DNA of 64,000 nt, from contig FSRD01000001.1 of NCBI GenBank assembly GCA_900129675.1, positions 7,491,501-7,555,500 of the forward strand. The letters are read 5' to 3'. Both the position numbers and the translations under genes were made by a program. Below are positions 1 to 64,000 of the stretch, piece by piece. The notes below the pieces were generated by a model. That model was not told the DNA's origin. It did not search any database and worked only from the letters and a program-made list of their open reading frames with translations. This DNA is from Bradyrhizobium erythrophlei. Lineage in GTDB: Bacteria > Pseudomonadota > Alphaproteobacteria > Rhizobiales > Xanthobacteraceae. How positions within the stretch are numbered: position 1 is the stretch's first letter; each line of letters opens with the position of its first letter.

Positions 1-34
1 CAATCAGCGCGGCGGTTCTCGTCAGCCATTTCAT
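1..34 (-). CDS. Start of an exported or membrane protein, cut by the window edge
   Basis: Only the first eleven codons are in the window, reading MKWLTRTAALI from an ATG whose first base is position 34. A purine-rich AGAGAG sits just upstream as a possible ribosome binding site. A short basic start followed by small hydrophobic residues is what a signal peptide or first membrane helix looks like. It follows the binding-protein gene of the ABC operon on the same strand, after an apparent terminator, so it may be separately transcribed. Function cannot be told. Confidence 0.5.
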   Translation of the reverse strand, partial: MKWLTRTAALI

Positions 35-90
35 GTTCACGATCTCTCTAAACAAAACAGGTGAACAGCCAGGCGCCGGTCGGCGCTTTG

Positions 91-121
91 AAAAAGAGGG
101 CGGTGCCGAAGCCCCCGCCCT
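91..121 (-). terminator. Rho-independent terminator after the ABC binding-protein gene
   Basis: Read on the minus strand, a GC stem (AGGGCGG pairing with CCGCCCT, roughly 97-121) is followed by a run of five T (complement of 91-95). It lies just past the stop codon of the binding-protein gene and before the next start at 34, so it should end the importer operon. Confidence 0.6.
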
Positions 122-136
122 TTGGTTCGCTCAGGA

Positions 137-1126
137 TCACTTCTTCATCGCGTCATAGACCGCGAAGGAATAAGCGCCTTCCGGCTTCCTGGTGATCACG
201 GGATCGGAGCCGCCAGCCATCAGGGTCGCGACCGTGCGCTCGTAGTCCTTGACGTCGAGCTTGCCGTCGCCGTCGCCGAGCAGCTTGGCGATTTCGCCCA
301 TCATCCGCTTCTGATCCTTCTCGGTCTTGGCGCCGGTGGAATCGCCGGCGAGGATGATCTTCACGGCTTCGTCGGGATGGGTCTTGGCGTACTCCCAGCC
401 CTTCATCGACGCCTTGACGAACTTTGCCATCTTGGCGACGAAGACCGGATCCTTCAGGTTCTTCTCCAGTACCCAGAGGCCGTCTTCCAGCGTGGCGACG
501 CCTTCGTCCTCATATTTGAAGACCACGAGTTGGCTCGGCTTGTAGCCGCCATCGATCACCTGCCAGTACTCGTTATAGGTCATGGTGGAGACGCAATCCG
601 CCTGCTTCTGCAGGATCGGATCGACGTTAAAACCCTGCTTGATCACCTTGACGCCGCCCTTGGAGCCGTCGGGCTTGTAGCCGAGCTTCGACATCCAGGA
701 CAGAAACGGATACTCGTTGCCGCCGTACCAGATGCCGACGGTCTTGTCCTTGAGGTCGACCGGCTTCTTGATGCCGGTGTCGGCGCGGCAGGTCAGTTCG
801 AGTCCGGATTTCTTGAAGGTCTGGGAGATGTTGACCAGCGGCACGCCCTTTTCGCGCGACGCCAGCGCCGACGGCATCCAGTCGACGACGACATCGGCGC
901 CGCCGCCGGCGATCACCTGCGGCGGGGCGACATCCGGGCCGCCCGGCTTGATCGTGACGTCCAGTCCGGCTTCCTTGTAGAATCCCTTGTCCTTGGCGAC
1001 GAGGTAGCCGGCGAACTGAGCTTGGGAAACCCATTTCAGCTGGATGGTGACGGGATCGGCGGCCTGTGCGCTCGAAAGCGCCAGACCAAACGTGAGGCCT
1101 GTGGCCAATGCCAAACTGTGCTTCAT
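137..1126 (-). CDS. ABC transporter periplasmic substrate-binding protein, NMT1/THI5-like
   Basis: A 329-residue periplasmic solute-binding protein that should capture the substrate and deliver it to the two permeases encoded upstream. The start is the ATG at 1126, preceded at good spacing by GGAG; a TTG four codons earlier would lie inside that ribosome binding site. Residues 1-22 are a signal peptide ending in AQA. The mature start, with PVTIQLKWVSQAQFAGYLVA and then GFYKEAGLDV, is the hallmark of the NMT1/THI5-like family, whose known members bind pyrimidine-type compounds (thiamine precursors, riboflavin) and other small heterocycles. Last gene of a four-gene minus-strand operon. The ligand is not shown by sequence; the neighbouring catabolic operon suggests an N-heterocycle. 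Confidence 0.88.
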   Translation of the reverse strand: MKHSLALATGLTFGLALSSAQAADPVTIQLKWVSQAQFAGYLVAKDKGFYKEAGLDVTIKPGGPDVAPPQVIAGGGADVVVDWMPSALASREKGVPLVNISQTFKKSGLELTCRADTGIKKPVDLKDKTVGIWYGGNEYPFLSWMSKLGYKPDGSKGGVKVIKQGFNVDPILQKQADCVSTMTYNEYWQVIDGGYKPSQLVVFKYEDEGVATLEDGLWVLEKNLKDPVFVAKMAKFVKASMKGWEYAKTHPDEAVKIILAGDSTGAKTEKDQKRMMGEIAKLLGDGDGKLDVKDYERTVATLMAGGSDPVITRKPEGAYSFAVYDAMKK

Positions 1127-1157
1127 AAAAAACTCCAAATCCTAAGACCTTGCCGAC

Positions 1158-2276
1158 CTAGGTCCGATACGACGGGTGCCAAAACGTTGTCGCGCGTTCG
1201 GCCAGCGTGACAAGTCCGTAGAAAGCCATTCCGGCGAGGGCAGCGAGGGCGATTTCCGCCCAGACCATGTCGATGGCCATGCGTCCCGCCTCGGTGGAGA
1301 TGCGAAACCCGATGCCCTGCGTCGGTGTCCCGAAGAACTCTGCAACGATCGCGCCAATCAGGGCCAGGGTGGCGTTGATCTTCAGCGCGTTGAAAATGAA
1401 TGGCAGCGCCGCCGGGAGATACAGTCTGGTCAGGCTCTGCGGGTAGGTCGCCGCATAGGAGCGCATCAGGTCGCGCTCGATATGTCCGGACGCCGACAGG
1501 CCCGCCAGCGCGTTCACCAGCATCGGGAAGAAGGTCACCAGCGCCACCACGGCGGCCTTGGACGGCCAGTCGAAGCCGAACCACATCACCATGATCGGGG
1601 CGATTCCGACCAGCGGCAGCGCCGAGAAGAAATTGCCAAGCGGCAATAGCCCGCGGCCGAGAAACGCGAACCGGTGCGCCAGGATGGCGACCAACAGCCC
1701 GGCGCCGCAGCCGATCGCGTAACCAACGAGAACGCCGCGAATGAAGGTCTGGACGAAATCCTCCCTCAGCGTCGGCAGCGATGCCGCAAATCTGACCGCT
1801 GCTGCACTCGGCGACGGCAACAGCACCGGTGGCACGCCAAAGCCGCGCACGCCGACTTCCCAGAGATAGAAAACCGTTGCCCCGAACAGCAACGGCACCA
1901 GGAGATCAAGCAGTTTCCGCCGCTCGGTCCGGATCGGACGCTGGGCGGCGAGGTTGATTACGCACGTGGCGGCCGCGAGCCAGGCCGCAATCACGATCAG
2001 CCAGAAGCCGATTCGCGCCGAGCCCGCGATCTCAAGATCGTGCAGCAAGACCAGCGACGTCGTGCCGGCCAGAACCACCCCGCCGATGCCGACCGCCGCG
2101 GCGCGGTCATCGGCCATCCAGGCCGCCAGCACGAACAGCACCCCCGCGCCGGCGGCGGCCTGCCATATCGGATGTGACAGCAGCGGCTTTGCCAGCGGCG
2201 CCAGCGGAAACAGAAAGGCCGCCAGAATGGCGCCCGCGGACGCGAGAAGGCCGAGCCGGAGCTTGCGCGGGTCCAT
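1158..2276 (-). CDS. ABC transporter permease with extra N-terminal membrane region
   Basis: A 372-residue inner-membrane permease of the nitrate/sulfonate/pyrimidine (NitT/TauT, SsuC-like) type. The start is the ATG at 2274-2276, which shares a base with the stop of the preceding permease (TGATG), implying translational coupling; the reading frame is open further upstream only by overlap with that gene. The canonical BPD_transp_1 region occupies the last ~250 residues, with the cytoplasmic coupling loop near AATYPQSLTRLYLPAALPF. The first ~120 residues add about four hydrophobic segments that ordinary ~260-residue family members lack. Its partners are the adjacent permease, ATPase and binding protein. 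Confidence 0.85.
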   Translation of the reverse strand: MDPRKLRLGLLASAGAILAAFLFPLAPLAKPLLSHPIWQAAAGAGVLFVLAAWMADDRAAAVGIGGVVLAGTTSLVLLHDLEIAGSARIGFWLIVIAAWLAAATCVINLAAQRPIRTERRKLLDLLVPLLFGATVFYLWEVGVRGFGVPPVLLPSPSAAAVRFAASLPTLREDFVQTFIRGVLVGYAIGCGAGLLVAILAHRFAFLGRGLLPLGNFFSALPLVGIAPIMVMWFGFDWPSKAAVVALVTFFPMLVNALAGLSASGHIERDLMRSYAATYPQSLTRLYLPAALPFIFNALKINATLALIGAIVAEFFGTPTQGIGFRISTEAGRMAIDMVWAEIALAALAGMAFYGLVTLAERATTFWHPSYRT

Positions 2277-3199
2277 CAATGCGCTCCCATGCGCCGGGCA
2301 ACGCCGCGCTCGACCAGGCCGACCAGGCCAATCAGACCGGACGAGAGCACCGCGGATGCCACCAGCGCCGCCCAGAGCTGGACGGTCTGCCCGTAATAGG
2401 AGCCGGCCAACAGCCGCGCGCCGATGCCTGCTTCCGCGCCCGTCGGCAACTCGGCGACGATGGCGCCGACAAGCGAAATCGTGATGGCAACCTTGAGGCT
2501 GGTGAAGAGATAGGGGATCGCCGCGGGCCAGCGCAGTTTCCACAGCATCTGGCGCGGCGTCGCCGACCAGGTCCGCATCAGCTCGATCTGCAGCGGGTCG
2601 GGCGAGGTGAAGCCTTTCACCATTCCGATGGCGATCGGAAAAAAGCAGAGATAGGCGGAAATGATCGATTTCGGCAGCAACCCGTGCAGTCCGAGCGCGC
2701 CGAGCACCACGACGAAAATCGGCGCCAGCGCCAGCACCGGCACCATTTGCGAGCAGATGATCCAGGGCAACAGGCTGCGTTCCAGCACCCGGCTGTGCAC
2801 GATCAGCAAAGCGAGCAGGATGCCGAACAGCGCGCCAAGCACAAAACCCAGCAGCGTCGCCGACAGGGTGACCAGCGAATGATAGACCAGGCTGCGCGGC
2901 GCGAGCGGCGGATAACCAAAGACGCCGTCGATGAACGCGGCCACGACCTGGTGCGGTGCCGGCAACAGCGGACGCTCGGCGCTCATCGTGCCGGACAGAA
3001 CGTCCGTGACCGTGTAGGGCGTCTCCTCTCGCTCAAAGCCGTCGCGGACCAGCGTCCAGTTCATGGCCAGCGCCGCGACATACCAGATCGCAATGAGTGC
3101 CAGGATCGTCGTCGCCAGCGGCGCATAGCGCTCGGTCAGCGGATGGCGGGCAAGCGTTGCCGTCGTCCGTACCGGCAATGCGAGCGAACTACTCGTCAT
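2276..3199 (-). CDS. ABC transporter permease, NitT/TauT type
   Basis: A 307-residue permease, the second membrane subunit of the importer. A hydrophobic anchor near residues 28-48 is followed by a periplasmic stretch and then about five further membrane segments. The coupling loop is seen around TWSATPRQMLWKLRWPAAIPY. It overlaps the ATPase gene upstream by 11 bases and the other permease downstream by one, so the three are surely cotranscribed. Two different permeases point to a heterodimeric channel. It probably works with the NMT1-type binding protein; the substrate is inferred only from neighbours. Confidence 0.86.
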   Translation of the reverse strand: MTSSSLALPVRTTATLARHPLTERYAPLATTILALIAIWYVAALAMNWTLVRDGFEREETPYTVTDVLSGTMSAERPLLPAPHQVVAAFIDGVFGYPPLAPRSLVYHSLVTLSATLLGFVLGALFGILLALLIVHSRVLERSLLPWIICSQMVPVLALAPIFVVVLGALGLHGLLPKSIISAYLCFFPIAIGMVKGFTSPDPLQIELMRTWSATPRQMLWKLRWPAAIPYLFTSLKVAITISLVGAIVAELPTGAEAGIGARLLAGSYYGQTVQLWAALVASAVLSSGLIGLVGLVERGVARRMGAH

Positions 3200-4130
3200 A
3201 GGAATGTCCTGCGCGCAGGCCGGAACGAACGCGCTGGGCGATTTTGAGAAACTCCGGCGTCTCGCGGATCTCGAGCGAGCGGTCGGGCGGAAAATCGCAA
3301 TCGATGATATCGATGATGCGGCCGGGACGCGGCGACATCACCACGATCCTGGTCGACAGGAAAACCGCTTCCGGAATCGAATGGGTGACGAACAGCACCG
3401 TCTTTTCGGTCGATTTCCACAATTGCAGCAGCTGCTCGTTGAGATGGTCGCGCACGATCTCGTCGAGCGCGCCGAATGGTTCGTCCATCAGCAACATCGC
3501 CGGATCGAACGACAGCGCACGCGCGATCGAGACCCGCTGCTGCATGCCGCCCGACAGTTGCCAGGGAAATTTGCGCTCGAAACCGGTCAAATTGACCAGC
3601 GCGAGGTAGCGTTCCACCCGCTGCTGCTGGTCGGCCTCCGAAAATCCCATGATTTCCAGCGGCAGCTTCAGGTTCTTTTCGATGGTACGCCACGGGAATA
3701 GCGCCGGCGCCTGGAACACATAGCCGTAACTGCGCGCCAGCCGCGCATTCTCCGCGCTCATGCCGTTGACCAGAAGCGAGCCGGAAGAGGGCTGCTGGAG
3801 ATCGGCGATCACGCGCAACATCGTGGTCTTGCCGCACCCGGACGGGCCGATAAAGGAAACGAACTCGCCCTCGGCGATCTGCAGGCTGACGCCGGAAAGC
3901 GCGTCGACCCGGCCGTCGGCGGTCTCGAATGTCAGCGAGATGTTTTGCGCATCGACGACCAGTCGTCCCGGCGAGGGGGCGGGCGAAGGAGCTGAAGTCA
4001 CAGGAGAAAAGGATGACACGTTCTCGTCCGGGCGATGCCTGATCGTCGGTTCACTGACAATTGACATGCTCGGCTGACGCGATGCCATGTCAGGGATAGT
4101 GGCAAAAGCTGCTAAAAGAGGCGCGCCCAT
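3189..4130 (-). CDS. ABC transporter ATP-binding protein, NitT/TauT (SsuB-like) type
   Basis: The cytoplasmic ATPase that powers the importer. A Walker A motif GPSGCGKTT lies about residue 95, the Q-loop at FQAPALFPW, the ABC signature LSGGMQQRVSIARAL near 192, and Walker B with D-loop LLMDEPFGALD near 212. The C-terminal switch histidine is in VTHSIPEA. The conserved domain begins near LVVDAQNISLTF (~residue 57), so the first ~55 residues are poorly conserved. The true start could be the internal Met at 4088 or 4067; none has a convincing ribosome binding site. It is the first gene of the minus-strand operon, divergent from the hydroxylase operon. Confidence 0.87.
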   Translation of the reverse strand: MGAPLLAAFATIPDMASRQPSMSIVSEPTIRHRPDENVSSFSPVTSAPSPAPSPGRLVVDAQNISLTFETADGRVDALSGVSLQIAEGEFVSFIGPSGCGKTTMLRVIADLQQPSSGSLLVNGMSAENARLARSYGYVFQAPALFPWRTIEKNLKLPLEIMGFSEADQQQRVERYLALVNLTGFERKFPWQLSGGMQQRVSIARALSFDPAMLLMDEPFGALDEIVRDHLNEQLLQLWKSTEKTVLFVTHSIPEAVFLSTRIVVMSPRPGRIIDIIDCDFPPDRSLEIRETPEFLKIAQRVRSGLRAGHSYDE

Positions 4131-4212
4131 TGTTTATGCACGCGGACAGAATAATAAGCAGGAATTCGCTGCATTTCCATGCAGTTCTTGTGGAGTTTTG
4201 GCTTGGCGGCTT

Positions 4213-4241
4213 TTGACAGGCAACGTCGGTCGGCAGATACT
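4213..4241 (+). promoter_or_regulatory. Sigma70-type promoter for the catabolic operon
   Basis: The 161-base gap between divergent operons contains TTGACA at 4213-4218, exactly 17 bases, then GATACT at 4236-4241, a perfect -35 and a four-of-six -10. It points at the plus-strand hydroxylase gene starting at 4292. No equally good promoter was seen for the importer operon on the other strand, nor any clear operator. Confidence 0.6.
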
Positions 4242-4291
4242 TTTATGGTGTCTTTTCAAGCCAAAGCGGATGCCGTCTCCGAGCGAGCGTT

Positions 4292-5170
4292 ATGAAGCCT
4301 GCTCCATTTAAATACATTGCGGCTTCTTCGCTGGATCACGCGCTGTCGCTCAAGGCCGAATATGGTGACGAAGCCCGGTTTCTCGCCGGCGGCCAAAGCC
4401 TGATTCCGGCCATGAACTTCCGCCTGGCGCGGCCTTCCGTGCTGATCGACATCAACGGCCTGAAGGACGTAGCCGGCGTCGATCAGACCAGTGGCGAGGG
4501 CGTCCGGGTCGGCGCGCTGACGCGCTACCGCGACCTCGAACGGGATAGCCGCTTTCTGGCATCCTGTCCGCTATTTGCCGACGCGCTTCCGCACATTGCC
4601 CATCCGCAAATCCGAAACCGGGGGACCATCGGCGGGAACCTGTCGCATGCGGACCCAGCTTCCGAACTTCCGGCGCTCGCGATCGCAATGGAGGGGCGAA
4701 TGCGACTCAAATCTTCCGCCGGTGAGCGGGAGGTTGCGGCATCGGAGTTTTTCCAGGGATTGCTCACCACCGATCTCGGGGTCGATGAGATGCTGGTGGA
4801 GATCGCTTTTCCCGAGCCGGCGCCCCGCACCGGCACATGCTTCATGGAAGTGGCCCGCCGGCGCGGCGATTTCGCCCTCGCCGGCGTCGCGGCCATCCTG
4901 ACCCTCGACGCAGAAGGGCGATGCGCAAGAGCGCGGCTGGCGCTTTGCGGCGTCGGCGAAACCCCGGTGGATGCCAGCGAAGCCTTGTCGTCGTTTGTCG
5001 GGCAGCGCTGCACGGACGGCGCCATCGAAACCGCTGCTGCGGAGGTCCAGAAGATGATCGCGCCCTCCGGCAATGTCCACGGCACCGCCGACTACCAACG
5101 GCACATCGCTGGAGTCTTGACGCAGCGCGCCCTCACCATCGCGCATCAGCGGGCCAGTCATGGCGCCTGA
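4292..5170 (+). CDS. Molybdenum hydroxylase, FAD-binding medium subunit (CoxM/CutM-like)
   Basis: A 292-residue flavoprotein subunit of the xanthine oxidase family. It passes electrons from the iron-sulfur subunit through FAD. The N-terminal FAD_binding_5 domain shows the two family signatures: AGGQSLIPAMNFRLARP near residue 32 and NRGTIGGNLSHADPASELP near 108. A CO_deh_flav_C domain follows to the end. Family length is 280-300, so it is intact. Start ATG at 4292 encodes MKPAPFKYIAASS, a typical N-terminus. It is the first gene behind the promoter at 4213 and overlaps the small subunit by 11 bases, giving an M-S-L order. Substrate class cannot be read from this subunit. Confidence 0.88.
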   Translation: MKPAPFKYIAASSLDHALSLKAEYGDEARFLAGGQSLIPAMNFRLARPSVLIDINGLKDVAGVDQTSGEGVRVGALTRYRDLERDSRFLASCPLFADALPHIAHPQIRNRGTIGGNLSHADPASELPALAIAMEGRMRLKSSAGEREVAASEFFQGLLTTDLGVDEMLVEIAFPEPAPRTGTCFMEVARRRGDFALAGVAAILTLDAEGRCARARLALCGVGETPVDASEALSSFVGQRCTDGAIETAAAEVQKMIAPSGNVHGTADYQRHIAGVLTQRALTIAHQRASHGA

Positions 5171-5651
5171 CCGGCACGATATCGAACTTTCGGTCAACGG
5201 GGTATCGTACCGGCGCGGCGTCGAGTCGCGTACGCTGCTGAGCGATTTCCTCCGCCATGACTTGCTGCTCGCCGGCACCCATGTCGGCTGCGAACACGGG
5301 GTGTGCGGCGCGTGCACGGTCCTGCTCGATGGCGCGCCGGTCCGCTCCTGCCTGATGTTTGCGGTGCAGGCCAATGGGCATGAACTCTCGACCGTCGAAG
5401 GTCTTGCGACACCTGCGGGCGAATTGCATCCCGTGCAACAGGCGATGCACGATCATCACGGCCTGCAATGCGGCTACTGCACGCCGGGCATTTTGATGAC
5501 GATGACGGCGTTCCTGAAGGAAAATACACAGCCGTCGGAAGATGAGGTGCGCGAAGCGCTGTCCGGCAATCTGTGCCGCTGCACGGGTTACCAGAATATC
5601 GTCGACGCGATGCTGGCGGCCGCGCAGGCGATGCGGGCGGCCCGGCCATGA
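5160..5651 (+). CDS. Molybdenum hydroxylase, 2x[2Fe-2S] small subunit (CoxS-like)
   Basis: A 163-residue iron-sulfur subunit linking the molybdenum site to FAD. The plant-type ferredoxin half shows CEHGVCGACTVLLDG and a fourth Cys in VRSC (residues ~43-63). The second, helical half has CGYCTPG and CRCTG, ligands of the second cluster. Length matches the family. The gene starts inside the medium-subunit gene and ends in an ATGA overlap with the large subunit, so stoichiometric coupled translation is expected. Confidence 0.92.
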   Translation: MAPDRHDIELSVNGVSYRRGVESRTLLSDFLRHDLLLAGTHVGCEHGVCGACTVLLDGAPVRSCLMFAVQANGHELSTVEGLATPAGELHPVQQAMHDHHGLQCGYCTPGILMTMTAFLKENTQPSEDEVREALSGNLCRCTGYQNIVDAMLAAAQAMRAARP

Positions 5652-7996
5652 CAACCCGCTTTTTCGGCGCACCGGTCAAACGCAACGAAGACCGCAAGCT
5701 TTTGACTGGACAGGGGCTGTTCATCGACGACGTCGAACTGCCGGGCATGTTGCACGCGGCCTTCCTGCGCAGCCAGGTGGCGCATGCTCGAATCAAAAAG
5801 ATCGATGTATCCCGGGCGCTGAAACGTCCCGGCGTGGTGGCGGTCTATACCGCCGATGATCTCGGCGCCTACTGGCAGCCCGGACCGTTGCTGGTCCCGC
5901 CACCGCCGATCGCGGGAATTGTCTTCAACGCGCGAACCCAGGTGCCGCTGGCCAAAGAAAAGGTTCGCCACGTCGGTGAGCCTTTGGCCGTCATCGTTGC
6001 CGAAAGCCGTTACATCGCCGAAGATGCGCTCGACGATATCGACGTCGATCTCGAAATCCTGCCGGCGGTCGTCGATATCGAAAAGGGGCTCGATGCCGCA
6101 GCACCCCGTGTTCACGACGATCTCGAGTCCAACGTCGCAGCGCATGTCCGGCAGACCAAGGGCGATTACCGCAACGCGGCCGCCAAAGCCGATCTGATCC
6201 TCAAACGCCGGTTTCGCTATGAGCACGGCATTTCCTCGCCGATCGAAACGCGCGGCGTGGTGGCGCAATGGAACGCCCGCAGCAGCCAGATGACGATCTG
6301 GGACACCACCCAGGCGCCGGTTTTCGTTCGTAACGGTCTCGCTGCGATGCTCGGTCTCGGCGAACAGCAGGTGCGCGTCATCGCGCCCTTTGTCGGCGGC
6401 GGCTTTGGCCCGAAGATCATGATGTTCTACCCGGAAGAGGTCGTGCTGCCGTGGATCTCGATGCGGCTCAACCGACCGGTGAAATGGATCGAGGACCGGC
6501 TGGAGCATTTTTTTGCGACCACGCACGAGCGGGGCCAGATTCATGATGCGGAGATCGCGGTCGCGCGTGACGGCCGCATCCTCGGCATCAAGGACGTCTT
6601 CCTGCATGACACCGGTGCGTATGATCCCTATGGGCTGACCGTGCCGATCAACAGCCAGTGCACGCTGCTCGGTCCCTATGTGGTGCCGGCCTATGACAGC
6701 ACATTCACGGCGGTGTTCACCAATCTGCCGATCGTGACGCCGTATCGCGGCGCCGGGCGTCAGCACGGCGTGTTCGTGATGGAGCGGCTGCTTGATCTGG
6801 CTGCGCACGAGCTCAAGATCGATCCGGCAGAAATCAGGCGCCGCAATCTCATTCCGTCGGACGCGTTTCCGTACAAGAACGAGATCATCTTCCAGGATTT
6901 TCAGCCGCTGGAATATGACAGCGGCAATTACGAGCCGGTGCTCGACAAGGCGCTCGAAGCGATCGGATATGCCGACTTCCTGAAGCACGAACAGCCAAAG
7001 CTACGCGCGCAAGGTCGTCATGTCGGCATCGGCGTCGCCTGTTACGTCGAGGGCACCGGCATCGGTCCCTACGAAGGCGCAAAAGTCCAGGTGCAGGCCA
7101 ACGGCAAGGTCAATGTCGCGACCGGAATCGGCACCCAGGGGCAGGGGCACTTTACCAGCTTTGCGCAAATCGTCGCCGACCAACTCGGCGTCGATGTCAC
7201 CGAAGTCGATATCGTCACCGGCGACACCGACCGGTTCTATTGGGGAGCGGGGACATTCGCCAGCCGCGGCGCGGTCGTCGCCGGCAACGCGGTCAACGAA
7301 GCCTCGCGCGTGGTGCGGCAGAAGGCCCTGAAGCTCGCCGGCGACCTGTTCGAATGCTCGGAGGATGATCTCGTTCTCGAAGGCGGCAAGGTTTCGATCG
7401 TCGGTATCCCCGAAAAATTCATCAGGCTTGGCGAACTGGCCCAGCGCGCCAATCCGATGCGCGGCGCGGTCAAGCCCGGCACCGAGCCGGGCCTGGAGTC
7501 GACTCAGTATTTCGGGCCGCCCAGCGGCGCGACCGCCAACGGCGTCCACGCGATGATCGTCGAGCTGGACCCGCAGACGTTCGACCTGAAAATTCTGAAA
7601 TACGTCGTGGTCCACGATTGCGGGACCGTGATCAATCCAATGATCCTGACCGGCCAGATCCATGGCGGCGTGGCCCAGGGCATTGGCAACGCGTTCTACG
7701 AAAAGCTGTCGTTCGACGACCAGGGCCAGCTCCTCAACGCGTCGCTGGCGGACTATTTGCTGCCGACCGCGCTGGAGGTTCCGCGCATGGAGCTTGACCA
7801 TACGACGACGCCGTCCCCGCTCAACCCGCTGGGAATCAAAGGGGCCGGAGAGGCCGGTGCGATCCCGGTCGGTCCTTTGTTCGCGCAAGCGATCGAGGAT
7901 GCGCTGCATCTCAGGCGCCAGAAGGTCGAACTGCTGGAGATCCCGCTGAGCCCGAGCCGGTTGTTCGAATTGACGCAAAGCGCGAGGCTCCCGTGA
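5648..7996 (+). CDS. Molybdenum hydroxylase, large molybdopterin-binding subunit
   Basis: The catalytic subunit (782 residues) of a xanthine-oxidase-family dehydrogenase. The start is the ATG in the ATGA overlap with the small subunit (MTTRFFGAPVKRNEDRK). Family landmarks are the FVGGGFGPK cofactor motif, GTQGQGHFTSFAQIVADQLG, and the C-terminal GIKGAGEAGAIPVGP carrying the catalytic glutamate. The active-site loop reads PYRGAGRQ, not the AYxCSFR loop of true form-I CO dehydrogenase, so this is not a CO oxidiser. Known relatives hydroxylate N-heterocycles (uracil, nicotinate, quinoline, purines). Its location beside a ring-opening amidohydrolase suggests a pyrimidine-like ring, by inference. 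Confidence 0.9.
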   Translation: MTTRFFGAPVKRNEDRKLLTGQGLFIDDVELPGMLHAAFLRSQVAHARIKKIDVSRALKRPGVVAVYTADDLGAYWQPGPLLVPPPPIAGIVFNARTQVPLAKEKVRHVGEPLAVIVAESRYIAEDALDDIDVDLEILPAVVDIEKGLDAAAPRVHDDLESNVAAHVRQTKGDYRNAAAKADLILKRRFRYEHGISSPIETRGVVAQWNARSSQMTIWDTTQAPVFVRNGLAAMLGLGEQQVRVIAPFVGGGFGPKIMMFYPEEVVLPWISMRLNRPVKWIEDRLEHFFATTHERGQIHDAEIAVARDGRILGIKDVFLHDTGAYDPYGLTVPINSQCTLLGPYVVPAYDSTFTAVFTNLPIVTPYRGAGRQHGVFVMERLLDLAAHELKIDPAEIRRRNLIPSDAFPYKNEIIFQDFQPLEYDSGNYEPVLDKALEAIGYADFLKHEQPKLRAQGRHVGIGVACYVEGTGIGPYEGAKVQVQANGKVNVATGIGTQGQGHFTSFAQIVADQLGVDVTEVDIVTGDTDRFYWGAGTFASRGAVVAGNAVNEASRVVRQKALKLAGDLFECSEDDLVLEGGKVSIVGIPEKFIRLGELAQRANPMRGAVKPGTEPGLESTQYFGPPSGATANGVHAMIVELDPQTFDLKILKYVVVHDCGTVINPMILTGQIHGGVAQGIGNAFYEKLSFDDQGQLLNASLADYLLPTALEVPRMELDHTTTPSPLNPLGIKGAGEAGAIPVGPLFAQAIEDALHLRRQKVELLEIPLSPSRLFELTQSARLP

Positions 7997-9111
7997 GGTC
8001 GGCGCAGGTTTTCAGACTGTCGATGGCGCATCCCGGAGATCTCTCCGAACTGGATCGGTTGATCACCGGCGGAACGGTCCGTGCGGCCGAAGTAGCAGCC
8101 ATTATCGGCAAGACCGAGGGCAATGGTGGCGTCAACGATTTCACCCGCGGCTACTTCACACAGACCCTGATGGCGCTGCTGTCAAAGCATCTGAAAAAGC
8201 CCGCGGAGCAATTGATCCACGAAATTCCCTGCGCGCTGTCCGGCGGCACGGAAGGCGTCATGAGCCCGCATTACAGCGTGTTTTGTGCCGGCGAAGCCGA
8301 TGCGGCGCCGGGCGCAGGATCGTCGCTCGCGATCGGCACCGCACTCAGCGAACCGGTTCCGGCCGAAAATGTCGGCCGGCGCGCCCATGTCGACAGCGTC
8401 GCCAATGCGGTTCGTGCGGCGATCGCCAATGCCGGGATTGAGCGGCTCGACGACGTGCATTTCGTGCAGGTCAAATGCCCCTGCGTCACGGTCGCCCGTG
8501 CAGCGGCGGCGATTGCCGCGGGCAAGACGCTGCTCACCAATGATCCCAACAAATCGATGGCCTATGCGCGCGCGGCCGGCGCCTTCGGGGTTGCCGTCGC
8601 GCTCGACGAGCTAAAGCTTTCCGGCTTTGAGGATGCGTCGCTGCTCAGCGATTTTTCGATCCAGTCGCCGCGCGCCAGCATTTCGTCGGGCGTCGAAGTC
8701 GAGAGCAACGAGGTCATCGTGCTCGGCAACAGCCCGCACTGGTCAGGCCCGCTGCGCATCGCGCACCGGCCGATGGCCGACGCGCTCGACATCGGCGCGA
8801 TCGTCGATGTGCTGGCCGACCTCCGCATAGCAGCGAACCCACAGGTTTCTGCCGACGATGCCGCGCGGATCGCGACCGTGCTGGTCAAATGCGAGCCGGA
8901 CCGGCGCGGCCGGATCCGCGGCAACCGCCACACCATGCTCGATGACACCGACATCAACGCGCAGCGCCATATCCGCGGCGCGGTCGCAGGCCTGGTTGCC
9001 GGCGTGATCGGCGACGGACGGATTTTCGTGTCCGGCGGCGCCGAACATCAGGGACCCGACGGCGGCGGCCTGATTGCCGTCATCGCCCACCAGAAAAACG
9101 GCGGAGCCTGA
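7993..9111 (+). CDS. Ring-opening amidohydrolase, cyanuric acid hydrolase/barbiturase family
   Basis: A 372-residue member of the small AtzD/TrzD/barbiturase family, which hydrolyses an amide bond in cyclic imides such as cyanuric acid or barbiturate. The protein is three pseudo-repeats, each contributing lysine and serine: IGKTEGNGG with ALSGGTEGVMSPH, then VQVKCPC with SISSGVE, then VLVKCEPDRRGRIRGNRHT with FVSGGAEHQGPDGGG. All appear present, so activity is plausible. It starts at a GTG that overlaps the large-subunit stop (GTGA), and its own stop overlaps the next ATG. In oxidative pyrimidine degradation the hydroxylase product barbiturate is the substrate of this family, so the pairing is suggestive. 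Cyanuric acid or a novel imide are alternatives. Confidence 0.85.
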   Translation: MRSAQVFRLSMAHPGDLSELDRLITGGTVRAAEVAAIIGKTEGNGGVNDFTRGYFTQTLMALLSKHLKKPAEQLIHEIPCALSGGTEGVMSPHYSVFCAGEADAAPGAGSSLAIGTALSEPVPAENVGRRAHVDSVANAVRAAIANAGIERLDDVHFVQVKCPCVTVARAAAAIAAGKTLLTNDPNKSMAYARAAGAFGVAVALDELKLSGFEDASLLSDFSIQSPRASISSGVEVESNEVIVLGNSPHWSGPLRIAHRPMADALDIGAIVDVLADLRIAANPQVSADDAARIATVLVKCEPDRRGRIRGNRHTMLDDTDINAQRHIRGAVAGLVAGVIGDGRIFVSGGAEHQGPDGGGLIAVIAHQKNGGA

Positions 9112-10337
9112 TGCGGATCGTCATCGTGGGGGCAGGCGTGGCGGGATGCGTGATGGCGCGCAGGCTCTCGCTGCTCGGGGATGTCGAAGTGGTCTGCCTC
9201 GAGCGGGTTTCGCGCGACGACCATTCCGAAGCCGGCACCGGGCTCAATGTCGGTCCGAACGCCGTCAAGGCGCTTGATGCGATCGATCCGGAATTGGCCG
9301 CGCGCATTACCGAGGCCAGCTATATCTGGCGCAACTGGCGGATATCGCTGACCGACGGCACCGTGCTGTTCGATCTTCCGCTGGCCAACGTGGCGGACGG
9401 ACCGGGCTGGCGGATCCGCTGGTCGGAGCTTTATCGGGTGCTGCGTGAGGCCGCCGGCGACTGCGTGTCGTATGGCTGCGAGATCACCGAGATCAGCCGC
9501 GATGCGGGCGACCCCGCCAAGACCTCGATTTCGTGGAGCCGGGATGGCAAGGCGCATCGGCTGGACGGGATCGATCTGCTGATCGCGGCCGATGGACGAT
9601 ACTCGCGGATACGGCGTGCGATATCGGGCGAACCGGCGGTGCGGCAGACCGGCGTTGCGATCTTTCGCCTGCTGGTGCCGGATACGTCGAACGGCCTGAT
9701 CGACGATTACGAGCAATGGTTCAACGGACCCAACCGGCTGCTGTCGTTCCGGGTGCCACCGGGGCACATTTATATCGCCGGCACGTTTCCGATTCTGCCG
9801 GATGAGCAGATCGCCGAGCGTTCGAAAACACCTGATGCGTTGCGCGCGGTCTATACGCCGCGCAGCGCGCCACCGAGTGCCCAGGCACGCTGGCTGATTG
9901 ACACGATCAGCGCGAACGCGGCCGAGACGCATTGGGCGCGGATGCAGGAACACGAACTGCTCTACCGCGCCGCCGGCTGCAACGTGCTCTATCTCGGCGA
10001 TGCCGCGCACGGCATGGTGCCGACGCTGGGGCAGGGCGCAACCCAGGCGCTCGAAGATGCCGCGAATGCGGCAATGCTGATCATGCAGCGCTACAATGAC
10101 GGAAGCCGTGACGTCGAAAGCTGGCTCGCCGATGTCGAAGCGCTCCGGAAGGACCGCATGCGTTTCGTCATGGAGTTTTCGCTCGATGCCACCGATACGA
10201 TGCTGCAAGGCGCCGATCCCGTGAAGGGAACCGCGCACAAGAATGAAGCATCGTTCCAGAACCGGTTGAAGGCGCTATATCGGGACGTCGGACTGCCCCT
10301 GGATGGAAGCGTCGAATTGAGGAGACACGCGCAATGA
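9111..10337 (+). CDS. FAD-dependent aromatic-ring monooxygenase
   Basis: A 408-residue single-component flavin hydroxylase of the FAD_binding_3 (salicylate/p-hydroxybenzoate hydroxylase) class. It shows the Rossmann GxGxxG in IVIVGAGVAGC at the N-terminus, the second conserved stretch LLIAADGRYSRIR near residue 160, and the FAD-ribityl motif GDAAHGMVPTLGQGATQAL near 300. Such enzymes use NAD(P)H and O2 to hydroxylate electron-rich aromatic or heteroaromatic acids. It starts in a TGATG overlap with the amidohydrolase gene and ends in an ATGA overlap with the VOC gene. The family alone does not give the substrate; 6-hydroxynicotinate-type monooxygenases would fit a heterocycle pathway. Confidence 0.85.
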   Translation: MRIVIVGAGVAGCVMARRLSLLGDVEVVCLERVSRDDHSEAGTGLNVGPNAVKALDAIDPELAARITEASYIWRNWRISLTDGTVLFDLPLANVADGPGWRIRWSELYRVLREAAGDCVSYGCEITEISRDAGDPAKTSISWSRDGKAHRLDGIDLLIAADGRYSRIRRAISGEPAVRQTGVAIFRLLVPDTSNGLIDDYEQWFNGPNRLLSFRVPPGHIYIAGTFPILPDEQIAERSKTPDALRAVYTPRSAPPSAQARWLIDTISANAAETHWARMQEHELLYRAAGCNVLYLGDAAHGMVPTLGQGATQALEDAANAAMLIMQRYNDGSRDVESWLADVEALRKDRMRFVMEFSLDATDTMLQGADPVKGTAHKNEASFQNRLKALYRDVGLPLDGSVELRRHAQ

Positions 10338-10849
10338 CCGCAGCCACCGAACTGCCGCTCGCAACGGTCCATGGGCTTTATCACATCGCGATCAAGACCG
10401 AGGATCTGGCGGCGACACGGAAATTCTATACCGACATCATCGGATTGCGCGACTTCCAGCGGCCGGATTTCGGATATCCGGGGGCCTGGCTGGGCTGCAC
10501 GCAACCGGGCGGGCTTGCAATCCTCCACGTCTATGCCGGCGGACCGGCGCTTGGACCGGAAGGCAAGGCGCCCGCAGGCACCGCGGCCATCGATCACGTC
10601 TCGCTGTCGTGCTCGGGCTATCGCTCCTACGTTGCGCGGTTCAAGGCGGCCGGGCTGGACTGGCGTGAGTTCATCGTGCCCGGCACGTCGCTCTGGCAAC
10701 TGTTCGTCTATGATCCGAGCGGCGTTCAGCTGGAACTGACGTTTGAATGCGGCGGCGAGGGCGACCAGAAGCCGGATATGTCGGCGGGACGAAAGTACGT
10801 CGCCGGCTCGAACTTCTTCGACAAGGCGACCTATCCCAAACTGGCCTGA
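10334..10849 (+). CDS. VOC-fold (glyoxalase/dioxygenase superfamily) protein
   Basis: A 171-residue protein of the vicinal-oxygen-chelate superfamily. It has two beta-alpha-beta-beta-beta modules: LYHIAIKTEDLAATRKFY near residue 16 and AIDHVSLSCSGYRSYVARF near 86, ending VQLELTFE. The histidines opening each module and the late glutamate are where VOC enzymes bind a divalent metal. Members are glyoxalases, extradiol dioxygenases, isomerases or bleomycin-type binders. It is the last gene of the plus-strand operon, overlapping the monooxygenase by four bases, so a step in the same pathway (dioxygenase or isomerase) is likely but unproven. Confidence 0.78.
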   Translation: MTAATELPLATVHGLYHIAIKTEDLAATRKFYTDIIGLRDFQRPDFGYPGAWLGCTQPGGLAILHVYAGGPALGPEGKAPAGTAAIDHVSLSCSGYRSYVARFKAAGLDWREFIVPGTSLWQLFVYDPSGVQLELTFECGGEGDQKPDMSAGRKYVAGSNFFDKATYPKLA

Positions 10850-10984
10850 CGCCTGGCCGACGATCGCCGAGTATATCAATCGTTGTAATCCTTAGTTGCC
10901 ACTTTTCCTCCGAGTTCCAGTGAACTGGATCACAACCGCCGGCCGCGGTCGGTCCGAGAGTGGGGATTGTGGAGGGATTCAGCC

Positions 10985-11077
10985 ATGACCCAACCATCCG
11001 CGAAGCAGCGCATAGCGACCGACCTGATCATCCTGATGCTCGGAGCAGTCATCATGGGCGCATTTTGGGCGCTGTAG
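10985..11077 (+). CDS. 30-residue single-helix membrane peptide
   Basis: A short ORF with a good ribosome binding site (GGAGGG about eight bases upstream of the ATG). It encodes a polar N-terminus (MTQPSAKQRIATD) followed by one hydrophobic stretch, LIILMLGAVIMGAFWAL. The layout of a charged leader plus one helix to the end suggests a small inner-membrane protein. No function is known to me. It stands alone downstream of the catabolic operon. Confidence 0.5.
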   Translation: MTQPSAKQRIATDLIILMLGAVIMGAFWAL

Positions 11078-11560
11078 CGAGCACGGGCGCGTCAGCCGCC
11101 AAACCTATTGATCGCGCTCCAGCTTACGCCGGCCCCAGTGCGGATCCTTCGCGCGCTCCGAATCTATCGTTGAAATTGAAGCGGCCAACGCGCGTACGTC
11201 GTGGCGCCGACTTGGGGCAGCCACGCGGTCTCCGAGACATTCCCCGCCTGTGTACAAAGCGTGCGCAGGCGGGTTTTTGCCACGAATCGCCCCCACGTTC
11301 GATTTTGGCCATGCCTAGCGGGCCAAGGGGATGGTCAGGGCCCGACGCGTGTCTTCGAGAACTCACACCGCGCGCCGGGCCGCTTCTTAGCCGCGCTGAA
11401 ATCCGGCCGGACATCGGCACCTCGATGTCCGCAAGCCTTGCAGTCGAACTGCGCGACCGCTGCCGGCACCAACGGGCCACCGGAAAAGCTCAGGAAGTTC
11501 GTCGCCTGCTTTCGCTTGCCGTCCCGAGGGGCCAGCAGGCGGCTGGGATGTTTGTCTCTG
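11078..11560. other. Stretch with no secure gene
   Basis: Between two tiny membrane-protein genes. The only coding-like trace is on the minus strand (about 11335-11500), reading CKACGHRGADVRPDF, which resembles the end of small zinc-ribbon-like hypotheticals common in this group. Only one CxxC pair is left and no plausible start precedes it, so it may be a remnant. Confidence 0.35.
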
Positions 11561-11719
11561 TCATCTTGACGCTCGCGATCCGAGCCACAGCCCCACGAAG
11601 GCGCCGACCCCACTGAGCAGCACTCCCGAATAGGAGATCATGTCGCCACCCCAGAGTTCGGGAATAAGCCCGCCGATCGTAGAGCCAATAAAAATCCCTA
11701 TCCAGATGGATGCTTGCAT
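11561..11719 (-). CDS. 52-residue small membrane protein
   Basis: A complete short frame from ATG at 11719 encoding two hydrophobic, glycine-rich helices: SIWIGIFIGSTIGGLIP and VLLSGVGAFVGLWLG. They are separated by a short polar turn (ELWGGD), and the protein ends in a basic tail (SRASR). The GxxxG-rich helices resemble the small transglycosylase-associated/YeaQ-like membrane proteins, though the match is loose. It sits just outside the left end of the integrated element, so it belongs to the host chromosome. Confidence 0.55.
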   Translation of the reverse strand: MQASIWIGIFIGSTIGGLIPELWGGDMISYSGVLLSGVGAFVGLWLGSRASR

Positions 11720-12173
11720 GGGTCAGCGTAACCAAGCGCGGCCGCGCGCGAAAGCTTTTCCCAACGGGTAATCGGCAAATGAGGTCTTGGATTTCGTTTT
11801 CAGCCCAAGCTCGACCAGCCGGCGGATTTTCTCGATACGGGTCGCAACGTCGTGCCTTACACCGCAAGTTTGGCGGAAGGGGTGTCACCCGTGTGACATT
11901 GATATAGTTATGATATTTTCTATTTTTCGGAGTTAACCCACGAGCTATTCCACGTTCATGCGCCGCACGGCTGGCGCCGCGCTTCGGCGTCCGACGAAGG
12001 CCATAAACGAATCTTTTACGGGCACTCGTATATACCTGTGTACGTCAGCTTGTTGCGGCTCAAACCCGCCGACTATGAACGCTCAGACCGTCATTGTCCC
12101 TGACCTCCCCTAATCGGCCAATTCAATTCGCGAGTGCGTGCCTTTGCGCGGCTCGCCCATGATAGAGGTCACC
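11720..12173. other. Left end of the integrated element, non-coding
   Basis: Contains the left attachment repeat (11870-11884). Inside the element the first ~290 bases hold an AT-rich patch near 11900-11940 that may include promoters for the rightward genes. No gene was seen. Confidence 0.5.
11870..11884. repeat. Left attachment-site repeat (attL)
   Basis: TTGGCGGAAGGGGTG, identical to the terminal 14 bases plus one flanking base of tRNA-Ser at 25768-25782. The flanking bases diverge on both sides, so the repeat is exactly 15 bp. Confidence 0.75.
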
Positions 12174-12356
12174 ATGATCGACGAGTCATTCACTATCGAC
12201 GAATTTTGCGCCAACGAGAAAATCTCGCGCAGTTTTTTCTACAAGCTTGAAGCGCAGGGCGACGCGCCAAAAACTTACCCTGTCGGTCGTACGCGGCGCA
12301 TCGGCCCCGCCGCATACCTAGCATGGCGTGCCGCACGCGAAGCGCTTGCCGCCTAA
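12174..12356 (+). CDS. Small helix-turn-helix protein, AlpA/excisionase-like
   Basis: A 60-residue DNA-binding protein. The start at 12174 is chosen for AGAGGT four bases upstream; an ATG at 12159 in frame has no such site. The core FTIDEFCANEKISRSFFYKLEAQ, then a basic VGRTRRIG wing, matches the winged-helix MerR/AlpA-type layout of phage excisionases and prophage activators. It precedes the helicase gene, separated by a gap with a GC hairpin. Likely role: control of excision or of the replication gene. Confidence 0.65.
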   Translation: MIDESFTIDEFCANEKISRSFFYKLEAQGDAPKTYPVGRTRRIGPAAYLAWRAAREALAA

Positions 12357-12501
12357 GCCCAAAAGAAAAAAGCCCCCGAGAGTTGGCGCTCCCGAGGGCG
12401 GATAGGTATCTGAATATATTGCAAGCATCTAGATACTCTAATCCGCCTTAATTATTTGTAAGCGCTTTCGCTCGGGCTCCCCCATAACCGGAGTCTGAAC
12501 C

Positions 12502-14226
12502 ATGCAACTTGCCACCATAAACAGCCCCAAATTCCTCGGCTGGTCAAAGTACATTGCCGACGCAGCGAGAGACGAGCCGCCGATTGAATACCGCCTCGCG
12601 GTGGCGCCATCGGAGGAGGCTGCTTACTCGTTTGTAGATTTTCAGGAAGAGCATTTTTACTGCGATCCCGAGCACATAGGCTGGGACTTCCACCGCTTGT
12701 ACGGCGGCCCAGACGGTGCGGGGCGCGACATGTTCGATACGGCGATGGCGGCAGGCGGCAGGCGCTGTAGCGACGAGATATGGGCCTCGTTCAATCGGCC
12801 CCGCGCTCCTTCTGATTGCCTCCTGGTCGACGGTATGGACGAGGCTGTTCATTACGGCTGGGAAGCACCGCCCGAGATAGCCGCGGCAATCGAAACGCTG
12901 CGCGACATGCGGGCGGCGCGAACGGCGCAGCGCAAAGCCGTCGACAAAGCGCGCGATGCTACTGTGTTCGCTCGTTCCGACCGCTTCCTTGCTCTGGACG
13001 AGGCCGCATACGGCGATTGGCTCGATGACGGCAAACCCGACGGGCGCGCGCTCAAGTTCTCCCGCTGGAAAGCGAGGGACGCGACCGAGGAAGCACAGCT
13101 CGCCCGATATGAAGCACACCGCATGCAACAAATGCCAGGAACGCCAATGCCCGCCGCGCCGCTGCCGGATATGCTCACGTCGTCCGCCGAATTCATCGGA
13201 GCGTTCGTGCCGGCCGAATTCCTTATCGATGGGATTGTGCAGCGGCGGTATTTCTACTCAATGACCGCTCAGACGGGTGTCGGTAAGACGGCGATTGCCA
13301 TGCGGTGGATGGCTCACGTTGTCAGCGGGAAGCCGATCGGTGACAGGGAAGTGCAGCAAGGATCCGCGCTTTATTTCGCGGGTGAAAACCCCGACGACGT
13401 TCGCGCGCGGTGGCTAGTGCTCTCGCGGGAAATGGGGATCGACCCGAACACCGACAAGATAACCTGGATCGTCGGCGCCAAGGATTTGAATGCTACGGCG
13501 ACACAGATCAGCGGCGAGGTCGCGCGAAAGGGATTGAATCTTGCCTATGTCGTGATCGATACCGCCGCCGCTTACAATGTCGGCGATGATGAAAACAGCA
13601 ATACCCAAGCCGGCAACTATGCGCGCCAGCTTCGCAGCCTGACCAACCTTCCCGGCGGACCGTGCGTCGTCGCGCTATGCCATCCGACTAAGCGCGCGGG
13701 CAACGATGATCTAATGCCCCGCGGCGGCGGCGCCTTCCTTGCTGAAGTTGATGGTAACATGGCTGTCGTGTTGGACGACTCGTTGCTCAAAGTGGCGCCC
13801 TTCGGCAAGTACCGCGGCGATATGTCATGGCAGCAGCGCTTTGAAATCGACGTGGTTAAGGATCACCCGAAACTCAAAGACGCGCGCGGCCGTCAGATGA
13901 ATTCCGTTGTTGCCCGTCCGGTTGGCGACGGCGTTGCCGCCATCATGGAGAAGCGCACCGATGCCGACATGCAATTGGTGCTCAGTGCCGTGGATCGCAC
14001 CCCCAGCGCCACGCCGTCCGACCTGGCGCGCATGCTCGGGTGGACATACGGCGCGAAGTCGGAGCCCCACGTGAATCGGGTAAGGCGCAATCTGGATCGG
14101 CTTGCGAAAGACAAGCTGGTTCGGGAGGTGATGGGCAAATGGCGCGCGACAGAGGCCGGGCAGCGCGAACTCAATGCGATCGATGCGGCAAAGGCCACAA
14201 TACCGAAACCGTTGCCGCCGCGCTAA
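12502..14226 (+). CDS. RepA/DnaB-like AAA helicase of the integrated element
   Basis: A 574-residue replication-type ATPase. Walker A TAQTGVGKTAIAMRW lies near residue 258 and a Walker B-like LAYVVIDTAAAYNVGDD near 350, followed by the sensor-like VVALCHPTK. The central ~250 residues are thus a RecA-fold hexameric helicase domain (RepA/AAA_25 type). The N-terminal ~230 residues have no recognised motif, and the C-terminus (SATPSDLARMLGWTYG onward) looks like a winged-helix DNA-binding domain. CGGAG stands before the start. The repeat-rich region right after the gene would be a natural origin for it. Confidence 0.75.
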   Translation: MQLATINSPKFLGWSKYIADAARDEPPIEYRLAVAPSEEAAYSFVDFQEEHFYCDPEHIGWDFHRLYGGPDGAGRDMFDTAMAAGGRRCSDEIWASFNRPRAPSDCLLVDGMDEAVHYGWEAPPEIAAAIETLRDMRAARTAQRKAVDKARDATVFARSDRFLALDEAAYGDWLDDGKPDGRALKFSRWKARDATEEAQLARYEAHRMQQMPGTPMPAAPLPDMLTSSAEFIGAFVPAEFLIDGIVQRRYFYSMTAQTGVGKTAIAMRWMAHVVSGKPIGDREVQQGSALYFAGENPDDVRARWLVLSREMGIDPNTDKITWIVGAKDLNATATQISGEVARKGLNLAYVVIDTAAAYNVGDDENSNTQAGNYARQLRSLTNLPGGPCVVALCHPTKRAGNDDLMPRGGGAFLAEVDGNMAVVLDDSLLKVAPFGKYRGDMSWQQRFEIDVVKDHPKLKDARGRQMNSVVARPVGDGVAAIMEKRTDADMQLVLSAVDRTPSATPSDLARMLGWTYGAKSEPHVNRVRRNLDRLAKDKLVREVMGKWRATEAGQRELNAIDAAKATIPKPLPPR

Positions 14227-14276
14227 GTAGTGCGATTTTGTGTGCTCTCCGCCAACTTATATGTTGAATCTGGCGA

Positions 14277-14522
14277 CTTACAGGGTCGAAAACGGCCTGT
14301 AAGTCCGAAGCGCGATTTCTGGTTCAAACTTACAAAAAACTTACGTGTAAGAAACAGCCTGTAAGTCTGTAAGAAAATCGCCAAAAGCAATGTCGGTTCA
14401 ATCACATGACATTTTCCAAGGTTGTAAGTGAAACCATAGTCGGAGAGGGGGGACTTTTAGTCCCCTCCGATGGTCCGTACTTACAGCCCTATCCCTATAG
14501 GCGTAAGGCGTAAGTCTGTAAG
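14277..14522. repeat. Iteron-like cluster of GTAAG/CTTAC, candidate replication origin
   Basis: Twelve copies of GTAAG or its complement CTTAC occur in 246 bases. CTTAC starts at 14277, 14329, 14340 and 14480. GTAAG starts at 14299, 14347, 14361, 14369, 14424, 14503, 14510 and 14518. Several extend to CTGTAAGT. Roughly half a copy is expected by chance on both strands. Two pairs are spaced eight bases (14361/14369, 14510/14518). The region follows the helicase gene and has no gene of its own. Confidence 0.6.
14441..14469. other. Strong hairpin inside the iteron-like region
   Basis: GGGGACT and AGTCCCC face each other across a TTT loop, with further GGAG/CTCC pairing outside. There is no T-run after it, so it is not an ordinary terminator. 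It could be a single-strand origin or primase signal. Confidence 0.45.
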
Positions 14523-14686
14523 CGGTGGTCAATGAGCGGCGCATACAGGGAATGAGTAGAGTTTCGGGACCAATACGCGCGTGCGCGCGAGGCCGCACCC
14601 CTTCCTTGCTTCCTTGTTTTCTTGCTTCCTGGAAAATGCCCCATGGCGCAGCATACTCAAGCGGGCTCAGATCAAGGGGAGGGATG

Positions 14687-14944
14687 ATGAGCGCGTACAG
14701 CAGCAAAGCAGGAATACTGGTACCCCTCGCGGCCCTGCGGTTGCATGGGCAGTCGCTACTTCTTTTGGAACATGCAAAAGTAAAGCGTTTCGCCGAATCC
14801 ATGAGGGAAGGGCAAGAATTTCCGCCGGTGCAGGTCCGCAAGGAGGGGGAGGTTTATCACCTCTTAGACGGCTATCACCGCCAGCAGGCGAGCCATCAGT
14901 GCTCGTTCACACACATTCCGGTTGAGATCGTCCGAATGCCCTAA
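14687..14944 (+). CDS. Small ParB/sulfiredoxin-domain protein
   Basis: An 85-residue protein matching only the N-terminal ParB nuclease-like domain: HAKVKRFAESMREG, FPPVQVRKEG, and LLDGYHRQQAS (the DGxHR box), then IPVEIV. The start at 14687 (or ATG 14684) follows AGGGGAGGG; the frame is open upstream but without coding character. No helix-turn-helix or dimer domain follows, so it is a minimal ParB-fold protein, as found in phage and plasmid accessory genes. Its role is unknown. Confidence 0.6.
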   Translation: MSAYSSKAGILVPLAALRLHGQSLLLLEHAKVKRFAESMREGQEFPPVQVRKEGEVYHLLDGYHRQQASHQCSFTHIPVEIVRMP

Positions 14945-15280
14945 GCGCCCCGTCCTGCAGCGCCGTCCGCCCATTCGACGCTTTACAGCAACTTTCATGA
15001 ACTTCCCGAATCGTTCAGCAACTTCCCGAAACTGTTGACGATCCTTTAGCGAAGGCGTGTCATGCTTGTCAGCGGAACAGTCTGCTCGCGACGGCGAGCC
15101 TGCGGTCGATTGCAAGCGATCCGCTGAGAGTGACGAACCGGCGCTCAAACCGCACAGACGACGGCCCCTCATACGGCGCCGGGTAGCGAGCCTCTCAGAC
15201 AGGCTGCGATCCCCCAAGATTATCGAACTTTCGGCAGCGGCGCGCTTCATAGGCGCGCTGCGCCCTCGAAAGGAATGTCC
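14945..15280. other. Non-coding stretch with short direct repeats
   Basis: ACTTCCCGAA occurs at 15001-15010 and again at 15021-15030, and CAGCAACTT at 14986-14994 and 15016-15024, giving a local 20-30 base periodicity. An open frame covers 15057-15302 but has no family resemblance. This may be a control region for the operon of small genes starting at 15281. Confidence 0.4.
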
Positions 15281-15469
15281 ATGTCCACCACCGATTTGGT
15301 GAGATTCCCTGAAATTCGCCGGCAGACCGGCCTTGAAAATCGCGGAATCAAGAAAGCATGCGAGCGCTTTGGCGTTCAATGGTTGGCGATCAACAGCCGC
15401 GTTTTGGCTATTCGCCGTTCAGACCTGGAGACGCTGCTCGATCGCGCGTCCCAGCGAGAGGTTGCGTAA
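15281..15469 (+). CDS. Small predicted DNA-binding protein
   Basis: A 62-residue protein starting at the second of two nearby ATGs, six bases after AAAGGA. The sequence LVRFPEIRRQTGLENRGIKKACERFG then RVLAIRRSDLETLLDRA resembles MerR/excisionase-type winged helices seen in phage regions. It begins a run of seven genes that overlap by one to seventeen bases, ending at 18042. No assigned function. Confidence 0.5.
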   Translation: MSTTDLVRFPEIRRQTGLENRGIKKACERFGVQWLAINSRVLAIRRSDLETLLDRASQREVA

Positions 15470-15726
15470 TGCCGACTGACCACAGCAAATTCCGGCATAT
15501 CGCCGGGCCAAAGGCTGTCGCCATCGCGGCGCAAGTCGACGGCACCGTTTCCGCGGACGTCTTATGCAGATCAGGCTTTCCCTATCCGACTGCGATTGCG
15601 CTCGCCGCAATCATCGCTGCGGGATCGGGCGGCGCCAAGGAGATTGAAGCGTTGCATAGGCTCGGGTTCAGTGCGAGCGATGCCGCTGCGATCGTTGCCG
15701 CTTCGAATGTGCGGGGAGCGCACTGA
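15469..15726 (+). CDS. Small phage-region protein, first of three related proteins
   Basis: An 85-residue unrecognised protein whose ATG overlaps the preceding stop (TAATG). Residues ~28-80 form a pair of helical units of pattern G-(I/F)-x-aromatic-x-x-A...I...G, then G-F/L...A..I. They match the proteins at 16087-16401 and 16385-16867. The two-unit pattern suggests an all-helical adaptor or binding fold. Function unknown; coupled translation implies a joint role with its neighbours. Confidence 0.55.
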   Translation: MPTDHSKFRHIAGPKAVAIAAQVDGTVSADVLCRSGFPYPTAIALAAIIAAGSGGAKEIEALHRLGFSASDAAAIVAASNVRGAH

Positions 15727-15902
15727 TGACGGCGTACTATGAGCCCCGCGACCTTGCTTATATCGAACTGCAACGGCAAGCCCGCGAGGATGAGCAGCGT
15801 ACGCAGCGGAACATCGTCGAGAAAAGTAGTCGTGCCCGCAAGGCATCCGCGCTGAACAAAAAGGCTGTCCCAATCTTTCGCACATCTAAGGGTGCTCACT
15901 GA
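15726..15902 (+). CDS. Small basic hypothetical protein
   Basis: A 58-residue complete frame linked by one-base overlaps to both neighbours (TGATG at each end). It is highly charged (YIELQRQAREDEQRTQRN and a lysine/arginine-rich tail), with no membrane segment or recognised motif. The continuous overlap chain is the main evidence that it is translated. Confidence 0.5.
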   Translation: MTAYYEPRDLAYIELQRQAREDEQRTQRNIVEKSSRARKASALNKKAVPIFRTSKGAH

Positions 15903-16090
15903 TGCGCACGGTTCGCGAGTCCGTCAGGTTGGCGGCGTCGAGGGCAGATTTGGTGCCCTGCGCTGGCCATATGATTCCGCGCGAGGCTGCGCGGCAGATA
16001 AACGAAAGGTACGCGCGCGCCATAGACGCGATCCAGGAAAAACACGCGCTTCGCATGGCGGAAATCAAGCGCCGAGCGGGAGCAAGATGA
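15902..16090 (+). CDS. Small helical hypothetical protein
   Basis: A 62-residue protein, one-base overlap with the previous stop and ATGA overlap with the next gene. The second half, REAARQINERYARAIDAIQEKHALRM cut short here as a charged amphipathic helix, suggests a coiled coil. No family recognised. Confidence 0.45.
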   Translation: MRTVRESVRLAASRADLVPCAGHMIPREAARQINERYARAIDAIQEKHALRMAEIKRRAGAR

Positions 16091-16401
16091 TGGTCAACCC
16101 CGATGCATTCAAGCCCCTTCTGCCCGCTGCGCGTGCCGAGCTTGCTCGCCAAATCAACGAGGCCGAACCCAACGCCCAATATCTGGTCGCTACCGGGATC
16201 GGTTGGAGTCTCGCCATCGAAATTACGCGCCAGATAGTGGGCGGCGGCAATCCTGCCCTCCTGCAGAGTTTCGGGCTGTCGGCGCAAGTCGCGCGGGCGA
16301 TAGGCATCGCTGTGGATGATGCGATTGCGCGGCGTATCTCGCCCGTGGCTGTCATGCCGGGCCTGAAGAGCAAGGGGAACGGTAATGCCGCTTTCCGCTG
16401 A
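16087..16401 (+). CDS. Small phage-region protein, second of three related proteins
   Basis: A 104-residue protein. Residues ~20-75 contain ARQINEAEPNAQYLVATGIG, then an aromatic-x-x-A helix, GGGNPALLQSFGL and AIGIAV, aligning well by eye with the proteins at 15469 and 16385. It overlaps the downstream paralogue by 17 bases. Unknown function. Confidence 0.55.
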   Translation: MMVNPDAFKPLLPAARAELARQINEAEPNAQYLVATGIGWSLAIEITRQIVGGGNPALLQSFGLSAQVARAIGIAVDDAIARRISPVAVMPGLKSKGNGNAAFR

Positions 16402-16867
16402 CGCCCATGCCGCGCTCGCCGAGCAGATCGAGACGCTCAACCCAAGCGCCGCGGTGCTAGAAAGCAAGGGCATTGATTGGGAAACCGCAGCCACCTTGGT
16501 TCGGTTCATCAAGAGCGGCCAGCCAGACATGGCGGCGCTCAAGGACCACGGCTTACCGCTGGAAACGGCAATTTCAATCTGCCAGGCCATCAGCGCCCAT
16601 CATGCCCGCAGGGCCGCGGCTCTGGCTTTAGCGAAGCCGATGCCGGCAGCCTCGCCTAAGCCGATGCCGGCCGCTCCGGCGCCGAAGCCCGACGGCATGG
16701 ACGGCATGAGCGCGATGTCGATGCTGCATACGTTGTGCGAGCAAGCTGTGAGCGGTCGCTATGCTTGCATCACGACGCTCATGAACGACGGCTGGTCCGA
16801 GAGTACGAGCCGCGAGCTGGTTAAAATAATCAACGCATCGTTGACCATACAAAGGCCTGTAAAATGA
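16385..16867 (+). CDS. Phage-region protein, third of three related proteins, with duplicated module
   Basis: A 160-residue protein. Its N-terminal ~70 residues repeat the shared module (AEQIETLNPSAAVLESKGID, SGQPDMAALKDHGL, ISICQAI). A proline-alanine linker containing two copies of KPMPAA follows. The C-terminal ~45 residues are another helical unit (LHTLCEQAVSGRYACITTLM, SRELVKIINAS), possibly a second degenerate module. The linker-joined two-domain build suggests the single-module neighbours are its building blocks. Function unknown. Confidence 0.55.
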   Translation: MPLSADAHAALAEQIETLNPSAAVLESKGIDWETAATLVRFIKSGQPDMAALKDHGLPLETAISICQAISAHHARRAAALALAKPMPAASPKPMPAAPAPKPDGMDGMSAMSMLHTLCEQAVSGRYACITTLMNDGWSESTSRELVKIINASLTIQRPVK

Positions 16868-18042
16868 CAAATATTTTTGCCGAGCCGTTCACGCTGGCGC
16901 CTCTTGCGCCCGCATCGCTCGCCCCGTCTGCGGCGGCTGCATCAGCGTCTGCAGGGCCGGGTCTCGGCGCTCGCATCAGCAATGACTGGTCCGCAGTCCG
17001 CCGCGCTGGAGAGGCCAAGGTTCGCCAGGAACGACGCAGCGCGGTGGAGCGCGCACGCCACAGTGTAGAGGCGGGCTGGTCGCGGCCGGGTCAATTGACC
17101 AAGCAAGAGCGGCTTGCGGCGGCTGCATCCAAGGGCACGCGTGACACCGGCAGTCCGAAGGAAAGGAATGCCGTGAAATCCGCCGTCCAGCGGGCCATGG
17201 AAAAGGTCTCTGGAATCCCGAGCGACGCGGAAATCAGCGAATCGGATGCGCGCGCTGTGCGTGAAGTTTTGCGCCAGAGATATCCAGGCCGCAAGCTGTC
17301 GGCGATGATCGCGACGGCGGAAGAGACGGAAAAAAGCTTTCTCGATGATCCGGTCGCGGCCCGATCTGCGATCATGGCCAGTTACCTTAAGATGCCTTTT
17401 GAAAACCTTCCTACGTTCAAAGCGCCCAAGTACGCCGATGGCTCGCGCGGCAGCATCCAGCGCGCGCAGCAGGACCAGGCAGACGCGGAGGATCTTGCTG
17501 CGGCGAGCGCTAAGTATGGCGCGGGCCTCAATCAAATCCTAAAGCAAATCGAAGCGTTCGATCGGGGAATGATCACGGACGCCGCACATACCAGCGCTCG
17601 TCTTTCTGCCGCGTACGGGGCGCCCTCGGTTGAAGCGGAGATTGCGCCGTACCAGCAAGCGCAGGCGCAGAAGCAGGCCGCCAAGGCGCATCAGCAGGCG
17701 TTCCATAACAGGTGCAAAGGCATTCAGATGGCGATTCAGCACGGTCTGATTCCGGGCGATGAAGAGACGCTTCACGAAATTGCAGAGGTGCTGCTGAACC
17801 CGCAGTTTCAGCGCCACCCCACCGACGTCCTGGACTCACTCCGGCGCGCGGCGGCAATTGCAACGCATCCCGGCCACGTGTGGACCACGGGCAAGAAGAG
17901 CCGGCGCGCAAACAGCGACGCTGGTTCGAAAAGTATCAGCGGCGCACCGAGCGGCGGCATGCGGGAATCCGCGCCTTCGGCAACCCGGCCACGACCGCGA
18001 ACGGCCGTAGGCGCTGCGGTAAGCCGAGCAATGGGGGCTTGA
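16864..18042 (+). CDS. Alanine-rich phage-type protein of unknown function
   Basis: A 392-residue soluble protein overlapping its upstream neighbour by four bases. The first ~35 residues are proline/alanine-rich and low-complexity. The middle is strongly helical and charged, including AQAQKQAAKAHQQAFHNRC near residue 270, suggesting coiled coils. The C-terminal ~45 residues are disordered-looking. No catalytic motif. Position between small genes and fibre-like genes suggests a virion or virion-assembly component, by context only. Confidence 0.5.
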   Translation: MTNIFAEPFTLAPLAPASLAPSAAAASASAGPGLGARISNDWSAVRRAGEAKVRQERRSAVERARHSVEAGWSRPGQLTKQERLAAAASKGTRDTGSPKERNAVKSAVQRAMEKVSGIPSDAEISESDARAVREVLRQRYPGRKLSAMIATAEETEKSFLDDPVAARSAIMASYLKMPFENLPTFKAPKYADGSRGSIQRAQQDQADAEDLAAASAKYGAGLNQILKQIEAFDRGMITDAAHTSARLSAAYGAPSVEAEIAPYQQAQAQKQAAKAHQQAFHNRCKGIQMAIQHGLIPGDEETLHEIAEVLLNPQFQRHPTDVLDSLRRAAAIATHPGHVWTTGKKSRRANSDAGSKSISGAPSGGMRESAPSATRPRPRTAVGAAVSRAMGA

Positions 18043-18052
18043 GGAGGTGAAC

Positions 18053-18559
18053 GTGATTGAGCTGTTTCCAATACCCACGCCGCTCGTCGGAAAAATCTCA
18101 CCCGAAGTGTGGCGGGATACCTCGGAAGTCGTGCAAACCGAGATAGTCCGCGCGTGGCGCGAGTTATCCGCGGGCATCGCAATTCAGAAGGATCGGCGTT
18201 GCGGTCGACGGCGAAGGGCGCCTGCAGATAGCTTTTACGCGCTGCACTTGTTGGACATGGAGATTTGGCGCAGGCCCGATAAAGGCGACTTGATCGCCAA
18301 GGCAGAGCAGTTGCGCGAACTGCTCGCGCCGGATGAGGCGTTGCTGAATGCACCCGATGACTTGGCCGATTTTCGCGAAATGGCAAAGCTGAGCGGTAAG
18401 ACCCTTGATGCCGTGTTGCGCGAGTACATCGCGATAGAACAGTTGCTCCGCGCCGGTCAAATCAAAGGGTTTGAACTGTTAGCCAAGAAAGTCGGAATCG
18501 ACCTGAAGGCGTGGGCGGCCGATGTCCTGTGGCCCGATGAACCCGAGGCAGTGGCCTAA
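18053..18559 (+). CDS. Phage-region hypothetical protein
   Basis: A 168-residue protein starting at the GTG at 18053, five bases after GGAGG in GAGGAGGTG. Mostly helical; a TM-free, acidic C-terminal half contains SGKTLDAVLREYIAIEQLL then a VGIDLKAWAADVLWPDEPE tail. No family recognised. It follows the alanine-rich protein by 10 bases and is presumably in the same transcript. Confidence 0.5.
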   Translation: MIELFPIPTPLVGKISPEVWRDTSEVVQTEIVRAWRELSAGIAIQKDRRCGRRRRAPADSFYALHLLDMEIWRRPDKGDLIAKAEQLRELLAPDEALLNAPDDLADFREMAKLSGKTLDAVLREYIAIEQLLRAGQIKGFELLAKKVGIDLKAWAADVLWPDEPEAVA

Positions 18560-18622
18560 TTTTCGCCGACCGCGGAAGTAACGGCGGCGAGATTACAACA
18601 AGTAGTTAGGAGTTGAATTTAA

Positions 18623-18769
18623 ATGGCAATCGAGCAGCCGGAAGACGAGCCCACCATTGACGTTTTCTTCGTCGATGAACACGGCCGACAGCTTGTCAAT
18701 GAAAAGGACAATATCATTGTTTCGTCTAGGACGGCGCTGGTCGATCGCACCAAGAAGGATTCAAACTAA
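18623..18769 (+). CDS. 48-residue acidic protein before the fibre-like gene
   Basis: MAIEQPEDEPTIDVFFVDEH continues to a stop that directly abuts the next ATG (TAA then ATG at 18770). AGGAG lies about ten bases upstream. A beta-rich, acidic peptide with no known motif; possibly a small structural or chaperone-like partner of the next gene product. Confidence 0.5.
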   Translation: MAIEQPEDEPTIDVFFVDEHGRQLVNEKDNIIVSSRTALVDRTKKDSN

Positions 18770-19438
18770 ATGACAATTCGTCGACCGAAAGACGCACCCG
18801 CTGCAACTGCCGTAGCCGCTGGCGACACATTCCTGATCGACGGTGCAACGGGGGTTCGCGCTCTTGCGGCAACTGCCGTTCCGAGTGTACTCCCTGGCAA
18901 GGTCGTCACAGTCAACAACAGCCTGACGCTGGCAGGGACCGACGGCACGACGATGACGTTCCCGACCACCTCGGCGAGCGTCGCGAGGACCGATGCCGGG
19001 CAGACGTTCACGGGAACGCAAGCGTTTGGTGCCCTCACCGCAACCACATTAAACGGTGCAGCGCTCGATAATCTGGCTTGGACTGCCTACACCCCTTCGT
19101 CAGCTTTCGCGACTCCCGGTACTTCGGTCATGGCGACGGCCGCAGGCCGATGGAAACAAATAGGCAAGACTGTTCACTTCTCAGTAGACGCGACGGTGAC
19201 GACTGTAGGAACCGGCACGGGCTCATGGGTTATTGGATTACCCACGGCGTCAAGTGCTTCGAACCCGATCATCGGAGCTTCCGGAAAAGAAGTTATAACT
19301 TTGGGCGTGCTGCTCGCCATTCAGGCTGTGGGCAGTCCAGCGACCACCTGTACCGTCCTGAAATATGACAACACCAGCCTAGCCGCAGGCGGCAATGGCA
19401 CTCGCGTTCAGTTCAACGGGACTTATGAGGCTGCATAA
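18770..19438 (+). CDS. Tail-fibre or spike-like phage protein
   Basis: A 222-residue protein rich in Ala, Thr, Gly and Ser with almost no charged residues through the middle. It shows short beta repeats (TFTGTQAFGALTATTLNGAA) typical of phage fibre shafts, and a C-terminal beta-sandwich-like part (WTAYTPSSAF...GRWKQIGKTVHFS). That last pattern is often seen in receptor-binding or fibre knobs. Function is inferred from composition; no enzyme motif. Confidence 0.55.
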   Translation: MTIRRPKDAPAATAVAAGDTFLIDGATGVRALAATAVPSVLPGKVVTVNNSLTLAGTDGTTMTFPTTSASVARTDAGQTFTGTQAFGALTATTLNGAALDNLAWTAYTPSSAFATPGTSVMATAAGRWKQIGKTVHFSVDATVTTVGTGTGSWVIGLPTASSASNPIIGASGKEVITLGVLLAIQAVGSPATTCTVLKYDNTSLAAGGNGTRVQFNGTYEAA

Positions 19439-19440
19439 TC

Positions 19441-19806
19441 ATGGCTAAATACCGCCAAAGTGCGACGCAATTTATACTGGACGCCTCTGATTTTAGTTGC
19501 GTTTCTGATGATCCGATGGCTCCCGACCGTATCGCCTACGTGGCTTGGCTTGCGGCTGGTAATACGCCAGATCCGTTTATTCCGCTGAGCGTGTCACCAC
19601 GGCAAGCGCGCTTAGCGCTTAGCGCAGCGGGGTTGCTGGATAGGGTTACATCGACAGTAGCAAGCGCAGACCAAGCAACACAGATCACCTGGGAATTCGC
19701 AACACAAATTGATCGCAACTCTCCTTTAATCGCAACGCTTGGCGCATCTCTCGGTCTGACGCCGACACAGATCGACGCGCTATTTATTCAAGCAGCGACG
19801 CTCTGA
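19441..19806 (+). CDS. Small phage protein following the fibre-like gene
   Basis: A 121-residue protein that starts two bases after the fibre stop. It contains SPRQARLALSAAGLLDRV, a stretch commonly found in short phage proteins encoded beside tail fibres, and ends in a helical region. Probable tail accessory; uncertain. Confidence 0.5.
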   Translation: MAKYRQSATQFILDASDFSCVSDDPMAPDRIAYVAWLAAGNTPDPFIPLSVSPRQARLALSAAGLLDRVTSTVASADQATQITWEFATQIDRNSPLIATLGASLGLTPTQIDALFIQAATL

Positions 19807-19861
19807 GAACTGAACTGACACGGTGCCCATCGCAGGGCTCTAATTGTGAACTGGAACGCCA

Positions 19862-20035
19862 ATGGCATTGATAGTCGTAATAGTTGCGAGCGGAGGCCTT
19901 CCAGTTCAGGAAGTCACCGGCGGCAGCGCATATGGTTTGCCCGTAATCGTTGCCGCGAACGGTCGTGGTGTGCCCGTGACGATCGTTACTTCGGGCGGAA
20001 TTCCAGTTATCGGCAGTGGCGGACCGCCTCAATAG
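19862..20035 (+). CDS. 57-residue valine/glycine repeat protein
   Basis: A short frame with three near-repeats of a beta unit: GGLPVQEV, YGLPVIVAANGRGVPVTIV and GGIPVIGSG. Such GxPV-repeat peptides occur in phage structural regions and should form a small beta structure. AGGAGAC at its end serves the next gene. Confidence 0.5.
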   Translation: MALIVVIVASGGLPVQEVTGGSAYGLPVIVAANGRGVPVTIVTSGGIPVIGSGGPPQ

Positions 20036-20046
20036 GAGACTAGACA

Positions 20047-22443
20047 ATGCCAACGTTTGAAATGACCACTCCCGACGGCAAAGTTTATCATGTCGAAGGC
20101 GATAACATGGAGGGTGCGCTCGCTGCGTTGAAACAGGCGACGGCGCCCCGTTCAGCGTCGCCAGTCACTGACCCGGCGCTTCTGGCACAACTCAATGCAC
20201 CCGACTCGAAACGAAGGGTGACGGATCCCGCACTGTTGGCAAAACTGAACGGACCGGAGCCAGCGCGCGCGGGAAATCCATTCGAGGAATTTCGGCAAAA
20301 GCCCACGAACCCGTTTGCAGAATTTGCCAAGCCTTCCGCGGCAGGCGGCGGCGATCCGATTCATATCGGCGCGCCTGACGGGTCGATTGTCCAGTTTCCG
20401 GCGGGGACGAACGACGAAACGATCAATGCCGCGATGAGGAGGGCTTACCCGCCGCCCGCCGCCGAGCCCAAGAGCACGCTGCAGACGATCCGCGAAGCGG
20501 TTCACGCTCCGACCCGCCTCCTGGAAAATGGTGTCTTTCTCGGACTCGGTGATCGTGCTCGCGCCGTGATCGATACTGCTCTTGCTAGGCCTCGTTCACT
20601 CTCTGGTTTAATTACGGGTGACGACGGCTCCTATGGGGCGAACCTCAAAAACGAACAGGCCGAAACCGAACAGTTCCAGAAAGATCATCCCATTGCAGCG
20701 CCAGTCCTTGAGGGCGTCGGCGGTGCGGTTGCTCCTATCGGCGCTATCGCTGCGGCCAGCAAGGGCGTTGGGCTTGGGGCGAAAATGGCCTATGGCGCTG
20801 GTGCCGGCTTCGGGATCGGTGGTGTCCAGGGTGCGCTTGGTTCGAAGGATTGGACCAATCTGCCGCAAGTCGGCTGGGATGCGGGGACCGGCGCCGTGAT
20901 AAACGGCATTGTCGGCGGTGCCATTCCGGTGGCCGGCCAGGCGATCGGGGCGGGATTCAATGCGGCGGCCAATGCCGCGCGCGGACGCGTTGACGGTATG
21001 TCGCGTGCCGCAGGCGGTCATTTGATTAAGGCCATCGAGGCCGACGGTCCCGCTGCTGTCCGGCAGCGCCTTACTGAATTGGGACCGGACGCCATGTTGG
21101 CGGACGCTGGTCCGGCGCTGCTTGGTAAGGCGCAGGGTGCTTCGCTCAATAGTGACGAAGGCCGCTCGGTCCTGCAGGGTGCGTTGACCACGCGCAACGA
21201 AGGCACCAATGCCCGCATCATGGGCGACGTCAACCGGGCGCTTGGCCCCGCCGAAGATCCGCAGACGGTAACGAATTTCATCAAGGCGCACCGTACGGCG
21301 GTCGATAACGTCAACTATCCGGCAGCCCTGGACAATGCGCCCGCTGTGAAAACGGCCCCAATCATGCGCGATTTATTCGATCGGATCGATCAAACGCCCG
21401 TCGGCGGTATGGAGCACAAAGCGCTTACCAACTTGCAGAAGATGCTCACGAAGACCGAAAAAGAACCGATGCTCGATGCTGGCGGATATCAGGTTTACGA
21501 CAAACACGGCAACGAGCGATTCAACGATGTTCCTTACTCGCACGATGACGCCAATATCCTCCACAAGGTCAAAGGCGAGCTGGACAACATCATCGAATAT
21601 GACGCTCCGGGGCTCGGCGTACCGGCCGGCGCATTGACCAGGCAGCAAGGCGCTCTGAAGCAGATGCGCGGTGCGATCAATGACGCGCTGGAAAAGCAGG
21701 TTCCCGGCTACGCGAATGCCAATCGCGTTTCCGCGGCCCTTGCGCGCCGTGGTGATGCTGTCGAACTTGGAACGCAGTATCTCGGCAACGGCAAAACAAC
21801 GGCGTCGCCCGAGCGCTTCGCCGCCGCGTTCGATCCCCTGTCGCTGGGTGAAAAGATCGCCTTCGCCAAGGGCAGCCGCGGCAATGTTGACCGCATCCTC
21901 GGCACCAAGGCCAATGATCTGCAGGCGCTCCGCGGCGAACTGCAAGGCGAGGGCGGTTGGAATACCGCCAAGATCGCTACGGTGCACGGCCAGGCCGGCG
22001 CCGACGAGTTGGTTTCGTCGGTGGATAGGAATCTCAAATTCCGCGACACCCATAACAAGGTCGTGGAGAACAGCCAGACGGCGCAGCGCAACGCCGCCGC
22101 GAAGGAAATGAAGCCGGATCCATCAACGGATACGCCGCTTTTTAATCCCAATTCGACCATTGCTGGTATGGGTGTCACGGCGGCCAAGAAGAGCGTTCAA
22201 AGCATCATCAATGCGCTGACGCGCTCCGATCCGACTCGTCATTACGGGGAAGTGGCGCGGGCGCTGACCGAACAGGGCTCGGCGCGGGATGCGCGGCTCA
22301 CGGCCATCATTGACGCGCTGGACAGGCGCCGGGGCAATGCGGCGGTCAGTGGGGCTGCCGGCGACCGGACGGCGCTGCTCGGTGCTATTGCTGCGAACGC
22401 CGCGCTACGTGGCGGTCCCAAGCGAAACCAAGGCCAACCATAA
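20047..22443 (+). CDS. Large phage virion/DNA-ejection-like protein
   Basis: A 798-residue protein, the largest in the element. It opens with MPTFEMTTPDGKVYHVEGDN, and a second copy of this beta unit occurs near residue 110 (IHIGAPDGSIVQFPAG then NAAMRRAYPPP), a motif seen at the start of many phage internal or tail proteins. A glycine/alanine-rich hydrophobic stretch of ~100 residues (about 215-325) could insert into membranes, as pilot or ejection proteins do. The rest is helical. AGGAGAC precedes the start. No lytic-enzyme residues were seen. Confidence 0.55.
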   Translation: MPTFEMTTPDGKVYHVEGDNMEGALAALKQATAPRSASPVTDPALLAQLNAPDSKRRVTDPALLAKLNGPEPARAGNPFEEFRQKPTNPFAEFAKPSAAGGGDPIHIGAPDGSIVQFPAGTNDETINAAMRRAYPPPAAEPKSTLQTIREAVHAPTRLLENGVFLGLGDRARAVIDTALARPRSLSGLITGDDGSYGANLKNEQAETEQFQKDHPIAAPVLEGVGGAVAPIGAIAAASKGVGLGAKMAYGAGAGFGIGGVQGALGSKDWTNLPQVGWDAGTGAVINGIVGGAIPVAGQAIGAGFNAAANAARGRVDGMSRAAGGHLIKAIEADGPAAVRQRLTELGPDAMLADAGPALLGKAQGASLNSDEGRSVLQGALTTRNEGTNARIMGDVNRALGPAEDPQTVTNFIKAHRTAVDNVNYPAALDNAPAVKTAPIMRDLFDRIDQTPVGGMEHKALTNLQKMLTKTEKEPMLDAGGYQVYDKHGNERFNDVPYSHDDANILHKVKGELDNIIEYDAPGLGVPAGALTRQQGALKQMRGAINDALEKQVPGYANANRVSAALARRGDAVELGTQYLGNGKTTASPERFAAAFDPLSLGEKIAFAKGSRGNVDRILGTKANDLQALRGELQGEGGWNTAKIATVHGQAGADELVSSVDRNLKFRDTHNKVVENSQTAQRNAAAKEMKPDPSTDTPLFNPNSTIAGMGVTAAKKSVQSIINALTRSDPTRHYGEVARALTEQGSARDARLTAIIDALDRRRGNAAVSGAAGDRTALLGAIAANAALRGGPKRNQGQP

Positions 22444-22635
22444 CGGCGATCGTCACGACGCCGAACAGCATGAAGCTGGAAAAATCCATCGCGTGGGAGA
22501 GCTGGCGAAGGCCATAGCCTAGCGCCGCCACGAAGGCGGCCAGGATCGAGAGGCAAATGGCGTTGCGCATGTGCATGACTATAGCCTGCCGAGCGGATAG
22601 TTAATAAATCGTTGCGGCGGTCAGTGGGGCTGCCG
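22338..22635. repeat. 23-bp perfect direct repeat flanking a small membrane-protein gene
   Basis: The same 23 bases (beginning TGCGGCGGTCAGTGGGG) occur at 22338-22360, inside the end of the 798-aa gene, and at 22613-22635. The 275-base unit between starts carries the 63-residue membrane-protein gene on the opposite strand, as if it had been duplicated or inserted by recombination. Confidence 0.7.
22385..22576 (-). CDS. Small membrane protein, holin-like size
   Basis: A 63-residue frame with two hydrophobic helices: AICLSILAAFVAALGYGL and FMLFGVVTIAVMVGLGFAW, and a basic end (RHVARRSQQ). Size and layout fit small phage holins or moron proteins. Its 3' end overlaps the convergent 798-aa gene by 59 bases, which lowers confidence. 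It lies within the 23-bp direct repeat unit. Confidence 0.5.
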   Translation of the reverse strand: MHMRNAICLSILAAFVAALGYGLRQLSHAMDFSSFMLFGVVTIAVMVGLGFAWDRHVARRSQQ

Positions 22636-22638
22636 ACG

Positions 22639-22971
22639 CTATTTCGGTTTGGTTTGCTTGTTTCCTTCGATTTGAACCCCCTTGGCATTCCCTCCAATAT
22701 CCAACAACTTTCCTTCGCCCTTCAGGACGTTGTTCTTAAACTCAAAGTCTTCCACATCGCCCTTAATGCCGAACATGGTCATTCCGCTGGGTCTTGCATC
22801 GGATGTCTTCTTCTCTGGATTTCCCGCCTTCCACCACTGTGGAACATAGGCGAGCAACGGCCCGCCGATTACCCCGGCGATTACCCCAGCGATAATAGCG
22901 CCGGAGATCAACCGTTGAAGAAAGCTAAACTCCAGAAGCCATCCCATCAGGCCCGGCCAAATCGTAGGCAT
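22639..22971 (-). CDS. Membrane-anchored hypothetical protein
   Basis: A 110-residue protein with GGAGG seven bases before its ATG. One glycine-rich hydrophobic segment (FLQRLISGAIIAGVIAGVIG, residues ~16-40) anchors it. The remainder is a hydrophilic beta-looking domain with alternating DVEDFEFKNNVLKGEGKLLD. It is encoded opposite to the late phage genes, like a lysogenic-conversion cargo gene. Function unknown. Confidence 0.6.
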   Translation of the reverse strand: MPTIWPGLMGWLLEFSFLQRLISGAIIAGVIAGVIGGPLLAYVPQWWKAGNPEKKTSDARPSGMTMFGIKGDVEDFEFKNNVLKGEGKLLDIGGNAKGVQIEGNKQTKPK

Positions 22972-23163
22972 TCACCGCCCTCCAAATCAATCTGCCTGAT
23001 TTCTAGGCTCAACCATGGGTGGAGAGCAAGGAGCTATTTCGCCTGGTTTGCGCTGCCCGGCAATACCGCAACGTTATCAAAGGGCCTTATCGCCCCGCGG
23101 CGAGGCCTTAATGTGAAATGTCAAAGTTAAGCGCGCCACGCATAGGGCGGCTATCTTGAGTGT

Positions 23164-23550
23164 ATGGCCAATTCGATTGACTGGACAGACACGACACCGC
23201 TGCGGCTCAAGATCGCCGCGGAGCGGGCCTTTCCGGATGGGGGCATGACAGCGAGCGGACTCCGGAGGGAAGCGGAACGCGGGCGTCTGATCGTCGAACG
23301 CATTGCCGGCAAAGACTACACCACTATGCAGTCAATCGCGCACATGCGGAAACTTTGTCGCGTGGTAAAGCCGCAGCGACGATCGACGTCAGCAGTGCCA
23401 AATTCGCTTGGGCTCACGGAAATGGATCTGTCGAAACTAGCGCTTGATCAAGCGTTGGAGGATTTACGTCGGCCGGCGAAGGAAGCTAAGCGACTTCGCA
23501 ATGAGGGACGCGCAAAGGGTGCGCCGAGATCGCCGCGCCCCGCCCGATGA
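23164..23550 (+). CDS. Excisionase-like conserved hypothetical protein
   Basis: A 128-residue protein. The N-terminal half (TPLRLKIAAERAFPDGGMTA, then LRREAERGRLIVERIAGKDYTT) resembles a conserved family in rhizobial genomic islands that looks like a winged helix-turn-helix DNA-binding domain. The C-terminal part is basic and helical. It ends in an ATGA overlap with a tiny downstream frame. Likely regulator or excision factor; unproven. Confidence 0.6.
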   Translation: MANSIDWTDTTPLRLKIAAERAFPDGGMTASGLRREAERGRLIVERIAGKDYTTMQSIAHMRKLCRVVKPQRRSTSAVPNSLGLTEMDLSKLALDQALEDLRRPAKEAKRLRNEGRAKGAPRSPRPAR

Positions 23551-23681
23551 TCGAACTCCGCCTCATGTCAGGCGCCGACGCGGCGGCGTATTTGCTGCGT
23601 GACGCCGGCCACATGGTCGAAGTGGGTCGCGGCCGGTGGAAAGCAAAGAAAAGGCCGCCCGAAGGCGGCCCGTCGCGTTGA
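23547..23681 (+). CDS. 44-residue hypothetical protein, coupled to the previous gene
   Basis: Starts in an ATGA overlap and reads MIELRLMSGADAAAYLLRDA, a GxDxAxYL-type helix, then a basic tail with GRWKAKKRP. The stop lies just past the hairpin at 23653-23670. Short helix-forming proteins of this kind often follow the previous gene's family. Confidence 0.45.
   Translation: MIELRLMSGADAAAYLLRDAGHMVEVGRGRWKAKKRPPEGGPSR
23653..23670 (-). terminator. Rho-independent terminator for the minus-strand gene at 23715-24023
   Basis: GGCCGCC and GGCGGCC pair across a short loop. On the minus strand the stem is followed by a T-rich tract (complement of AAGCAAAGAAAA), the standard layout. Confidence 0.65.
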
Positions 23682-23714
23682 TATTGCTTTCGCCGCGCCG
23701 CGAAGGGCGGCCGG

Positions 23715-24023
23715 TCACCGCAGCGCGACCGTGGGCATTCCGTACCCGCAATTGGTGATCGCGGCCGGATTGGCCACAAACCTGCGGATTTCGCTCGAAT
23801 CAAAGCCCATCGCCGACAGATCGGCCCAAAGCATCTCCTGGCAATCGTCGTTTTCGTATTCGCTGCGGATCTGCTGTAAACGAGCGGCGTAGGTAAGGGA
23901 TTCAGGGTCGACAGGACCGAAGAACACCGCGCCGGGCAGTTCGCGGACGTAGTTGATGGAGAGAGCGGCGGCGCTTTCCTTGATGGGGAGGGCGGGGGAC
24001 TTGCGGGCGGTTCGGCTCGTCAT
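23715..24023 (-). CDS. Hypothetical protein divergent from the repressor-like gene
   Basis: A 102-residue protein starting at the ATG at 24023, with AGGAG nine bases upstream; the longer frame to 24056 lacks a site. It is soluble and helical, with no Cys pairs or enzyme motif. It is transcribed away from the HTH gene at 24175 across an intergenic region that contains two 24-bp repeats, so it is probably under the same control. Confidence 0.55.
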   Translation of the reverse strand: MTSRTARKSPALPIKESAAALSINYVRELPGAVFFGPVDPESLTYAARLQQIRSEYENDDCQEMLWADLSAMGFDSSEIRRFVANPAAITNCGYGMPTVALR

Positions 24024-24068
24024 TTGGGGTGCTCCTGTTGCAATGCGGCGGGCCATCCCGCGACGTTA

Positions 24069-24128
24069 TGTCAACGAAAATACGCTAGATTAACTATAAC
24101 TCTGTGTCAACGAAAATATGCTAGATTA
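24069..24128. promoter_or_regulatory. Two 24-bp near-identical direct repeats between divergent genes (operator candidates)
   Basis: The sequence starting TGTCAACGAAAATA and ending GCTAGATTA occurs at 24069-24092 and 24105-24128 with one mismatch, 36 bases apart centre to centre. They fill the gap between the minus-strand gene (start 24023) and the HTH gene (start 24175). That is where a phage-type repressor would bind. Confidence 0.6.
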
Positions 24129-24174
24129 TCGCTCCTTTTTATGTTCACATTGGACATGTCAGGAGTGCGTAAAA

Positions 24175-24459
24175 ATGACAATCACAGGCATGCAGATCAG
24201 AGCAGCGCGCGCAGCTCTAAAATGGACCCTCGCCGATCTGGCAAAAACAGCAGACGTCGGCGATTCCACGATACGATCGATAGAGAGCAGCGATGGGGAG
24301 CCCGTAATACGCGGCGGTGGCGTCGACCAAACTCTCGAATACCGTGCTGCCGCGCGCTCCGAGGCACTAGCCAAGATTGTCGCCGCGCTGGAAAAGGCTG
24401 GAATCAAGTTCCTGCCGGCCAATGCACACGGGCCGGGGATCCGGGGCAGGGTCGACTAA
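24175..24459 (+). CDS. Helix-turn-helix transcriptional regulator (Cro/CI/XRE type)
   Basis: A 94-residue regulator starting at 24175, nine bases after AGGAG. The N-terminal HTH reads MQIRAARAALKWTLADLAKT then VGDSTIRSIES, an XRE-type pattern. The C-terminus (ALAKIVAALEKAGIKFLPAN) matches the usual short tail in which a tenth-residue insert leads to IKFL. It probably binds the tandem repeats just upstream and controls the divergent pair, i.e. lysogeny or maintenance of the element. Confidence 0.7.
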   Translation: MTITGMQIRAARAALKWTLADLAKTADVGDSTIRSIESSDGEPVIRGGGVDQTLEYRAAARSEALAKIVAALEKAGIKFLPANAHGPGIRGRVD

Positions 24460-24480
24460 TCGGCACCGAGTTGGCAGGAC

Positions 24481-25608
24481 TCAGATCGCCCCGTTGCAGT
24501 AATTCGCCCAAGCCGTCATCAGGGCGCGACGCTTTTCCAGTGCACTGCCGCGCCTGTACGCAGCCTCAGTGTCGTCCTTGAGGGCGTGCGCCAGTGCGGC
24601 CTCTGCGACTTCGCGGGGGAACGGCGTGCAGTCCCCGCACCAATCCCGGAACGTCGATCGGAAGCCGTGCGTCGTGGCCGGCGTCTTGGTGTGGCGGGCG
24701 ATGCAATTGGCCAGTGTCACGTCCGAGACCGGACGGAAAGGCAATTCCTGGAGCACCGCGGGTGTGAGCGGCACGATATGCGGTCGCTCCGCCTTCATGC
24801 GAATTGCCGGGATCGTCCACAAATCGCGGGACACCTCTGCCGGATCCATCTCCGCCGCTTCATTGTAACGGCAGACGGTAGCGATGATGAACCGCAGCAT
24901 GCGCGCCGCGTCGGACGTGTCTGCAGCGAGCGAGGCCATGAACGCCGGCAACTCGGCATAGGGCAGTGCGGCGTGGTGCTGCACGTCCGATTTCTTGCGC
25001 CGGGCAAGCACCTGGTCGAGATGGCCGCGCCAAAGCGCCGGATTTTCGCCCGTGCGCAGACCTTCGGCCTTGGCAGCGTTCAAGATCGCTTCAATCCTCC
25101 CTCGGACGCGCCGAGCCGTTTCCTTTTTGTCGGTCCAGATCGGGCGCAGCACCTTGAGCACGGCTTCCGTGTTCACGTCAGCGACGGCCAGATGGCCAAT
25201 GTGGGGATGCGCGTAATCGCGAAGGCTGTTGCGCCATTGCTGGCGGTGCTTGTCGTTTTTCCAGCCAGCCTCGCGACCGAAAATGAATCCTTCCGTATAG
25301 GCTTTGAAAGTGACGGCACGGGAAGCGTCTACCTTGGCCTCGGTGCGCTTTGTGTTCCGGTGCTCAATCGGATCAATGCCGTCGCGAAGGAGGGCGCGGG
25401 CTGCCTGCGCGGCGTCGCGAGCCTGTGCCAACGTCACGTCGCTGGCAGAGCCCAATCCAGCGTAGCGCTCTTTGCTGGTGACCGGACTGGTAAAGCGAAA
25501 AACCCAGCTCCGGTTGCCGTTTTTATCGACGTCGAGCCGCAGGCCGCCGCCGTCGCTCAGCTTTTCACCAGGCTTCGCATTCTTCACCCGCAATGCTGTC
25601 AAAGCCAT
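24481..25608 (-). CDS. Tyrosine site-specific integrase, P4 type
   Basis: A 375-residue integrase that should recombine the element into tRNA-Ser. The start is taken at 25608 (MALTALRVKNAKPGEKLSDG), the typical beginning of the DUF4102 arm-binding domain. The catalytic domain shows ATVCRYNEAAEM (Arg I region), THGFRSTFRDW (His-x-x-Arg), LAHALKD (late His) and the nucleophile Tyr in EAAYRRGSALEKRR. All expected residues are present. It ends 3' to the regulator and its start faces the tRNA 3' end 160 bases away, as usual for tRNA-integrating elements. Confidence 0.85.
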   Translation of the reverse strand: MALTALRVKNAKPGEKLSDGGGLRLDVDKNGNRSWVFRFTSPVTSKERYAGLGSASDVTLAQARDAAQAARALLRDGIDPIEHRNTKRTEAKVDASRAVTFKAYTEGFIFGREAGWKNDKHRQQWRNSLRDYAHPHIGHLAVADVNTEAVLKVLRPIWTDKKETARRVRGRIEAILNAAKAEGLRTGENPALWRGHLDQVLARRKKSDVQHHAALPYAELPAFMASLAADTSDAARMLRFIIATVCRYNEAAEMDPAEVSRDLWTIPAIRMKAERPHIVPLTPAVLQELPFRPVSDVTLANCIARHTKTPATTHGFRSTFRDWCGDCTPFPREVAEAALAHALKDDTEAAYRRGSALEKRRALMTAWANYCNGAI

Positions 25609-25767
25609 AAGAAGTGTCCGCCTAATCCCACGGGCCAACCCACGTCAGAAGCGTGGATGCTGGCACATTTCGGCGGACACCGGTAGACACCGAAAGAAAG
25701 AAAGCCCCGAATTCTACGAGGCTTCTGTAACGTCTAGAGACGTGGGTGGACGGGTAAAGACACATAG

Positions 25768-25782
25768 TTGGCGGAAGGGGTG
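25768..25782. repeat. Right attachment-site repeat (attR) in tRNA-Ser
   Basis: TTGGCGGAAGGGGTG covers the tRNA 3' acceptor arm (on the complementary strand) plus one base. It is identical to 11870-11884. Confidence 0.75.
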
Positions 25783-25858
25783 GGATTCGAACCCACGGTA
25801 CCCTTGCAGGCACGCCGGTTTTCAAGACCGGTGCCTTAAACCACTCGGCCACCCTTCC
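25769..25858 (-). tRNA. tRNA-Ser (anticodon UGA)
   Basis: A 90-base class II tRNA. The acceptor stem GGAAGGG pairs with CCCTTCC, the discriminator is G, and CCA is encoded. The anticodon arm is CCGGT-CTTGAAA-ACCGG, giving UGA. A long variable arm and TTCGAATC T-loop are present. The gene remains whole because the integrated element restored its 3' end. Confidence 0.95.
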
Positions 25859-25946
25859 AACGCTGCGTTATCAATCAGTTAGAGAGTGAAAACGCAAGGC
25901 CGGATGAGAACAAAGATGGTCTTGGGGCAATCTTGGGGCAATTGCA

Positions 25947-27068
25947 TTAGGAATTGCTGAGGAAACCGGCCGCGAATGTTCCGATTGCGTTCGCCAGATT
26001 GACGTCGGCTGCCTTGGTCCGTTTCCGCTTGGCGTACCAGCGCAGCAGAGTTGCTGGATCGTCGCCGATGCGCTGCGCGACGGTGTGGACCGGGATTCCA
26101 GCGTCGAGGAGGGCGGTCGCGTGGGTGCCTCGCAAATCGTGAAAGCGAGTGCTGCCGAAGCCGATCACCCTAGCCCGGCGCGCAAATTCTTTGGAAAAAT
26201 TGCGCGGATCGCGGGACTTTGTGAAGTCGAAATCCTTGCCCTTCTCCGGCAACGCCGGGAACATCAAGGTGTTCTTCGGCAGGCGGATCAAGCTCAGATC
26301 GACGTCGACGCCGTCGGGGATGCCTGCGGAGGTGCGAAGGTGCCGCTCGCGCTCGGCAACAAGCATCCGGACGGTGGCGTCATCCAGCGAGATTGTCCGG
26401 ATGCCGCGTGCGGACTTTGGCCTCTTGCGCCTAATGCCGTGCAGCTTCGTTTGCTCCAGCGCCCACTCGATCCGGAGCGCCTTCTTGTCCGTGTCGAAAT
26501 CAATCCAGCGCAAGGCCAACAGCTCGTTACGGCGCGCGCCGGTCGCGGCGGCCAGCGCAACGATGGGACAGAGCGACGACGACTTAAACCCGCCCACCAG
26601 CGCCGCAAGCTGCGCCTCGTCGAGGCCTTCGCCGATATCATCGGCCTCGATCTCGGCATCGTCCTCCGGAATGAGAACCTTGGCGCTGAGCTTCTTTTTG
26701 AGACGTAGCATCGGGTTGGTGGCGATCAGTCCGGTCCGGAAGGCCGTACCCATCGAGCTTTTGAAAACAACATGAACGTGATGCATCGTCCTCGGTGCGA
26801 TCTCGCCCGCCGCCGCGATATCTTCATAGAGCTTGTCGATCTCGGTCGACTTCAATTGCTGCTGGGGCCGGTCGCCGAGGACCGGCTTAACGTGGGTATT
26901 GAGCAATTGTTCGTAGCGTTCCAAAGTCCGCTGACTGACTGCTTCCTGGCGTCGGCCCGGCGCGCCGGAGTTGAGCCAATCGACGATCCATTGTCCGAGT
27001 GTAACCAGCACGCGCCAATTGGCGCTACCTCGGACGCGGCGGAAACCAGCATAGCGAGGGTACGTCAA
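25947..27068 (-). CDS. Second tyrosine integrase, probably N-terminally truncated
   Basis: A 373-residue phage integrase from a TTG (QLTYPRY...). The catalytic domain is full: ATGARRNELLALRW (Arg I), HDLRGTHATALLDAG (His-x-x-Arg), and the nucleophile Tyr in LLRWYAKR. The core-binding domain (RTLERYEQLLNTHVKPVLGD) is present. Relatives of this type usually carry ~70-100 more N-terminal residues, and an in-frame stop lies just upstream, so the arm-binding part seems lost. It lies on the 5' side of the tRNA, so it belongs to another, decayed element. Two copies of CTTGGGGCAAT sit just past its stop. Confidence 0.7.
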   Translation of the reverse strand: MTYPRYAGFRRVRGSANWRVLVTLGQWIVDWLNSGAPGRRQEAVSQRTLERYEQLLNTHVKPVLGDRPQQQLKSTEIDKLYEDIAAAGEIAPRTMHHVHVVFKSSMGTAFRTGLIATNPMLRLKKKLSAKVLIPEDDAEIEADDIGEGLDEAQLAALVGGFKSSSLCPIVALAAATGARRNELLALRWIDFDTDKKALRIEWALEQTKLHGIRRKRPKSARGIRTISLDDATVRMLVAERERHLRTSAGIPDGVDVDLSLIRLPKNTLMFPALPEKGKDFDFTKSRDPRNFSKEFARRARVIGFGSTRFHDLRGTHATALLDAGIPVHTVAQRIGDDPATLLRWYAKRKRTKAADVNLANAIGTFAAGFLSNS

Positions 27069-27159
27069 TTGACGGAGCCTCGTCGCTGCTCAACGTCAGC
27101 CCGAAATCCGTGGAGCGCGCCAATTGGCGGTATTTCTGACGGGCAGGCTGCATGGTGGA

Positions 27160-27680
27160 GATCGAACGAAGCAAGATGCAAATTTGCATCTTGCTCCCGC
27201 TACTCGCGCCTCCGCCGCCACGATGCTCAATGTCTCCGAGCGCGAAGAAGGCGAAGGGATTGCGATCTGATTGACCAGGCGACCGCGATCCGGATTCGGG
27301 CGGAGGCCAGGGCGGGCCAGTTGCTGGCGGAGATGAAGAAGGAGGGGCAGCGGCACGAGGGGTCAAACCCTCAAAATCTCCGGGGGTCGCCGCCCGCTAC
27401 TCCCGTTGTCCCAACCCTCTCCGATCTCGGCATCACCAAGTCGCAATCCTCCCGCTGGCAGCACGCATGCGGTTCTCGGTCGAGATCAGGATGCGCGCCA
27501 CGCGGAGGCTGGACCAGCTTCGCGTGGCGCAGAAGGAGACGGTTGGATTGAACCGAGGGTTGGTGGGGTCTACCGTCACTGGGTTGGAGAATAACCCAGT
27601 GAAGGATGATCGCCCCACCTTGGCTTCCCAAGGCATCGACAAGAATCTCGCGCATCAAGCGCGCACGCATCACCCGCGCC
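27160..27680 (+). pseudogene. Frameshifted remnant of a plasmid/phage ParB-associated type gene
   Basis: Three frames must be joined to read a familiar rhizobial island protein: ATMLNVSERE around 27220, then IRAEARAGQLLAEMKKEGQ and TLSDLGITKSQSSRWQ (27290-27460), then RRLDQLRVAQKETVGLNRG and DRPTLASQGIDKNLAHQAR (27510-27660). At least two frameshifts, plus loss of the flanking parts. The family usually has a ParB N-terminal domain, absent here. Confidence 0.6.
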
Positions 27681-27775
27681 TGGTCGATCTGCGCCTTGAT
27701 CTGCTCGGCCTGCGCCTTGGACTGGATCGCGGCCATGCGCGGGTCCGGCGGCGGCGCTTGCGTCTGCTCCGTCAT
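27371..27775 (-). CDS. Doubtful ORF opposite the remnant
   Basis: A 134-residue frame whose first ~55 residues (MTEQTQAPPPDPRMAAIQSK, then a charged helix AQAEQIKAQIDQARVMRARL) look like natural coiled-coil protein. The rest is antisense to the decayed gene and looks random. Start overlaps the previous stop (TGATG). It may be the broken beginning of a real gene. Confidence 0.3.
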   Translation of the reverse strand: MTEQTQAPPPDPRMAAIQSKAQAEQIKAQIDQARVMRARLMREILVDALGSQGGAIILHWVILQPSDGRPHQPSVQSNRLLLRHAKLVQPPRGAHPDLDREPHACCQREDCDLVMPRSERVGTTGVAGGDPRRF

Positions 27776-27993
27776 CAGACCCTCGGTGTCGATGTCGGGG
27801 CTCCAAAACGGAGCCCCGGGGCTCCAAAACGGAGCCGGCGTCTCGTGTCCAAGACGCCATGCGCCTCGCCTGGCGCAGGACCACTGGTAAGGACCTTACC
27901 AGTGGTCGCCTCGGCCAAGGCGATCTCGGTCGCCTCCTCGGCAGCGGAGCGCGCCAGCAGGGCGAGCGCCAGGTTGGCTGCATCGTTGCCCAA
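27775..27993 (-). CDS. Small hypothetical protein, low confidence
   Basis: A 72-residue frame: helical, alanine-rich start (MGNDAANLALALLARSAAEE), then a low-complexity end in which RFGAPGLRFGAP reflects a short DNA tandem repeat near 27800-27830. Coupled by TGATG to the next frame. No family recognised. Confidence 0.35.
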   Translation of the reverse strand: MGNDAANLALALLARSAAEEATEIALAEATTGKVLTSGPAPGEAHGVLDTRRRLRFGAPGLRFGAPTSTPRV

Positions 27994-28002
27994 GTTTTTC
28001 CC

Positions 28003-28275
28003 CTAATAAATGTCGGCCTGCGTGATAAGAACAGACCCATCTTGCTCTATCAAACCGCCGTCGTGTTTGGTTGACGCGATCGTTTCAATTCTCGAACGGT
28101 ACTCACCTTCGAGCTGGGGAATGCGATCCACACAGCGCGGTGACCCCAAAGCAAATAACGCACAGTCTGCGACTTCGACTCGAACGACCGTCCCATCTTC
28201 GGTCCGCATCGGGAGCGCCCAGCCAAAGCGGGATGATGATCGGAGCGGAAGTTCGTTCGTGCCTGTTAGCGTCAT
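28003..28275 (-). CDS. DUF1488-like small protein
   Basis: A 90-residue protein. The sequence GWALPMRTEDGTVVRVEVAD, then a helical part with SRIETIASTKHDGGLIEQDG, resembles the DUF1488 family of small rhizobial proteins (function unknown). It is complete, with no membrane segment. The resemblance is by memory of the pattern and should be treated as moderate. Confidence 0.5.
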   Translation of the reverse strand: MTLTGTNELPLRSSSRFGWALPMRTEDGTVVRVEVADCALFALGSPRCVDRIPQLEGEYRSRIETIASTKHDGGLIEQDGSVLITQADIY

Positions 28276-28384
28276 GGTGCCTCACGATGGAAGGTGAAAT
28301 CTCGCAACCATTGCGAGGTGATCTCCTACCTTGCGCGGAAAAGAATTACTTTTCAGTCAGCGTTCCCTGGCCGGCGCGGGGATA

Positions 28385-28654
28385 TCAATCCGGCGCATTG
28401 GCGCACTGGTTACACTGCTCATCAGCCTCCTCTAGCTGACGCTGAATTTCAGCCATCAGGTCTTCGCGCATGAACGGCGTCCCATCGCGTTTCATCATGT
28501 TCGTGCCGATGGCGTAGGCGCGCCGCTCCGCGTCATCATCAAGCAGCCGGATCGTTGCATCCGAGTGAAATTGGCACACTTCGATTGCGTTCGCCTTTGC
28601 CAGTGCAAGACGCGCTGCGGATTCAAGGTCGTCGGCATAATCATTGATGGACAA
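28385..28654 (-). CDS. Small hypothetical protein with TTG start
   Basis: An 89-residue protein. GGAGG five bases before a TTG at 28654 decides the start; the frame is open further up without coding character. The sequence is helical and acidic (YADDLESAARLALAKANAIE, MREDLMAEIQRQLEEADEQC) with a CNQC pair at the end. Conserved-hypothetical in appearance; function unknown. Confidence 0.5.
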   Translation of the reverse strand: MSINDYADDLESAARLALAKANAIEVCQFHSDATIRLLDDDAERRAYAIGTNMMKRDGTPFMREDLMAEIQRQLEEADEQCNQCANAPD

Positions 28655-28857
28655 GGGTACCTCCTGCCAATGCGAAAGCGCGCAGGTTGCGACCCAAATA
28701 GTTACTGCTTTGCTTATGGATTGCGGCGCATCCGCGAACGCCTCCTGCGATTGCGGCGCGCATCTTCTAAAAGAGGGACCTGCGGCCCCTTCTAAGGCGG
28801 AGGTCGGCAGCGCCCCTGGGCTTAGGGCCAGCCAGCAATCAAGGACAGGGGACCTGC

Positions 28858-29937
28858 CTAGTGGATCGAATCTAACAGTTGGTGCCCTCGTTTGACGGCG
28901 GCGACGATTTTGTCGGGATCTGCGGTCCAAGTGAAGGGCTTGGGATCATTGTTGGTTTGGTCGAGGAAGCGGTTGATGGCGGCCTTGAGTTCACGGACCG
29001 ACCGGAAGACACCGCGTTTGAGGCGCCGTTTGGAGAGTTTGGCAAAGAAGCCTTCGACGGCGTTGAGCCACGATGACGAGGTGGGCGTGAAATGGAAGGT
29101 GAACCGCGGATGGCGATCGAGCCATTTGCGCACCTTCGGGTGTTTATGGGTCGCATAGTTGTCGAGGATGACATGGACCGCTTTTTTGGCTGGGACTTGA
29201 GCCTCGATCTGGTTGAGAAAGCGGATGAACTCCTGATGCCGATGCTTCTGCATGCAGCGTCCGATGACCTTGCCTTCGAGCACGTCGAAGGCGGCAAACA
29301 GGGTAGTGGTGCCGTTGCGTTTGTAGTCGTGTGTCATAGTGGCGGCGCGCCCCTTCTTGAGGGGCAGGCCCGGTTGGGTGCGATCGAGCGCCTGGATTTG
29401 GCTCTTCTCGTCGACCGAGAGCACGATGGCATGCTCGGGTGGATTGACGTAAAGCCCCACCACGTCATGCAGCTTCTCGACGAAGTTGGGGTCGTTCGAG
29501 AGCTTGAATTGCCGGACGCGATGCGGCTGCAGCCCGTGCGCTCGCCAGATGCGCTGAACCGAGCTGGCGCTGATGCCGGCCTCCTTCGCCATCATGGTTG
29601 CGGTCCAGTGCGTGGCCTCTCCTGGCGGATCGGTCTGCGTGAGTGCCACCACGCGTGCTGCAACGTCCGCTCCGAGCGGCGGAATGCGCGCGGGGCGTGT
29701 CTTGTCGCGCAGCAGACCCTCGAAGCCCTCTTGCATAAAGCGTTCCTGCCAGCGCCAGACGCAGGTCTTGGACTTGCCGGTCTGGTGCATGATCTCATTG
29801 GTGCCGAGCCCGTCTGCACTCAACAAGACGATCTCAGCCCGCCACACCTGCTTCTGCGGCACGTTGCGATCCCGCACGAGCGCCTCCAAACGGAAACGGT
29901 CGGAAGGAGTAACGATGATCGAAATACCCGTTCGCAT
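28858..29937 (-). CDS. IS630-family transposase
   Basis: A 359-residue DDE transposase. The start is taken at MRTGISIIVTPSDR, the usual beginning of close relatives; an open frame extends 17 codons upstream. The N-terminal helix-turn-helix (NEIMHQTGKSKTCVWRWQER) binds the ends. The DDE domain shows VLSVDEKSQIQ (first Asp), VILDNYATHK (second Asp) and SSWLNAVEGFFA (final Glu). All catalytic residues are intact. The stop codon is formed within the terminal repeat. Confidence 0.88.
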   Translation of the reverse strand: MRTGISIIVTPSDRFRLEALVRDRNVPQKQVWRAEIVLLSADGLGTNEIMHQTGKSKTCVWRWQERFMQEGFEGLLRDKTRPARIPPLGADVAARVVALTQTDPPGEATHWTATMMAKEAGISASSVQRIWRAHGLQPHRVRQFKLSNDPNFVEKLHDVVGLYVNPPEHAIVLSVDEKSQIQALDRTQPGLPLKKGRAATMTHDYKRNGTTTLFAAFDVLEGKVIGRCMQKHRHQEFIRFLNQIEAQVPAKKAVHVILDNYATHKHPKVRKWLDRHPRFTFHFTPTSSSWLNAVEGFFAKLSKRRLKRGVFRSVRELKAAINRFLDQTNNDPKPFTWTADPDKIVAAVKRGHQLLDSIH

Positions 29938-30009
29938 GCGCCAGATTCGCATGCAATCGGCTCCTCGGGAATCCCTCGGGGGATTCAAATGTCAGATTTG
30001 ATCCACTAG
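28858..30009 (-). mobile_element. IS630-family insertion sequence
   Basis: About 1.15 kb with imperfect terminal inverted repeats: CTAGTGGATCGAATCT at the left and the complement of AGATTTGATCCACTAG at the right. TA on both sides fits the TA target duplication of IS630. It encodes one transposase. On its right it abuts a ParB-like gene remnant. Confidence 0.8.
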
Positions 30010-30181
30010 TTCAAAGAGCATTGCTGCAGATCACGGCGTTTCTAAACATCAGATGCGCCAAGCCATCCGCGTCGCCAACATCCCGCAGGATCAATTCGAG
30101 TCCGCAATCGAACGGGATTCGGTGCTATCATGGAACAGCTGGGAGCGCAGCACAGGTCTCGCCGTAGGGTGGAGACCATGA
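30010..30181 (+). pseudogene. Fragment of a ParB/KorB-like gene cut by the IS630
   Basis: An open stretch immediately right of the IS reads SIAADHGVSKHQMRQAIRVA, a helix-turn-helix of the type in plasmid/phage ParB-like proteins, then IPQDQFESAIERDS before losing resemblance. No start; the left portion is not found beyond the IS, so the insertion was accompanied by loss. Confidence 0.5.
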
Positions 30182-30203
30182 AAAAAATCCAAGGGAGGAG
30201 ATC

Positions 30204-30587
30204 ATGAAAGCAGCGTGGGCAACAGCATCGGCATTGCTCGCCGGCATTGCCATCGGAGCATTCAGCGTTCACACGGTTGACGCACAGAAACGGCCGCCGG
30301 CCTATGTCGTCGCCGATAATCAGGTCAACGATCAAGACAACTACATGAAAGTGGTCGCGCCCGTCGCCGAAAAGACTACCGCAGAGGCGGGCGGACGCTT
30401 CCTCGCGCGGGGCAAGGCCGTTTCGCTGTCCGGTGAACCGCCGAGGGGACGCCTGGTCATTGTTCAGTTCGAGAACATGGACCAGCTGCAGAAATGGTGG
30501 AATAGCCCTGAGTGGCAGGCGGCCCACAAGAAGGGTGAGCAGTACGCCAAGTTTCGCGACATGGCTATCGAGGGCGTGAGTCCGTAA
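30204..30587 (+). CDS. DUF1330 family exported protein
   Basis: A 127-residue protein preceded by GGGAGGAG. The signal peptide (MKAAWATASALLAGIAIGAF...VDA) is followed by a DUF1330 domain: PPAYVVADNQVNDQDNYMK, a G-R-F-L/A-R-G segment and RLVIVQFENMDQLQKWWNSP. DUF1330 is a ferredoxin-like (dimeric alpha-beta barrel) fold of unknown catalytic role. Most members are cytoplasmic; the exported form is common in rhizobia. Confidence 0.8.
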   Translation: MKAAWATASALLAGIAIGAFSVHTVDAQKRPPAYVVADNQVNDQDNYMKVVAPVAEKTTAEAGGRFLARGKAVSLSGEPPRGRLVIVQFENMDQLQKWWNSPEWQAAHKKGEQYAKFRDMAIEGVSP

Positions 30588-30727
30588 TTCGGAGGGTGGC
30601 GGAGTGTCACATCCGGCGTAGCCATAATGGACAAGCCGGATGAAACGCCGTCCGTTGTGGATGTTAGTCAATTCTACCGGTGCCAAAGCAGGACCGGTAG
30701 ACCTAACCCTCAAAGAAATTGGCTGGA

Positions 30728-30958
30728 TCAATCGTTGTATTTCGGTCCGCCATGATAACGGTGCGCATTGGGCTCGATCGTCTGCGTCGCCATCGGCGGA
30801 TCGATAGCATTGAAAGCGCGTACCGCCTGATGGTCTGAGCGGCTGGTCGCTGCGCGCCAATATTGCGCTTTCGGTGCGGCCGTGCCCGCAAGCGCCGGTC
30901 CTGAGATCGTAGCCAGCATCATGATCGATGCGGCTAAAGCGAGATTTTTCGTCGTCAT
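30728..30958 (-). CDS. Small exported hypothetical protein
   Basis: A 76-residue protein starting at 30958 after GGAAAT. A clear signal peptide (MTTKNLALAASIMMLATISG, cleavage after ALA) leaves a ~50-residue polar mature peptide ending in HRYHGGPKYND. Typical small periplasmic peptide of this group; function unknown. Confidence 0.6.
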   Translation of the reverse strand: MTTKNLALAASIMMLATISGPALAGTAAPKAQYWRAATSRSDHQAVRAFNAIDPPMATQTIEPNAHRYHGGPKYND

Positions 30959-31546
30959 GGCTCTATTTCCTGTTGTGTCATAACCCCCCGCGCTCCCAGG
31001 GGGTTTGGCGCACGGGGGATAGGAATTCGAGTCTGACTTCGGCGCTCCTTGATACAGAAATAATATATTCCTGATTGGTGGGGCGGGGCCCGGAGAGGAC
31101 GTTGAACAGTACACATCTCGGACATAGCCGGCCGCGCTGATGATGTCGGCTTACCGACGCAAAGCTGACATCGTGCCGGCAAAGCCCGGCGTCGCGGTGA
31201 CAGTGCAGTCACTCATTGGCCGATGCCCTGCAGGATATGCATCGTCAATGCTGCGCTCGATTTCGCTGCGGCGTTCAACCGGATGCCGCCGAGGTGCAGC
31301 GCGCCGCGCTCCATCGCGCCAGTCGCGGCACCAGACCCGACCCACGCCTCGACCCCAAGGGGAGCCGTCCGGCCAAGGGGGGCCAGACTGCTCGGGCCGC
31401 CGTTGGAAATATTGATCCGATCTCCCCGCAAAGGGTCCCATATTCCTGGCGCGGTTTTTTTTCGCTGTGTCAGGATGTGGAGGGACCCATATTTTGCCAG
31501 GAAATTCTCCGCAGAGGGACCCATCGCCTGCGTCGGAGGTTTCGCA
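30959..31546. other. Intergenic stretch with repeated and degraded DNA
   Basis: Around 31139-31200 lies a short element reading MSAYRRKADI in translation, a dispersed intergenic repeat of bradyrhizobia that is often mis-called as a gene. Further right, AGGGACCCAT recurs at about 31482 and 31516, and a GGGTCCCATATT stands at ~31433. No convincing gene. Confidence 0.45.
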
Positions 31547-31882
31547 ATGACCTATGATCCGGAACACCTGAAGCGCTGGACCTTGCCCGACAATTACTAC
31601 GGGGCCGAGTGGCCGGACTATTTCAGCACCGGCGTCGGCCAGTCGCGCGATAGCGATGCCTTGGAGCGTTCGAATTTCACTAGCCTGCGCAGGGCGCTCG
31701 GCGGCGAGAGCGAGACAGTGATCGTCGTGCGTGAAGCACATTGGCGTTTCGGCTGGGTCGAATGGATCGCAATCCATGAGAGCGACGACAAGGCGCTGAA
31801 GATCGCAGACGACATCCAGGCAGGCCACTCGCATTTGTCCCATCGCAGAGCCGCGCGCGGACCGTGGGCTGAGCCTGCGTGA
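31547..31882 (+). CDS. Conserved hypothetical protein, possibly truncated at the C-terminus
   Basis: A 111-residue protein with GGAGGT six bases before its ATG. The core (YYGAEWPDYFSTGVGQSRDS, then ETVIVVREAHWRFGWVEWIA, IHESDDKAL) resembles a family frequent in rhizobial islands and phages. Relatives continue with a conserved acidic tail; here the frame veers into an Arg/His-rich end after KIADDIQAG, which suggests a frameshift or truncation. Confidence 0.55.
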   Translation: MTYDPEHLKRWTLPDNYYGAEWPDYFSTGVGQSRDSDALERSNFTSLRRALGGESETVIVVREAHWRFGWVEWIAIHESDDKALKIADDIQAGHSHLSHRRAARGPWAEPA

Positions 31883-31993
31883 TCCCCCGGCGCTCGACAG
31901 TGGCGGAGCCGGCAAACCCATCAGCGGGCTTGCCTGGCCTTCGACGAAGCTGGCGATGGGCCGTGCGGTTGTTCGGCAGCGGCGGCATGGAGA

Positions 31994-32542
31994 CTAAACG
32001 GAGTGCCCCCGCGGCTCGCGATAGATTTGCGGCTCGCAATAGATTTCAGTGCTCGGTGGCACGCCGCCGGCCTTCCAGAGCGTTTCGATTGACACCCATC
32101 TCTTAACGATCAGTCGCCGTGCCACTCGTAACAAGCTGCTCCACAAAATGCCGTCCTCTGACAGTAGGGGTTCGAGATGCTGAATGGCCCTTTCGCACAG
32201 AGGGTCAGGTTCACCCGGCTCGCAACCGGCAAGACGCCAGTCGGACAGCGACATGAAGTCCGGATCGACCCATTAAAGTGAGTCGACTGATGCGCGTTCC
32301 CAGCAGACTTCTGCCACTCCTGAGCATGCAAGCATCGGGCGCTCCATCTCGTTCAAACAAATAGCCCCAGGAAATCGCGCGCTACCTATCCAGAATCGTT
32401 TCTCATCGCTGCGAGCCTCGTTTGGAGTGATCCAGGCATACCCGCTAAGCAGACCAAGGTGCATGGCGACAATGACGTGCCCCGCCTCGTGAATTGCGGC
32501 TAGTCGACGATCCATCGCGTCAATTTGTTTTTCGTTCAGCAT
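31994..32542 (-). pseudogene. HEAGH-motif (peptidase M41-like) gene with an in-frame stop
   Basis: The first part, from ATG 32542, has RLAAIHEAGHVIVAMHLGL, a zinc-binding HExxH motif like that in FtsH-type metallopeptidases, and ends at a TAA at 32273-32275. The next codons are in the same frame (WVDPDF) and run on as MSLSDWRLAGCEPGEPDPL to 31994. They read as the natural continuation, so one gene of ~180 residues has suffered a nonsense mutation. Only the N-terminal 89 residues would now be made. Confidence 0.6.
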
Positions 32543-32763
32543 TGGCGTTGGTCTCCTGCAGTGGGGCAATCGCGGCTTAGTCCCACCGTTCACCTGGTCG
32601 GGCAAGGGGTCGAGGCCATCAAGCGTGTTGAAGTGCGTGTTGAAGTAGGCGTTCTTCAACACGCTTGATGGGGTCCAGCCGGTGACAGGAGATGATCGGC
32701 AGCGATAAGTTCGGAGTCGAAGTCGTGGCGGAGCACGCCCGGCATGTTCAATGGAGGTGAGAC

Positions 32764-33678
32764 ATGGCAGCCGATATTTTGATCCATCCAGCCACCGAAT
32801 GTTTTCGGCTTATGAACGAAGAGGAACTGGCCGCCCTTGCGGCGGACATCTCCGAGAACGGACAGACCGACCCAATCATTGTCGGTCAGGTCAACGGCTC
32901 CGGCGTCGAGTTCGTTGTTGATGGGCGCAATCGCCTCAAAGCGTGCAAGATCGCCGGCGTCGAACCGAAGTTGGAGCGGCGGCAATTCGAGAGTGACGAC
33001 GCCGTGCGCGCCTTCGTCAAGTCGCGCGGCGAGCGGCGTGATCTCACCAAGGGCGAGCGAGCGATGTCGCTGGCGCTGCTGTATCCCGCCGAGATGGAGA
33101 CCGGCGGGCGCGGCAAAAAGGGATCGCAATCAAAAAGGGCTGCGGAAACCGCAGGGGTTTCTCATCGGCGCATTCAAGAAGCCCGCCAAGTTCTCAAGCA
33201 CGCGCCTGATCTCGCGCTGGCCGTTCGAGACGGCACTGTTCGCCTCGACGATGCGTTGGCGCGGGTCCAAGAAGAACAGAAGGCAATCGAAAACACCGAA
33301 GCCAGCATCGCGAGGCTCCGCGCCGAGGCACCGGACCTCGCTGATCTCGTCGTTGAAGAAAGGCTGAAGCTGACGGAGGCGATCCTGACGCTGGATAGCC
33401 GGATCACCGAAGCGCGCCGGCAGCAAGAAACCGCGACCCGGGTTCTTCGATCGATCTTCGACGCGATCTTCCCCCGGGGAGCTTCGCCCGAGGAATGGGC
33501 CGAGCGTCTGATTGCAGATGTCAGCAGCGATTTTTGGGTCGACCCGGAAGAACTGTCGTGCAAAAACTTGTCGGCTTGCGCCGATGTGATGCGTGCGATT
33601 GCCAAAAAGTACGCCATCCGCGAGGGCGCGAAGCGGCGCATGGTGCTTGAGCGCCCAGGTCCGCTTCCGGCGGTATAG
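32764..33678 (+). CDS. ParB-like partition/nucleoid protein
   Basis: A 304-residue ParB/Spo0J-type protein, preceded by GGAGGTGAG. The N-terminal ParB domain shows HPATECFRLMNEEELAALAA, QTDPIIV, and VVDGRNRLKACKIAG (DGxxR box), then FVKSRGERRDLTKGERAM. A helix-turn-helix follows (AAETAGVSHRRIQEARQVLK). The C-terminal half is charged coiled coil. It is a solitary copy without ParA, so it belongs to a genomic island or phage rather than to chromosome partition. It may act as an adaptor or CTP-dependent DNA clamp, by family analogy. Confidence 0.75.
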   Translation: MAADILIHPATECFRLMNEEELAALAADISENGQTDPIIVGQVNGSGVEFVVDGRNRLKACKIAGVEPKLERRQFESDDAVRAFVKSRGERRDLTKGERAMSLALLYPAEMETGGRGKKGSQSKRAAETAGVSHRRIQEARQVLKHAPDLALAVRDGTVRLDDALARVQEEQKAIENTEASIARLRAEAPDLADLVVEERLKLTEAILTLDSRITEARRQQETATRVLRSIFDAIFPRGASPEEWAERLIADVSSDFWVDPEELSCKNLSACADVMRAIAKKYAIREGAKRRMVLERPGPLPAV

Positions 33679-33936
33679 CGGAAGTCGCTTGTCAGAGCCG
33701 CGAAGACCGTTTTTGACCCGTTGCGGAAGTCGTCGGCTTTAACGGCGAGCCCCATAAACCTTCGTATGGGTTCCGTTACCCCTTTACATGCCGGACGATT
33801 ACCTACGTTCAATTGATCCGCTGAAGCGATCGTCTTAGGCTGCATGCGTTGGAAAAGCGCACAGACTCTTATGAAGTGCGACGGTGAAAAAAGGACGATC
33901 GACGAACAGCGAGGATAGTACCAAGAGGAAACTCCA

Positions 33937-34158
33937 ATGCCCGACTGCTCCGAAAGTCTTAGATCTGGCAGAGCCGCGCGATGCGCAGTTTGTGATGGCA
34001 AGTTTGGTCTCGTCCGGCATTACTCGTGGCGAACCCCGCTTTGTTCCAAGAAGTGCGTTGATCGCTTCAGAGCTCGCCGGGCAAGTGACCGCAATTGGGT
34101 AGGCTGGCTCCAAATCGCCTTCGACCAGCTGCCCGAGTACCGCGCGAGGGCCTTATGA
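33937..34158 (+). CDS. Small zinc-ribbon protein
   Basis: A 73-residue protein with a CxxC...CxxxC pattern: CAVCDGKFGLVRHYSWR then LCSKKCVDRFRARR. This resembles treble-clef/zinc-ribbon small proteins common in the group. Its last four bases overlap the next ATG (ATGA), so the two are coupled. Function unknown. Confidence 0.6.
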   Translation: MPDCSESLRSGRAARCAVCDGKFGLVRHYSWRTPLCSKKCVDRFRARRASDRNWVGWLQIAFDQLPEYRARAL

Positions 34159-34325
34159 CGGTCCGGATCTCACAACGAGGCAAGGAATACTTAGAAACAG
34201 AGCAGACTTTGCTCCGCGCTGCCAAAACCATGACCGACCAACACGTTGCGGGTCAGCTTAAGGCCCTTGCCGACGACTACCAGCGGCGAGCTGAGAAAGC
34301 TTCGCATGTTGATGCGGATGGATGA
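34155..34325 (+). CDS. Small helical hypothetical protein
   Basis: A 56-residue all-helical protein (RAAKTMTDQHVAGQLKALAD, DDYQRRAEKAS), translationally coupled to the zinc-ribbon gene. Such short proteins with the ADDYxRRAE pattern recur in bradyrhizobia. Function unknown. Confidence 0.6.
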   Translation: MTVRISQRGKEYLETEQTLLRAAKTMTDQHVAGQLKALADDYQRRAEKASHVDADG

Positions 34326-34366
34326 ATTTCCTGACTGCACAGAGGGATTCCGGGATTGGGTGCGAG

Positions 34367-34726
34367 ATGAACAATCACTTTTGGCATGCAACGCTTGCTC
34401 TATTCACCGTCATGCTGCCGATTTCTACAGTCGGTCACGCTCGCGCCCACGATCATCAGCGCCCTGAGTTGAACAGTTGGTATGAGAGCTTGTACAGTGG
34501 CAAAGGGCCCTGCTGCGATGGCAGTGATGCGGAGCGCGTTGATGACGCCGATTGGGAAACTAAGGACGGTCACTATCGCGTGCGCATTGATGGCGAGTGG
34601 GTTGATGTTCCGAACGACGCTGTCGTGGATGGACCGAACCGCGCTGGCCGCACGATGGTCTGGCCCTACTATCTGAACGGCGCTTTGGTTGGCGTCAGAT
34701 GCTTCCTGCCGGGAAGCATGGGTTGA
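34367..34726 (+). CDS. Exported conserved hypothetical protein
   Basis: A 119-residue secreted protein. The start at 34367 gives a clean signal peptide (NNHFWHATLALFTVMLPIS...ARA). The mature domain has GKGPCCDGSDAERVDDADWE, a YRVRIDGEWVDVP strand, NRAGRTMVWPYYLNG and VGVRCFLPGS. The CC pair and third Cys may form a disulfide or metal site. It is a well-recognised but uncharacterised rhizobial family, and intact here. Confidence 0.7.
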   Translation: MNNHFWHATLALFTVMLPISTVGHARAHDHQRPELNSWYESLYSGKGPCCDGSDAERVDDADWETKDGHYRVRIDGEWVDVPNDAVVDGPNRAGRTMVWPYYLNGALVGVRCFLPGSMG

Positions 34727-34812
34727 CCGCGAGCGCAAGGCGATCAGCAGCTCCCGCCCACTAGCTCCAGCTCGTCCGATGCCGTGTATTGCTTCGCATA
34801 AGGAGGCACCAA

Positions 34813-35037
34813 ATGACAACTGGAAGATGGAATAGCCGCAACAGGATCACCAAAGAAACTCGCGAGCAAATCCTGTATGCTTATCTAGGCGATCCCATCA
34901 AAGGAACCGAACTTGCGATGAGCAACGGACTATCGGCCGCATACGCCTACAAGCTTGCTTATGAGCGCGGGTTATTGCCGAGTCGCGATGAGAAGCTGCT
35001 TGGGCGCAGCCATTCAGCGAGATTGGCATCAGCGTGA
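34813..35037 (+). CDS. Small helix-turn-helix-like hypothetical protein
   Basis: A 74-residue protein behind AGGAGG. The helices RITKETREQILYAYLGD and AMSNGLSAAYAYKLAYERGL have the spacing of a homeodomain-like HTH. The tail is short and basic. Possible regulator of an island; uncertain. Confidence 0.55.
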   Translation: MTTGRWNSRNRITKETREQILYAYLGDPIKGTELAMSNGLSAAYAYKLAYERGLLPSRDEKLLGRSHSARLASA

Positions 35038-35818
35038 TTGTCCTCACTCAAAAAACAAAGGTAATGCCTTGAGGCCGTCAGAGCCGAGTGTGGTTCGGGA
35101 ATGTCCCAACGCTACGCAGGCTGGCGGATCGTCTTTCAGTGAAGGCGATTATCACGTTTCAGCGCAGCCTACACAAGCTGGGACAGCGCGGAGCTATCCG
35201 CCGCGTGCCAGGATTGAGCGGCGGAATTCAAAGTGACCTCCACCGCAACGGATTTTCGCGCATACATGGCTTAGTGGAGCCGTTCACGGGTCGCACAATG
35301 CCGTTTCTCGACCTATGCCACTTCCGCATATGGCACGTTTGAGACATGCCGACCGCCACGATGAATGTCCGCTTCCGGTGGAAGACCGGAAAACATCTGC
35401 TCTGGTTGAGTATTTCGCATTTTGACCCAGATGTATGGTCCGGCCGCGCGTTGCAAGAAGATTTCGTCGAATTGGCGGCGGCGGTCTTGCATCAATGTAT
35501 CCGGCCTCTGATTGGAGCATGTGGTGCTCCGGGCCATCATGGATATCAGCGCGCGTGCGTTCTAATTAGCGGACAGGCCTCGATTGGGCCATTTGGGTCA
35601 CCAGTGTTCGCACGCGCTCGGAAGACCGAACCTCCATCTCGTCTCATCCTCTCGCAGACCTCGGCTGGAAACTGTTGATAGGGTTACGTCATCGCTTGCT
35701 CCTCATGTCGCGCAGTTCCGGCGCGCAGGGGCGGTCAAGGCCGGCCGTCGCGCTTGGCTTGCGGCGGGCGCCGGCGTTGCCAGGCCGCGCCTTGACCGCG
35801 CCGAGCACGGCGCGAGGA
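35038..35818. other. Gene-poor stretch with decayed repeats
   Basis: From ~35319 it carries a copy of the dispersed repeat also found at 43690 and 62066. A further block (about 35430-35545) resembles short repetitive leftovers common in the group. No open frame shows coding character. The right edge is the presumed end of the IS110. Confidence 0.45.
35319..35440. repeat. Dispersed intergenic repeat, copy 1
   Basis: Shares with the copy at 43690 the blocks GGCAC(N)TTTGAGACATGCCGACCG, GATG(A)ATGTCCG and AGACCGGAA in the same order. Confidence 0.5.
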
Positions 35819-36883
35819 TCACGCGGGTCGGACGCCTGCATCATCGGTCCTCGTCAGCTCGAAGGCGCGTCCTTTGGCCAGCACCGCCCAGGCGATCCGG
35901 GCAAGCTTGTTGGCGAGCGCGATCGCCAGCACGTTGTGGTGCAACCGCCTCTTGGCGGCTTCGATCCAGGATTTGAGCCCGTAACGTTCCCAGTCCTTTA
36001 TCCTGACCAGCACAACCCATGCCGCCTGCACGAACAGAACGCGCAGGTAGCGATTGCCGCGCCTCGAGATTTTGCCGAGGATCGTGCGGTCTCCCGTCGA
36101 GATCTGCTTGGGCACCAGTCCGAGCCAGGCGCCGAAGTCGCGGCCTTTGGAGAATACGTCTCCAGTGCCGATCGCGGCCACCATGGCGCTCGAAATGATC
36201 GGCCCGATGCCGGGCACCGTCATCAGGCGCGAACATGCCTGATCTTGACGGGCCAGTGCTTCGATCTCGCCGGAGAGGCCATCGATACGCTGATCCAGCC
36301 GGCGCCAGTCGCCTGCCAACTCCTCGATGACGCGCAACATGCGGGGCGACAGGACATCGGTGCGCGTTGCAAGGATGGTGGGGAGCTCCTTGCGCAGGAA
36401 GCCGATCCCCTGGCGCACGGCGATCCCGCGTTCCAGCATGAAGGCGCGAATCTGGTTGATGATACCGGTGCGTTGCGACACCAGCCGCTCGCGCACCCGA
36501 TGCAGTGCCTGCAGATCCAGTTGCTCCGCGGTCTTGGTCGCCACGAACTTCATCGTCGGGCGCTGCACGGCTTCGGCAATCGCTTCGGCATCATTGAAGT
36601 CGTTCTTCTGTCCCTTGCTATAGGGGCGGACATATTTGGCCGGCATCAACCTGGCGTCGTGGCCAAGCGATGCGAGTTTGCGGCTCAGGTGATGGGCGCC
36701 GACGCAGGCTTCCATGCCGATCAGGCAAGGCGGTATATTGGCGAGCCGCGCTTCCACTTGGCCACGCGACCACTTTTGCCGCAGCACGATGGCGCCGCGC
36801 GCATCGTGGCCCACGACGTGGAACGAGTTCTTGCCGATATCGATGCCGATCACGGCGATCGCGGTATTGGGTATCTGAGACAT
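35819..36883 (-). CDS. IS110-family transposase
   Basis: A 354-residue DEDD transposase, starting at MSQIPNTAIAVIGIDIGKNS. The N-terminal RuvC-like domain has IGIDIGKNSFHVV (first Asp), LIGMEACVGAHH (Glu) and KNDFNDAEAIAEA (Asp pair). The C-terminal Transposase_20 domain has MTVPGIGPIISSAMVAAIG with the catalytic Ser region and a GAWLGLVPKQ motif. Family length ~340-400, so it is whole. IS110 elements lack long inverted repeats and I could not fix the ends; a bridge RNA would be expected in the flanks. Confidence 0.88.
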   Translation of the reverse strand: MSQIPNTAIAVIGIDIGKNSFHVVGHDARGAIVLRQKWSRGQVEARLANIPPCLIGMEACVGAHHLSRKLASLGHDARLMPAKYVRPYSKGQKNDFNDAEAIAEAVQRPTMKFVATKTAEQLDLQALHRVRERLVSQRTGIINQIRAFMLERGIAVRQGIGFLRKELPTILATRTDVLSPRMLRVIEELAGDWRRLDQRIDGLSGEIEALARQDQACSRLMTVPGIGPIISSAMVAAIGTGDVFSKGRDFGAWLGLVPKQISTGDRTILGKISRRGNRYLRVLFVQAAWVVLVRIKDWERYGLKSWIEAAKRRLHHNVLAIALANKLARIAWAVLAKGRAFELTRTDDAGVRPA

Positions 36884-37087
36884 GGCGTGCTCCTTGTCTT
36901 TGGCGCCCCTTGCCAGCTTCGCTTGCTGGCGGGGCAGGAGCACGGCCGGACCATCCCATTAGCGGAAGTCGCCCGCTTCATTCAAAATTGAGCATTCTGC
37001 GGGCAAAAAGTTGACGAAACTAGCTTTCACAACCTAGTGACGCTTGGGCGGCTCAACATGGAAGCCGCGTTTGGGAAAACTCCGAAA

Positions 37088-37807
37088 ATGAAGGACATCT
37101 CGATAAAAGGGTGTCTCGCCGTGCTCGGAACACCGGTGGTCCTGGTGATCCTTGTGATCGGTTTCTTCTGGCTCAGTTTTCACGATGTTCATGTGCGCTA
37201 TCGGCTGACCGTCGAAGTACAGGACGGCGATCAGATCAAGACCGGATCGAGCGTCATCGACGCGTCCTACAGCGTACAACCCGATTGGTCATGGAGCGGC
37301 CCTGGCGCTGGCCTTAGCAGTTTGACCGGATATGCGCCAACCGTCGACCTGGGTGAAAAGGGGATGCTCTTCCTGACGTTCGAGAGCGTAACGCGAACCC
37401 CTGACAATATTCGGGCGCGAAATAGGCAGTTTTTCTGCGCAAATGACGATATCTGGTGCTTGCCCTTCGCGGCCTATGGCAAACCCGGCACGGGCGTAGC
37501 CACTGGCACTCAGTTCAGTGAACAGAAGGCCGCGCTTGACGAGTTGCTTCGCCAAAGCGGGCCGCGCGACGTGCCTTTTGCCATGTTGCCCGAGCTAGCT
37601 CGGTTCCGAGATATCAACGAATCGCTTTCGCTTACGCCGATCTCACTTAACAATCTTTCTGCGAGCTTTGGACCCGGTGTCGCACTCAAACGCGTCATCC
37701 TTCAATTGACAGATGATCGAGTAACGCCGCCGCCGGGAAACTGGCCGAAATGGCTGAAGGAAAAGGGCCAGATGTCTGGCAAACTTAGGGGGTATCCCAA
37801 TGACTGA
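37088..37807 (+). CDS. Membrane-anchored conserved hypothetical protein
   Basis: A 239-residue protein starting at MKDISIKGCLAVLGTP (the longer frame to 37037 has no clear site). A single N-terminal anchor (AVLGTPVVLVILVIGFFWLS) precedes a soluble periplasmic domain (YRLTVEVQDGDQIKTGSSVI, APTVDLGEKGMLFLTF, CLPFAAYGKPGTG). The family is common in rhizobia and unassigned. It looks complete. Confidence 0.65.
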   Translation: MKDISIKGCLAVLGTPVVLVILVIGFFWLSFHDVHVRYRLTVEVQDGDQIKTGSSVIDASYSVQPDWSWSGPGAGLSSLTGYAPTVDLGEKGMLFLTFESVTRTPDNIRARNRQFFCANDDIWCLPFAAYGKPGTGVATGTQFSEQKAALDELLRQSGPRDVPFAMLPELARFRDINESLSLTPISLNNLSASFGPGVALKRVILQLTDDRVTPPPGNWPKWLKEKGQMSGKLRGYPND

Positions 37808-38211
37808 TGGGACTGCCGCCGCTTTCCGTGCCGCAGCGTATGAGTCCGCAGTTGTTGAGGGTTTCGGATGCCGGCCGATCGCGGCGATGCGGCTTGCACC
37901 GTGGCCGGCGTCCGAAAGCCTTCAATGAAGGAACCCGCGGGAAATGGCAGGCGGTGGCGCCGCGAGCGCCGAGCGCTATGGAGGTTTGCGCACGAGGGAA
38001 GTGTGTGAGGGCAACCGACGCTGATGAGTGTGTTGGCTGACGACGTTGCGGCGCATGATTGGTCGCTCGCAGGTGCGGGAATCTGCGGTAAGCCAGCAAG
38101 ATCGATGGCGAGGTTGACGCGGTAAATGCAGATTTGCACGAGCGTCGCCGTGGCGGATCGAGGGCCGGCGAGTAAAAACGGGATTTTTAATCTGTGAAAT
38201 GGGGACCGTGA
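37808..38211. other. No gene seen
   Basis: About 400 bases between the membrane-anchored protein and the IS91 end. Short antisense frames only. The last ~40 bases, with an AAAAACGGGATTTTTAAT run near 38176, probably include the IS91 terminus. Confidence 0.4.
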
Positions 38212-38949
38212 TCATGACGCATCGATCCTGATCACGGTTGGCGGTGGGGGTCTATATTGCGGTGTCGAGCCGCGGTTGAAGGTCTCGATGATGTTCATGC
38301 GACCGCCGCAACACGGGCACGGGTGGGTCGCCTGGTCGGTTGCCGGGGCACGATCGGGAGGCTGCGGCTGGTGCGCGGTTTGCACAGGTGCCACAGAAGC
38401 GATCAGCTCACGGATCCGCGCGAGGGTCTCGGTCTTGGTGCCGCCGGCTAGCAGACCGCAGTGCCTTATCCGGTGGAATCCGTTAGGCAGGACATGCATC
38501 AGGAACCGCCTCATGAACTCGTCCGGCTTGAGCGTCATGGTCTTGTAGCGGCCGGGTCCCTCGATCCGGTAGTCCTTGTAGCTGAACGTGACGCCGGTCG
38601 CGTCGGCGGCGATGAGGCGGCTGTTGGAGATCGCGACGCGGTGGGTGTAGCGGGACAGATAGGCCAGCACCTGCTCGGGCCCGGCGAACGGCCGCTTGCT
38701 GTAGACGAACCACTTGGTGCGATGCAGCGGCGCGAGATAGGCGTTGAACGCGGCCTTGCCGGCGAGGTGGGCGTGGTCGCCGAAGAACTGCAGGCGGCCG
38801 GCGTCGTGCGCGGCGAGCAGCATCTCCAGCATCAGGCGGCGGAACAGCCGCGACAGCACCTTCACCGGCAAGAGATAGTTTGGACGGCAGCCGATCCAGC
38901 GCGTGCCGTCGAGCGATATCCCACCACCCGGCACGATCATGTGGACGTG
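38212..38949 (-). pseudogene. IS91 transposase, C-terminal part
   Basis: Reads HPHVHMIVPGGGISLDG, the HUH-type active-site histidines, through LAYLSRYTHRVAIS with the paired tyrosine region, to the zinc-binding tail CPCCGGRMNII. The start of the protein is 2.6 kb away at 42040. Joining the two parts at the shared GTG gives SQNPHVHMI, the expected sequence, so the split is a clean insertion. Confidence 0.85.
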
Positions 38950-39248
38950 TGGATGATGGCACCCACGCCCACAATACCCTGAGTGCCGATAGTATAGATG
39001 TTCAGGTCTTCTACCCCTTTCACTCGCTTCATGGTCTTACCCTGCGGATTCTTCGCAGACCAAAGCGAGGAGATGGGGCGGTCTGTGTCATGGATCCAAC
39101 CGGGAGACGACTGAAGATTCCCATCTGGATGCTGTTGCCGGACTGTGCCGAGATCACGATCTCGCAACGACCGCGCCTCGGTAAGCAAGCCCTCCTGTCT
39201 CTCGCTTCATTGATCGCCTCACAACTCGACTCACCCTGTCCACGATAA
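38949..39248 (+). CDS. DUF5372-like small protein of the recombinase element
   Basis: Up to 99 residues. The core reads FYPFHSLHGLTLRILRRP, then CVMDPTGRRLKIPIWMLLPD, a beta-rich small domain that regularly precedes large serine recombinases in such elements. No ATG is available: the GTG at 38949 formed across the insertion junction, or a CTG at 38979, would have to serve, so the 5' end is uncertain. Possibly the element's cofactor for recombination; role inferred from association. Confidence 0.55.
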   Translation: MDDGTHAHNTLSADSIDVQVFYPFHSLHGLTLRILRRPKRGDGAVCVMDPTGRRLKIPIWMLLPDCAEITISQRPRLGKQALLSLASLIASQLDSPCPR

Positions 39249-41560
39249 CCTTCGGCGACCGCGCGTTAGCGGAAGTGAGGGAGGTCGTCGTGGTGCAACT
39301 TCAACTTTTAGATTTGATGATCAGGGAATGCGGCGCCGTGCCAATGGACGCAGCGACACGCGCCGATCTGATCGATCTCATAGCCCGCGTTATAGCAGCG
39401 GTATTTCACGAGGAGAGGAGAAGGGGAAATGACAGAGCTCTTGCACAATCCCAAAATCAAACCGGAGCATCTGGCTCGCAAGGCGATCGTCTACCTTCGG
39501 CAATCCAGCGAAAAGCAAGTACGACAGAATAAGGAAAGTCAGCTCCTCCAGTATGCGATGGCTGAACGGGTGCGTGCGCTGGGCTGGCAGGAGGTCGAGA
39601 TCATCAACAATGACCTGGGATCGAGCGCGGGCCTTGCCGCCGCCCAGCGGGAAGGCTTTGAGCGCGTCCTCAGCTCGGTAGCTCTGGGAGAGGTCGGAAT
39701 CGTCGGCAGCCGAGAGGTATCACGGCTATCCCGAACGGACAAAGATTGGTGTCGGCTGTTGGAGGTATGCCAGATCTTTGGAACGCTAATCGCTGACGAG
39801 CAACAGGTCTACGATCTGAATAATCTCGACGATCAGTTGGTGTTGGGTATCAAAGGGACACTCAGCGTCGTCGAGCTCAAGGTTATACGCCAACGAATGC
39901 TGGCAGGACAGGAGACCAAAGCGCGCCGCGGCGAACTGTTCAAAAGGCTTCCGATTGGGTATGCTCGCGACCCCGTGGGTAAGATCATGTTTCATCCCGA
40001 CCGACGGGTCTGCGAAGCGATACAGCTTGTGTTCGCCAAGTTTCGAGAACTGTGGAGCGTGCGTCAGACATTCCAATGGTTCCGTGATCACGACCTGGAG
40101 CTACCGGTCAATCCCATACAGGGAACGCGGCTGATCTGGAAGGTTCCTTCGCAGAGCCTAGTCCGCGACATTTTACGCAATCCCTTCTACGCCGGTGCCT
40201 ATGTTTGGGGACGGCGTCCAGTAACGACCTTGCTGGTAGGAGGCCGGCTCGAGAAACGTCAGAGCGCGATGCGCCGCGCCGAAGAGTGCCGCGTCTTCAT
40301 CCGCGATCATCATGTAGGTTATATTGACTGGGCAACCTACGAAGAGAATCAGCGAATGATACGGCGCAATTCGGTGAACTGGGAGGGGGACGAATCGATG
40401 CCGGCGATTCGCGCTGGCCAGGGTCTTCTGGTCGGACTCCTGCGCTGCGGACATTGTGGACGCAAGCTGCATGTACGGTATTGGGGCGGCCGCGGCACCC
40501 ATGCGCGCTACCTTTGCAAAGGCGACTACGATGATGGCGGGCAGTATTGCATCGGGTTCGGCGGCAGTTCGGTAGACCGGTGCGTAGGACAAGAACTATT
40601 AAAGGCGATCGCGCCATTGGGGGTGGAAGCCAGTCTGCGAGCTCTCGAAGAGCTGAGTGCCGGCGGCACCGCTCAACGTGCCGCCCTATCCCGCAAGCTC
40701 GAGCAACTGGTGTATGAGGCGAGGAAGGCCTTCGAACAGTACGACGCGGTGGATGCCCGGAATCGACTTGCAGCCAGCGAGTTGGAACAGCGGTGGAACG
40801 CAAAGCTGGAAGAGATCGAGGCAGTCAAGCAGCGGCTTTCCAGTCTCGAAACCGAGCGCTACTCCTTATCGCCTGAAGAGGAAATCAGAATACGTTCGAT
40901 GGGCGATCACTTTGCTGGAGTCTGGCAGAGCAACCACTGTCCCCCGACACTTAAGAAGATGATCTTCCGCACCGCCATCGAAGAGATCATTGTGCGCACT
41001 GACCAGGATAAAAAAACCATCGAGTTGGTGATTCACTGGAAGGGAGGTGCGCATACGCAGCTCGCGATGGAACGACCGCGTTCCGCAGCGGAAACGGCCA
41101 CGCCCATGGAGGCGCTGGAGATCATTCGTCGCATGGCTGTTCGATACGGCGACGACCAGATTGCCTCTGTGTTGAACCGACGCGGCTATTCCACGGGCAA
41201 AGGGAAGCGGTGGAATCAGACCCGTGTAGCGACAGCCCGGCGTAACCATTCGATTGCCGGTCAAAAGCGAGCTCTGCACGATCCGGAGAGAGTGAGTTTG
41301 AGCGAAGCTGCGCGAATATGCGGCGTCAGTCACCACACCATCCAAAGGCTGGTTGAAGCCGGCCTGTTGAAGCGCGAACAAATAACTCCTCGTGCACCTT
41401 GGGAGGTCAGCCGCCATGATTTGGATGCTGAACTCATTCGCAGCGTTATTGAGCGCCTCCACCGCACCGGCAAGCTAGTTCTGCAGGGGGGTTGCGCGGA
41501 AGACCAGCTTGCGTTGTTCACTGAAAATCAAGGAGATGATAATGCCCGGTATCTTGAGTG
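38950..41560 (+). mobile_element. Serine-recombinase mobile element inserted in the IS91 transposase gene
   Basis: About 2611 bases flanked by GTG (38947-38949 and 41558-41560), with one GTG restored on excision to rebuild the IS91 gene. It contains only three plus-strand genes: a DUF5372-like small protein, another small protein and a large serine recombinase. No inverted repeats were seen at the ends, as expected for serine-recombinase transposition through a 2-3 bp core. Confidence 0.75.
39275..39532 (+). CDS. Second small protein of the recombinase element
   Basis: An 85-residue frame beginning at GTG. The helical first half (QLQLLDLMIRECGAVPMDAA, then DLIDLIARVIAAVFHEERRR) matches the usual small helical companion gene lying just before this type of recombinase. 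Its last ~100 bases overlap the recombinase start in another frame. Function unknown. Confidence 0.5.
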   Translation: MREVVVVQLQLLDLMIRECGAVPMDAATRADLIDLIARVIAAVFHEERRRGNDRALAQSQNQTGASGSQGDRLPSAIQRKASTTE

Positions 41561-41561
41561 A
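39429..41561 (+). CDS. Large serine recombinase (resolvase/invertase family)
   Basis: A 710-residue recombinase behind a purine-rich GGAGAGGAGAAGGGG. The N-terminal resolvase domain has the nucleophile in AIVYLRQSSEKQ and the arginine region SREVSRLSRTDKDW. The Recombinase domain lies near residues 165-300, the zinc ribbon at LLRCGHCGRKLHVRY...YLC, and a coiled coil around 430-480. A C-terminal helix-turn-helix (SLSEAARICGVSHHTIQRL) is present. Its TGA stop is made partly by target DNA: TG of the shared GTG plus the first base of the IS91 flank. Probably catalyses its own insertion into the IS91. Confidence 0.88.
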   Translation: MTELLHNPKIKPEHLARKAIVYLRQSSEKQVRQNKESQLLQYAMAERVRALGWQEVEIINNDLGSSAGLAAAQREGFERVLSSVALGEVGIVGSREVSRLSRTDKDWCRLLEVCQIFGTLIADEQQVYDLNNLDDQLVLGIKGTLSVVELKVIRQRMLAGQETKARRGELFKRLPIGYARDPVGKIMFHPDRRVCEAIQLVFAKFRELWSVRQTFQWFRDHDLELPVNPIQGTRLIWKVPSQSLVRDILRNPFYAGAYVWGRRPVTTLLVGGRLEKRQSAMRRAEECRVFIRDHHVGYIDWATYEENQRMIRRNSVNWEGDESMPAIRAGQGLLVGLLRCGHCGRKLHVRYWGGRGTHARYLCKGDYDDGGQYCIGFGGSSVDRCVGQELLKAIAPLGVEASLRALEELSAGGTAQRAALSRKLEQLVYEARKAFEQYDAVDARNRLAASELEQRWNAKLEEIEAVKQRLSSLETERYSLSPEEEIRIRSMGDHFAGVWQSNHCPPTLKKMIFRTAIEEIIVRTDQDKKTIELVIHWKGGAHTQLAMERPRSAAETATPMEALEIIRRMAVRYGDDQIASVLNRRGYSTGKGKRWNQTRVATARRNHSIAGQKRALHDPERVSLSEAARICGVSHHTIQRLVEAGLLKREQITPRAPWEVSRHDLDAELIRSVIERLHRTGKLVLQGGCAEDQLALFTENQGDDNARYLE

Positions 41562-42040
41562 GGGTTCTGGCTCATCGCGGAGCCCCAGGTGTGGAGCACC
41601 GAGGTGAAGCCGATCTTGACGCCGAGGCGCCTGGGATCGGCCGCAATCGTGCGCATGGTCTGCGAGGAAGCCTTGAACAAGAGATCGTAGACGACGGCCT
41701 TGTTCTGGTAGGCGATGGCGGCAATCCGCGCCGGCAGCGTGAAAACGACGTGGAAGTAAGGGACGTCCAGCAGTTCTGACTTGCGCTGCTTCATCCATGC
41801 CAGCGCCTGCGAGCTCTGGCACTTGGGGCAATGCCTATTACGGCAGCTGTTGTAGGCGATCTGCGTGTGCAAGCAGTCCTCGCAGCGCATGACATGCCCG
41901 CCGAGAGCTGCCGTGCGGCAGCTCTCGATCGCCGACATCACCTTCAACTGGCCGAGGCTGACGTGACCATCATTAGCCTTACGCCAGGCGGGCCCGTGGT
42001 CGCGGAAGATATCCGCGATCTCCAGGGCGGGACGAGCCAT
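41558..42040 (-). pseudogene. IS91 transposase, N-terminal part
   Basis: Starts MARPALEIADIFRDHGPAWR. It contains the zinc-binding motif of IS91 transposases (MRCEDCLHTQIAYNSCRNRH then CPKC) and the stretch FHVVFTLPARIA, and reaches VLHTWGSAMSQNPH, where the insertion begins. Read-through into the inserted element adds about ten foreign residues before a stop at 41528. Confidence 0.85.
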
Positions 42041-42052
42041 GATCGGCGTGGC

Positions 42053-42928
42053 TTATGCCGGCGGCTTCTTCTCCGATGTCAGCGGCGTGAGCCGATCCAA
42101 CGGGCTCATGACCGCGCGGATCACGTTGGTGGCCACCTGCGCATAGAGCGCGGTCGTATCGAGCCTGGCATGTCCGAGCAAAACCTGGATCAAACGCACA
42201 TCGGTTTTCTCTTCGAGCAGGTGGGTGGCAAAGCTGTGGCGCAATGTGTGAGGCGTCACTCGCTTCTTGATCACCGCCCTGTCGGCAGCGGCATGAACGG
42301 CGCGATTGAATTGCCGCGTCGTCAGCGGCAGCAGCGGATCACGGCCCGGGAACAGCCAGACCGCGGGCCGGGCGATGCGATACCAATCGCGCAGCAACTC
42401 CAACAGCCGCGGGGAAAGCATTGCAAAGCGATCCTTGCGCCCCTTGCCCTGCTCGATGCGCAGCAGCATGCGCTCGGAATCGATGTCCGACACCTTCAGC
42501 GCCACGACTTCGGAGACCCGCAGTCCGGCGCCATAGGCGGCGCCCAGCGCGGCCTTGTACTTCGGCCCAGGGGCCGCCTCCAGCAGCCGTGCGATCTCCT
42601 CCAGGCTCAAGACCACCGGGATCCTGCGCGGCTCCCGCACGAAAGTGAGGTGCCTTGCCATCTCGGGGCGGTCGAGCGTCACGGTGAAGAGGAAACGCAG
42701 CGCCGCAACCGAGCCATTGATGCTCGGCGCACGCACCCCGATCTGCGTCTGATGCAGCTGGAAAAGGCGAAGATCCTCAGGCGCGGCCGTATCCGGCGCG
42801 CGGCCGAGAAAGGCTGTAAATGTCCTGACGTGCCGGATATAGTCGTTGTGCGTCTTCTCGACGAAGTTGCGCACCGTCATGTCTTCGATCATGCGCCGGC
42901 GCAGCGGGCTGATGGGTTTATCACTCAT
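42053..42928 (-). CDS. Tyrosine recombinase of the IS91 element (XerD-like)
   Basis: A 291-residue recombinase starting at MSDKPISPLRRRMIEDM. The SAM-like N-terminal domain spans ~1-95. The catalytic residues are in AAYGAGLRVSEVVALK (Arg), THTLRHSFATHLLE as PHTLRHSFA (His-x-x-Arg), LLGHARLDTT (His) and the Tyr in ALYAQVA. All are present. This gene regularly accompanies IS91 transposases of rhizobia, ending 13 bases before the transposase start. Its role in transposition is unproven. Confidence 0.85.
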   Translation of the reverse strand: MSDKPISPLRRRMIEDMTVRNFVEKTHNDYIRHVRTFTAFLGRAPDTAAPEDLRLFQLHQTQIGVRAPSINGSVAALRFLFTVTLDRPEMARHLTFVREPRRIPVVLSLEEIARLLEAAPGPKYKAALGAAYGAGLRVSEVVALKVSDIDSERMLLRIEQGKGRKDRFAMLSPRLLELLRDWYRIARPAVWLFPGRDPLLPLTTRQFNRAVHAAADRAVIKKRVTPHTLRHSFATHLLEEKTDVRLIQVLLGHARLDTTALYAQVATNVIRAVMSPLDRLTPLTSEKKPPA

Positions 42929-43000
42929 CGGGGTGCTCCTGTCTTGAGGTGGAGGTTGATTGACCCCTCGATTCTCAAGACAGGACGCCCGGCTTGTCAC

Positions 43001-43367
43001 CGTCTCCCGCTTACCTCACCTCGTCACTCCATCGGTGCCACTGGCTCCGCTCCGCGCGCAGCGCGCTCCCGCAAAGCGGGTTCGTTCTTTGGCACTTTTC
43101 GGACCTGACACGCTTGGCTGACGATGTCCGTTATTGAGGGTGAAGCCGACCTCCGAGTTGAACATCCGGACTTCTGAGTTTGACCCGCTGCGGACACCCG
43201 ACTGATGAGGCCGTTCTATCGGACAAGGGGCAAACGACCGATGGCATAAGTGCAACCCGGGAATAAAATAGCTCCAAGCGGTGGCCAGTATTATACTGGT
43301 GCTACTGGACGTGCTGCTTCAAGCATTCGTGGAAGGATTGTTACGACCGGTCAGGGAGGAACATCTG
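43001..43367. other. Intergenic stretch with dispersed repeat
   Basis: The left part (43001-43090) is probably the IS91 terminal region. 43091-43200 is a copy of the dispersed repeat. No gene. Confidence 0.45.
43091..43200. repeat. Dispersed intergenic repeat, copy 2
   Basis: GGCACTTTTCGGACCTGACA, then TGACGATGTCCGTTATTGAG, GGGTGAAGCCGACC and TTTGACCCGCTGCGGACA. Same block order as at 43690 and 62066. Confidence 0.55.
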
Positions 43368-43637
43368 ATGACGACTATGTTTGTTAGACACACGGTTTCC
43401 GACTACAAGACCTGGCGGAAGGCTTACGACGATTTTGCTCCGGTCCAGAAAGCGAAGGGCGTAACAGCCGAGGCTGTCTACCGAGCAGTCGAAAATCCCA
43501 ATGACATCACAGTAACTCACGAGTTTGCCACGATTGAAGCTGCGCGAGCCTTCGCGGAAAGTGCTGAATTGAAGAATGCCATGAAGAATGCGGGAGTGGC
43601 GGGAGCTCCAACGATTTGGTTTACGAACAAGATGTGA
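43368..43637 (+). CDS. Dimeric alpha-beta barrel (antibiotic-monooxygenase-like) protein
   Basis: An 89-residue protein; the start at 43368 follows AGGGAGGA, while the longer frame has no site. FVRHTVSDYKTWRKAYDDF, then VTHEFATIEAARAFAESAEL, has the ferredoxin-like pattern of ABM/DUF1330-type small proteins. It ends in APTIWFTNKM. These form dimers and bind or modify small molecules; no specific substrate can be given. It appears intact. Confidence 0.65.
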   Translation: MTTMFVRHTVSDYKTWRKAYDDFAPVQKAKGVTAEAVYRAVENPNDITVTHEFATIEAARAFAESAELKNAMKNAGVAGAPTIWFTNKM

Positions 43638-43680
43638 AATATCGATCCCGGCCAAGTGCCGGGATTTTTTGCTATGGTGT

Positions 43681-43790
43681 GCCATGTCGCCTGTTGGCAC
43701 TTTTGAGACATGCCGACCGGCTCTGACGATGTCCGTTCTGCGGGGTGGACCGGAAGTGATCGGCGAGCAGTCAAAACGACGCGATTGACC
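43681..43790. repeat. Dispersed intergenic repeat, copy 3
   Basis: GGCACTTTTGAGACATGCCG, CTGACGATGTCCGTTCTGCG, GGGTGGACCGGAAGTGATCG, then GACGCGATTGACCC. The most complete copy in the window. Confidence 0.6.
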
Positions 43791-44118
43791 CTATAGCGCT
43801 CGACGGCTGAACGCGATCGGCGGCAGGCGTTGTATGAGGTCCGGGGCGCGCGCTGGAATACCTACGCGCAGTTGCGAGGTGCAGTAAGCGACTGGCTCTT
43901 GCGCGGCGGCATCCCCGGCGATTGCGTCATCGCGGCCGGTTGACGAGTGTGCGCTGTTCTGGGCCGCCGAAGCCAAGGGCGAGGTGATCGACTTCCGCAG
44001 CGACACGACAGCGCAAGCGGTGCTTGGCCTCCAACTCGTCAACCAACCGCGCGCCAACCCGTCACCGGGAACGTCGCCGCACGCCGAATTGATCGGACGT
44101 GAAGGCACCGGCGAATAG
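43790..44118 (+). pseudogene. Remnant of an unknown gene, one frameshift
   Basis: QALYEVRGARWNTYAQLRGA then WLLRGGIPGDCVIAA in one frame continues after ~43940 in another as VDECALFWAAEAKGEVIDFR and TTAQAVLGLQLVNQP, ending at TAG 44116-44118. The amphipathic, natural-looking sequence across a single slip marks a dead gene. The family was not recognised. Confidence 0.4.
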
Positions 44119-44180
44119 GTGGGGGAACAGGCACGCAGGCGCGGTGTTCTACCTAAAAACCCAACCTTTCGAGGCCGTTC

Positions 44181-44441
44181 ATGACAAAATTTGGAATCCT
44201 TGGCGCAGGGGTACTTGGCGCAGCGTTGCTAGCAACGACGCTCGCAGGTCCAGCGAGAGCGCAGGCCGTCGTCGAGGAGCCCGGGTACTGCGCGCAATAT
44301 TATCCGACCGCGAACTGCCAGAACTACGGACCCGGCAACCCGCTCTATCCCAACGGACTCTTCCGGAATGATTGGCAGGGCAGTTCTGCCCGGGTGTATC
44401 ATCGCTACCACCGCCATCAGCGTCACCGTCACCACGGGTAA
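44181..44441 (+). CDS. Small exported histidine-rich protein
   Basis: An 86-residue protein with a signal peptide (MTKFGILGAGVLGAALLATT...ARA). The mature region contains CAQYYPTANCQNYGPGNPLY, whose two Cys may form a disulfide. The tail (YHRYHRHQRHRHHG) carries many His and could bind metal. Small proteins of this shape are frequent in bradyrhizobia; function unknown. Confidence 0.6.
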   Translation: MTKFGILGAGVLGAALLATTLAGPARAQAVVEEPGYCAQYYPTANCQNYGPGNPLYPNGLFRNDWQGSSARVYHRYHRHQRHRHHG

Positions 44442-45480
44442 AGAAGGCGGGATCGATCCCGAGCCTTGGCCCGCGAACTGGCTAATCCCCTTGGATTTGA
44501 CTTAGTCTCACGGCGAACAAGCGCTGCCCTTTCGAAGCGGCCTGTCATTTTGAGCGTGGCTCTAGTCGCCCGGCGCATCATCAGCCGAAAGGTCGTAAGC
44601 AGGTCCAATGCAATGGTGATGTCGCACCCGTCACGCTCTAGGTCAGCAATGATCTGCTCTTGGCTCTCAATATAGCGGCGAACGCTGGCGATGTGTCGCT
44701 CGGCTTGCCGCCTGCGCTGGACGGCACGTTCAGCGTGATCCGGTAGGCGGCAATCGGCGCTGCGCTGGTGCCGAGCGTAATGAACTGGTTGCTGCTGCCG
44801 GCGAGCAGCGTGAAGCCGTGAAGCCGGTCGGTGCCGAGCTGTTCGGCGACGGATGGACGCCGCTCGGGTAGGTCACCGCGATGGCCCAGGACGAGCGTCC
44901 GGTCGACAGCACGGCGAAGGCGATCTGCTGCGGCCCCGCGCGCCAGTTTCGCCACCTTCCACGGCGACGATCCCGAGGAGGCCGCGCCGGTGATGGAGCG
45001 GGTCGGCAACTAGGCCACGATCATGGAGCAGCCGGCGACGACGGGCAGCGAGTCGCAGAGATCGACCGGCCGATTTCTAAACGGACCCGTAATGGCACCA
45101 CCCACCCGCCTATTAAACTGGGACTCCAAATTCCGCTTCCCGCAATGCTCAAACGTGAGTGGATTGTTTAGAGGGGACCCGAACCTGTCCGGATTGGCAC
45201 CATCCGCCGGAGGGACCCGCCAGATCGATGCGCGAGGTATCCTGTGTTCCTCGGCGCTCATTGGTCGCGGGTGAACAGCGGGGAGCGGTCCGGTTCACGA
45301 GCGGCCATTTCTGGTGTCTTGGGTATCTGCGCATCGACGAGGAACTATGAAAGCCTTCGAGCACGCCGCGCAGCAGCGCTGAGGCCAGTGTGGGAAGGGG
45401 AAGCGGTGCGGCGGCGGGCCAGCGCATCGGCGAGCCGTTTCCGGCCCAATTGTTTTGAAGGGCGAGGCTTGATGGGGCCT
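44442..45480. other. Degraded DNA, no intact gene
   Basis: On the minus strand (44640-45009) fragments such as SSNQFITLGTSAAPIAAYRI and PSDTSPAFAAIL look like pieces of a real, probably phage- or surface-type protein, broken by frameshifts. Part of this (about 44942-45055) is partly repeated at 46438-46535. The rest carries nothing recognisable. Confidence 0.4.
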
Positions 45481-45499
45481 CGCGGCATTTATGTGCGTG

Positions 45500-45665
45500 C
45501 GTCGGCGAGGGCGGCGGACATTGCCTCGACGATCGCCGGCCGGCGCAACGTCATTGAGACAGATCGCGGCCGGCCTCAACGCCAAGGGCATTCCGTCCGC
45601 GCGAGGCGAGGGCGAGTGGACCGTACTCCAGGTGAAGCGTACCGCGTCGGTTGGCAGCCTCCACC
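45500..45665 (+). pseudogene. C-terminal remnant of a resolvase-type recombinase
   Basis: RAADIASTIAG in one frame and SLRQIAAGLNAKGIPSARG then WTVLQVKR in the next are together the classic tail of bacterial serine resolvases (Hin-like HTH). The catalytic domain is absent and a frameshift separates the halves. Confidence 0.5.
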
Positions 45666-45811
45666 CCAGGCGCGGCTTCGATCCAATCAGTGGGACGCGA
45701 TCGACGCAGCAGAGAGATCGGCCGTGCAGCGCCACGCATGCTAGACATTGATGAGCGCCGTTGACCGTGGTGCGTTAATCTTTAATGTTCCCTGAGAGTG
45801 GGGGGCAGGCA

Positions 45812-46168
45812 ATGACGAGAACCGGAAAGACAGTCACGCGCGTCGATTTGTACGAAGCGGTCTACCAGAAGGTGGGGCTATCGCGCACGGAATCATCATC
45901 CTTCGTCGAACTGGTCCTGAAGGAAATCACCGACTGCCTGGAGAAGGGCGAGACGGTGAAACTTTCGTCGTTCGGCTCCTTCATGGTACGTAAAAAGGGT
46001 CAGCGCATCGGCCGCAATCCCAAGACCGGCACGAAGGTGCCCATTTCTCCGCGTCGGGTGATGGTGTTCAAGCCGTCGGCCATTCTGAAACAGCGAATTA
46101 ACGACCACACCTCCGGTAAAGGCGCGCTCGCGGTTGTCGAGCCTCACCCGTCCATCGCGGCTGGTTGA
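45812..46168 (+). CDS. ihfA: Integration host factor alpha subunit
   Basis: A 118-residue DNA-bending protein of the HU/IHF family. The start at 45812 follows GGGGGCAGG. It shows [40 protein letters not shown], then the intercalating-arm motif [20 protein letters not shown]. It ends with a ~20-residue extension typical of rhizobial IHF-alpha. Complete. Because it lies among decayed mobile DNA rather than beside pheT or a MerR regulator, it may be an additional copy to the housekeeping gene. IHF assists integrases such as those in this window. Confidence 0.88.
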
Positions 46169-46880
46169 GATCGTATCGTCCGTGCTGGCCGTCGCCCGAT
46201 CCCGGCCTGCAGGATCGTCACCGTCACCTTGCCGCCTGCGCTGGGGTCGTCATTGTTGGTCGAGGGCGCTTCGATCTGCCGATCAATGGCGGTTCAACGC
46301 GGCGCTCCACCATCGCGATTAGACAGAACTCACCATCTCCGCCAGAGGCCAAAGAATTGACGGCGCGGTGTTCTATTACTCGGTCGGTATTCTATGGATG
46401 TTCGGGCCTTCTCCAGGCTTTGCCACTCGTGATGATCGCCACGTTCCACGGCGACGATCCCGAGCAGGCCGGTGCCGGTGCTGGAGCGGGTTCTGCAACC
46501 AGGTCACCATCACGGAGTAGTCGGCGACGACGGCGCAGCTACCAAGCTACGAAGTAAGTAGCCCGGACGATCGAGATGTTTCGGCCGAAGATGCAAGGGC
46601 AGCCGATAGCCTCGGACCCATGATGTGCGTGATCGCCGCCTCCGACAGCGTGTCGTTGCAGGCTTAGGCCAGGCCGCCGGCGCGCTACGAGCGATCAACA
46701 GCGCGAGGCAATTGCACGGCGCGAGGCAGACGAAGCATTGACAGCCATCGCGCGGACGTCACTAAAAGGCTGCCTACCATCTGGCCCTGTTCGACACGCA
46801 AACCAGTTTCCCGGTGAAGTCACCGGGTTGGGGCTCCCCGCGCGGCAGCGGATCGGCGATATTTCGTTGTTGCTCGCCGT
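46169..46880. other. Degraded DNA, no intact gene
   Basis: About 46438-46535 resembles 44942-45055 (shared CCACGGCGACGATCCCGAG, then GGAGCGGGT, then CGGCGACGAC), so both come from one ancestral segment. No frame longer than ~60 codons makes sense. Confidence 0.4.
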
Positions 46881-47180
46881 CTAGTCGCAGCGGCGCTCAC
46901 GGCGCGTGATCCTGCGGCCGTCGTCCCGTTCAATCGTGGTAGTCTCCATGCGGCAGCGCTGTCGTGGGCCGACGGCGACACCGCCTCGACCGACGCCAAC
47001 AGTGGCGTTGGAATCATACCCCCGACGTTCCCCATAGTAGCCGGGGTCGCGGTCGTCGAGGTGCCGCCCGGTCTGCATATCGACTTGGGCCATCTTGACG
47101 CCTTCGGCCTTGGCCGGAGTGACGAGCGGGGCAGTCGTCAGCACCACTGCGGCTGCCGCCACGGCAAGAGTGATCTTCAT
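46881..47180 (-). CDS. Small exported hypothetical protein
   Basis: A 99-residue protein (two Met codons in a row; the inner one at 47180 is used, after GGAGG). The signal peptide MKITLAVAAAAVVLTTAPLV...AKA is followed by an Arg/Gly-rich mature part with GQRCRMETTTIERDDGRRIT written here without its first residues, ending RRERRCD. The two Cys could pair. Such YkkC-size periplasmic proteins are common in bradyrhizobia; function unknown. Confidence 0.6.
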   Translation of the reverse strand: MKITLAVAAAAVVLTTAPLVTPAKAEGVKMAQVDMQTGRHLDDRDPGYYGERRGYDSNATVGVGRGGVAVGPRQRCRMETTTIERDDGRRITRRERRCD

Positions 47181-47259
47181 CATATGGAGACCCTCCTTGG
47201 GCTTGATTTAGAGGTGCAACGGGCACCGACACGGAGAGTTCCCCACCACGCATTTCCGC

Positions 47260-47484
47260 TTGAAACAGACGGCGCTGGGCACGTATCTGGATGGTACGCA
47301 ACTGGGGATGCGGCCGGGCGTGTTGGAAGTGTTGATTACCGAGCTAAGGCCGACTAAGTGGGGATGGCGGGTCTGTGACTGCTACGGGACCGTATGGGCG
47401 GGGTTTGAAAGCACCCGACCAGCAGCCAAGTACAGGGGCAACTGGGCGCTATTTCTCCGGTTGCCTACCCGCTGGGCTCGGTGA
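47260..47484 (+). CDS. Small conserved hypothetical protein
   Basis: A 74-residue frame whose second half, WGWRVCDCYGTVWAGFESTR then AAKYRGNWALFLRL, matches a very common small rhizobial protein family. The first half differs from relatives, so it may be a partial copy. Function unknown. Confidence 0.45.
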   Translation: MKQTALGTYLDGTQLGMRPGVLEVLITELRPTKWGWRVCDCYGTVWAGFESTRPAAKYRGNWALFLRLPTRWAR

Positions 47485-47625
47485 TCGCGGGTACAGCGAG
47501 TCGCCGGCCGCATGAGGTAGCAAACGGCCCTAGCGTTCGCCTCATACCCGGCGCAGCTTTCCGCCTAGACACCCTCCCCGAACGCCTGCGCCTGTTTCGG
47601 ATACAACCAATGCCAACCGCGAAGC

Positions 47626-49425
47626 GCCATCGGGGTCGGCAAAGGCACCGTGACGCTCGAGGAGTTCGACGATGCCGAACTCCTCATCTGCATTGGCCAC
47701 AATCCCGGGACCAACCACCCGCGCATGATGACGCCGCTGCACGATGCGTCGCGACGCGGCGCACGGATCATCGTGCTCAATCCCTTGCGCGAACGCGCGC
47801 TGGAGAGATTCGAAGCGCCGCAAGCTCCCATCGAGATGGCGACCTTCTCCTCCACACCGATCGCCACCAATTATTTTCAGGTCAAGTGCGGAGGTGACGC
47901 CGCCGCACTGAAGGGAATATGCAAAGCATTGGTGGAAATGGACGACAGCGCTCGCGCGGCCGATCTTGCGCCGACTCTGGATCACCCTTTCATTGCCGGG
48001 CACACAAGCGGATTTGATGCGTTCGCCGCGGATCTCAGGGCAACCGAGTGGGGCGATATCGAAAAAGCAAGCGGTTTACCGAGAACGAACCTGCTGAAGA
48101 TTGCCGAGGCTTACGCAGCATCTTCGGCAACCATCGTTTGTTACGGGATGGGCATCACCCAGCATCGTACCGGCACCGCAAATGTTCAGCAGATTGTGAA
48201 CTTGCTGCTGTTGAAAGGCAATATTGGAAAGCAAGGTGCCGGCATCTGTCCGCTCCGTGGCCATTCCAACGTTCAGGGCAATCGTACGGTCGGCATTACG
48301 GAAAGGCCGCCCAAAGCGTTCCTCGACAGGCTCGGGTCCGTCTTTCGTTTTGACCCGCCGCGTGAGCACGGCCATTCGGTCATCGAGAGCATCGCCGCGA
48401 TGCGGGATGGAAAATCAAAGGCCATCCTGTGCCTGGGCGGCAATCTTGCGATGGCGACCGCCGATAGCCAGAGCGCGTTTGCCGGCTTTCGTCAACTCGA
48501 CCTTGCCGTTCACATCGCCACCAAACTCAATCGTACGCACCTCCTTACCAGGAAAACGAGCTACATCTTTCCCTGCCTCGGCCGCACGGATCTCGATGTC
48601 CAGGCCGCCGGCCGCCAAGCCATCACGGTCGAAGACTCGATGTCGATGGTTCACGCATCCCGCGGCTTTCTCAAACCTCCGAGCGATCAATTGAAATCGG
48701 AACCGGCGATCATTGCGGGAATAGCCAAAGCGACTCTCGGGCCGAAATCGGCCGTCGATTGGGAGCGGCTGATAAGCGACTATGACCTGATCCGCGATGC
48801 GATCGAGGCCGCAATTCCCGACTTTGAATCTTACAATGACCGCATTCGGAAGCCCGGCGGCTTTCGCCTTCCGAACTCCGCAGCCATGAGGGTCTGGAAT
48901 ACGGAGACGCGGAAAGCCAATTTCTTCATCTTCTCGGGTCTCGAGGAAGATGTCACCACCGGCGATTCGGAGGTGCTGCGCCTGATGTCGCTTCGGGCGC
49001 ATGATCAGTACAACACCACGATCTATGGTCTGAACGATCGTTATCGCGGTGTGTTCGGTCGACGAGACATCCTGTTCGCCAATCCTGCAGACATCGAGCG
49101 CCTCGGATTTTCCGAAGGCGACGTTGTGGACGTCGCTACCGCGCTGGAACATGAACGCCCCGACCGCGTCGTTAAGGGCCTGACGCTTGTCAGCTACAAC
49201 ATACCGGCCGGATGTTGCGGCTGTTACTATCCGGAAAGCCAGCCGTTGGTGGCACTCGAGCACTGTGATAAGCAATGCCTTACGCCATCCTACAAATCGA
49301 TACCGGTGCGAATTCGCGTTGCAGCTTCCACTTCCGAAGCGGACACGTCGGTGTCTCACGAGGGAGTTGTCGGGCGCCCACCGATCGTTGGTTCCTCAAC
49401 CAATCAGCCAATGCAGCCGGAGTAG
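47626..49425 (+). pseudogene. FdhF/YdeP-family molybdopterin oxidoreductase lacking its N-terminus
   Basis: The remaining ~600 residues belong to the FdhF/YdeP (formate dehydrogenase-like alpha) family of about 760. It starts inside the molybdopterin domain (GVGKGTVTLEEFDDAELLIC, GHNPGTNHPRM), keeps GMGITQHRTGTANVQQIVNL and NIGKQGAGICPLRGHSNVQG, and has the C-terminal Molydop_binding part (YNTTIYGLNDRYRGV, PAGCCGCYYPES). Roughly the first 165-180 residues are missing, with unrelated DNA upstream. A GTG at 47650 could start a shortened protein, but a large part of the cofactor pocket is gone. It is followed six bases later by cydA. Confidence 0.75.
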
Positions 49426-49430
49426 GACGG

Positions 49431-50828
49431 ATGGACCCCGTACTTCTGTCGCGGCTGCAGTTCGCGTTCACAATCGGATACCACATTCTCTGGCCGGCTT
49501 TCACGATTGGGATCGCCTGGTTCATCGTCATATTGAACGCCATCTGGCTGACCACGCGGAAAACCGTTTACCGAGATCTCGCCCGCTTCTGGATCCGGAT
49601 TTTTGCACTGGCATTCGCGATGGGCGTCGTCACCGGCGTAGTGATCTCTTACGAGATTGGGCTGAACTGGTCAGGCTACGCCCACGCATCAGTAGACGTT
49701 ATCGGCCCGTTATTGACGCTGGAAGTTCTCACGGCGTTTTTCCTGGAGGCCGGCTTCATTGGTATCATGCTGTTTGGCGAGCGTCGCGTCGGCGAAAGGC
49801 TTCATTTCGCCGCCTGCATGATCGTAGCGATCGGAACGCTCATTTCCGCATTCTGGATTGTCTCCGCAAACTCGTGGATGCAAACCCCAGTGGCGTTTAC
49901 GGCCGCCGGCGGCCACCTTGTCGCCACGGATTTCTGGGGTGTCGTTTTCAATCCTTCGATGCCCTACCGGCTGGCCCATATGGTCCTTGCCAGCTTCATC
50001 ACCGGCGCCTTCGTCGTCATCGGCGTCTCCGCATTCTGGATTGTGCGCGGACGGGAGGGTGACCAAAGCGCCGCGCGCGCAGCCTTCTCGCTGAGCCTGT
50101 GGCTTGTGGCGATTTTGGTCCCGTTGCAAATTTTCGCCGGAGACCAGCACGGCCTCAATACCCGCAAGTACCAGCCGATGAAGTTGGCTGCGATCGAGGC
50201 GCGCTGGGATACGGCGAAGCGCGTACCAATTACCGTCATCGCATGGCCGAACCCGGATGCCGAGCGCAACGACTATGCAATTGAGATTCCGCTGCTGGGA
50301 AGCATCATCCTCGCTCACTCTCTGGACGGAGAGGTAAAGGGTCTCAAGGAGGTGCCGGCGACCGAACGTCCGCCCGTCCTGCCGGTGTTCTTGGCCTTCC
50401 GCGTCATGGTTGGATGCGGCGTCGTGCTATTGGGTATTGCATTTGCCGGCCTTTATCTTCGTTGGCGAGGCACTCTTTTCCGGGCGCGCTGGTATCACTA
50501 CGCCTGTGTCGTCTGTATGCCCCTCGGCTTCATCGCGACGCTCGCGGGATGGACGGTCACCGAGGTCGGACGGCAGCCGTTCGTCATCTACGGCCTGTTG
50601 CGCACCGCCGATGCGGTTTCACCGATCGCCGGTGGCGCCGTCTTCGGATCGCTCGCTGTAGCATTGGTGCTCTACAATCTGCTTCTGCTCAGCTTCTTTT
50701 TCTATGGCGGCCGACTTGTGTGGCGCGGGATCCAGTCGCTGACGCCGATATCTCCCGTTGCTCGGCCGGCGGGCGTCGTCGGCATGGCCCCTGCAGCAAA
50801 GAAGACGATCAATGAACTCGTTGTCTAA
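49431..50828 (+). CDS. cydA: Cytochrome bd-type (cyanide-insensitive) ubiquinol oxidase subunit I
   Basis: A 465-residue membrane oxidase subunit holding the haem and quinol sites; the pair reduces O2 with ubiquinol. The start is ATG 49431, MDPVLLSRLQFAFTIGYHIL, which includes the conserved haem-ligand His. It has a short Q-loop (KYQPMKLAAIEARW), the GRQPF motif (family GRQPW, with Phe in place of Trp) and about nine membrane helices. The short Q-loop and length below 480 point to the CioA type. It overlaps cydB by 17 bases. Its location after an FdhF-like gene suggests electrons from formate-type oxidation to oxygen. Confidence 0.9.
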   Translation: MDPVLLSRLQFAFTIGYHILWPAFTIGIAWFIVILNAIWLTTRKTVYRDLARFWIRIFALAFAMGVVTGVVISYEIGLNWSGYAHASVDVIGPLLTLEVLTAFFLEAGFIGIMLFGERRVGERLHFAACMIVAIGTLISAFWIVSANSWMQTPVAFTAAGGHLVATDFWGVVFNPSMPYRLAHMVLASFITGAFVVIGVSAFWIVRGREGDQSAARAAFSLSLWLVAILVPLQIFAGDQHGLNTRKYQPMKLAAIEARWDTAKRVPITVIAWPNPDAERNDYAIEIPLLGSIILAHSLDGEVKGLKEVPATERPPVLPVFLAFRVMVGCGVVLLGIAFAGLYLRWRGTLFRARWYHYACVVCMPLGFIATLAGWTVTEVGRQPFVIYGLLRTADAVSPIAGGAVFGSLAVALVLYNLLLLSFFFYGGRLVWRGIQSLTPISPVARPAGVVGMAPAAKKTINELVV

Positions 50829-51831
50829 CTTCGATTTTTCGGTCGCATTCGCGGTAGCTGAGGCCTTCATCATCGCGCTCTACGTCGTGCTCGACGGCTT
50901 CGACCTCGGCGTCGGTATCCTTTTTCCGTTTGCGCCACGACCAGCGGAGCGTGATTTGATGATCGAGACATTGGCGCCGGTCTGGGACGGCAATGAGACC
51001 TGGCTCGTCCTGGGAGGCATGGTGCTATTGGGGGCATTCCCGGGCGCATTCGCGATCCTTCTTCCAGCCTACTACGTTCCATTGGCGTTAATGCTGTTCG
51101 CCCTCGTTTTGCGAGGGATTTCCTTCGAGTTCCGCGCGCAAGGAGGTCCTTTGCAAGTCGTCTGGACGGTCGCGTTCGCCGGCGGCTCGGCGTTGGCGGC
51201 CTTTTGTCAGGGGGCCATTCTTGGATCTTTCGTCGGCGGCGGTCTTCAAGTCGTTGGAGGACGCTTCGCCGGCGGCCCGTTCGATTGGCTGAGCCTGTTC
51301 TCGATTATAACCGGCTTAGGGGTAATTGCCGGTTATGGGCTGCTGGGGGCGTGTTGGCTGATATGGAAGACCGAAGATGACACGCAGATCTTCGCTCGCG
51401 AATTGGCATTCACGACGCTGCTGTGTACCGGTGCCGCGATTGTCGTGGTCAGCCTGTGGACCGCCTTCAGCGTGCCTCAAATCGCTGAGCGCTGGTTTAC
51501 GCTTCCCAATCTATTTTTGTTGGCGCCGCTGCCTCTCATTGCGCTGGCAGCCTGGATTGGTGTGCTCCGTTCGCTCTGGGGGCCACGCGACTGGGTGCCG
51601 TTCTTGTGCGCGATCCTGCTTTTTCTCGCCTCCCTTGGCGGGCTTGGCGCGAGCATATGGCCGCAGGCGGTTCCAGGTGTGATGACCATTTGGGAAGCAT
51701 CGTCAGCACACCGGACGCAAGTCGTTCTCTCCGGAGCTTTGCTCGGAATCGTGCCGGTCATCCTGGCCTATACTGCCTTCAGCTACTGGACGTTCAGAGG
51801 CAAAATGCCTGCGCCGGAAGTGAACACGTGA
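50812..51831 (+). CDS. cydB: Cytochrome bd-type ubiquinol oxidase subunit II
   Basis: A 339-residue membrane partner of subunit I. It opens with AFAVAEAFIIALYVVLDGFD, then LGVGILFPF and VWDGNETWLVLGG, the strongest CydB signatures, followed by about eight membrane helices. Family length is 330-380, so complete. Its start lies 17 bases inside cydA. No CydX-like or CydCD genes follow; fdhD comes 11 bases later. Confidence 0.9.
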   Translation: MNSLSNFDFSVAFAVAEAFIIALYVVLDGFDLGVGILFPFAPRPAERDLMIETLAPVWDGNETWLVLGGMVLLGAFPGAFAILLPAYYVPLALMLFALVLRGISFEFRAQGGPLQVVWTVAFAGGSALAAFCQGAILGSFVGGGLQVVGGRFAGGPFDWLSLFSIITGLGVIAGYGLLGACWLIWKTEDDTQIFARELAFTTLLCTGAAIVVVSLWTAFSVPQIAERWFTLPNLFLLAPLPLIALAAWIGVLRSLWGPRDWVPFLCAILLFLASLGGLGASIWPQAVPGVMTIWEASSAHRTQVVLSGALLGIVPVILAYTAFSYWTFRGKMPAPEVNT

Positions 51832-51842
51832 GGGAGTCGTAT

Positions 51843-52676
51843 ATGTGGACTCCGACCCTTGTCGTTTCTCCCCAGATCTGGCGCAGCGGACAGGTGCGGC
51901 AAGGTACCCGTACTATTCCCGAAGAAGCGCCAATAGCCATGACGTACAATGGGGGGACCCACGCAGTCATGATGGGGACGCCGCAAGATCTCGACGACTT
52001 TGCGCTCGGCTTCAGCCGCTCGGAAGGAATTATCGATTCGCCCGGTGACATTGAGTCCCTCGACATTGTTTCCTTCGATGATGGCCTCGAGCTGCGAATG
52101 TGGCTGTCCGAGGCGCGCTCCGCGAGATTGGCCGCGCGAAGGCGGAAGATCGTTGGCGCGACAGGCTGCGGCCTCTGCGGGATCGAATCGATTGCGGAAG
52201 CGACAAAGCGCTATCCACCGGTCGGACGCGGAAACCGCTTCTCGTGGCTCGACATCGTCACTGCCATGGGGCAGCTTTCATCCTTTCAAACGCTAAACCG
52301 TGAAACCCGCGCGGTTCATGCAGCAGCATGTTGGCACCCATCTCAAGGCATGGTCGCGATACGCGAGGACGTCGGACGTCACAACGCCGTCGATAAGCTG
52401 TCAGGCTTTCTGCTCCGAACCCAGGTCTCCCCACAGGATTGCATGCTGCTGCTGTCGAGCCGGCTGTCAGTGGAGATCATTCAAAAAGCCGCTGCCGCGG
52501 ACATTGCGTTGGTTGCTTCAATCTCTGCTCCGACTGCTCTGGCGGTCAGGACAGCTGACGATGCAGGCATAACGCTCGTTGCCATCGCCCGCGGAAACGA
52601 GTTCGAAGCGTTTACACATTGTCACCGCATCCAGGATACACGTGATGAGCGCCTTGCCCAGAAAATCGGTCCCTAA
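51843..52676 (+). CDS. fdhD: Formate dehydrogenase accessory sulfurtransferase FdhD
   Basis: A 277-residue protein that transfers sulfur from a cysteine desulfurase to the molybdenum cofactor of formate-dehydrogenase-type enzymes. It has PEEAPIAMTYNGGTHAVMMG, the catalytic-loop motif GATGCGLCGIES (the CxxC), MVAIREDVGRHNAVDKLSG and the C-terminal TLVAIARG. Length is normal and no defects were seen. It is encoded in one run with the truncated FdhF-like gene and cydAB. Since its presumed client is broken, it may serve another formate dehydrogenase in the cell. Confidence 0.9.
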   Translation: MWTPTLVVSPQIWRSGQVRQGTRTIPEEAPIAMTYNGGTHAVMMGTPQDLDDFALGFSRSEGIIDSPGDIESLDIVSFDDGLELRMWLSEARSARLAARRRKIVGATGCGLCGIESIAEATKRYPPVGRGNRFSWLDIVTAMGQLSSFQTLNRETRAVHAAACWHPSQGMVAIREDVGRHNAVDKLSGFLLRTQVSPQDCMLLLSSRLSVEIIQKAAAADIALVASISAPTALAVRTADDAGITLVAIARGNEFEAFTHCHRIQDTRDERLAQKIGP

Positions 52677-52961
52677 TGTTCGCGGTCAGCCTTCGGGACC
52701 GACGACCTCAAATCGATACGACGATGGCTCAAGGAGATTGTCGCGGCGCGCGAGCACCAGGCGGCCAAGTGTCTTTGAAGAGTGTCCGGCAAACGATCAA
52801 CGAGGCGCCGTGGTGTCCGACGACATCCTGCGGTACATCGACTATCCCGCTTGTGGACGCATCGACACGGAAGAGGTTTTGCGGGGGAGGGCTGCAGGCA
52901 AGCCCCGTGAGAAACTCGTCGCTTTCGACGACATGTTTGCAGCAGCCGACGGAGGCGTTGG
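52677..52961 (+). other. Frameshifted coding remnants between fdhD and moaA
   Basis: One frame reads DDLKSIRRWLKEIVAAREHQ near 52703-52770, another VVSDDILRYIDYPACGRIDT then REKLVAFDDMFAAADGG near 52811-52960. Both look like genuine protein but lie in different frames. The family is not recognised; a dead gene is likely. Confidence 0.4.
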
Positions 52962-53543
52962 ATGTTGAACCCCGATGGGCACGGCAGCTCATGCGGACTG
53001 ATCGACTTGCTTGGCCGGCAGGTGGGATATTTGCGTCTCTCCGTGACGGATCGCTGCGATCTGCGCTGCGTCTACGGTATGTCGGAGCACATGGCCGTCA
53101 TGCCTCGCAAGGACCTTCTCGAGTTGGAGGAGATCGAGCGCCTCGCTTGCGCGTTCATCCGCTGCGGTGTCAGCAAGGTCCGTATCACCGGCGGCGAACC
53201 CCTGGTTCGCAAGGACATCATGAAACTATTTGCGACTCTGGCGCCGCAGATCCGTAAAGGCAGATTGAAGCCGCTGGACGTTGACTCAACTTCCATTTCG
53301 GACAGGGGGCCGGCCCGTTATGCTCGCGTTGCCGAAACCGGGGGCACGATCGGCTTCATTACTCCGCTCACGCATAATTTCTGCGAAGATTGCAACCGAG
53401 TTCGGGTTGCGCAATTTGTCGAGTGGAAGGTACTGGTCGATACGGTCCACGCCGATGTCGCCGAGCGGCATGGTCTCGATAAATGTCAATATCATGTCGC
53501 GATCGTGGGCGAAACGGAGCAAGGTTCCTGGCGGCGTGGTTAG
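52962..53543 (+). pseudogene. moaA: moaA with lost third Cys, internal deletion and inverted segment
   Basis: The N-terminal ~105 residues are clear MoaA (GTP 3',8-cyclase): GRQVGYLRLSVTDRCDLRC, LRITGGEPLVRKDIM as VRITGGEPL. The radical-SAM motif, however, reads CDLRCVYG where family members have CxxxCxxC. After ~53280 it jumps to the late part (ARYARVAETGGTIGFITPLT, HNFCEDCNRVRV). The middle of the protein, with MILTFIETMPLGDIGVDRID, is found just beyond but on the minus strand (about 53415-53520). The C-terminus is missing. The 193-residue frame cannot be an active enzyme; MoaA is ~330 residues. Confidence 0.8.
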
Positions 53544-53564
53544 TCTGGTGGTTTACAGGGTGAC

Positions 53565-55334
53565 GTGACCGAGCAGCGGGTTCAAAGGCGACTTGCGGTG
53601 ATCCTGGCCGCTGACGTGGTCGGTTACTCTGCGTTATTGCAACGCGCTGAGGAAGCCACCTACGCCGAGTTCGAGCGGCTCAAGCGAGAATTGATTGCGC
53701 CTAGCCTCTCCCGCCACGAAGGGCGACTTATCAAGACTACGGGTGACGGCGCGCTCGTCGAGTTCGCGAGTCCCTTGGCCGCCATGAGATGCGCCGTTGA
53801 GATACAGGATCATCTCGCCTCGGGAGGTGGTCCCCTCGGCCTAAGGTTGCGCGTCGGGCTCAACCTTGGTGACGTTATCGTTGGGCAGGACGGCGATCTC
53901 TACGGCGACGGGATCACCATTGCTGTCCGGCTGGAGGGGATCACCGATCCGGGTGGCATCATGATTTCCGACAAGGTGTACAGCGAAGTCGAAGGCAAGT
54001 TGGACGTTGGTTTCGAGGATCGCGGCGAGCAGCAGCTCAAGAACATCTCCAAGCCGGTCCGTGCGTACGCGGTGGTAGGCGCTGGAGCGCATAGCGCGCC
54101 GATCAACAAGTTGGGTGCGCCCCTTTCACTCCCGAACAAGCCTTCCATAGCCGTACTGCCGTTCCAGAACCTGAGCAGCGATCCGGAGCAGGAATACTTC
54201 GCCGACGGCATGGTGGAAGAAATCACCACTGCACTGTCCCGTTTCAAAGCACTGTTCGTCATCGCCCGCAACTCGAGCTTCACCTACAAGGGGCGCGCGG
54301 TCGAAGTGAAGCAGGTCGGACGTGAGCTTGGGGTGCGCTACGTACTGGAAGGGAGCGTTCGCAAGGCGGCCAACCGAGTCCGTATCACGGGACAACTCAT
54401 CGATGCCGCCACTGGTGCACACCTTTGGGCCGACCGGTTTGACGGCGGGCTCGGCGACATCTTCGATCTGCAGGATCAAGTGACCGAGAGGGTGGTCGGG
54501 GCGATCGCCCCGGCGGTTGAAATAGCCGAAATTGAACGTGCCAAGTACAAGCCGACGGAGAGCCTCGATGCCTATGCCATCTACTTACGGGGGCTGGCCA
54601 AGTTTTATCAGTACGGCAATCGGCTGGCCACGACTGAGGCGCTGCGCGTGTTCAACAGCGCGATCGAACTCGATCCGGATTTTGCGCTAGCCTACAGTCA
54701 TGCCAGTCACTGCTACGCCCATGCCAAAACCAACGGCTGGTTTTCAGGCACAGCGAACGAGATTGCTGAAGCGTCGAGGTTAGCTCAGCGGGCGCTTGAA
54801 CTCGGCAAAGATGACGCAAGCGTGCTCTGCGGCAGCGGATGGGCGTTGGCGTTTGTTGTTCGTGACCTCGGCGTTGGCACAGGCCTGGTCGATCGCGCCC
54901 TTATGCTCAATTCCAATTTGGCCGAGGCGTGGCGTTGCAGTGGCTGGATGAAAAACTGGCTCGGAGATCCGAAACTGGCCATCGAGCATTTTGCACATGC
55001 CATGCGCCTAAGTCCCCTTGGTCGGTGGCTGGTAGACATTCAAAGCGGGATCGCGCATCCACATTTTTTCCTGGGCCGCTATGACGAAGCGGCATCGTGG
55101 GCCGCAATGGCATTGCAGGACAATCCGGACTTCCAAGCTGGAGTACGTATCAGCGCCGCAAGCAATGCGATTGCCGGCAGGACCGGGGAAGCACATGAGA
55201 CGGTGGTCCGGCTGCAGCGGCTGAATCCCGCGCTGCGTGTTTCGAATCTCAAACACGTGCTTGGCCCTTATCGACGTGTTGAAGACCTGGCGCGATACGA
55301 GGAGGGATTGCGGAAAGCCGGGCTGCCCGAATGA
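53565..55334 (+). CDS. Class III adenylate cyclase with TolB-like and TPR regions
   Basis: A 589-residue signalling protein from GTG 53565. The N-terminal ~165 residues are a class III cyclase domain: RLAVILAADVVGYSALLQRA with the metal Asp, KTTGDGALVEFAS and LRVGLNLGDVIV. A linker leads to KPSIAVLPFQNLSSDPEQEY and FADGMVEEITTALSRF, a TolB-N/FlgO-like domain near 195-300. The rest is TPR-like repeats (ELDPDFALAYSHASHCYAHA). Widespread in bradyrhizobia, several copies per genome. It presumably makes cAMP, but the substrate-specificity residues were not checked by alignment. It lies just past the broken moaA. Confidence 0.85.
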   Translation: MTEQRVQRRLAVILAADVVGYSALLQRAEEATYAEFERLKRELIAPSLSRHEGRLIKTTGDGALVEFASPLAAMRCAVEIQDHLASGGGPLGLRLRVGLNLGDVIVGQDGDLYGDGITIAVRLEGITDPGGIMISDKVYSEVEGKLDVGFEDRGEQQLKNISKPVRAYAVVGAGAHSAPINKLGAPLSLPNKPSIAVLPFQNLSSDPEQEYFADGMVEEITTALSRFKALFVIARNSSFTYKGRAVEVKQVGRELGVRYVLEGSVRKAANRVRITGQLIDAATGAHLWADRFDGGLGDIFDLQDQVTERVVGAIAPAVEIAEIERAKYKPTESLDAYAIYLRGLAKFYQYGNRLATTEALRVFNSAIELDPDFALAYSHASHCYAHAKTNGWFSGTANEIAEASRLAQRALELGKDDASVLCGSGWALAFVVRDLGVGTGLVDRALMLNSNLAEAWRCSGWMKNWLGDPKLAIEHFAHAMRLSPLGRWLVDIQSGIAHPHFFLGRYDEAASWAAMALQDNPDFQAGVRISAASNAIAGRTGEAHETVVRLQRLNPALRVSNLKHVLGPYRRVEDLARYEEGLRKAGLPE

Positions 55335-56141
55335 CATCCCAACCGGCAAAGCCCTTCAAATGGACCAAGTCGGCCGACCAGAGTTTGGCTTCGGTCAAAC
55401 GCTTCTGTCACAAAGCTCAGCAAACTTTATGTAGCGAACTTTAGATTCACGTGACTAGCTTCTCGCTGGTCGGTATGGCACGGTGTCTGCTAGGGCTCGT
55501 GCTCGCCTCTCGATCGATTGAAGATCATGCCGAGGCAGAACAGAGTTTGCTGTCATCGATCGACTGGGTGAAACGTCAGTCTGCGGTTGTTGCTGAAACA
55601 GGATCGCTTGCCAGAAGTCTACAAACATCTCAGCGCGGCTCTTGATCGAACACCAGCCGGAATTGTATCCCCCAACGGCTCGGCCGCGATCGAAAAGTTC
55701 ACCAAGCCCAAAGCGGTCTGGATGAAGCTCAACGTCTGACGGAGACGTTTGCGCACGGACGGCCTGGCTCTCCCGTAAGGAGGTCAGGCCGCTCGTGCCG
55801 GCGGTCCCGCGGCCTTGAGTGCGGCGACTTCATCGTCGGCAAAGACACGGCTACGTGTCAGAAATCTCATGCCCTCGGGTGCTTCCACCGAAAACCCCAA
55901 CCCGCGCCCCGGGGACAGCGTCGATGATGAACTGCGTGTGAAATCTTGCGAACGCTGGAGAATCTACTTCTGAGATCACGCGGCACTGGAGCTCAGTATG
56001 CTCTCCGTAGTCTCAGAAGCGGCGTCAGAAGGAATGCTTTTCTCCGCAATTTGCGCGCCGTCGCGTTTTCACACAGCCAAGACCCACAGCAGAACTCGCG
56101 GTCGGGTTGCCTGTTCTTTAGGACGGCTCACGAGTGCAGCA
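55335..56141. other. Gene-poor stretch with remnants
   Basis: A plus-strand frame near 55600-55740 ends SAAIEKFTKPKAVWMKLNV and looks like the tail of a lost gene. The DUF779 remnant lies at 55784-55945 on the other strand. The remaining ~200 bases hold nothing clear. Confidence 0.4.
55784..55945 (-). pseudogene. C-terminal remnant of a DUF779 protein
   Basis: HTQFIIDAVPG in one frame, then after a one-base slip GLGFSVEAPEGMRFLTRSRV and FADDEVAALKAAG in the next. Together these are the conserved end of DUF779 proteins, small partners often encoded beside aldehyde dehydrogenases. The first two thirds are gone. Confidence 0.55.
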
Positions 56142-59100
56142 TCACGACGCAGTGTTTGCGATCGCCGGCAGGGCGAATTGAAAGCTGGCGCCGCGGGGCA
56201 GGTTCGCGCTCGCCCACAATCGGCCGCTGTGCGCTTCGATGATCGAACGGCAGATCGACAGGCCCATCCCCAAACCGCCAGGCTTCGTCGTATAGAAGGC
56301 CTCGAAAACGTGCTCGAGAGTCTCCGGCGCGAAGCCTGGACCTGAATCTCGCACCTCGACTGACACGCCATCCGGTTCGTTACGGGTGCTGATGAGCAAT
56401 TCCCGCTCCTCTTCGCCGACGTCGCGCATCGCTTCGATGGCGTTGATGATCAAGTTAAGTAGTACCTGTTGCAGTTGGACCCGATCTCCCTGGACACGCG
56501 GCAAGCCCTCCGCTAGCTGCGTCCGCACCGAGACGCTATTGTTTGCGGCCTCCGCACGGGTGAGAGCAATAACCTCGAGGATGGCGTCGTTGATCGCTAC
56601 GGCGTCCTTTCGTGCGGGCGCCTTCTTAATGAGCGCGCGGATTCGCGCGACGACCTCGCCTGCGCGATTCCCCTCCTTGACAATAAGAGAGAGCGCGTCA
56701 TCCGCCTCATGAAAATTTGGCGGCTCCGCGCTTAAGTAGCGCCGAGCGGCTAACGCGTACGTGACTGCCGCTGTAACCGGCTGGTTCACTTCATGGGTGA
56801 TCGAGGCCGAGAGCTGACCCATGGTGGCGACGCGGTTCGCGTGCGCCAGCTCCATCTGCATGTGCCGCAGCGCCTCTTCTGCCCGCTTGCGCTCGGTGAT
56901 GTGCCGCGCGACGCCTCGGTAGCCGATGAAGCGCCCCGCCTTATCAAACACCGGCAGGCCCGAAACAGATATGTAGCGCTTGCCGCCGTCGGCGGCGGGT
57001 CGCGCGAGCTCAAAGTCACGGAAAGGCAGGTGGGCCTCGAGGGTCTCCCGGTGCTTGCGCCAGGCCTCCGCGTCAGGCTCCAGGTAGGGCACTTCCCACC
57101 TTGTCTTGCCGATTTCAGAGCCCGGCGCCGGCGGGTCTGCAAGGCCTTCGGCGAAATCCTGACGGATGAAGCGATGCTGCGCATCGGATTCCCAGTACAC
57201 GTCGAAGGAGAATTGTACGAGCGTGCGAAAGCGCTCCTCGCTCTCGCGCAAACCTAGTTCAGCCTGTTTGCGGTCCGTGAGATCGAGGACGAAAGAGATC
57301 CCATGATTCTTACTTTCTTCGAAGCTCGCTACACCGATCAGCACGGGCACACGGCTGCCATCTTTCCGGAGGTACTCCTTCTCGAACGGCTGCACGCTCC
57401 CCATCATCTTCAGCTCCGGAATCCACCATCGCTCATGTCGGTCGAGCCATTCCGACGGTGTGAGGTCGGTCCAGCGCAGGCGGCCTGAAACGAGATCCGC
57501 CCGGTCGTATCCCACGATGCGGAGAAACTCGTCATTGGCCTCCAGAATCCGGCCTCCACGCTCCCAGATGATGATCCCGATGATGTTGGCGTCAACCAGG
57601 CGGCGGATCCTGGCCTCCCGGTCCTGGAGATCGCTGTACAGACGGGCGTTTTCGAGCGAAATCGCCGCCTGTGATGCCAAGAGCTCCAGTAGCGAAATCC
57701 GGGCAGGCGTGAATACGTGCGATGCCAGCTTGTTCTCGAGATAGAGCACCCCGATCAACTTGGCCTGCTTCACCAGGGGCAGGCAGAGGACGGACCGAGT
57801 GTGCTTCTGACAGAAGTACTCATCAGCCGGAAACGGATTCTGCGCCAAGGCGTCATCAAGGATCACGCTTTCCCGCGTCCGGATCACGTAATGGAGCATG
57901 GATTCGGGAAGCTCGGCCGGTGAGGCGCCCGTCTGGCGCAGCATGACCTCAACCTGGCCGCGGCCGGTCGTCGCTTCCGCCGTGATCCTTGCCTCCTCGC
58001 CCGAGAACAGGATGAGCAGGCCACGCTCGGCTCCGGCATGCTCGACCGCGATCCGCAGCAGCGTCTTGATGAGCTCACCGAGGACGATCTCGCCGGACAC
58101 CGCCTGCGAAGCCTTGACCAGCGTCGCGACATCCAGTTGCTCGACGGGCGTGCCGATCGTCGCCGGCGGCAGAGACGGCGCCGCTTTCTCGCGCAGCCAC
58201 GGGTAGCGCTGGTCGAGTTGTTGCACCTTGCCGAGCGCCCCCCAGCGCGCAAAGCAACTACGCGCATCCACCAGATGGGCGCGTGCGGCGGTCGTGGACC
58301 CGCGGCCAAGGTAAAACCCTGCAGCAAGTTCGTGGGCGACTCCTTCGTTCTGGACGAAGCTGTGCTCGCGAGCCGACTGAATGGCCTGCTCGTAGAGACG
58401 CATTGCGTCGGCGTCTCGCCCTTCGAGGCGAGCGATCTCGGCCGCCACCAGCGCGTGCTTGTCGGCGAACGTCGGTGGATAGGTGTCGGCCCACTCGCGC
58501 AGTCGTTCTCGGTGCGCCGTCAGGAGTTCGCGCCATCTGCTCTGCTCGTCATCAGTAGCGTTCTCGTAGAGTGCCGCCACCGTCAGCGCGGTGTAGTAAA
58601 AGTAGTCGAGCAACTGGATATGGGCGGGCGAAGCCCAAAGGACCGTCTTCGCCTTGTCAACTGCCGCGAGCGCCTCGGCGTAGTCGCCTGCCAGGAATCG
58701 CGCCTTGAGTTTCAGGATCCAGTGCCAGGCGAAGCTCATCGCCTCCCCAGTCAGCTGCGCCTCGAACGTTGCCTCGTCGAACTGCGCGTCGCTGAAGGTG
58801 GAGAAGGTCGTGGTCCGGCCCAGCATCGTGGCGATAAAGCGTTGCTGGCTCACGGTGAAGTTTACAGCGCGGCGGAACTTGGCTTTGCGGGCGAAGTCCA
58901 GGCTCTTCTCCGACTCGCGCCACGCCGCGTCGAGCGGATCGTTGCGGAGGAGAAGGCCTATGAGGGATTGGAAGATGCTCAGGCAGGCGTAGCTCAGATC
59001 CCCTCTCTCGCTTGCGGCGCGAAAGCCCGCCCGATTGAAATCGATGGCCGTCGCAATCGGCTGCGTCCAGAGGGCAAGCCATCCCATCGCGTGGTGAACC

Positions 59101-60080
59101 TTTGCTTGGTAAGCGATGAAGCGGTGTTTCTCGACAAGATCGCATGCGAGCTGTGCGAAACGATAACCCTCCCGATAACGGTGGAACGCCGGGCCAAAGA
59201 TAGTCCCAAGCCGGGCATAGGCATGCGCGGAAGCGCCGCTCGTTCCGTGCTGCATGCTGAGGTTCACCATGCGGCACACGAGCAAGCAATAAAAATGGAA
59301 GTCGGTAAAGTAGGCGGGAGTGATCAGGACCGAGAGCATATCCATCGCCGCCCGCAGTTCCGGATCGGTTCCCAGCGGCAGATCGATCAAGTGCTCGATC
59401 GGGCGCGCCCCGAGGTTGCGCCCCACCGTCTCGTATTCGGCCTGGACCTGCTCCCAGGTCGGGTGTGCCGGGAGGTCAATGCCGAACAGGCGCAGGCATG
59501 TGAGCGCGGTGGCCACAGCTTGCTCGTCTTCCGACCTCAGAAGGTGCAACTGGACCTTCAGGTGGTAGACCGCCGCCTGGTCGACTTTTGACGCGCCGCG
59601 CTGCAGCAACTCCACAATCAGTTGCTCGGCTTTCTCGAAGTTGTCGGTCAGAAACTCGCACTCCGCACGTTGGAGCCATAGGCTGAACATTAATTCGTAC
59701 TGGCTGCTCCAGTCTTTTTCGTCCAACAGCCCCATGCCGGCTGCGAAATGTATGCACGCCGACTCATAGGCCGCCGACGCCTTGGCCTTTCGCCCGGCAC
59801 GCAGATCGATCGCTGCCACCTGTGCTTTCTCGTCCCGGTCGATCAGCCGTGCGGCGCCCCGATTAAGCTGGTTCGCGATATCGAACAGATGCTCGGCAAG
59901 ATCGTCCTGCGTCATGTTCGCGAGCAGTTCGCGGCCGATGCGCAGGTGGATGTCGGCACGGTGCTCGTCGGGAATCAGTGAATAGGCCGCCTGCTGGATC
60001 CGGTCGTGCAGGAATTTGTAGGCGCTGTCCTCGCGAAACACGAGCCCGGCGCGGACAGCTTCCCAGAGTGCCGCTTGCAT
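56142..60080 (-). pseudogene. Giant kinase gene, part 3: TPR region, GAF, PAS and histidine kinase
   Basis: 1312 codons remain open. After helical TPR-like repeats (~1-620) comes a GAF domain (~660-800, with RGLLILFSGEEARI and SVLCLPLVKQAKLIGVLYLE). Two PAS domains follow (~830-1070; IIGIIIWERGGRILEANDEF), then a HisKA with phospho-acceptor His in ASITHEVNQPV and HATPase_c (LLNLIINAIEAM, DSGPGFAPE, GLGMGLSICRSI). The frame begins mid-domain: the first Met (MQAALWEAVRAGLVF) continues a sequence whose upstream part is in another frame. Could be expressed as a shortened sensor kinase, but most likely it is the dead tail of the trifunctional protein. Confidence 0.75.
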
Positions 60081-61761
60081 CGCCTCCTCTGTTTCCCCGT
60101 GAACCAGGGACAGAGTGGCGATCTCGGCGCCGTTGCCCAGGCAGGTTCAGGGCTTCCTGGGTAGTGGCTGAGAACCGCCTCAGCTTCCCGGCCATGAGAT
60201 CCACCACGTTATCGGTGTAGCTCTTGGCGCGGATGCGCTCTATGTCCCATCGCCAAGCTGGCACTACCGGGTCGAACGCAAGCAGCCCCTCGTCGGCCAA
60301 CGCGGTGAAGAACTGGATCGCGAAGAACGGATTTCCGCCGGTCTTCTCCTGCACCAGTTGCGCTAAGGGCCGCGCGCGCTCCGGCTCGCAGTGGAGCGCG
60401 TCGGCGACGAGCCGGTTGACGTCATCGAGCCCGAGGGGTGCCAGCACGATCTCACGCACTCTCACATCGGCATCGCGAATCGCATCGAGAGTCCGCAGGA
60501 GCGGGTGCGCGGGGCCAACCTCGTTGTCCCGGTAGGCGCCGGCCAGGAGCAGGTGCCGCACCTCCGGGTGCGTGACCAGATGCTCGATGAGGTCGAGCGT
60601 TGCTGCATCCAGCCATTGCAAATCATCGAGGAACAGCGCGAGCGGATGCTCCCTGCGCGCGAACACCCCGAGGAAGCGCCGGAACACCATCCGGAAGCGG
60701 TTCTGCGCATCCTGCGGCGGCAGGTCGGCGACCGGCGGCTGTTTCCCGATCACGAGCTCCAGCTCGGGAACGAGGTTGACGATGAGCTGACCATTCGGGC
60801 CCAGTGCCTCGAGCAAGCAGTCCCGCCACCGGCCGAGCGCCTCCTCGCTCTGGGTGAGGAGCGAGCGGACAAGGCTCTGGAAGGCTTGGCCCACCGTCGC
60901 GTATGGGATGTCGCGCTTGTACTGGTCGAACTTGCCGGACGCAAACAGGCCACGCGGCGGCACCATCACCTTGTGCAGATCGTTCACCACAGAGGACTTG
61001 CCGATGCCGGCATAGCCGGACACGAGCACGAGTTCCGGCGTGCCGTTCGCCACGACCCGGTCGAAGGAAGCGAGCAGAGTGTCGATCTCGCGCTCCCGGC
61101 CGTAGAGCTTCTCCGGGATCAGCAGCCGGTCCGATACGTCGCAACCGCCGAGCGAGAAGGGCTCGATCCGGCCATGCGACTCCCACTCCGCCAGGCAGCG
61201 CCGAAGATCGGCCTCGACACCGGCGGCAGTCTGGTAGCGCTCCTCGCCGGTCTTGGCGAGAAGCTTCATCACGATTGCCGAGAGCGGCTCGGGGACGCCC
61301 GCGACCCGCTCATCCGGCGGCATCGGTTGCCGCGCGATATGGCAGTGCACCCACTCAATCGGATCGGCAGCCGTGAAGGGCAGTGTCCCCGCCAACATCT
61401 CGTAGAGGGTGACACCCAGGGCGTAGAGATCGCTGCGGGAGTCCACCGAGCGGTTCATCCTGCCGGTCTGTTCCGGCGCCATGTAGGCGAGCGTGCCGGC
61501 GATCACCTCTGGCGGGGCGGGGGCTTGGCGCTCGCGCGGCAGACGCGAAGCGATGCCGAACCCCGTCAGCCACACCCCGCTGCTTGCCGATTCCACCAGG
61601 ATATTTGCCGGCTTGATGTCCTTATGAATGAGGCCACGCTCATGCACATGGCGGAGCGTGCCCGCGAGCGGGATCGCGATGCGCAGGAAATGCGGACTTG
61701 AGCGCATATTCGTGTTCAAGTCGCTCGACGCAACCGGGCGAGCTTTCTTCTGCGGCAACAA
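59863..61761 (-). pseudogene. Giant kinase gene, part 2: Ser/Thr kinase C-lobe and AAA ATPase
   Basis: Real similarity runs from ~61700 (FLRIAIPLAGTLRHVHERGL) to ~60140. It has the kinase catalytic loop HKDIKPANILVE, an LTGFGIA motif where DFG is expected, and the APE region YMAPEQTGRMNRSVDSRSDL. Then comes an AAA/ORC-type ATPase with Walker A VSGYAGIGKSSVVND and Walker B ALFLDDLQWLD. At ~60140 the frame is lost: EALNLPGQRRRD replaces the sequence that continues in the part-3 frame (LGNGAEIATLSLVHG). A deletion not divisible by three explains it. Confidence 0.75.
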
Positions 61762-61855
61762 GCAGGATCGGCGTCAAGCCGTTGCCAGAGCCCCGGTATA
61801 GAGCGATGTCGCCCTCCCGCAGCGACGAGAATACGTAGCCCGAGAGCTCGTTCAT
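61640..61855 (-). pseudogene. Giant kinase gene, part 1: start of the Ser/Thr kinase domain
   Basis: From ATG 61855, MNELSGYVFSSLREGDIALY, then LTPILLVAAEESSPGCVERL, the normal beginning of these kinases. After EYALKS (~61705) the frame breaks. The next ~50 residues of the kinase N-lobe are missing, and the C-lobe resumes in a different frame at 61700. So the gene carries an N-lobe deletion with frameshift in addition to the one near 60140. Confidence 0.7.
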
Positions 61856-62065
61856 GAAGGCCTCCCGGCAGGAGGACTACTTTAAGGCATTGATTAGGTT
61901 ACGTTTGCTCTTACCCGTCAACCCAAAAACAGGCACCCAAAAATGCGATCGGTGCCATATTGTGGCTAGACGAGAACCTCGCGGGCCTCTTGCTTATAGA
62001 GCCGAGATGCTTGGGCAAGGAAGAATGCACCGACGAAGTGATCGAGAAATCAACCGACTTCCGGC

Positions 62066-62140
62066 GATGGCACTTTTCGGAAGTGACCGCTCTGACGCGT
62101 GATGGCCGTTGTTCGGGGTAGACCGGAGTGCGCCGGGAGA
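62066..62140. repeat. Dispersed intergenic repeat, copy 4
   Basis: GGCACTTTTCGGAAGTGACC, GACGCGTGATGGCCGTTGTT, GGGGTAGACCGGAGTG. Same block order as copies at 35319, 43091 and 43681. Confidence 0.55.
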
Positions 62141-62179
62141 CCGGCAAGGAGTAGATGGTGCAAGTCCATCACGATGAAG

Positions 62180-62335
62180 GAGTCCCGAGCACGGCCTCCG
62201 ATCTGGAGTTTCGTCCGGATCGACCAGACGTGCTTGGGTCGCAACGGGGGCTTCGCTCCGGGTCACCTTGCCCTTATTCCAGGGCACCCGCTTACAGGGC
62301 TTCGGATTCGCGTTCAATTTGTCCTGCATGGTCAT
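62180..62335 (-). pseudogene. N-terminal remnant of a tyrosine recombinase
   Basis: MQDKLNANPKPCKRVPWNKG in one frame and RPKHVWSIRTKLQIGGRARD in another, separated by a slip. This is the usual start of a common bradyrhizobial integrase. The catalytic domain is absent. Confidence 0.6.
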
Positions 62336-62724
62336 ACTCCTCGGTTGCAGAAGACGAGAAGCATGTGCTGCCGGTTACATGCCGCCGCCAATACCCCGGT
62401 GTCGCAACTGGCCGTACTCTTCGCTCAACTCGCCCAGCTGTTTCAGCCTTCCCCGATATGGCAGTCGGATCGGCCTACACATCTTCCTTTTCGAGGCTTG
62501 CTCGACGTTCACTCGCGTTGCGGCCTGCACACTCGCGCTGTCACCAATTCGTGACACGCTAATCGAAGGCTTCAGCCACTTCGTTACCTCCATGACTGCT
62601 CCGATTGCTTCCGGCTGGAGCGGTTGCCGGGTGGGGCTTGCACCCACTGGAAAGCGCCGCCTTTGCACGGCGCACGCCAATTTCGGAAGTCCGCCAAATG
62701 TCATTTCTTGATCCTCGTAGAGCA

Positions 62725-62751
62725 CCAAAGAAAGACCGCCTCGCGGCGGTC
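62725..62751 (-). terminator. Rho-independent terminator after the coiled-coil gene
   Basis: GACCGCC-TCGC-GGCGGTC at 62734-62751. On the minus strand it is followed by a T-rich tract (complement of CAAAGAAA). It lies 26 bases past the stop of the gene at 62777. Confidence 0.65.
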
Positions 62752-62776
62752 TCTCCGGGTCCAACCAGAGCTTTGA

Positions 62777-63376
62777 TCAAGCAGCTCGCTTGAACGCTTC
62801 CCGTGCCGCCTCATTGGCGCGATCGAAGGCAGCGCGCGTTTCCGTCAAAGCTGCCATAAGTGCGGACCATGACTGGGTCCCCGCCTGGTTCAACTTCTCG
62901 AGTTTTTTCTCCGCCTCGACTGCATCGGCGGTCATACGCTTCACGGCGGCGTCGATATCGCCCCGACGCTCAGAAGCGAATTTTTTGGCATCGCTGCCAA
63001 GTTTGTCGGCCGCTTCGCGCCACGCTTTCAATTGGGCATTGGCTTGAAGCTTGAACGTCGCCTGCTGGTGCTCGATTTGCTTGCCGAAGCCTTCGACATA
63101 TTTCTTGACCTCGGCCTCGAACAAGCGCCAGTCAGCATCTAGTTTTGCTTTTGCCTGGATCCAGGCGGCCTCGTTAGCTTCCGACTGCTTCTTCATGGTG
63201 TCGCGAAAGTCATCACGCTGCTTACGCAGGTCAGCAAGAGCCTTTTTAGCCTTGTCCCGGACATCGGCCTGCACCTCGGCAGCCTTGCCCTCAAGCGATG
63301 TCACCGTTGCGTCCATTTCGTCGAGACGCTCCTTGGCCCAATTTGTAAAGAAGTGGATATTGCTTTGCGTAACCAT
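62777..63376 (-). CDS. Coiled-coil hypothetical protein
   Basis: A 199-residue protein; the start at 63376 (MVTQSNIHFFTNWAKERLDE) follows GGAGACGAG, and the longer frame is non-coding in look. Nearly the whole length is charged amphipathic helix rich in Lys, Ala, Glu (VQADVRDKAKKALADLRKQR, DIDAAVKRMTADAVEAEKKL), giving a long coiled coil with no membrane segment. Resembles apolipoprotein-like or phasin-like helical proteins in composition only. It has its own terminator, so it is a single-gene unit. Confidence 0.65.
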   Translation of the reverse strand: MVTQSNIHFFTNWAKERLDEMDATVTSLEGKAAEVQADVRDKAKKALADLRKQRDDFRDTMKKQSEANEAAWIQAKAKLDADWRLFEAEVKKYVEGFGKQIEHQQATFKLQANAQLKAWREAADKLGSDAKKFASERRGDIDAAVKRMTADAVEAEKKLEKLNQAGTQSWSALMAALTETRAAFDRANEAAREAFKRAA

Positions 63377-63611
63377 TTGCTCGTCTCCATGAATGTCGAA
63401 TGGTGCCGCCCCATGTTGCCGGTTAACACGCCGCGCCAAGCTATTTTTGATGTGAGTCAATATCAAACCTAAGAGTGGTCCGCGGTCTGACCGGACTTCA
63501 CCCAAGAAGTTGCGAGTTCCGAAATGAGTCAAACGCTACCCGTGGCTCGCCGCCGAACCGGACGCGAAGTCCGCAGTAGCCTGAAAGCTGACCTGATTCC
63601 AATGCCCTATC

Positions 63612-63836
63612 CTACGCGAACAGTTCCGCGCCAGCTTGGGTGAACCGCACGAAGGTCCCGCTTTCATGACGCCAGAGCCAGCCGCTGGCGATGGCGAGAT
63701 CGAGGCCGGCCTTGTACTCGGAGGAAGGGCAGGTTGATCTGCCGTCTTGAACCGGCTCGACCGTGCTCGTGATCTCCAGGAGCCGGCGTGCGGCCTTCTC
63801 GGGATCGGCGAATGGTCGGTCGTTAGCGTATTTCAT
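63612..63836 (-). CDS. Small conserved hypothetical protein
   Basis: A 74-residue protein that begins MKYANDRPFADPEKAARRLL and ends EYKAGLDLAIASGWLWRHES then GTFVRFTQAGAELFA. The end resembles a winged-helix fold. The family is very common in bradyrhizobia; relatives are slightly longer in the middle, so a small internal loss is possible. Coupled to the upstream gene by ATGA. Confidence 0.65.
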   Translation of the reverse strand: MKYANDRPFADPEKAARRLLEITSTVEPVQDGRSTCPSSEYKAGLDLAIASGWLWRHESGTFVRFTQAGAELFA

Positions 63837-64000
63837 CGGCGAGGATCATTCCAGTCCTTGGAGAATGGCACGGCGTGGCCCTGCCTGTCGTGCCAGTTGG
63901 GCACGATATTCACCGCACCGGGCGCGCCGCATTCGACACAGATCAGGTTGCGGCCGACCCGCGACCACGGCTGATCCTGGGGCAGGGTGTCCAACCAAAC
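63833..64000 (-). CDS. Small zinc-ribbon-like protein, 5' end outside the window
   Basis: The last 55 residues of a gene entering from the right: LPQDQPWSRVGRNLICVECG, then APGAVNIVPNWHDRQ, ending DWNDPRR. CVEC could be half of a zinc site. Its TGA overlaps the next ATG (ATGA), so both are one operon. Confidence 0.55.
   Translation of the reverse strand, partial: VWLDTLPQDQPWSRVGRNLICVECGAPGAVNIVPNWHDRQGHAVPFSKDWNDPRR

Follow-up and report, generated by a model that had tools for sequence, protein, structure and literature searches.

We describe a gene cluster whose conserved core is a ring-opening amidohydrolase of the AtzD/TrzD/barbiturase family (AH) and an FAD-dependent monooxygenase (FMO), usually accompanied by a VOC protein, an amidase and an importer (importer 2). 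The cluster probably serves the import and degradation of a nucleobase-type N-heterocycle, an oxopyrimidine or a close relative, in which the FMO would hydroxylate a ring carbon and the AH would open the imide ring hydrolytically. The first-pass annotation had read the locus as N-heterocycle catabolism with opening of a cyclic imide, and at the level of the pathway class this reading holds. The textbook steps of a Mo enzyme and a barbiturase, which were part of the same reading, are not supported in view of the specificity residues of the AH and the patchy occurrence of the Mo hydroxylase. The suspicion that the route departs from the textbook is supported, as the FMO belongs to the core and the Mo enzyme is optional.

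Organization of the locus

The stretch of DNA analyzed here (the window) comprises 64,000 nt of the soil bacterium Bradyrhizobium erythrophlei (GCA_900129675.1, contig FSRD01000001.1, positions 7,491,501-7,555,500, forward strand). It contains the following features:

1-55, minus strand: N-terminal end of the NMT1-type binding protein of importer 2 (gene at G000:C4 7490560-7491555, extending to the left beyond the window)
137-1111, minus strand: NMT1/THI5-like substrate-binding protein of importer 1 (PF09084, 136.6 bits)
1158-about 2280, minus strand: permease B of importer 1 (PF00528; start approximate)
2276-3199, minus strand: permease A of importer 1 (PF00528)
3189-4130, minus strand: ATPase of importer 1 (PF00005)
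4131-4291, no strand: divergent intergenic region, a gap of 161 bases with promoter-like matches (plus strand 4213-4241, minus strand 4179-4151)
4292-5170, plus strand: Mo hydroxylase, medium (FAD) subunit M (PF00941, PF03450)
5160-5651, plus strand: Mo hydroxylase, small (2Fe-2S) subunit S (PF01799, PF00111)
5648-7996, plus strand: Mo hydroxylase, large (molybdopterin) subunit L (PF20256, PF02738, PF01315)
7993-9111, plus strand: AH, ring-opening amidohydrolase of the Gln321-type subfamily (Gln324 here; PF09663, 438.9 bits)
9111-10337, plus strand: FMO, FAD-dependent group A monooxygenase with HpxO-like fold (PF01494)
10334-10849, plus strand: VOC, single-domain protein (PF00903)

Importer 1 (137-4130, minus strand) is thus divergent from a compact operon of six genes (4292-10849, plus strand) in the order M-S-L, AH, FMO and VOC, in which successive genes overlap by 11, 4, 4, 1 and 4 bases. 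This arrangement of an NMT1-type importer opposite an overlapping operon had been proposed before and is confirmed by the open reading frames, by the domain profile matches, both of which agree with it in the window, and by the conserved layout in relatives. The start of permease B was taken from relative L057, as the longest open reading frame extends to 2543 and into the next gene. Between 4080 and 4330 two promoter-like matches, one per strand, are found against a mean of 0.3 in shuffled sequences; these are consensus matches only. Importer 2 lies on the same strand as importer 1 and runs leftwards off the window with the binding protein followed by an ATPase and a permease; its genes match Pfam NMT1, ABC_tran and BPD_transp_1, an assignment based in part on L133 (17279-19856).

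Conservation of the cluster

The genomes of a species collection were scanned for FMO loci by means of two short peptide patterns from the FMO, and of the 139 relatives obtained the best 80 were kept; these loci are not mutually independent. Around them 1,483 genes were called and 44 neighbor proteins were scanned with profiles, and a gene was counted as present near the FMO if it reached 40% identity across 60% of the query sequence. The 60 control regions are from Hyphomicrobiales only, many of them from the genus of the window. The occurrence of the neighboring genes near the FMO is as follows (loci among the best 80 of 139; control regions where counted):

Full-length Gln-type AH: 71/80 loci
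VOC: 55/80 loci, 0/60 controls
Importer 2 binding-protein type: 50/80 loci, 0/60 controls
Amidase: 45/80 loci, 0/60 controls
AtzH/HpxZ-like gene: 23/80 loci, 0/60 controls
Close homologue of the Mo hydroxylase: 20/80 loci
Nucleobase markers (picked from these same loci): 19/80 loci, 1/60 controls
PuuE-like allantoinase genes: 10/80 loci, 1/60 controls
BMP (PnrA-like) binding proteins: 8/80 loci

The FMO had been regarded as an addition to the pathway but turns out to be the most constant partner of the AH. In the remaining nine of these 80 loci a full-length Gln-type AH was not recognized, two of them being on contig pieces shorter than 4.2 kb; L081, L103, L109, L115, L116, L117 and L123 are FMO loci without a recognized AH. 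Among 397 genomes of the order, all eight that carry an FMO relative, the genome of the window included, have it directly adjoining an AtzD-family gene. All 16 loci of the Bradyrhizobium group retain the run of large Mo subunit, AH and FMO, with FMO identities of 74-83%. The VOC gene comes next in 15 of them, another gene being found there on the short contig L055, and genome G616 has the complete layout with an FMO of 95% identity. As this layout is kept across relatives and the linkage is retained in many genera, a chance juxtaposition can be ruled out.

In several loci the FMO is found close to genes of nucleobase metabolism: upp-URC4-URC1 in L081, URC1 in L055, cytosine deaminase in L103 and L116, and in L051 upp beside uricase, hydroxyisourate hydrolase and OHCU decarboxylase, with the same urate genes recognized by homology in L057.

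The Mo hydroxylase, previously taken as the defining step, has no close homologue near 60 of the 80 FMO loci (best 80 of 139). In all 13 tested genomes without a linked Mo enzyme only homologues of at most 42% identity or none were found, with two controls yielding 89% and 71%. A more distant Mo enzyme is present near the FMO in nine of the 60 loci (six at 36-38% and three at 26-28% identity) and might perform the same step. With this reservation the patchy presence rules out the Mo hydroxylase as part of the core; together with importer 1 it is an optional feed-in module.

The ring-opening amidohydrolase

The AH belongs to the AtzD/TrzD/barbiturase (Toblerone) family with 438.9 bits to PF09663 at a cutoff of 25. 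In the alignment all three Ser-Lys dyads (K40/S83, K161/S231, K299/S347) are present, R52 corresponds to Arg54, and the metal loop SGGAEHQGPDGGG is found at 347-359, such a loop being given for the family in PMC6557486. With three dyads, three arginines and the metal loop the enzyme fits a ring with three carbonyls.

According to PMC3758960, cyanuric acid hydrolases are specified by R195, T321, R325, G345 and G346 and barbiturases by N195, H321, K325, V345 and S/A346. At these positions the AH reads R-Q-R-G-G, which agrees with the former set in four of five positions and with the latter, N-H-K-V-S, in none. The earlier reading of the AH as a barbiturase is therefore not supported: judged by the published residues the AH is not a barbiturase and resembles the cyanuric acid hydrolases. 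Two members of the same order, L217 and L226, read N-H-K-V-D and thus have four of the five barbiturase residues. With the barbiturase Bar from Rhodococcus (5hwe) the AH has the fold family (242.3 bits) and a pathway type with a Mo enzyme in common.

The AH shares with the cyanuric acid hydrolases AtzD, TrzD and Moorella CAH (4bvq, 5t13, 6bum) the PF09663 fold family, the dyads, the three arginines, the loop SGGAEHQGPDGGG and the residues R195, R325, G345 and G346. It differs from them by a Gln instead of Thr at 321, by its FMO partner and by its separate clade. In MAFFT alignments every one of the 79 FMO-linked rows carries Gln at position 321; 76 of these rows are distinct, three loci having been retrieved a second time. 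None of the 79 other rows that could be typed has Gln: 28 have Thr, 13 have Glu, and the last 38 belong to a further set of 39 relatives from the family within the order, one of which has no letter at this position. In the tree the Gln group forms one side of a branch with an SH-aLRT of 99. The match of the AH to the NCBIfam equivalog model NF052395, cyanuric acid amidohydrolase (485.1 bits, cutoff 360), is an annotation only.

The FAD monooxygenase and the Mo hydroxylase

The FMO is a group A flavin monooxygenase by its match to PF01494 (FAD_binding_3; 46.2 bits, cutoff 22). Its structural model matches 50 listed structures, by title flavin monooxygenases, with a VIA Z of 34 to 40. The highest score, 39.8, is reached with HpxO in complex with urate (366 residues aligned, 2.9 A, 23% identity), tied with others such as tropone, 3-hydroxybenzoate and 6-hydroxynicotinate hydroxylases, so the ranks do not name the substrate. 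The urate site of HpxO is presumably formed by Arg204, Tyr216 and Asp293. Compared with HpxO from Klebsiella (3rp6, 3rp7), the FMO has a like fold and the equivalents of two of these residues, R209 and Y221, which are invariant in the alignment of 46 sequences; T305 takes the place of Asp293 and is Thr in all 46 FMOs, so that the site differs from that of the urate enzyme. In addition, the curated HpxO model NF033623 scores only 84 bits, far below its cutoff of 500. The variant R204Q of HpxO appears in the title of 3rp8.

In the profile search the domains of M, S and L are those of a xanthine-oxidase-type Mo hydroxylase, and subunits and domains are common to aerobic CO dehydrogenase and quinoline oxidoreductase. 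The best solved relatives of L are the CoxL-type 8uem and quinoline 2-oxidoreductase (1t3q), and 6-hydroxypseudooxynicotine dehydrogenase is also among the solved relatives. Unlike aerobic CO dehydrogenase, whose active-site cysteine motif is AYxCSFR, subunit L reads PYRGAGR in its place. If the AH subfamily has a role of its own, the automatic names of these genes, cyanuric acid amidohydrolase and CO dehydrogenase, would probably be wrong.

VOC protein and amidase

H17, H65, H88 and E134 of the VOC protein are invariant in 37 sequences, which suggests that it is probably a metalloenzyme. Its model shows the VOC fold, has mixed best matches (glyoxalase, FosA, antibiotic-binding and unknown proteins) and does not tell dioxygenase, glyoxalase and resistance-protein functions apart.

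The genome of the window has 18 matches to the amidase of the cluster, none above 41% identity, and its AtzH-like gene is located away from the operon. The sequence similarity to 15 of the 16 Bradyrhizobium-group relatives stops at most 20 bases from the VOC stop codon, and with the FMO in the short contig L055. An insertion that removed an amidase after the VOC gene was considered and rejected, as no remnant is found beside the operon. Six of these 16 relatives (L050, L052, L053, L054, L055, L062) are likewise without an amidase in the stretch covered. The amidase of the cluster in relatives scores below the AtzE cutoffs in the profile search.

Proposed pathway and alternatives

From gene content, linkage, residue signatures and the patchiness of the Mo enzyme we infer the substrate, the order and the chemistry of the route. 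Importer 1 would bring in a precursor, of which the Mo hydroxylase would probably oxidize a ring C-H to C=O as a feed-in step; its product would be the compound that organisms without the Mo enzyme take up directly by importer 2. The FMO would then C-hydroxylate the intact ring as HpxO does with urate, a serine of the AH would attack a ring carbonyl and thereby open the ring, and the amidase followed by the AtzH/HpxZ-like protein would free the nitrogen in the relatives, these last functions being unlinked or replaced in the genome of the window. We give this explanation, taken as a whole, an even chance of being right. Several findings weigh against it: the Thr in place of Asp293 in the FMO and its tied fold ranks, the small share of loci with nucleobase markers, the nine loci with a more distant Mo enzyme, the nine in which a full-length Gln-type AH was not recognized, and the lack of the cluster amidase in the genome of the window.

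As a specific version we tentatively favor, at less than even odds, that a uracil-type ring is converted to barbiturate by the Mo enzyme, to 5-hydroxybarbiturate by the FMO and to an open ureide by the AH. The Gln321-type AH and the FMO, which occur together in alpha-, beta- and some gammaproteobacteria, could possibly constitute an undescribed hydroxylate-then-open route for pyrimidines: the FMO would yield 5-hydroxybarbiturate or a close trioxopyrimidine to be hydrolyzed by the AH, and in Bradyrhizobium and Roseomonas the Mo enzyme would link uracil-type bases to it. To our knowledge barbiturate is uncommon in nature, yet organisms without the Mo enzyme would have to import it, which counts against the barbiturate version.

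The oxidative pyrimidine pathway consists of uracil dehydrogenase, barbiturase and ureidomalonase. It is highly improbable that the locus encodes this route with the Mo enzyme as uracil dehydrogenase, the AH as barbiturase and FMO and VOC as accessory proteins. The gene types would suit both known steps and pyrimidine genes are found near some relatives, but by its residues no barbiturase is present at the locus, with all five missing in the AH and four present in L217 and L226, and the FMO is core where the Mo enzyme is optional. Could the substrate be a purine? The Mo enzyme would make urate from a xanthine, as in the C-8 oxidation of caffeine, and the FMO would hydroxylate urate or a methylurate. 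The AH would then take over from hydroxyisourate hydrolase by opening the six-membered ring. The fold of the FMO, closest to HpxO with uric acid (though tied) and with Arg204 and Tyr216 kept, speaks for this, as do the PuuE-like allantoinase and BMP genes near the FMO. Nevertheless, we regard it as unlikely and a plain urate pathway only as a rival, because Asp293 of HpxO is lost in all 46 FMOs and L051 and L057 already carry the ordinary urate genes alongside; the low NF033623 score also argues against it.

Two further explanations seem improbable to us. If the Mo enzyme and the FMO made 2,3,6-trihydroxypyridine or a citrazinate-type ring, of which the AH would open the imide tautomer, the kinship of the Mo subunit to quinoline 2-oxidoreductase and 6-hydroxypseudooxynicotine dehydrogenase and the similarity of the FMO to 6-hydroxynicotinate 3-monooxygenase would be accounted for; on the other hand, the three dyads and three arginines of the AH suit three ring carbonyls, and pyridine-specific genes are absent from the 44 profile-scanned neighbors among the 1,483 genes called. 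The other possibility, an AH that simply hydrolyzes cyanuric acid as the automatic annotation says, with the oxygenases preparing an s-triazine, agrees with the NF052395 score, with four of five specificity positions and with the amidase and AtzH-like partners in relatives. This is opposed by the Gln for Thr at 321 in all FMO-linked rows and the separate branch, and cyanuric acid has no carbon that an FMO or a Mo enzyme could hydroxylate.

Relation to known systems

In passages of PMC3758960, PMC6219798, PMC4051656 and PMC6557486 two substrates are known for the AtzD/barbiturase fold, cyanuric acid and barbiturate; the fold is perhaps a minor family, since no natural source of cyanuric acid is known (PMC4051656). 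If our preferred version is true, a 5-hydroxybarbiturate-type ring would be the third physiological substrate, and the fold would gain a natural role through a subfamily that has its own specificity residue and is constantly paired with a hydroxylase. Among the matches listed in a search of open-access literature (titles and abstract openings) no description of a cluster of an AtzD-family enzyme with an FAD monooxygenase was found.

The closest known organizations are the cyanuric acid operon atzDGEHF and the atzG-atzE-atzH clusters. The operon of the window differs in having no adjacent amidase or AtzH-like gene. The clusters of the relatives share with them an AtzD-like enzyme, an amidase, an AtzH/HpxZ-like gene, an ABC importer and a LysR regulator, and in comparison to atzDGEHF they add the FMO and the VOC protein.

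Organization of the locus

The open reading frames and their domains agree with the importer and six-gene operon described in the first-pass annotation:

137–4130, minus strand: importer 1, NMT1-type
4292–10849, plus strand: Mo hydroxylase M, S and L, then the AtzD-family ring-opening amidohydrolase (AH), the FAD monooxygenase (FMO) and the single-domain VOC protein
From position 55 (start of the binding protein) leftward beyond the window, minus strand: importer 2, NMT1-type

The plus-strand genes overlap by 11, 4, 4, 1 and 4 bases, and the divergent gap between both arms has one promoter-like match per strand. AH is the single PF09663 match in the genome (11.7 Mb, 4 contigs). The copy in genome G616 has an identical layout including the importer-2 binding protein, with an FMO that is 95% identical. 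On the right side (10850–12501) the resemblance to Bradyrhizobium relatives ends at the VOC stop codon, the GC content drops and a tRNA-Ser is located at 25769–25858, which together suggest an island or rearrangement boundary.

The conserved core

The first-pass annotation had inferred a catabolic route for uracil/thymine, barbiturate or a related ring, in view of the oxidative pyrimidine route with its molybdenum uracil dehydrogenase and barbiturase. We agree that the pathway is real and that the doubt raised there about the textbook oxidative pyrimidine route was justified; the evidence, though, shifts the centre away from the Mo enzyme and barbiturase to the pair of AH and FMO. A close FMO relative is found in 8 of the 397 genomes of the order, this genome counted, and in all eight an AtzD-family gene directly adjoins it. 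When a named species collection was scanned with the FMO alignment, the best 80 of 139 relatives comprised 71 loci with full-length AH of the same subfamily. L116 and L117 have another AtzD-type gene in its place, L121 has only a contig-edge fragment, and AH was recognised in none of L081, L103, L104, L109, L115 and L123; L104 and L121 carry little weight here as these contig pieces are ∼4 kb long. The partner genes (called present at 40% identity across 60% of the query) occur in 55 (VOC), 50 (importer-2 binding protein), 45 (cluster amidase), 23 (AtzH/HpxZ-like gene) and 20 (close Mo large subunit) of the 80 loci, and each is absent from all 60 Hyphomicrobiales control regions (19.9 kb each). 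As FMO is found in 20 of the 265 genomes of the genus, the cluster is accessory.

In the passages of Peat et al. (PMC3758960) the specificity positions of cyanuric acid hydrolases are R195, T321, R325, G345 and G346, and those of barbiturase are N, H, K, V and S; no group having Gln at 321 is listed there. In our alignment AH has R, Gln (Gln324), R, G and G, in disagreement with a barbiturase, and keeps all three Ser-Lys dyads. Gln at 321 is present in all 79 FMO-linked rows (76 distinct, three loci being entered twice), and the remaining 42 rows have Thr (28), Glu (13, including one second copy) or, in one fragment, no letter. In a tree of 120 rows a single branch (SH-aLRT 99) separates the Gln rows from the rest, another (SH-aLRT 100) does so for the Glu rows, and the Thr rows require two changes. 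In the reverse direction, none of 39 further family members from the 397 genomes (the short fragment G211:C173 left out) has Gln at 321: 26 are RTRGG, 6 RERGG, 2 NHKVD and 5 of other types, including one that shows no residue at 321. Within the sequences sampled, Gln321 and FMO therefore co-occur in both directions. The AH-FMO pair forms its own specificity subfamily. AH scores 485.1 with the NCBIfam cyanuric acid amidohydrolase model (cutoff 360), a name which we regard as doubtful.

The typed AtzD-family members of Hyphomicrobiales are mostly of the cyanuric acid type. The two NHKVD members, L217 (genome G032) and L226 (G207), have a barbiturase-like signature and are candidate barbiturases. 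A third subgroup with Glu at 321 (L040:16196–17290, L065:13936, L116:16034 and others; 13 rows in the first alignment and 6 further members) adjoins an amidase or a BMP importer in some loci and is also found within some AH/FMO clusters.

The solved sequences nearest to FMO by profile are tropone 2-monooxygenase, 6-hydroxynicotinate 3-monooxygenase (NicC), a salicylate hydroxylase and the FAD urate hydroxylase HpxO. The best fold match of the predicted model (pLDDT 93.9) is HpxO with uric acid (Z 39.8, 366 aligned, 2.9 Å), tied with tropone monooxygenase (Z 39.8) and closely followed by 3-hydroxybenzoate 6-hydroxylase (Z 38.5) and NicC (Z 37.7). Arg204, Tyr216 and Asp293 of the HpxO urate site align with R209, Y221 and T305, all invariant across 46 FMOs; NicC has His in place of the arginine. 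Since two of the three residues are matched and Asp293 is replaced by T305, FMO may recognise its substrate in the way a urate-like ring is recognised, within an altered catalytic surrounding. All 37 VOC sequences compared share H17, H65, H88 and E134, so the VOC protein is probably a metal enzyme; its sequence and fold comparisons give a mixture of glyoxalase, FosA, antibiotic-binding and unknown-function proteins.

Proposed pathway

Most likely, we suggest, FMO would hydroxylate a compound resembling an oxopyrimidine at one of its ring carbons, AH would then open the ring and the amidase and AtzH-like proteins would release nitrogen; in Bradyrhizobium and Roseomonas the Mo hydroxylase would oxidise an imported precursor before the FMO step. 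A ring bearing three carbonyls matches the equipment of AH, namely three Ser-Lys dyads and three Arg, and the polar AH pocket, with Gly345 where barbiturase has Val, would accommodate a polar substituent at ring position five. 5-Hydroxybarbiturate combines the two features and is the favoured hypothetical substrate, though less likely than not. The cluster amidase has 18 matches in this genome, none above 41% identity and thus no close copy, and an AtzH-like gene with an adjoining amidase is located at C4:970 kb; later steps may therefore be carried out by unlinked enzymes.

The Mo module is distributed patchily: its close form is confined to 20 loci, 16 in the Bradyrhizobium group and 4 in Roseomonas and Falsiroseomonas. 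Importer 1 is present in 11 of these loci and in none of the 60 loci without this enzyme. Among 13 genomes without a linked close Mo gene, large-subunit homologues are distant (≤42% identity) in 10 and absent at the cutoff in 3; the same search found 89% and 71% identity in two control genomes. The simplest reading is that the Mo hydroxylase and importer 1 would bring a precursor into the core and that other loci would supply the core via importer 2. Nine of the 60 loci, however, have a more distant large subunit (L066, L077, L086, L087, L092 and L093 with 36–38% identity; L095, L103 and L105 with 26–28%); these loci may rely on a different Mo enzyme. L077, L086, L087, L092 and L093 are a different assembly of the pair, with FMO followed by AH, an MmgE/PrpD-family gene (checked in L087) and the more distant Mo hydroxylase (38%).

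The Mo large subunit (5648–7996) exceeds the cutoff of the NCBIfam CO dehydrogenase model CODH_aero_grp5 by 0.6 bit (950.6 vs. 950). Databases may thus label it CO dehydrogenase despite its PYRGAGR motif, a doubtful name.

Neighbouring genes in relatives

Any nucleobase marker is found in 19 of the 80 loci and in 1 of the 60 controls (Fisher p 0.00013), a count that is a description and not an unbiased test because the markers were chosen from these loci; each single pyrimidine marker occurs in only 1 or 2 loci. In L081 FMO adjoins a uracil catabolism set (L081:11693–14862) of upp, DUF1688 and GTP_CH_N genes, the latter two (Pfam names) corresponding to URC4 and URC1-like, with no AH recognised nearby; L055 has a URC1-like gene after FMO. 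In L051 the amidase is followed by upp, a PuuE-like gene (by homology), an OHCU decarboxylase-hydroxyisourate hydrolase fusion and uricase, and L057 has this urate-type set without upp. L103 and L116 encode cytosine deaminases above the curated cutoff. The AtzH-like protein of L107 matches both the oxalurate protein HpxZ model (200.7, cutoff 135) and AtzH-like PF11533; atzG-atzE-atzH clusters are described in several contexts, one with a monooxygenase, in the passages of PMC6219798.

In a second set (L041–L046, L106, L108, L110–L112, L114, L118 and L120) AH and FMO are found with varying mixtures of ECF-type (PF09819, CbiQ) or BMP (PF02608) importers and of amidase, SDR, epimerase, SIS and PfkB genes, with a PuuE-like gene in some. 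This combination resembles a pathway that handles a related ring in glycosylated form. The set also includes a BhcA-like aminotransferase and, in L120, a BtpA-family gene.
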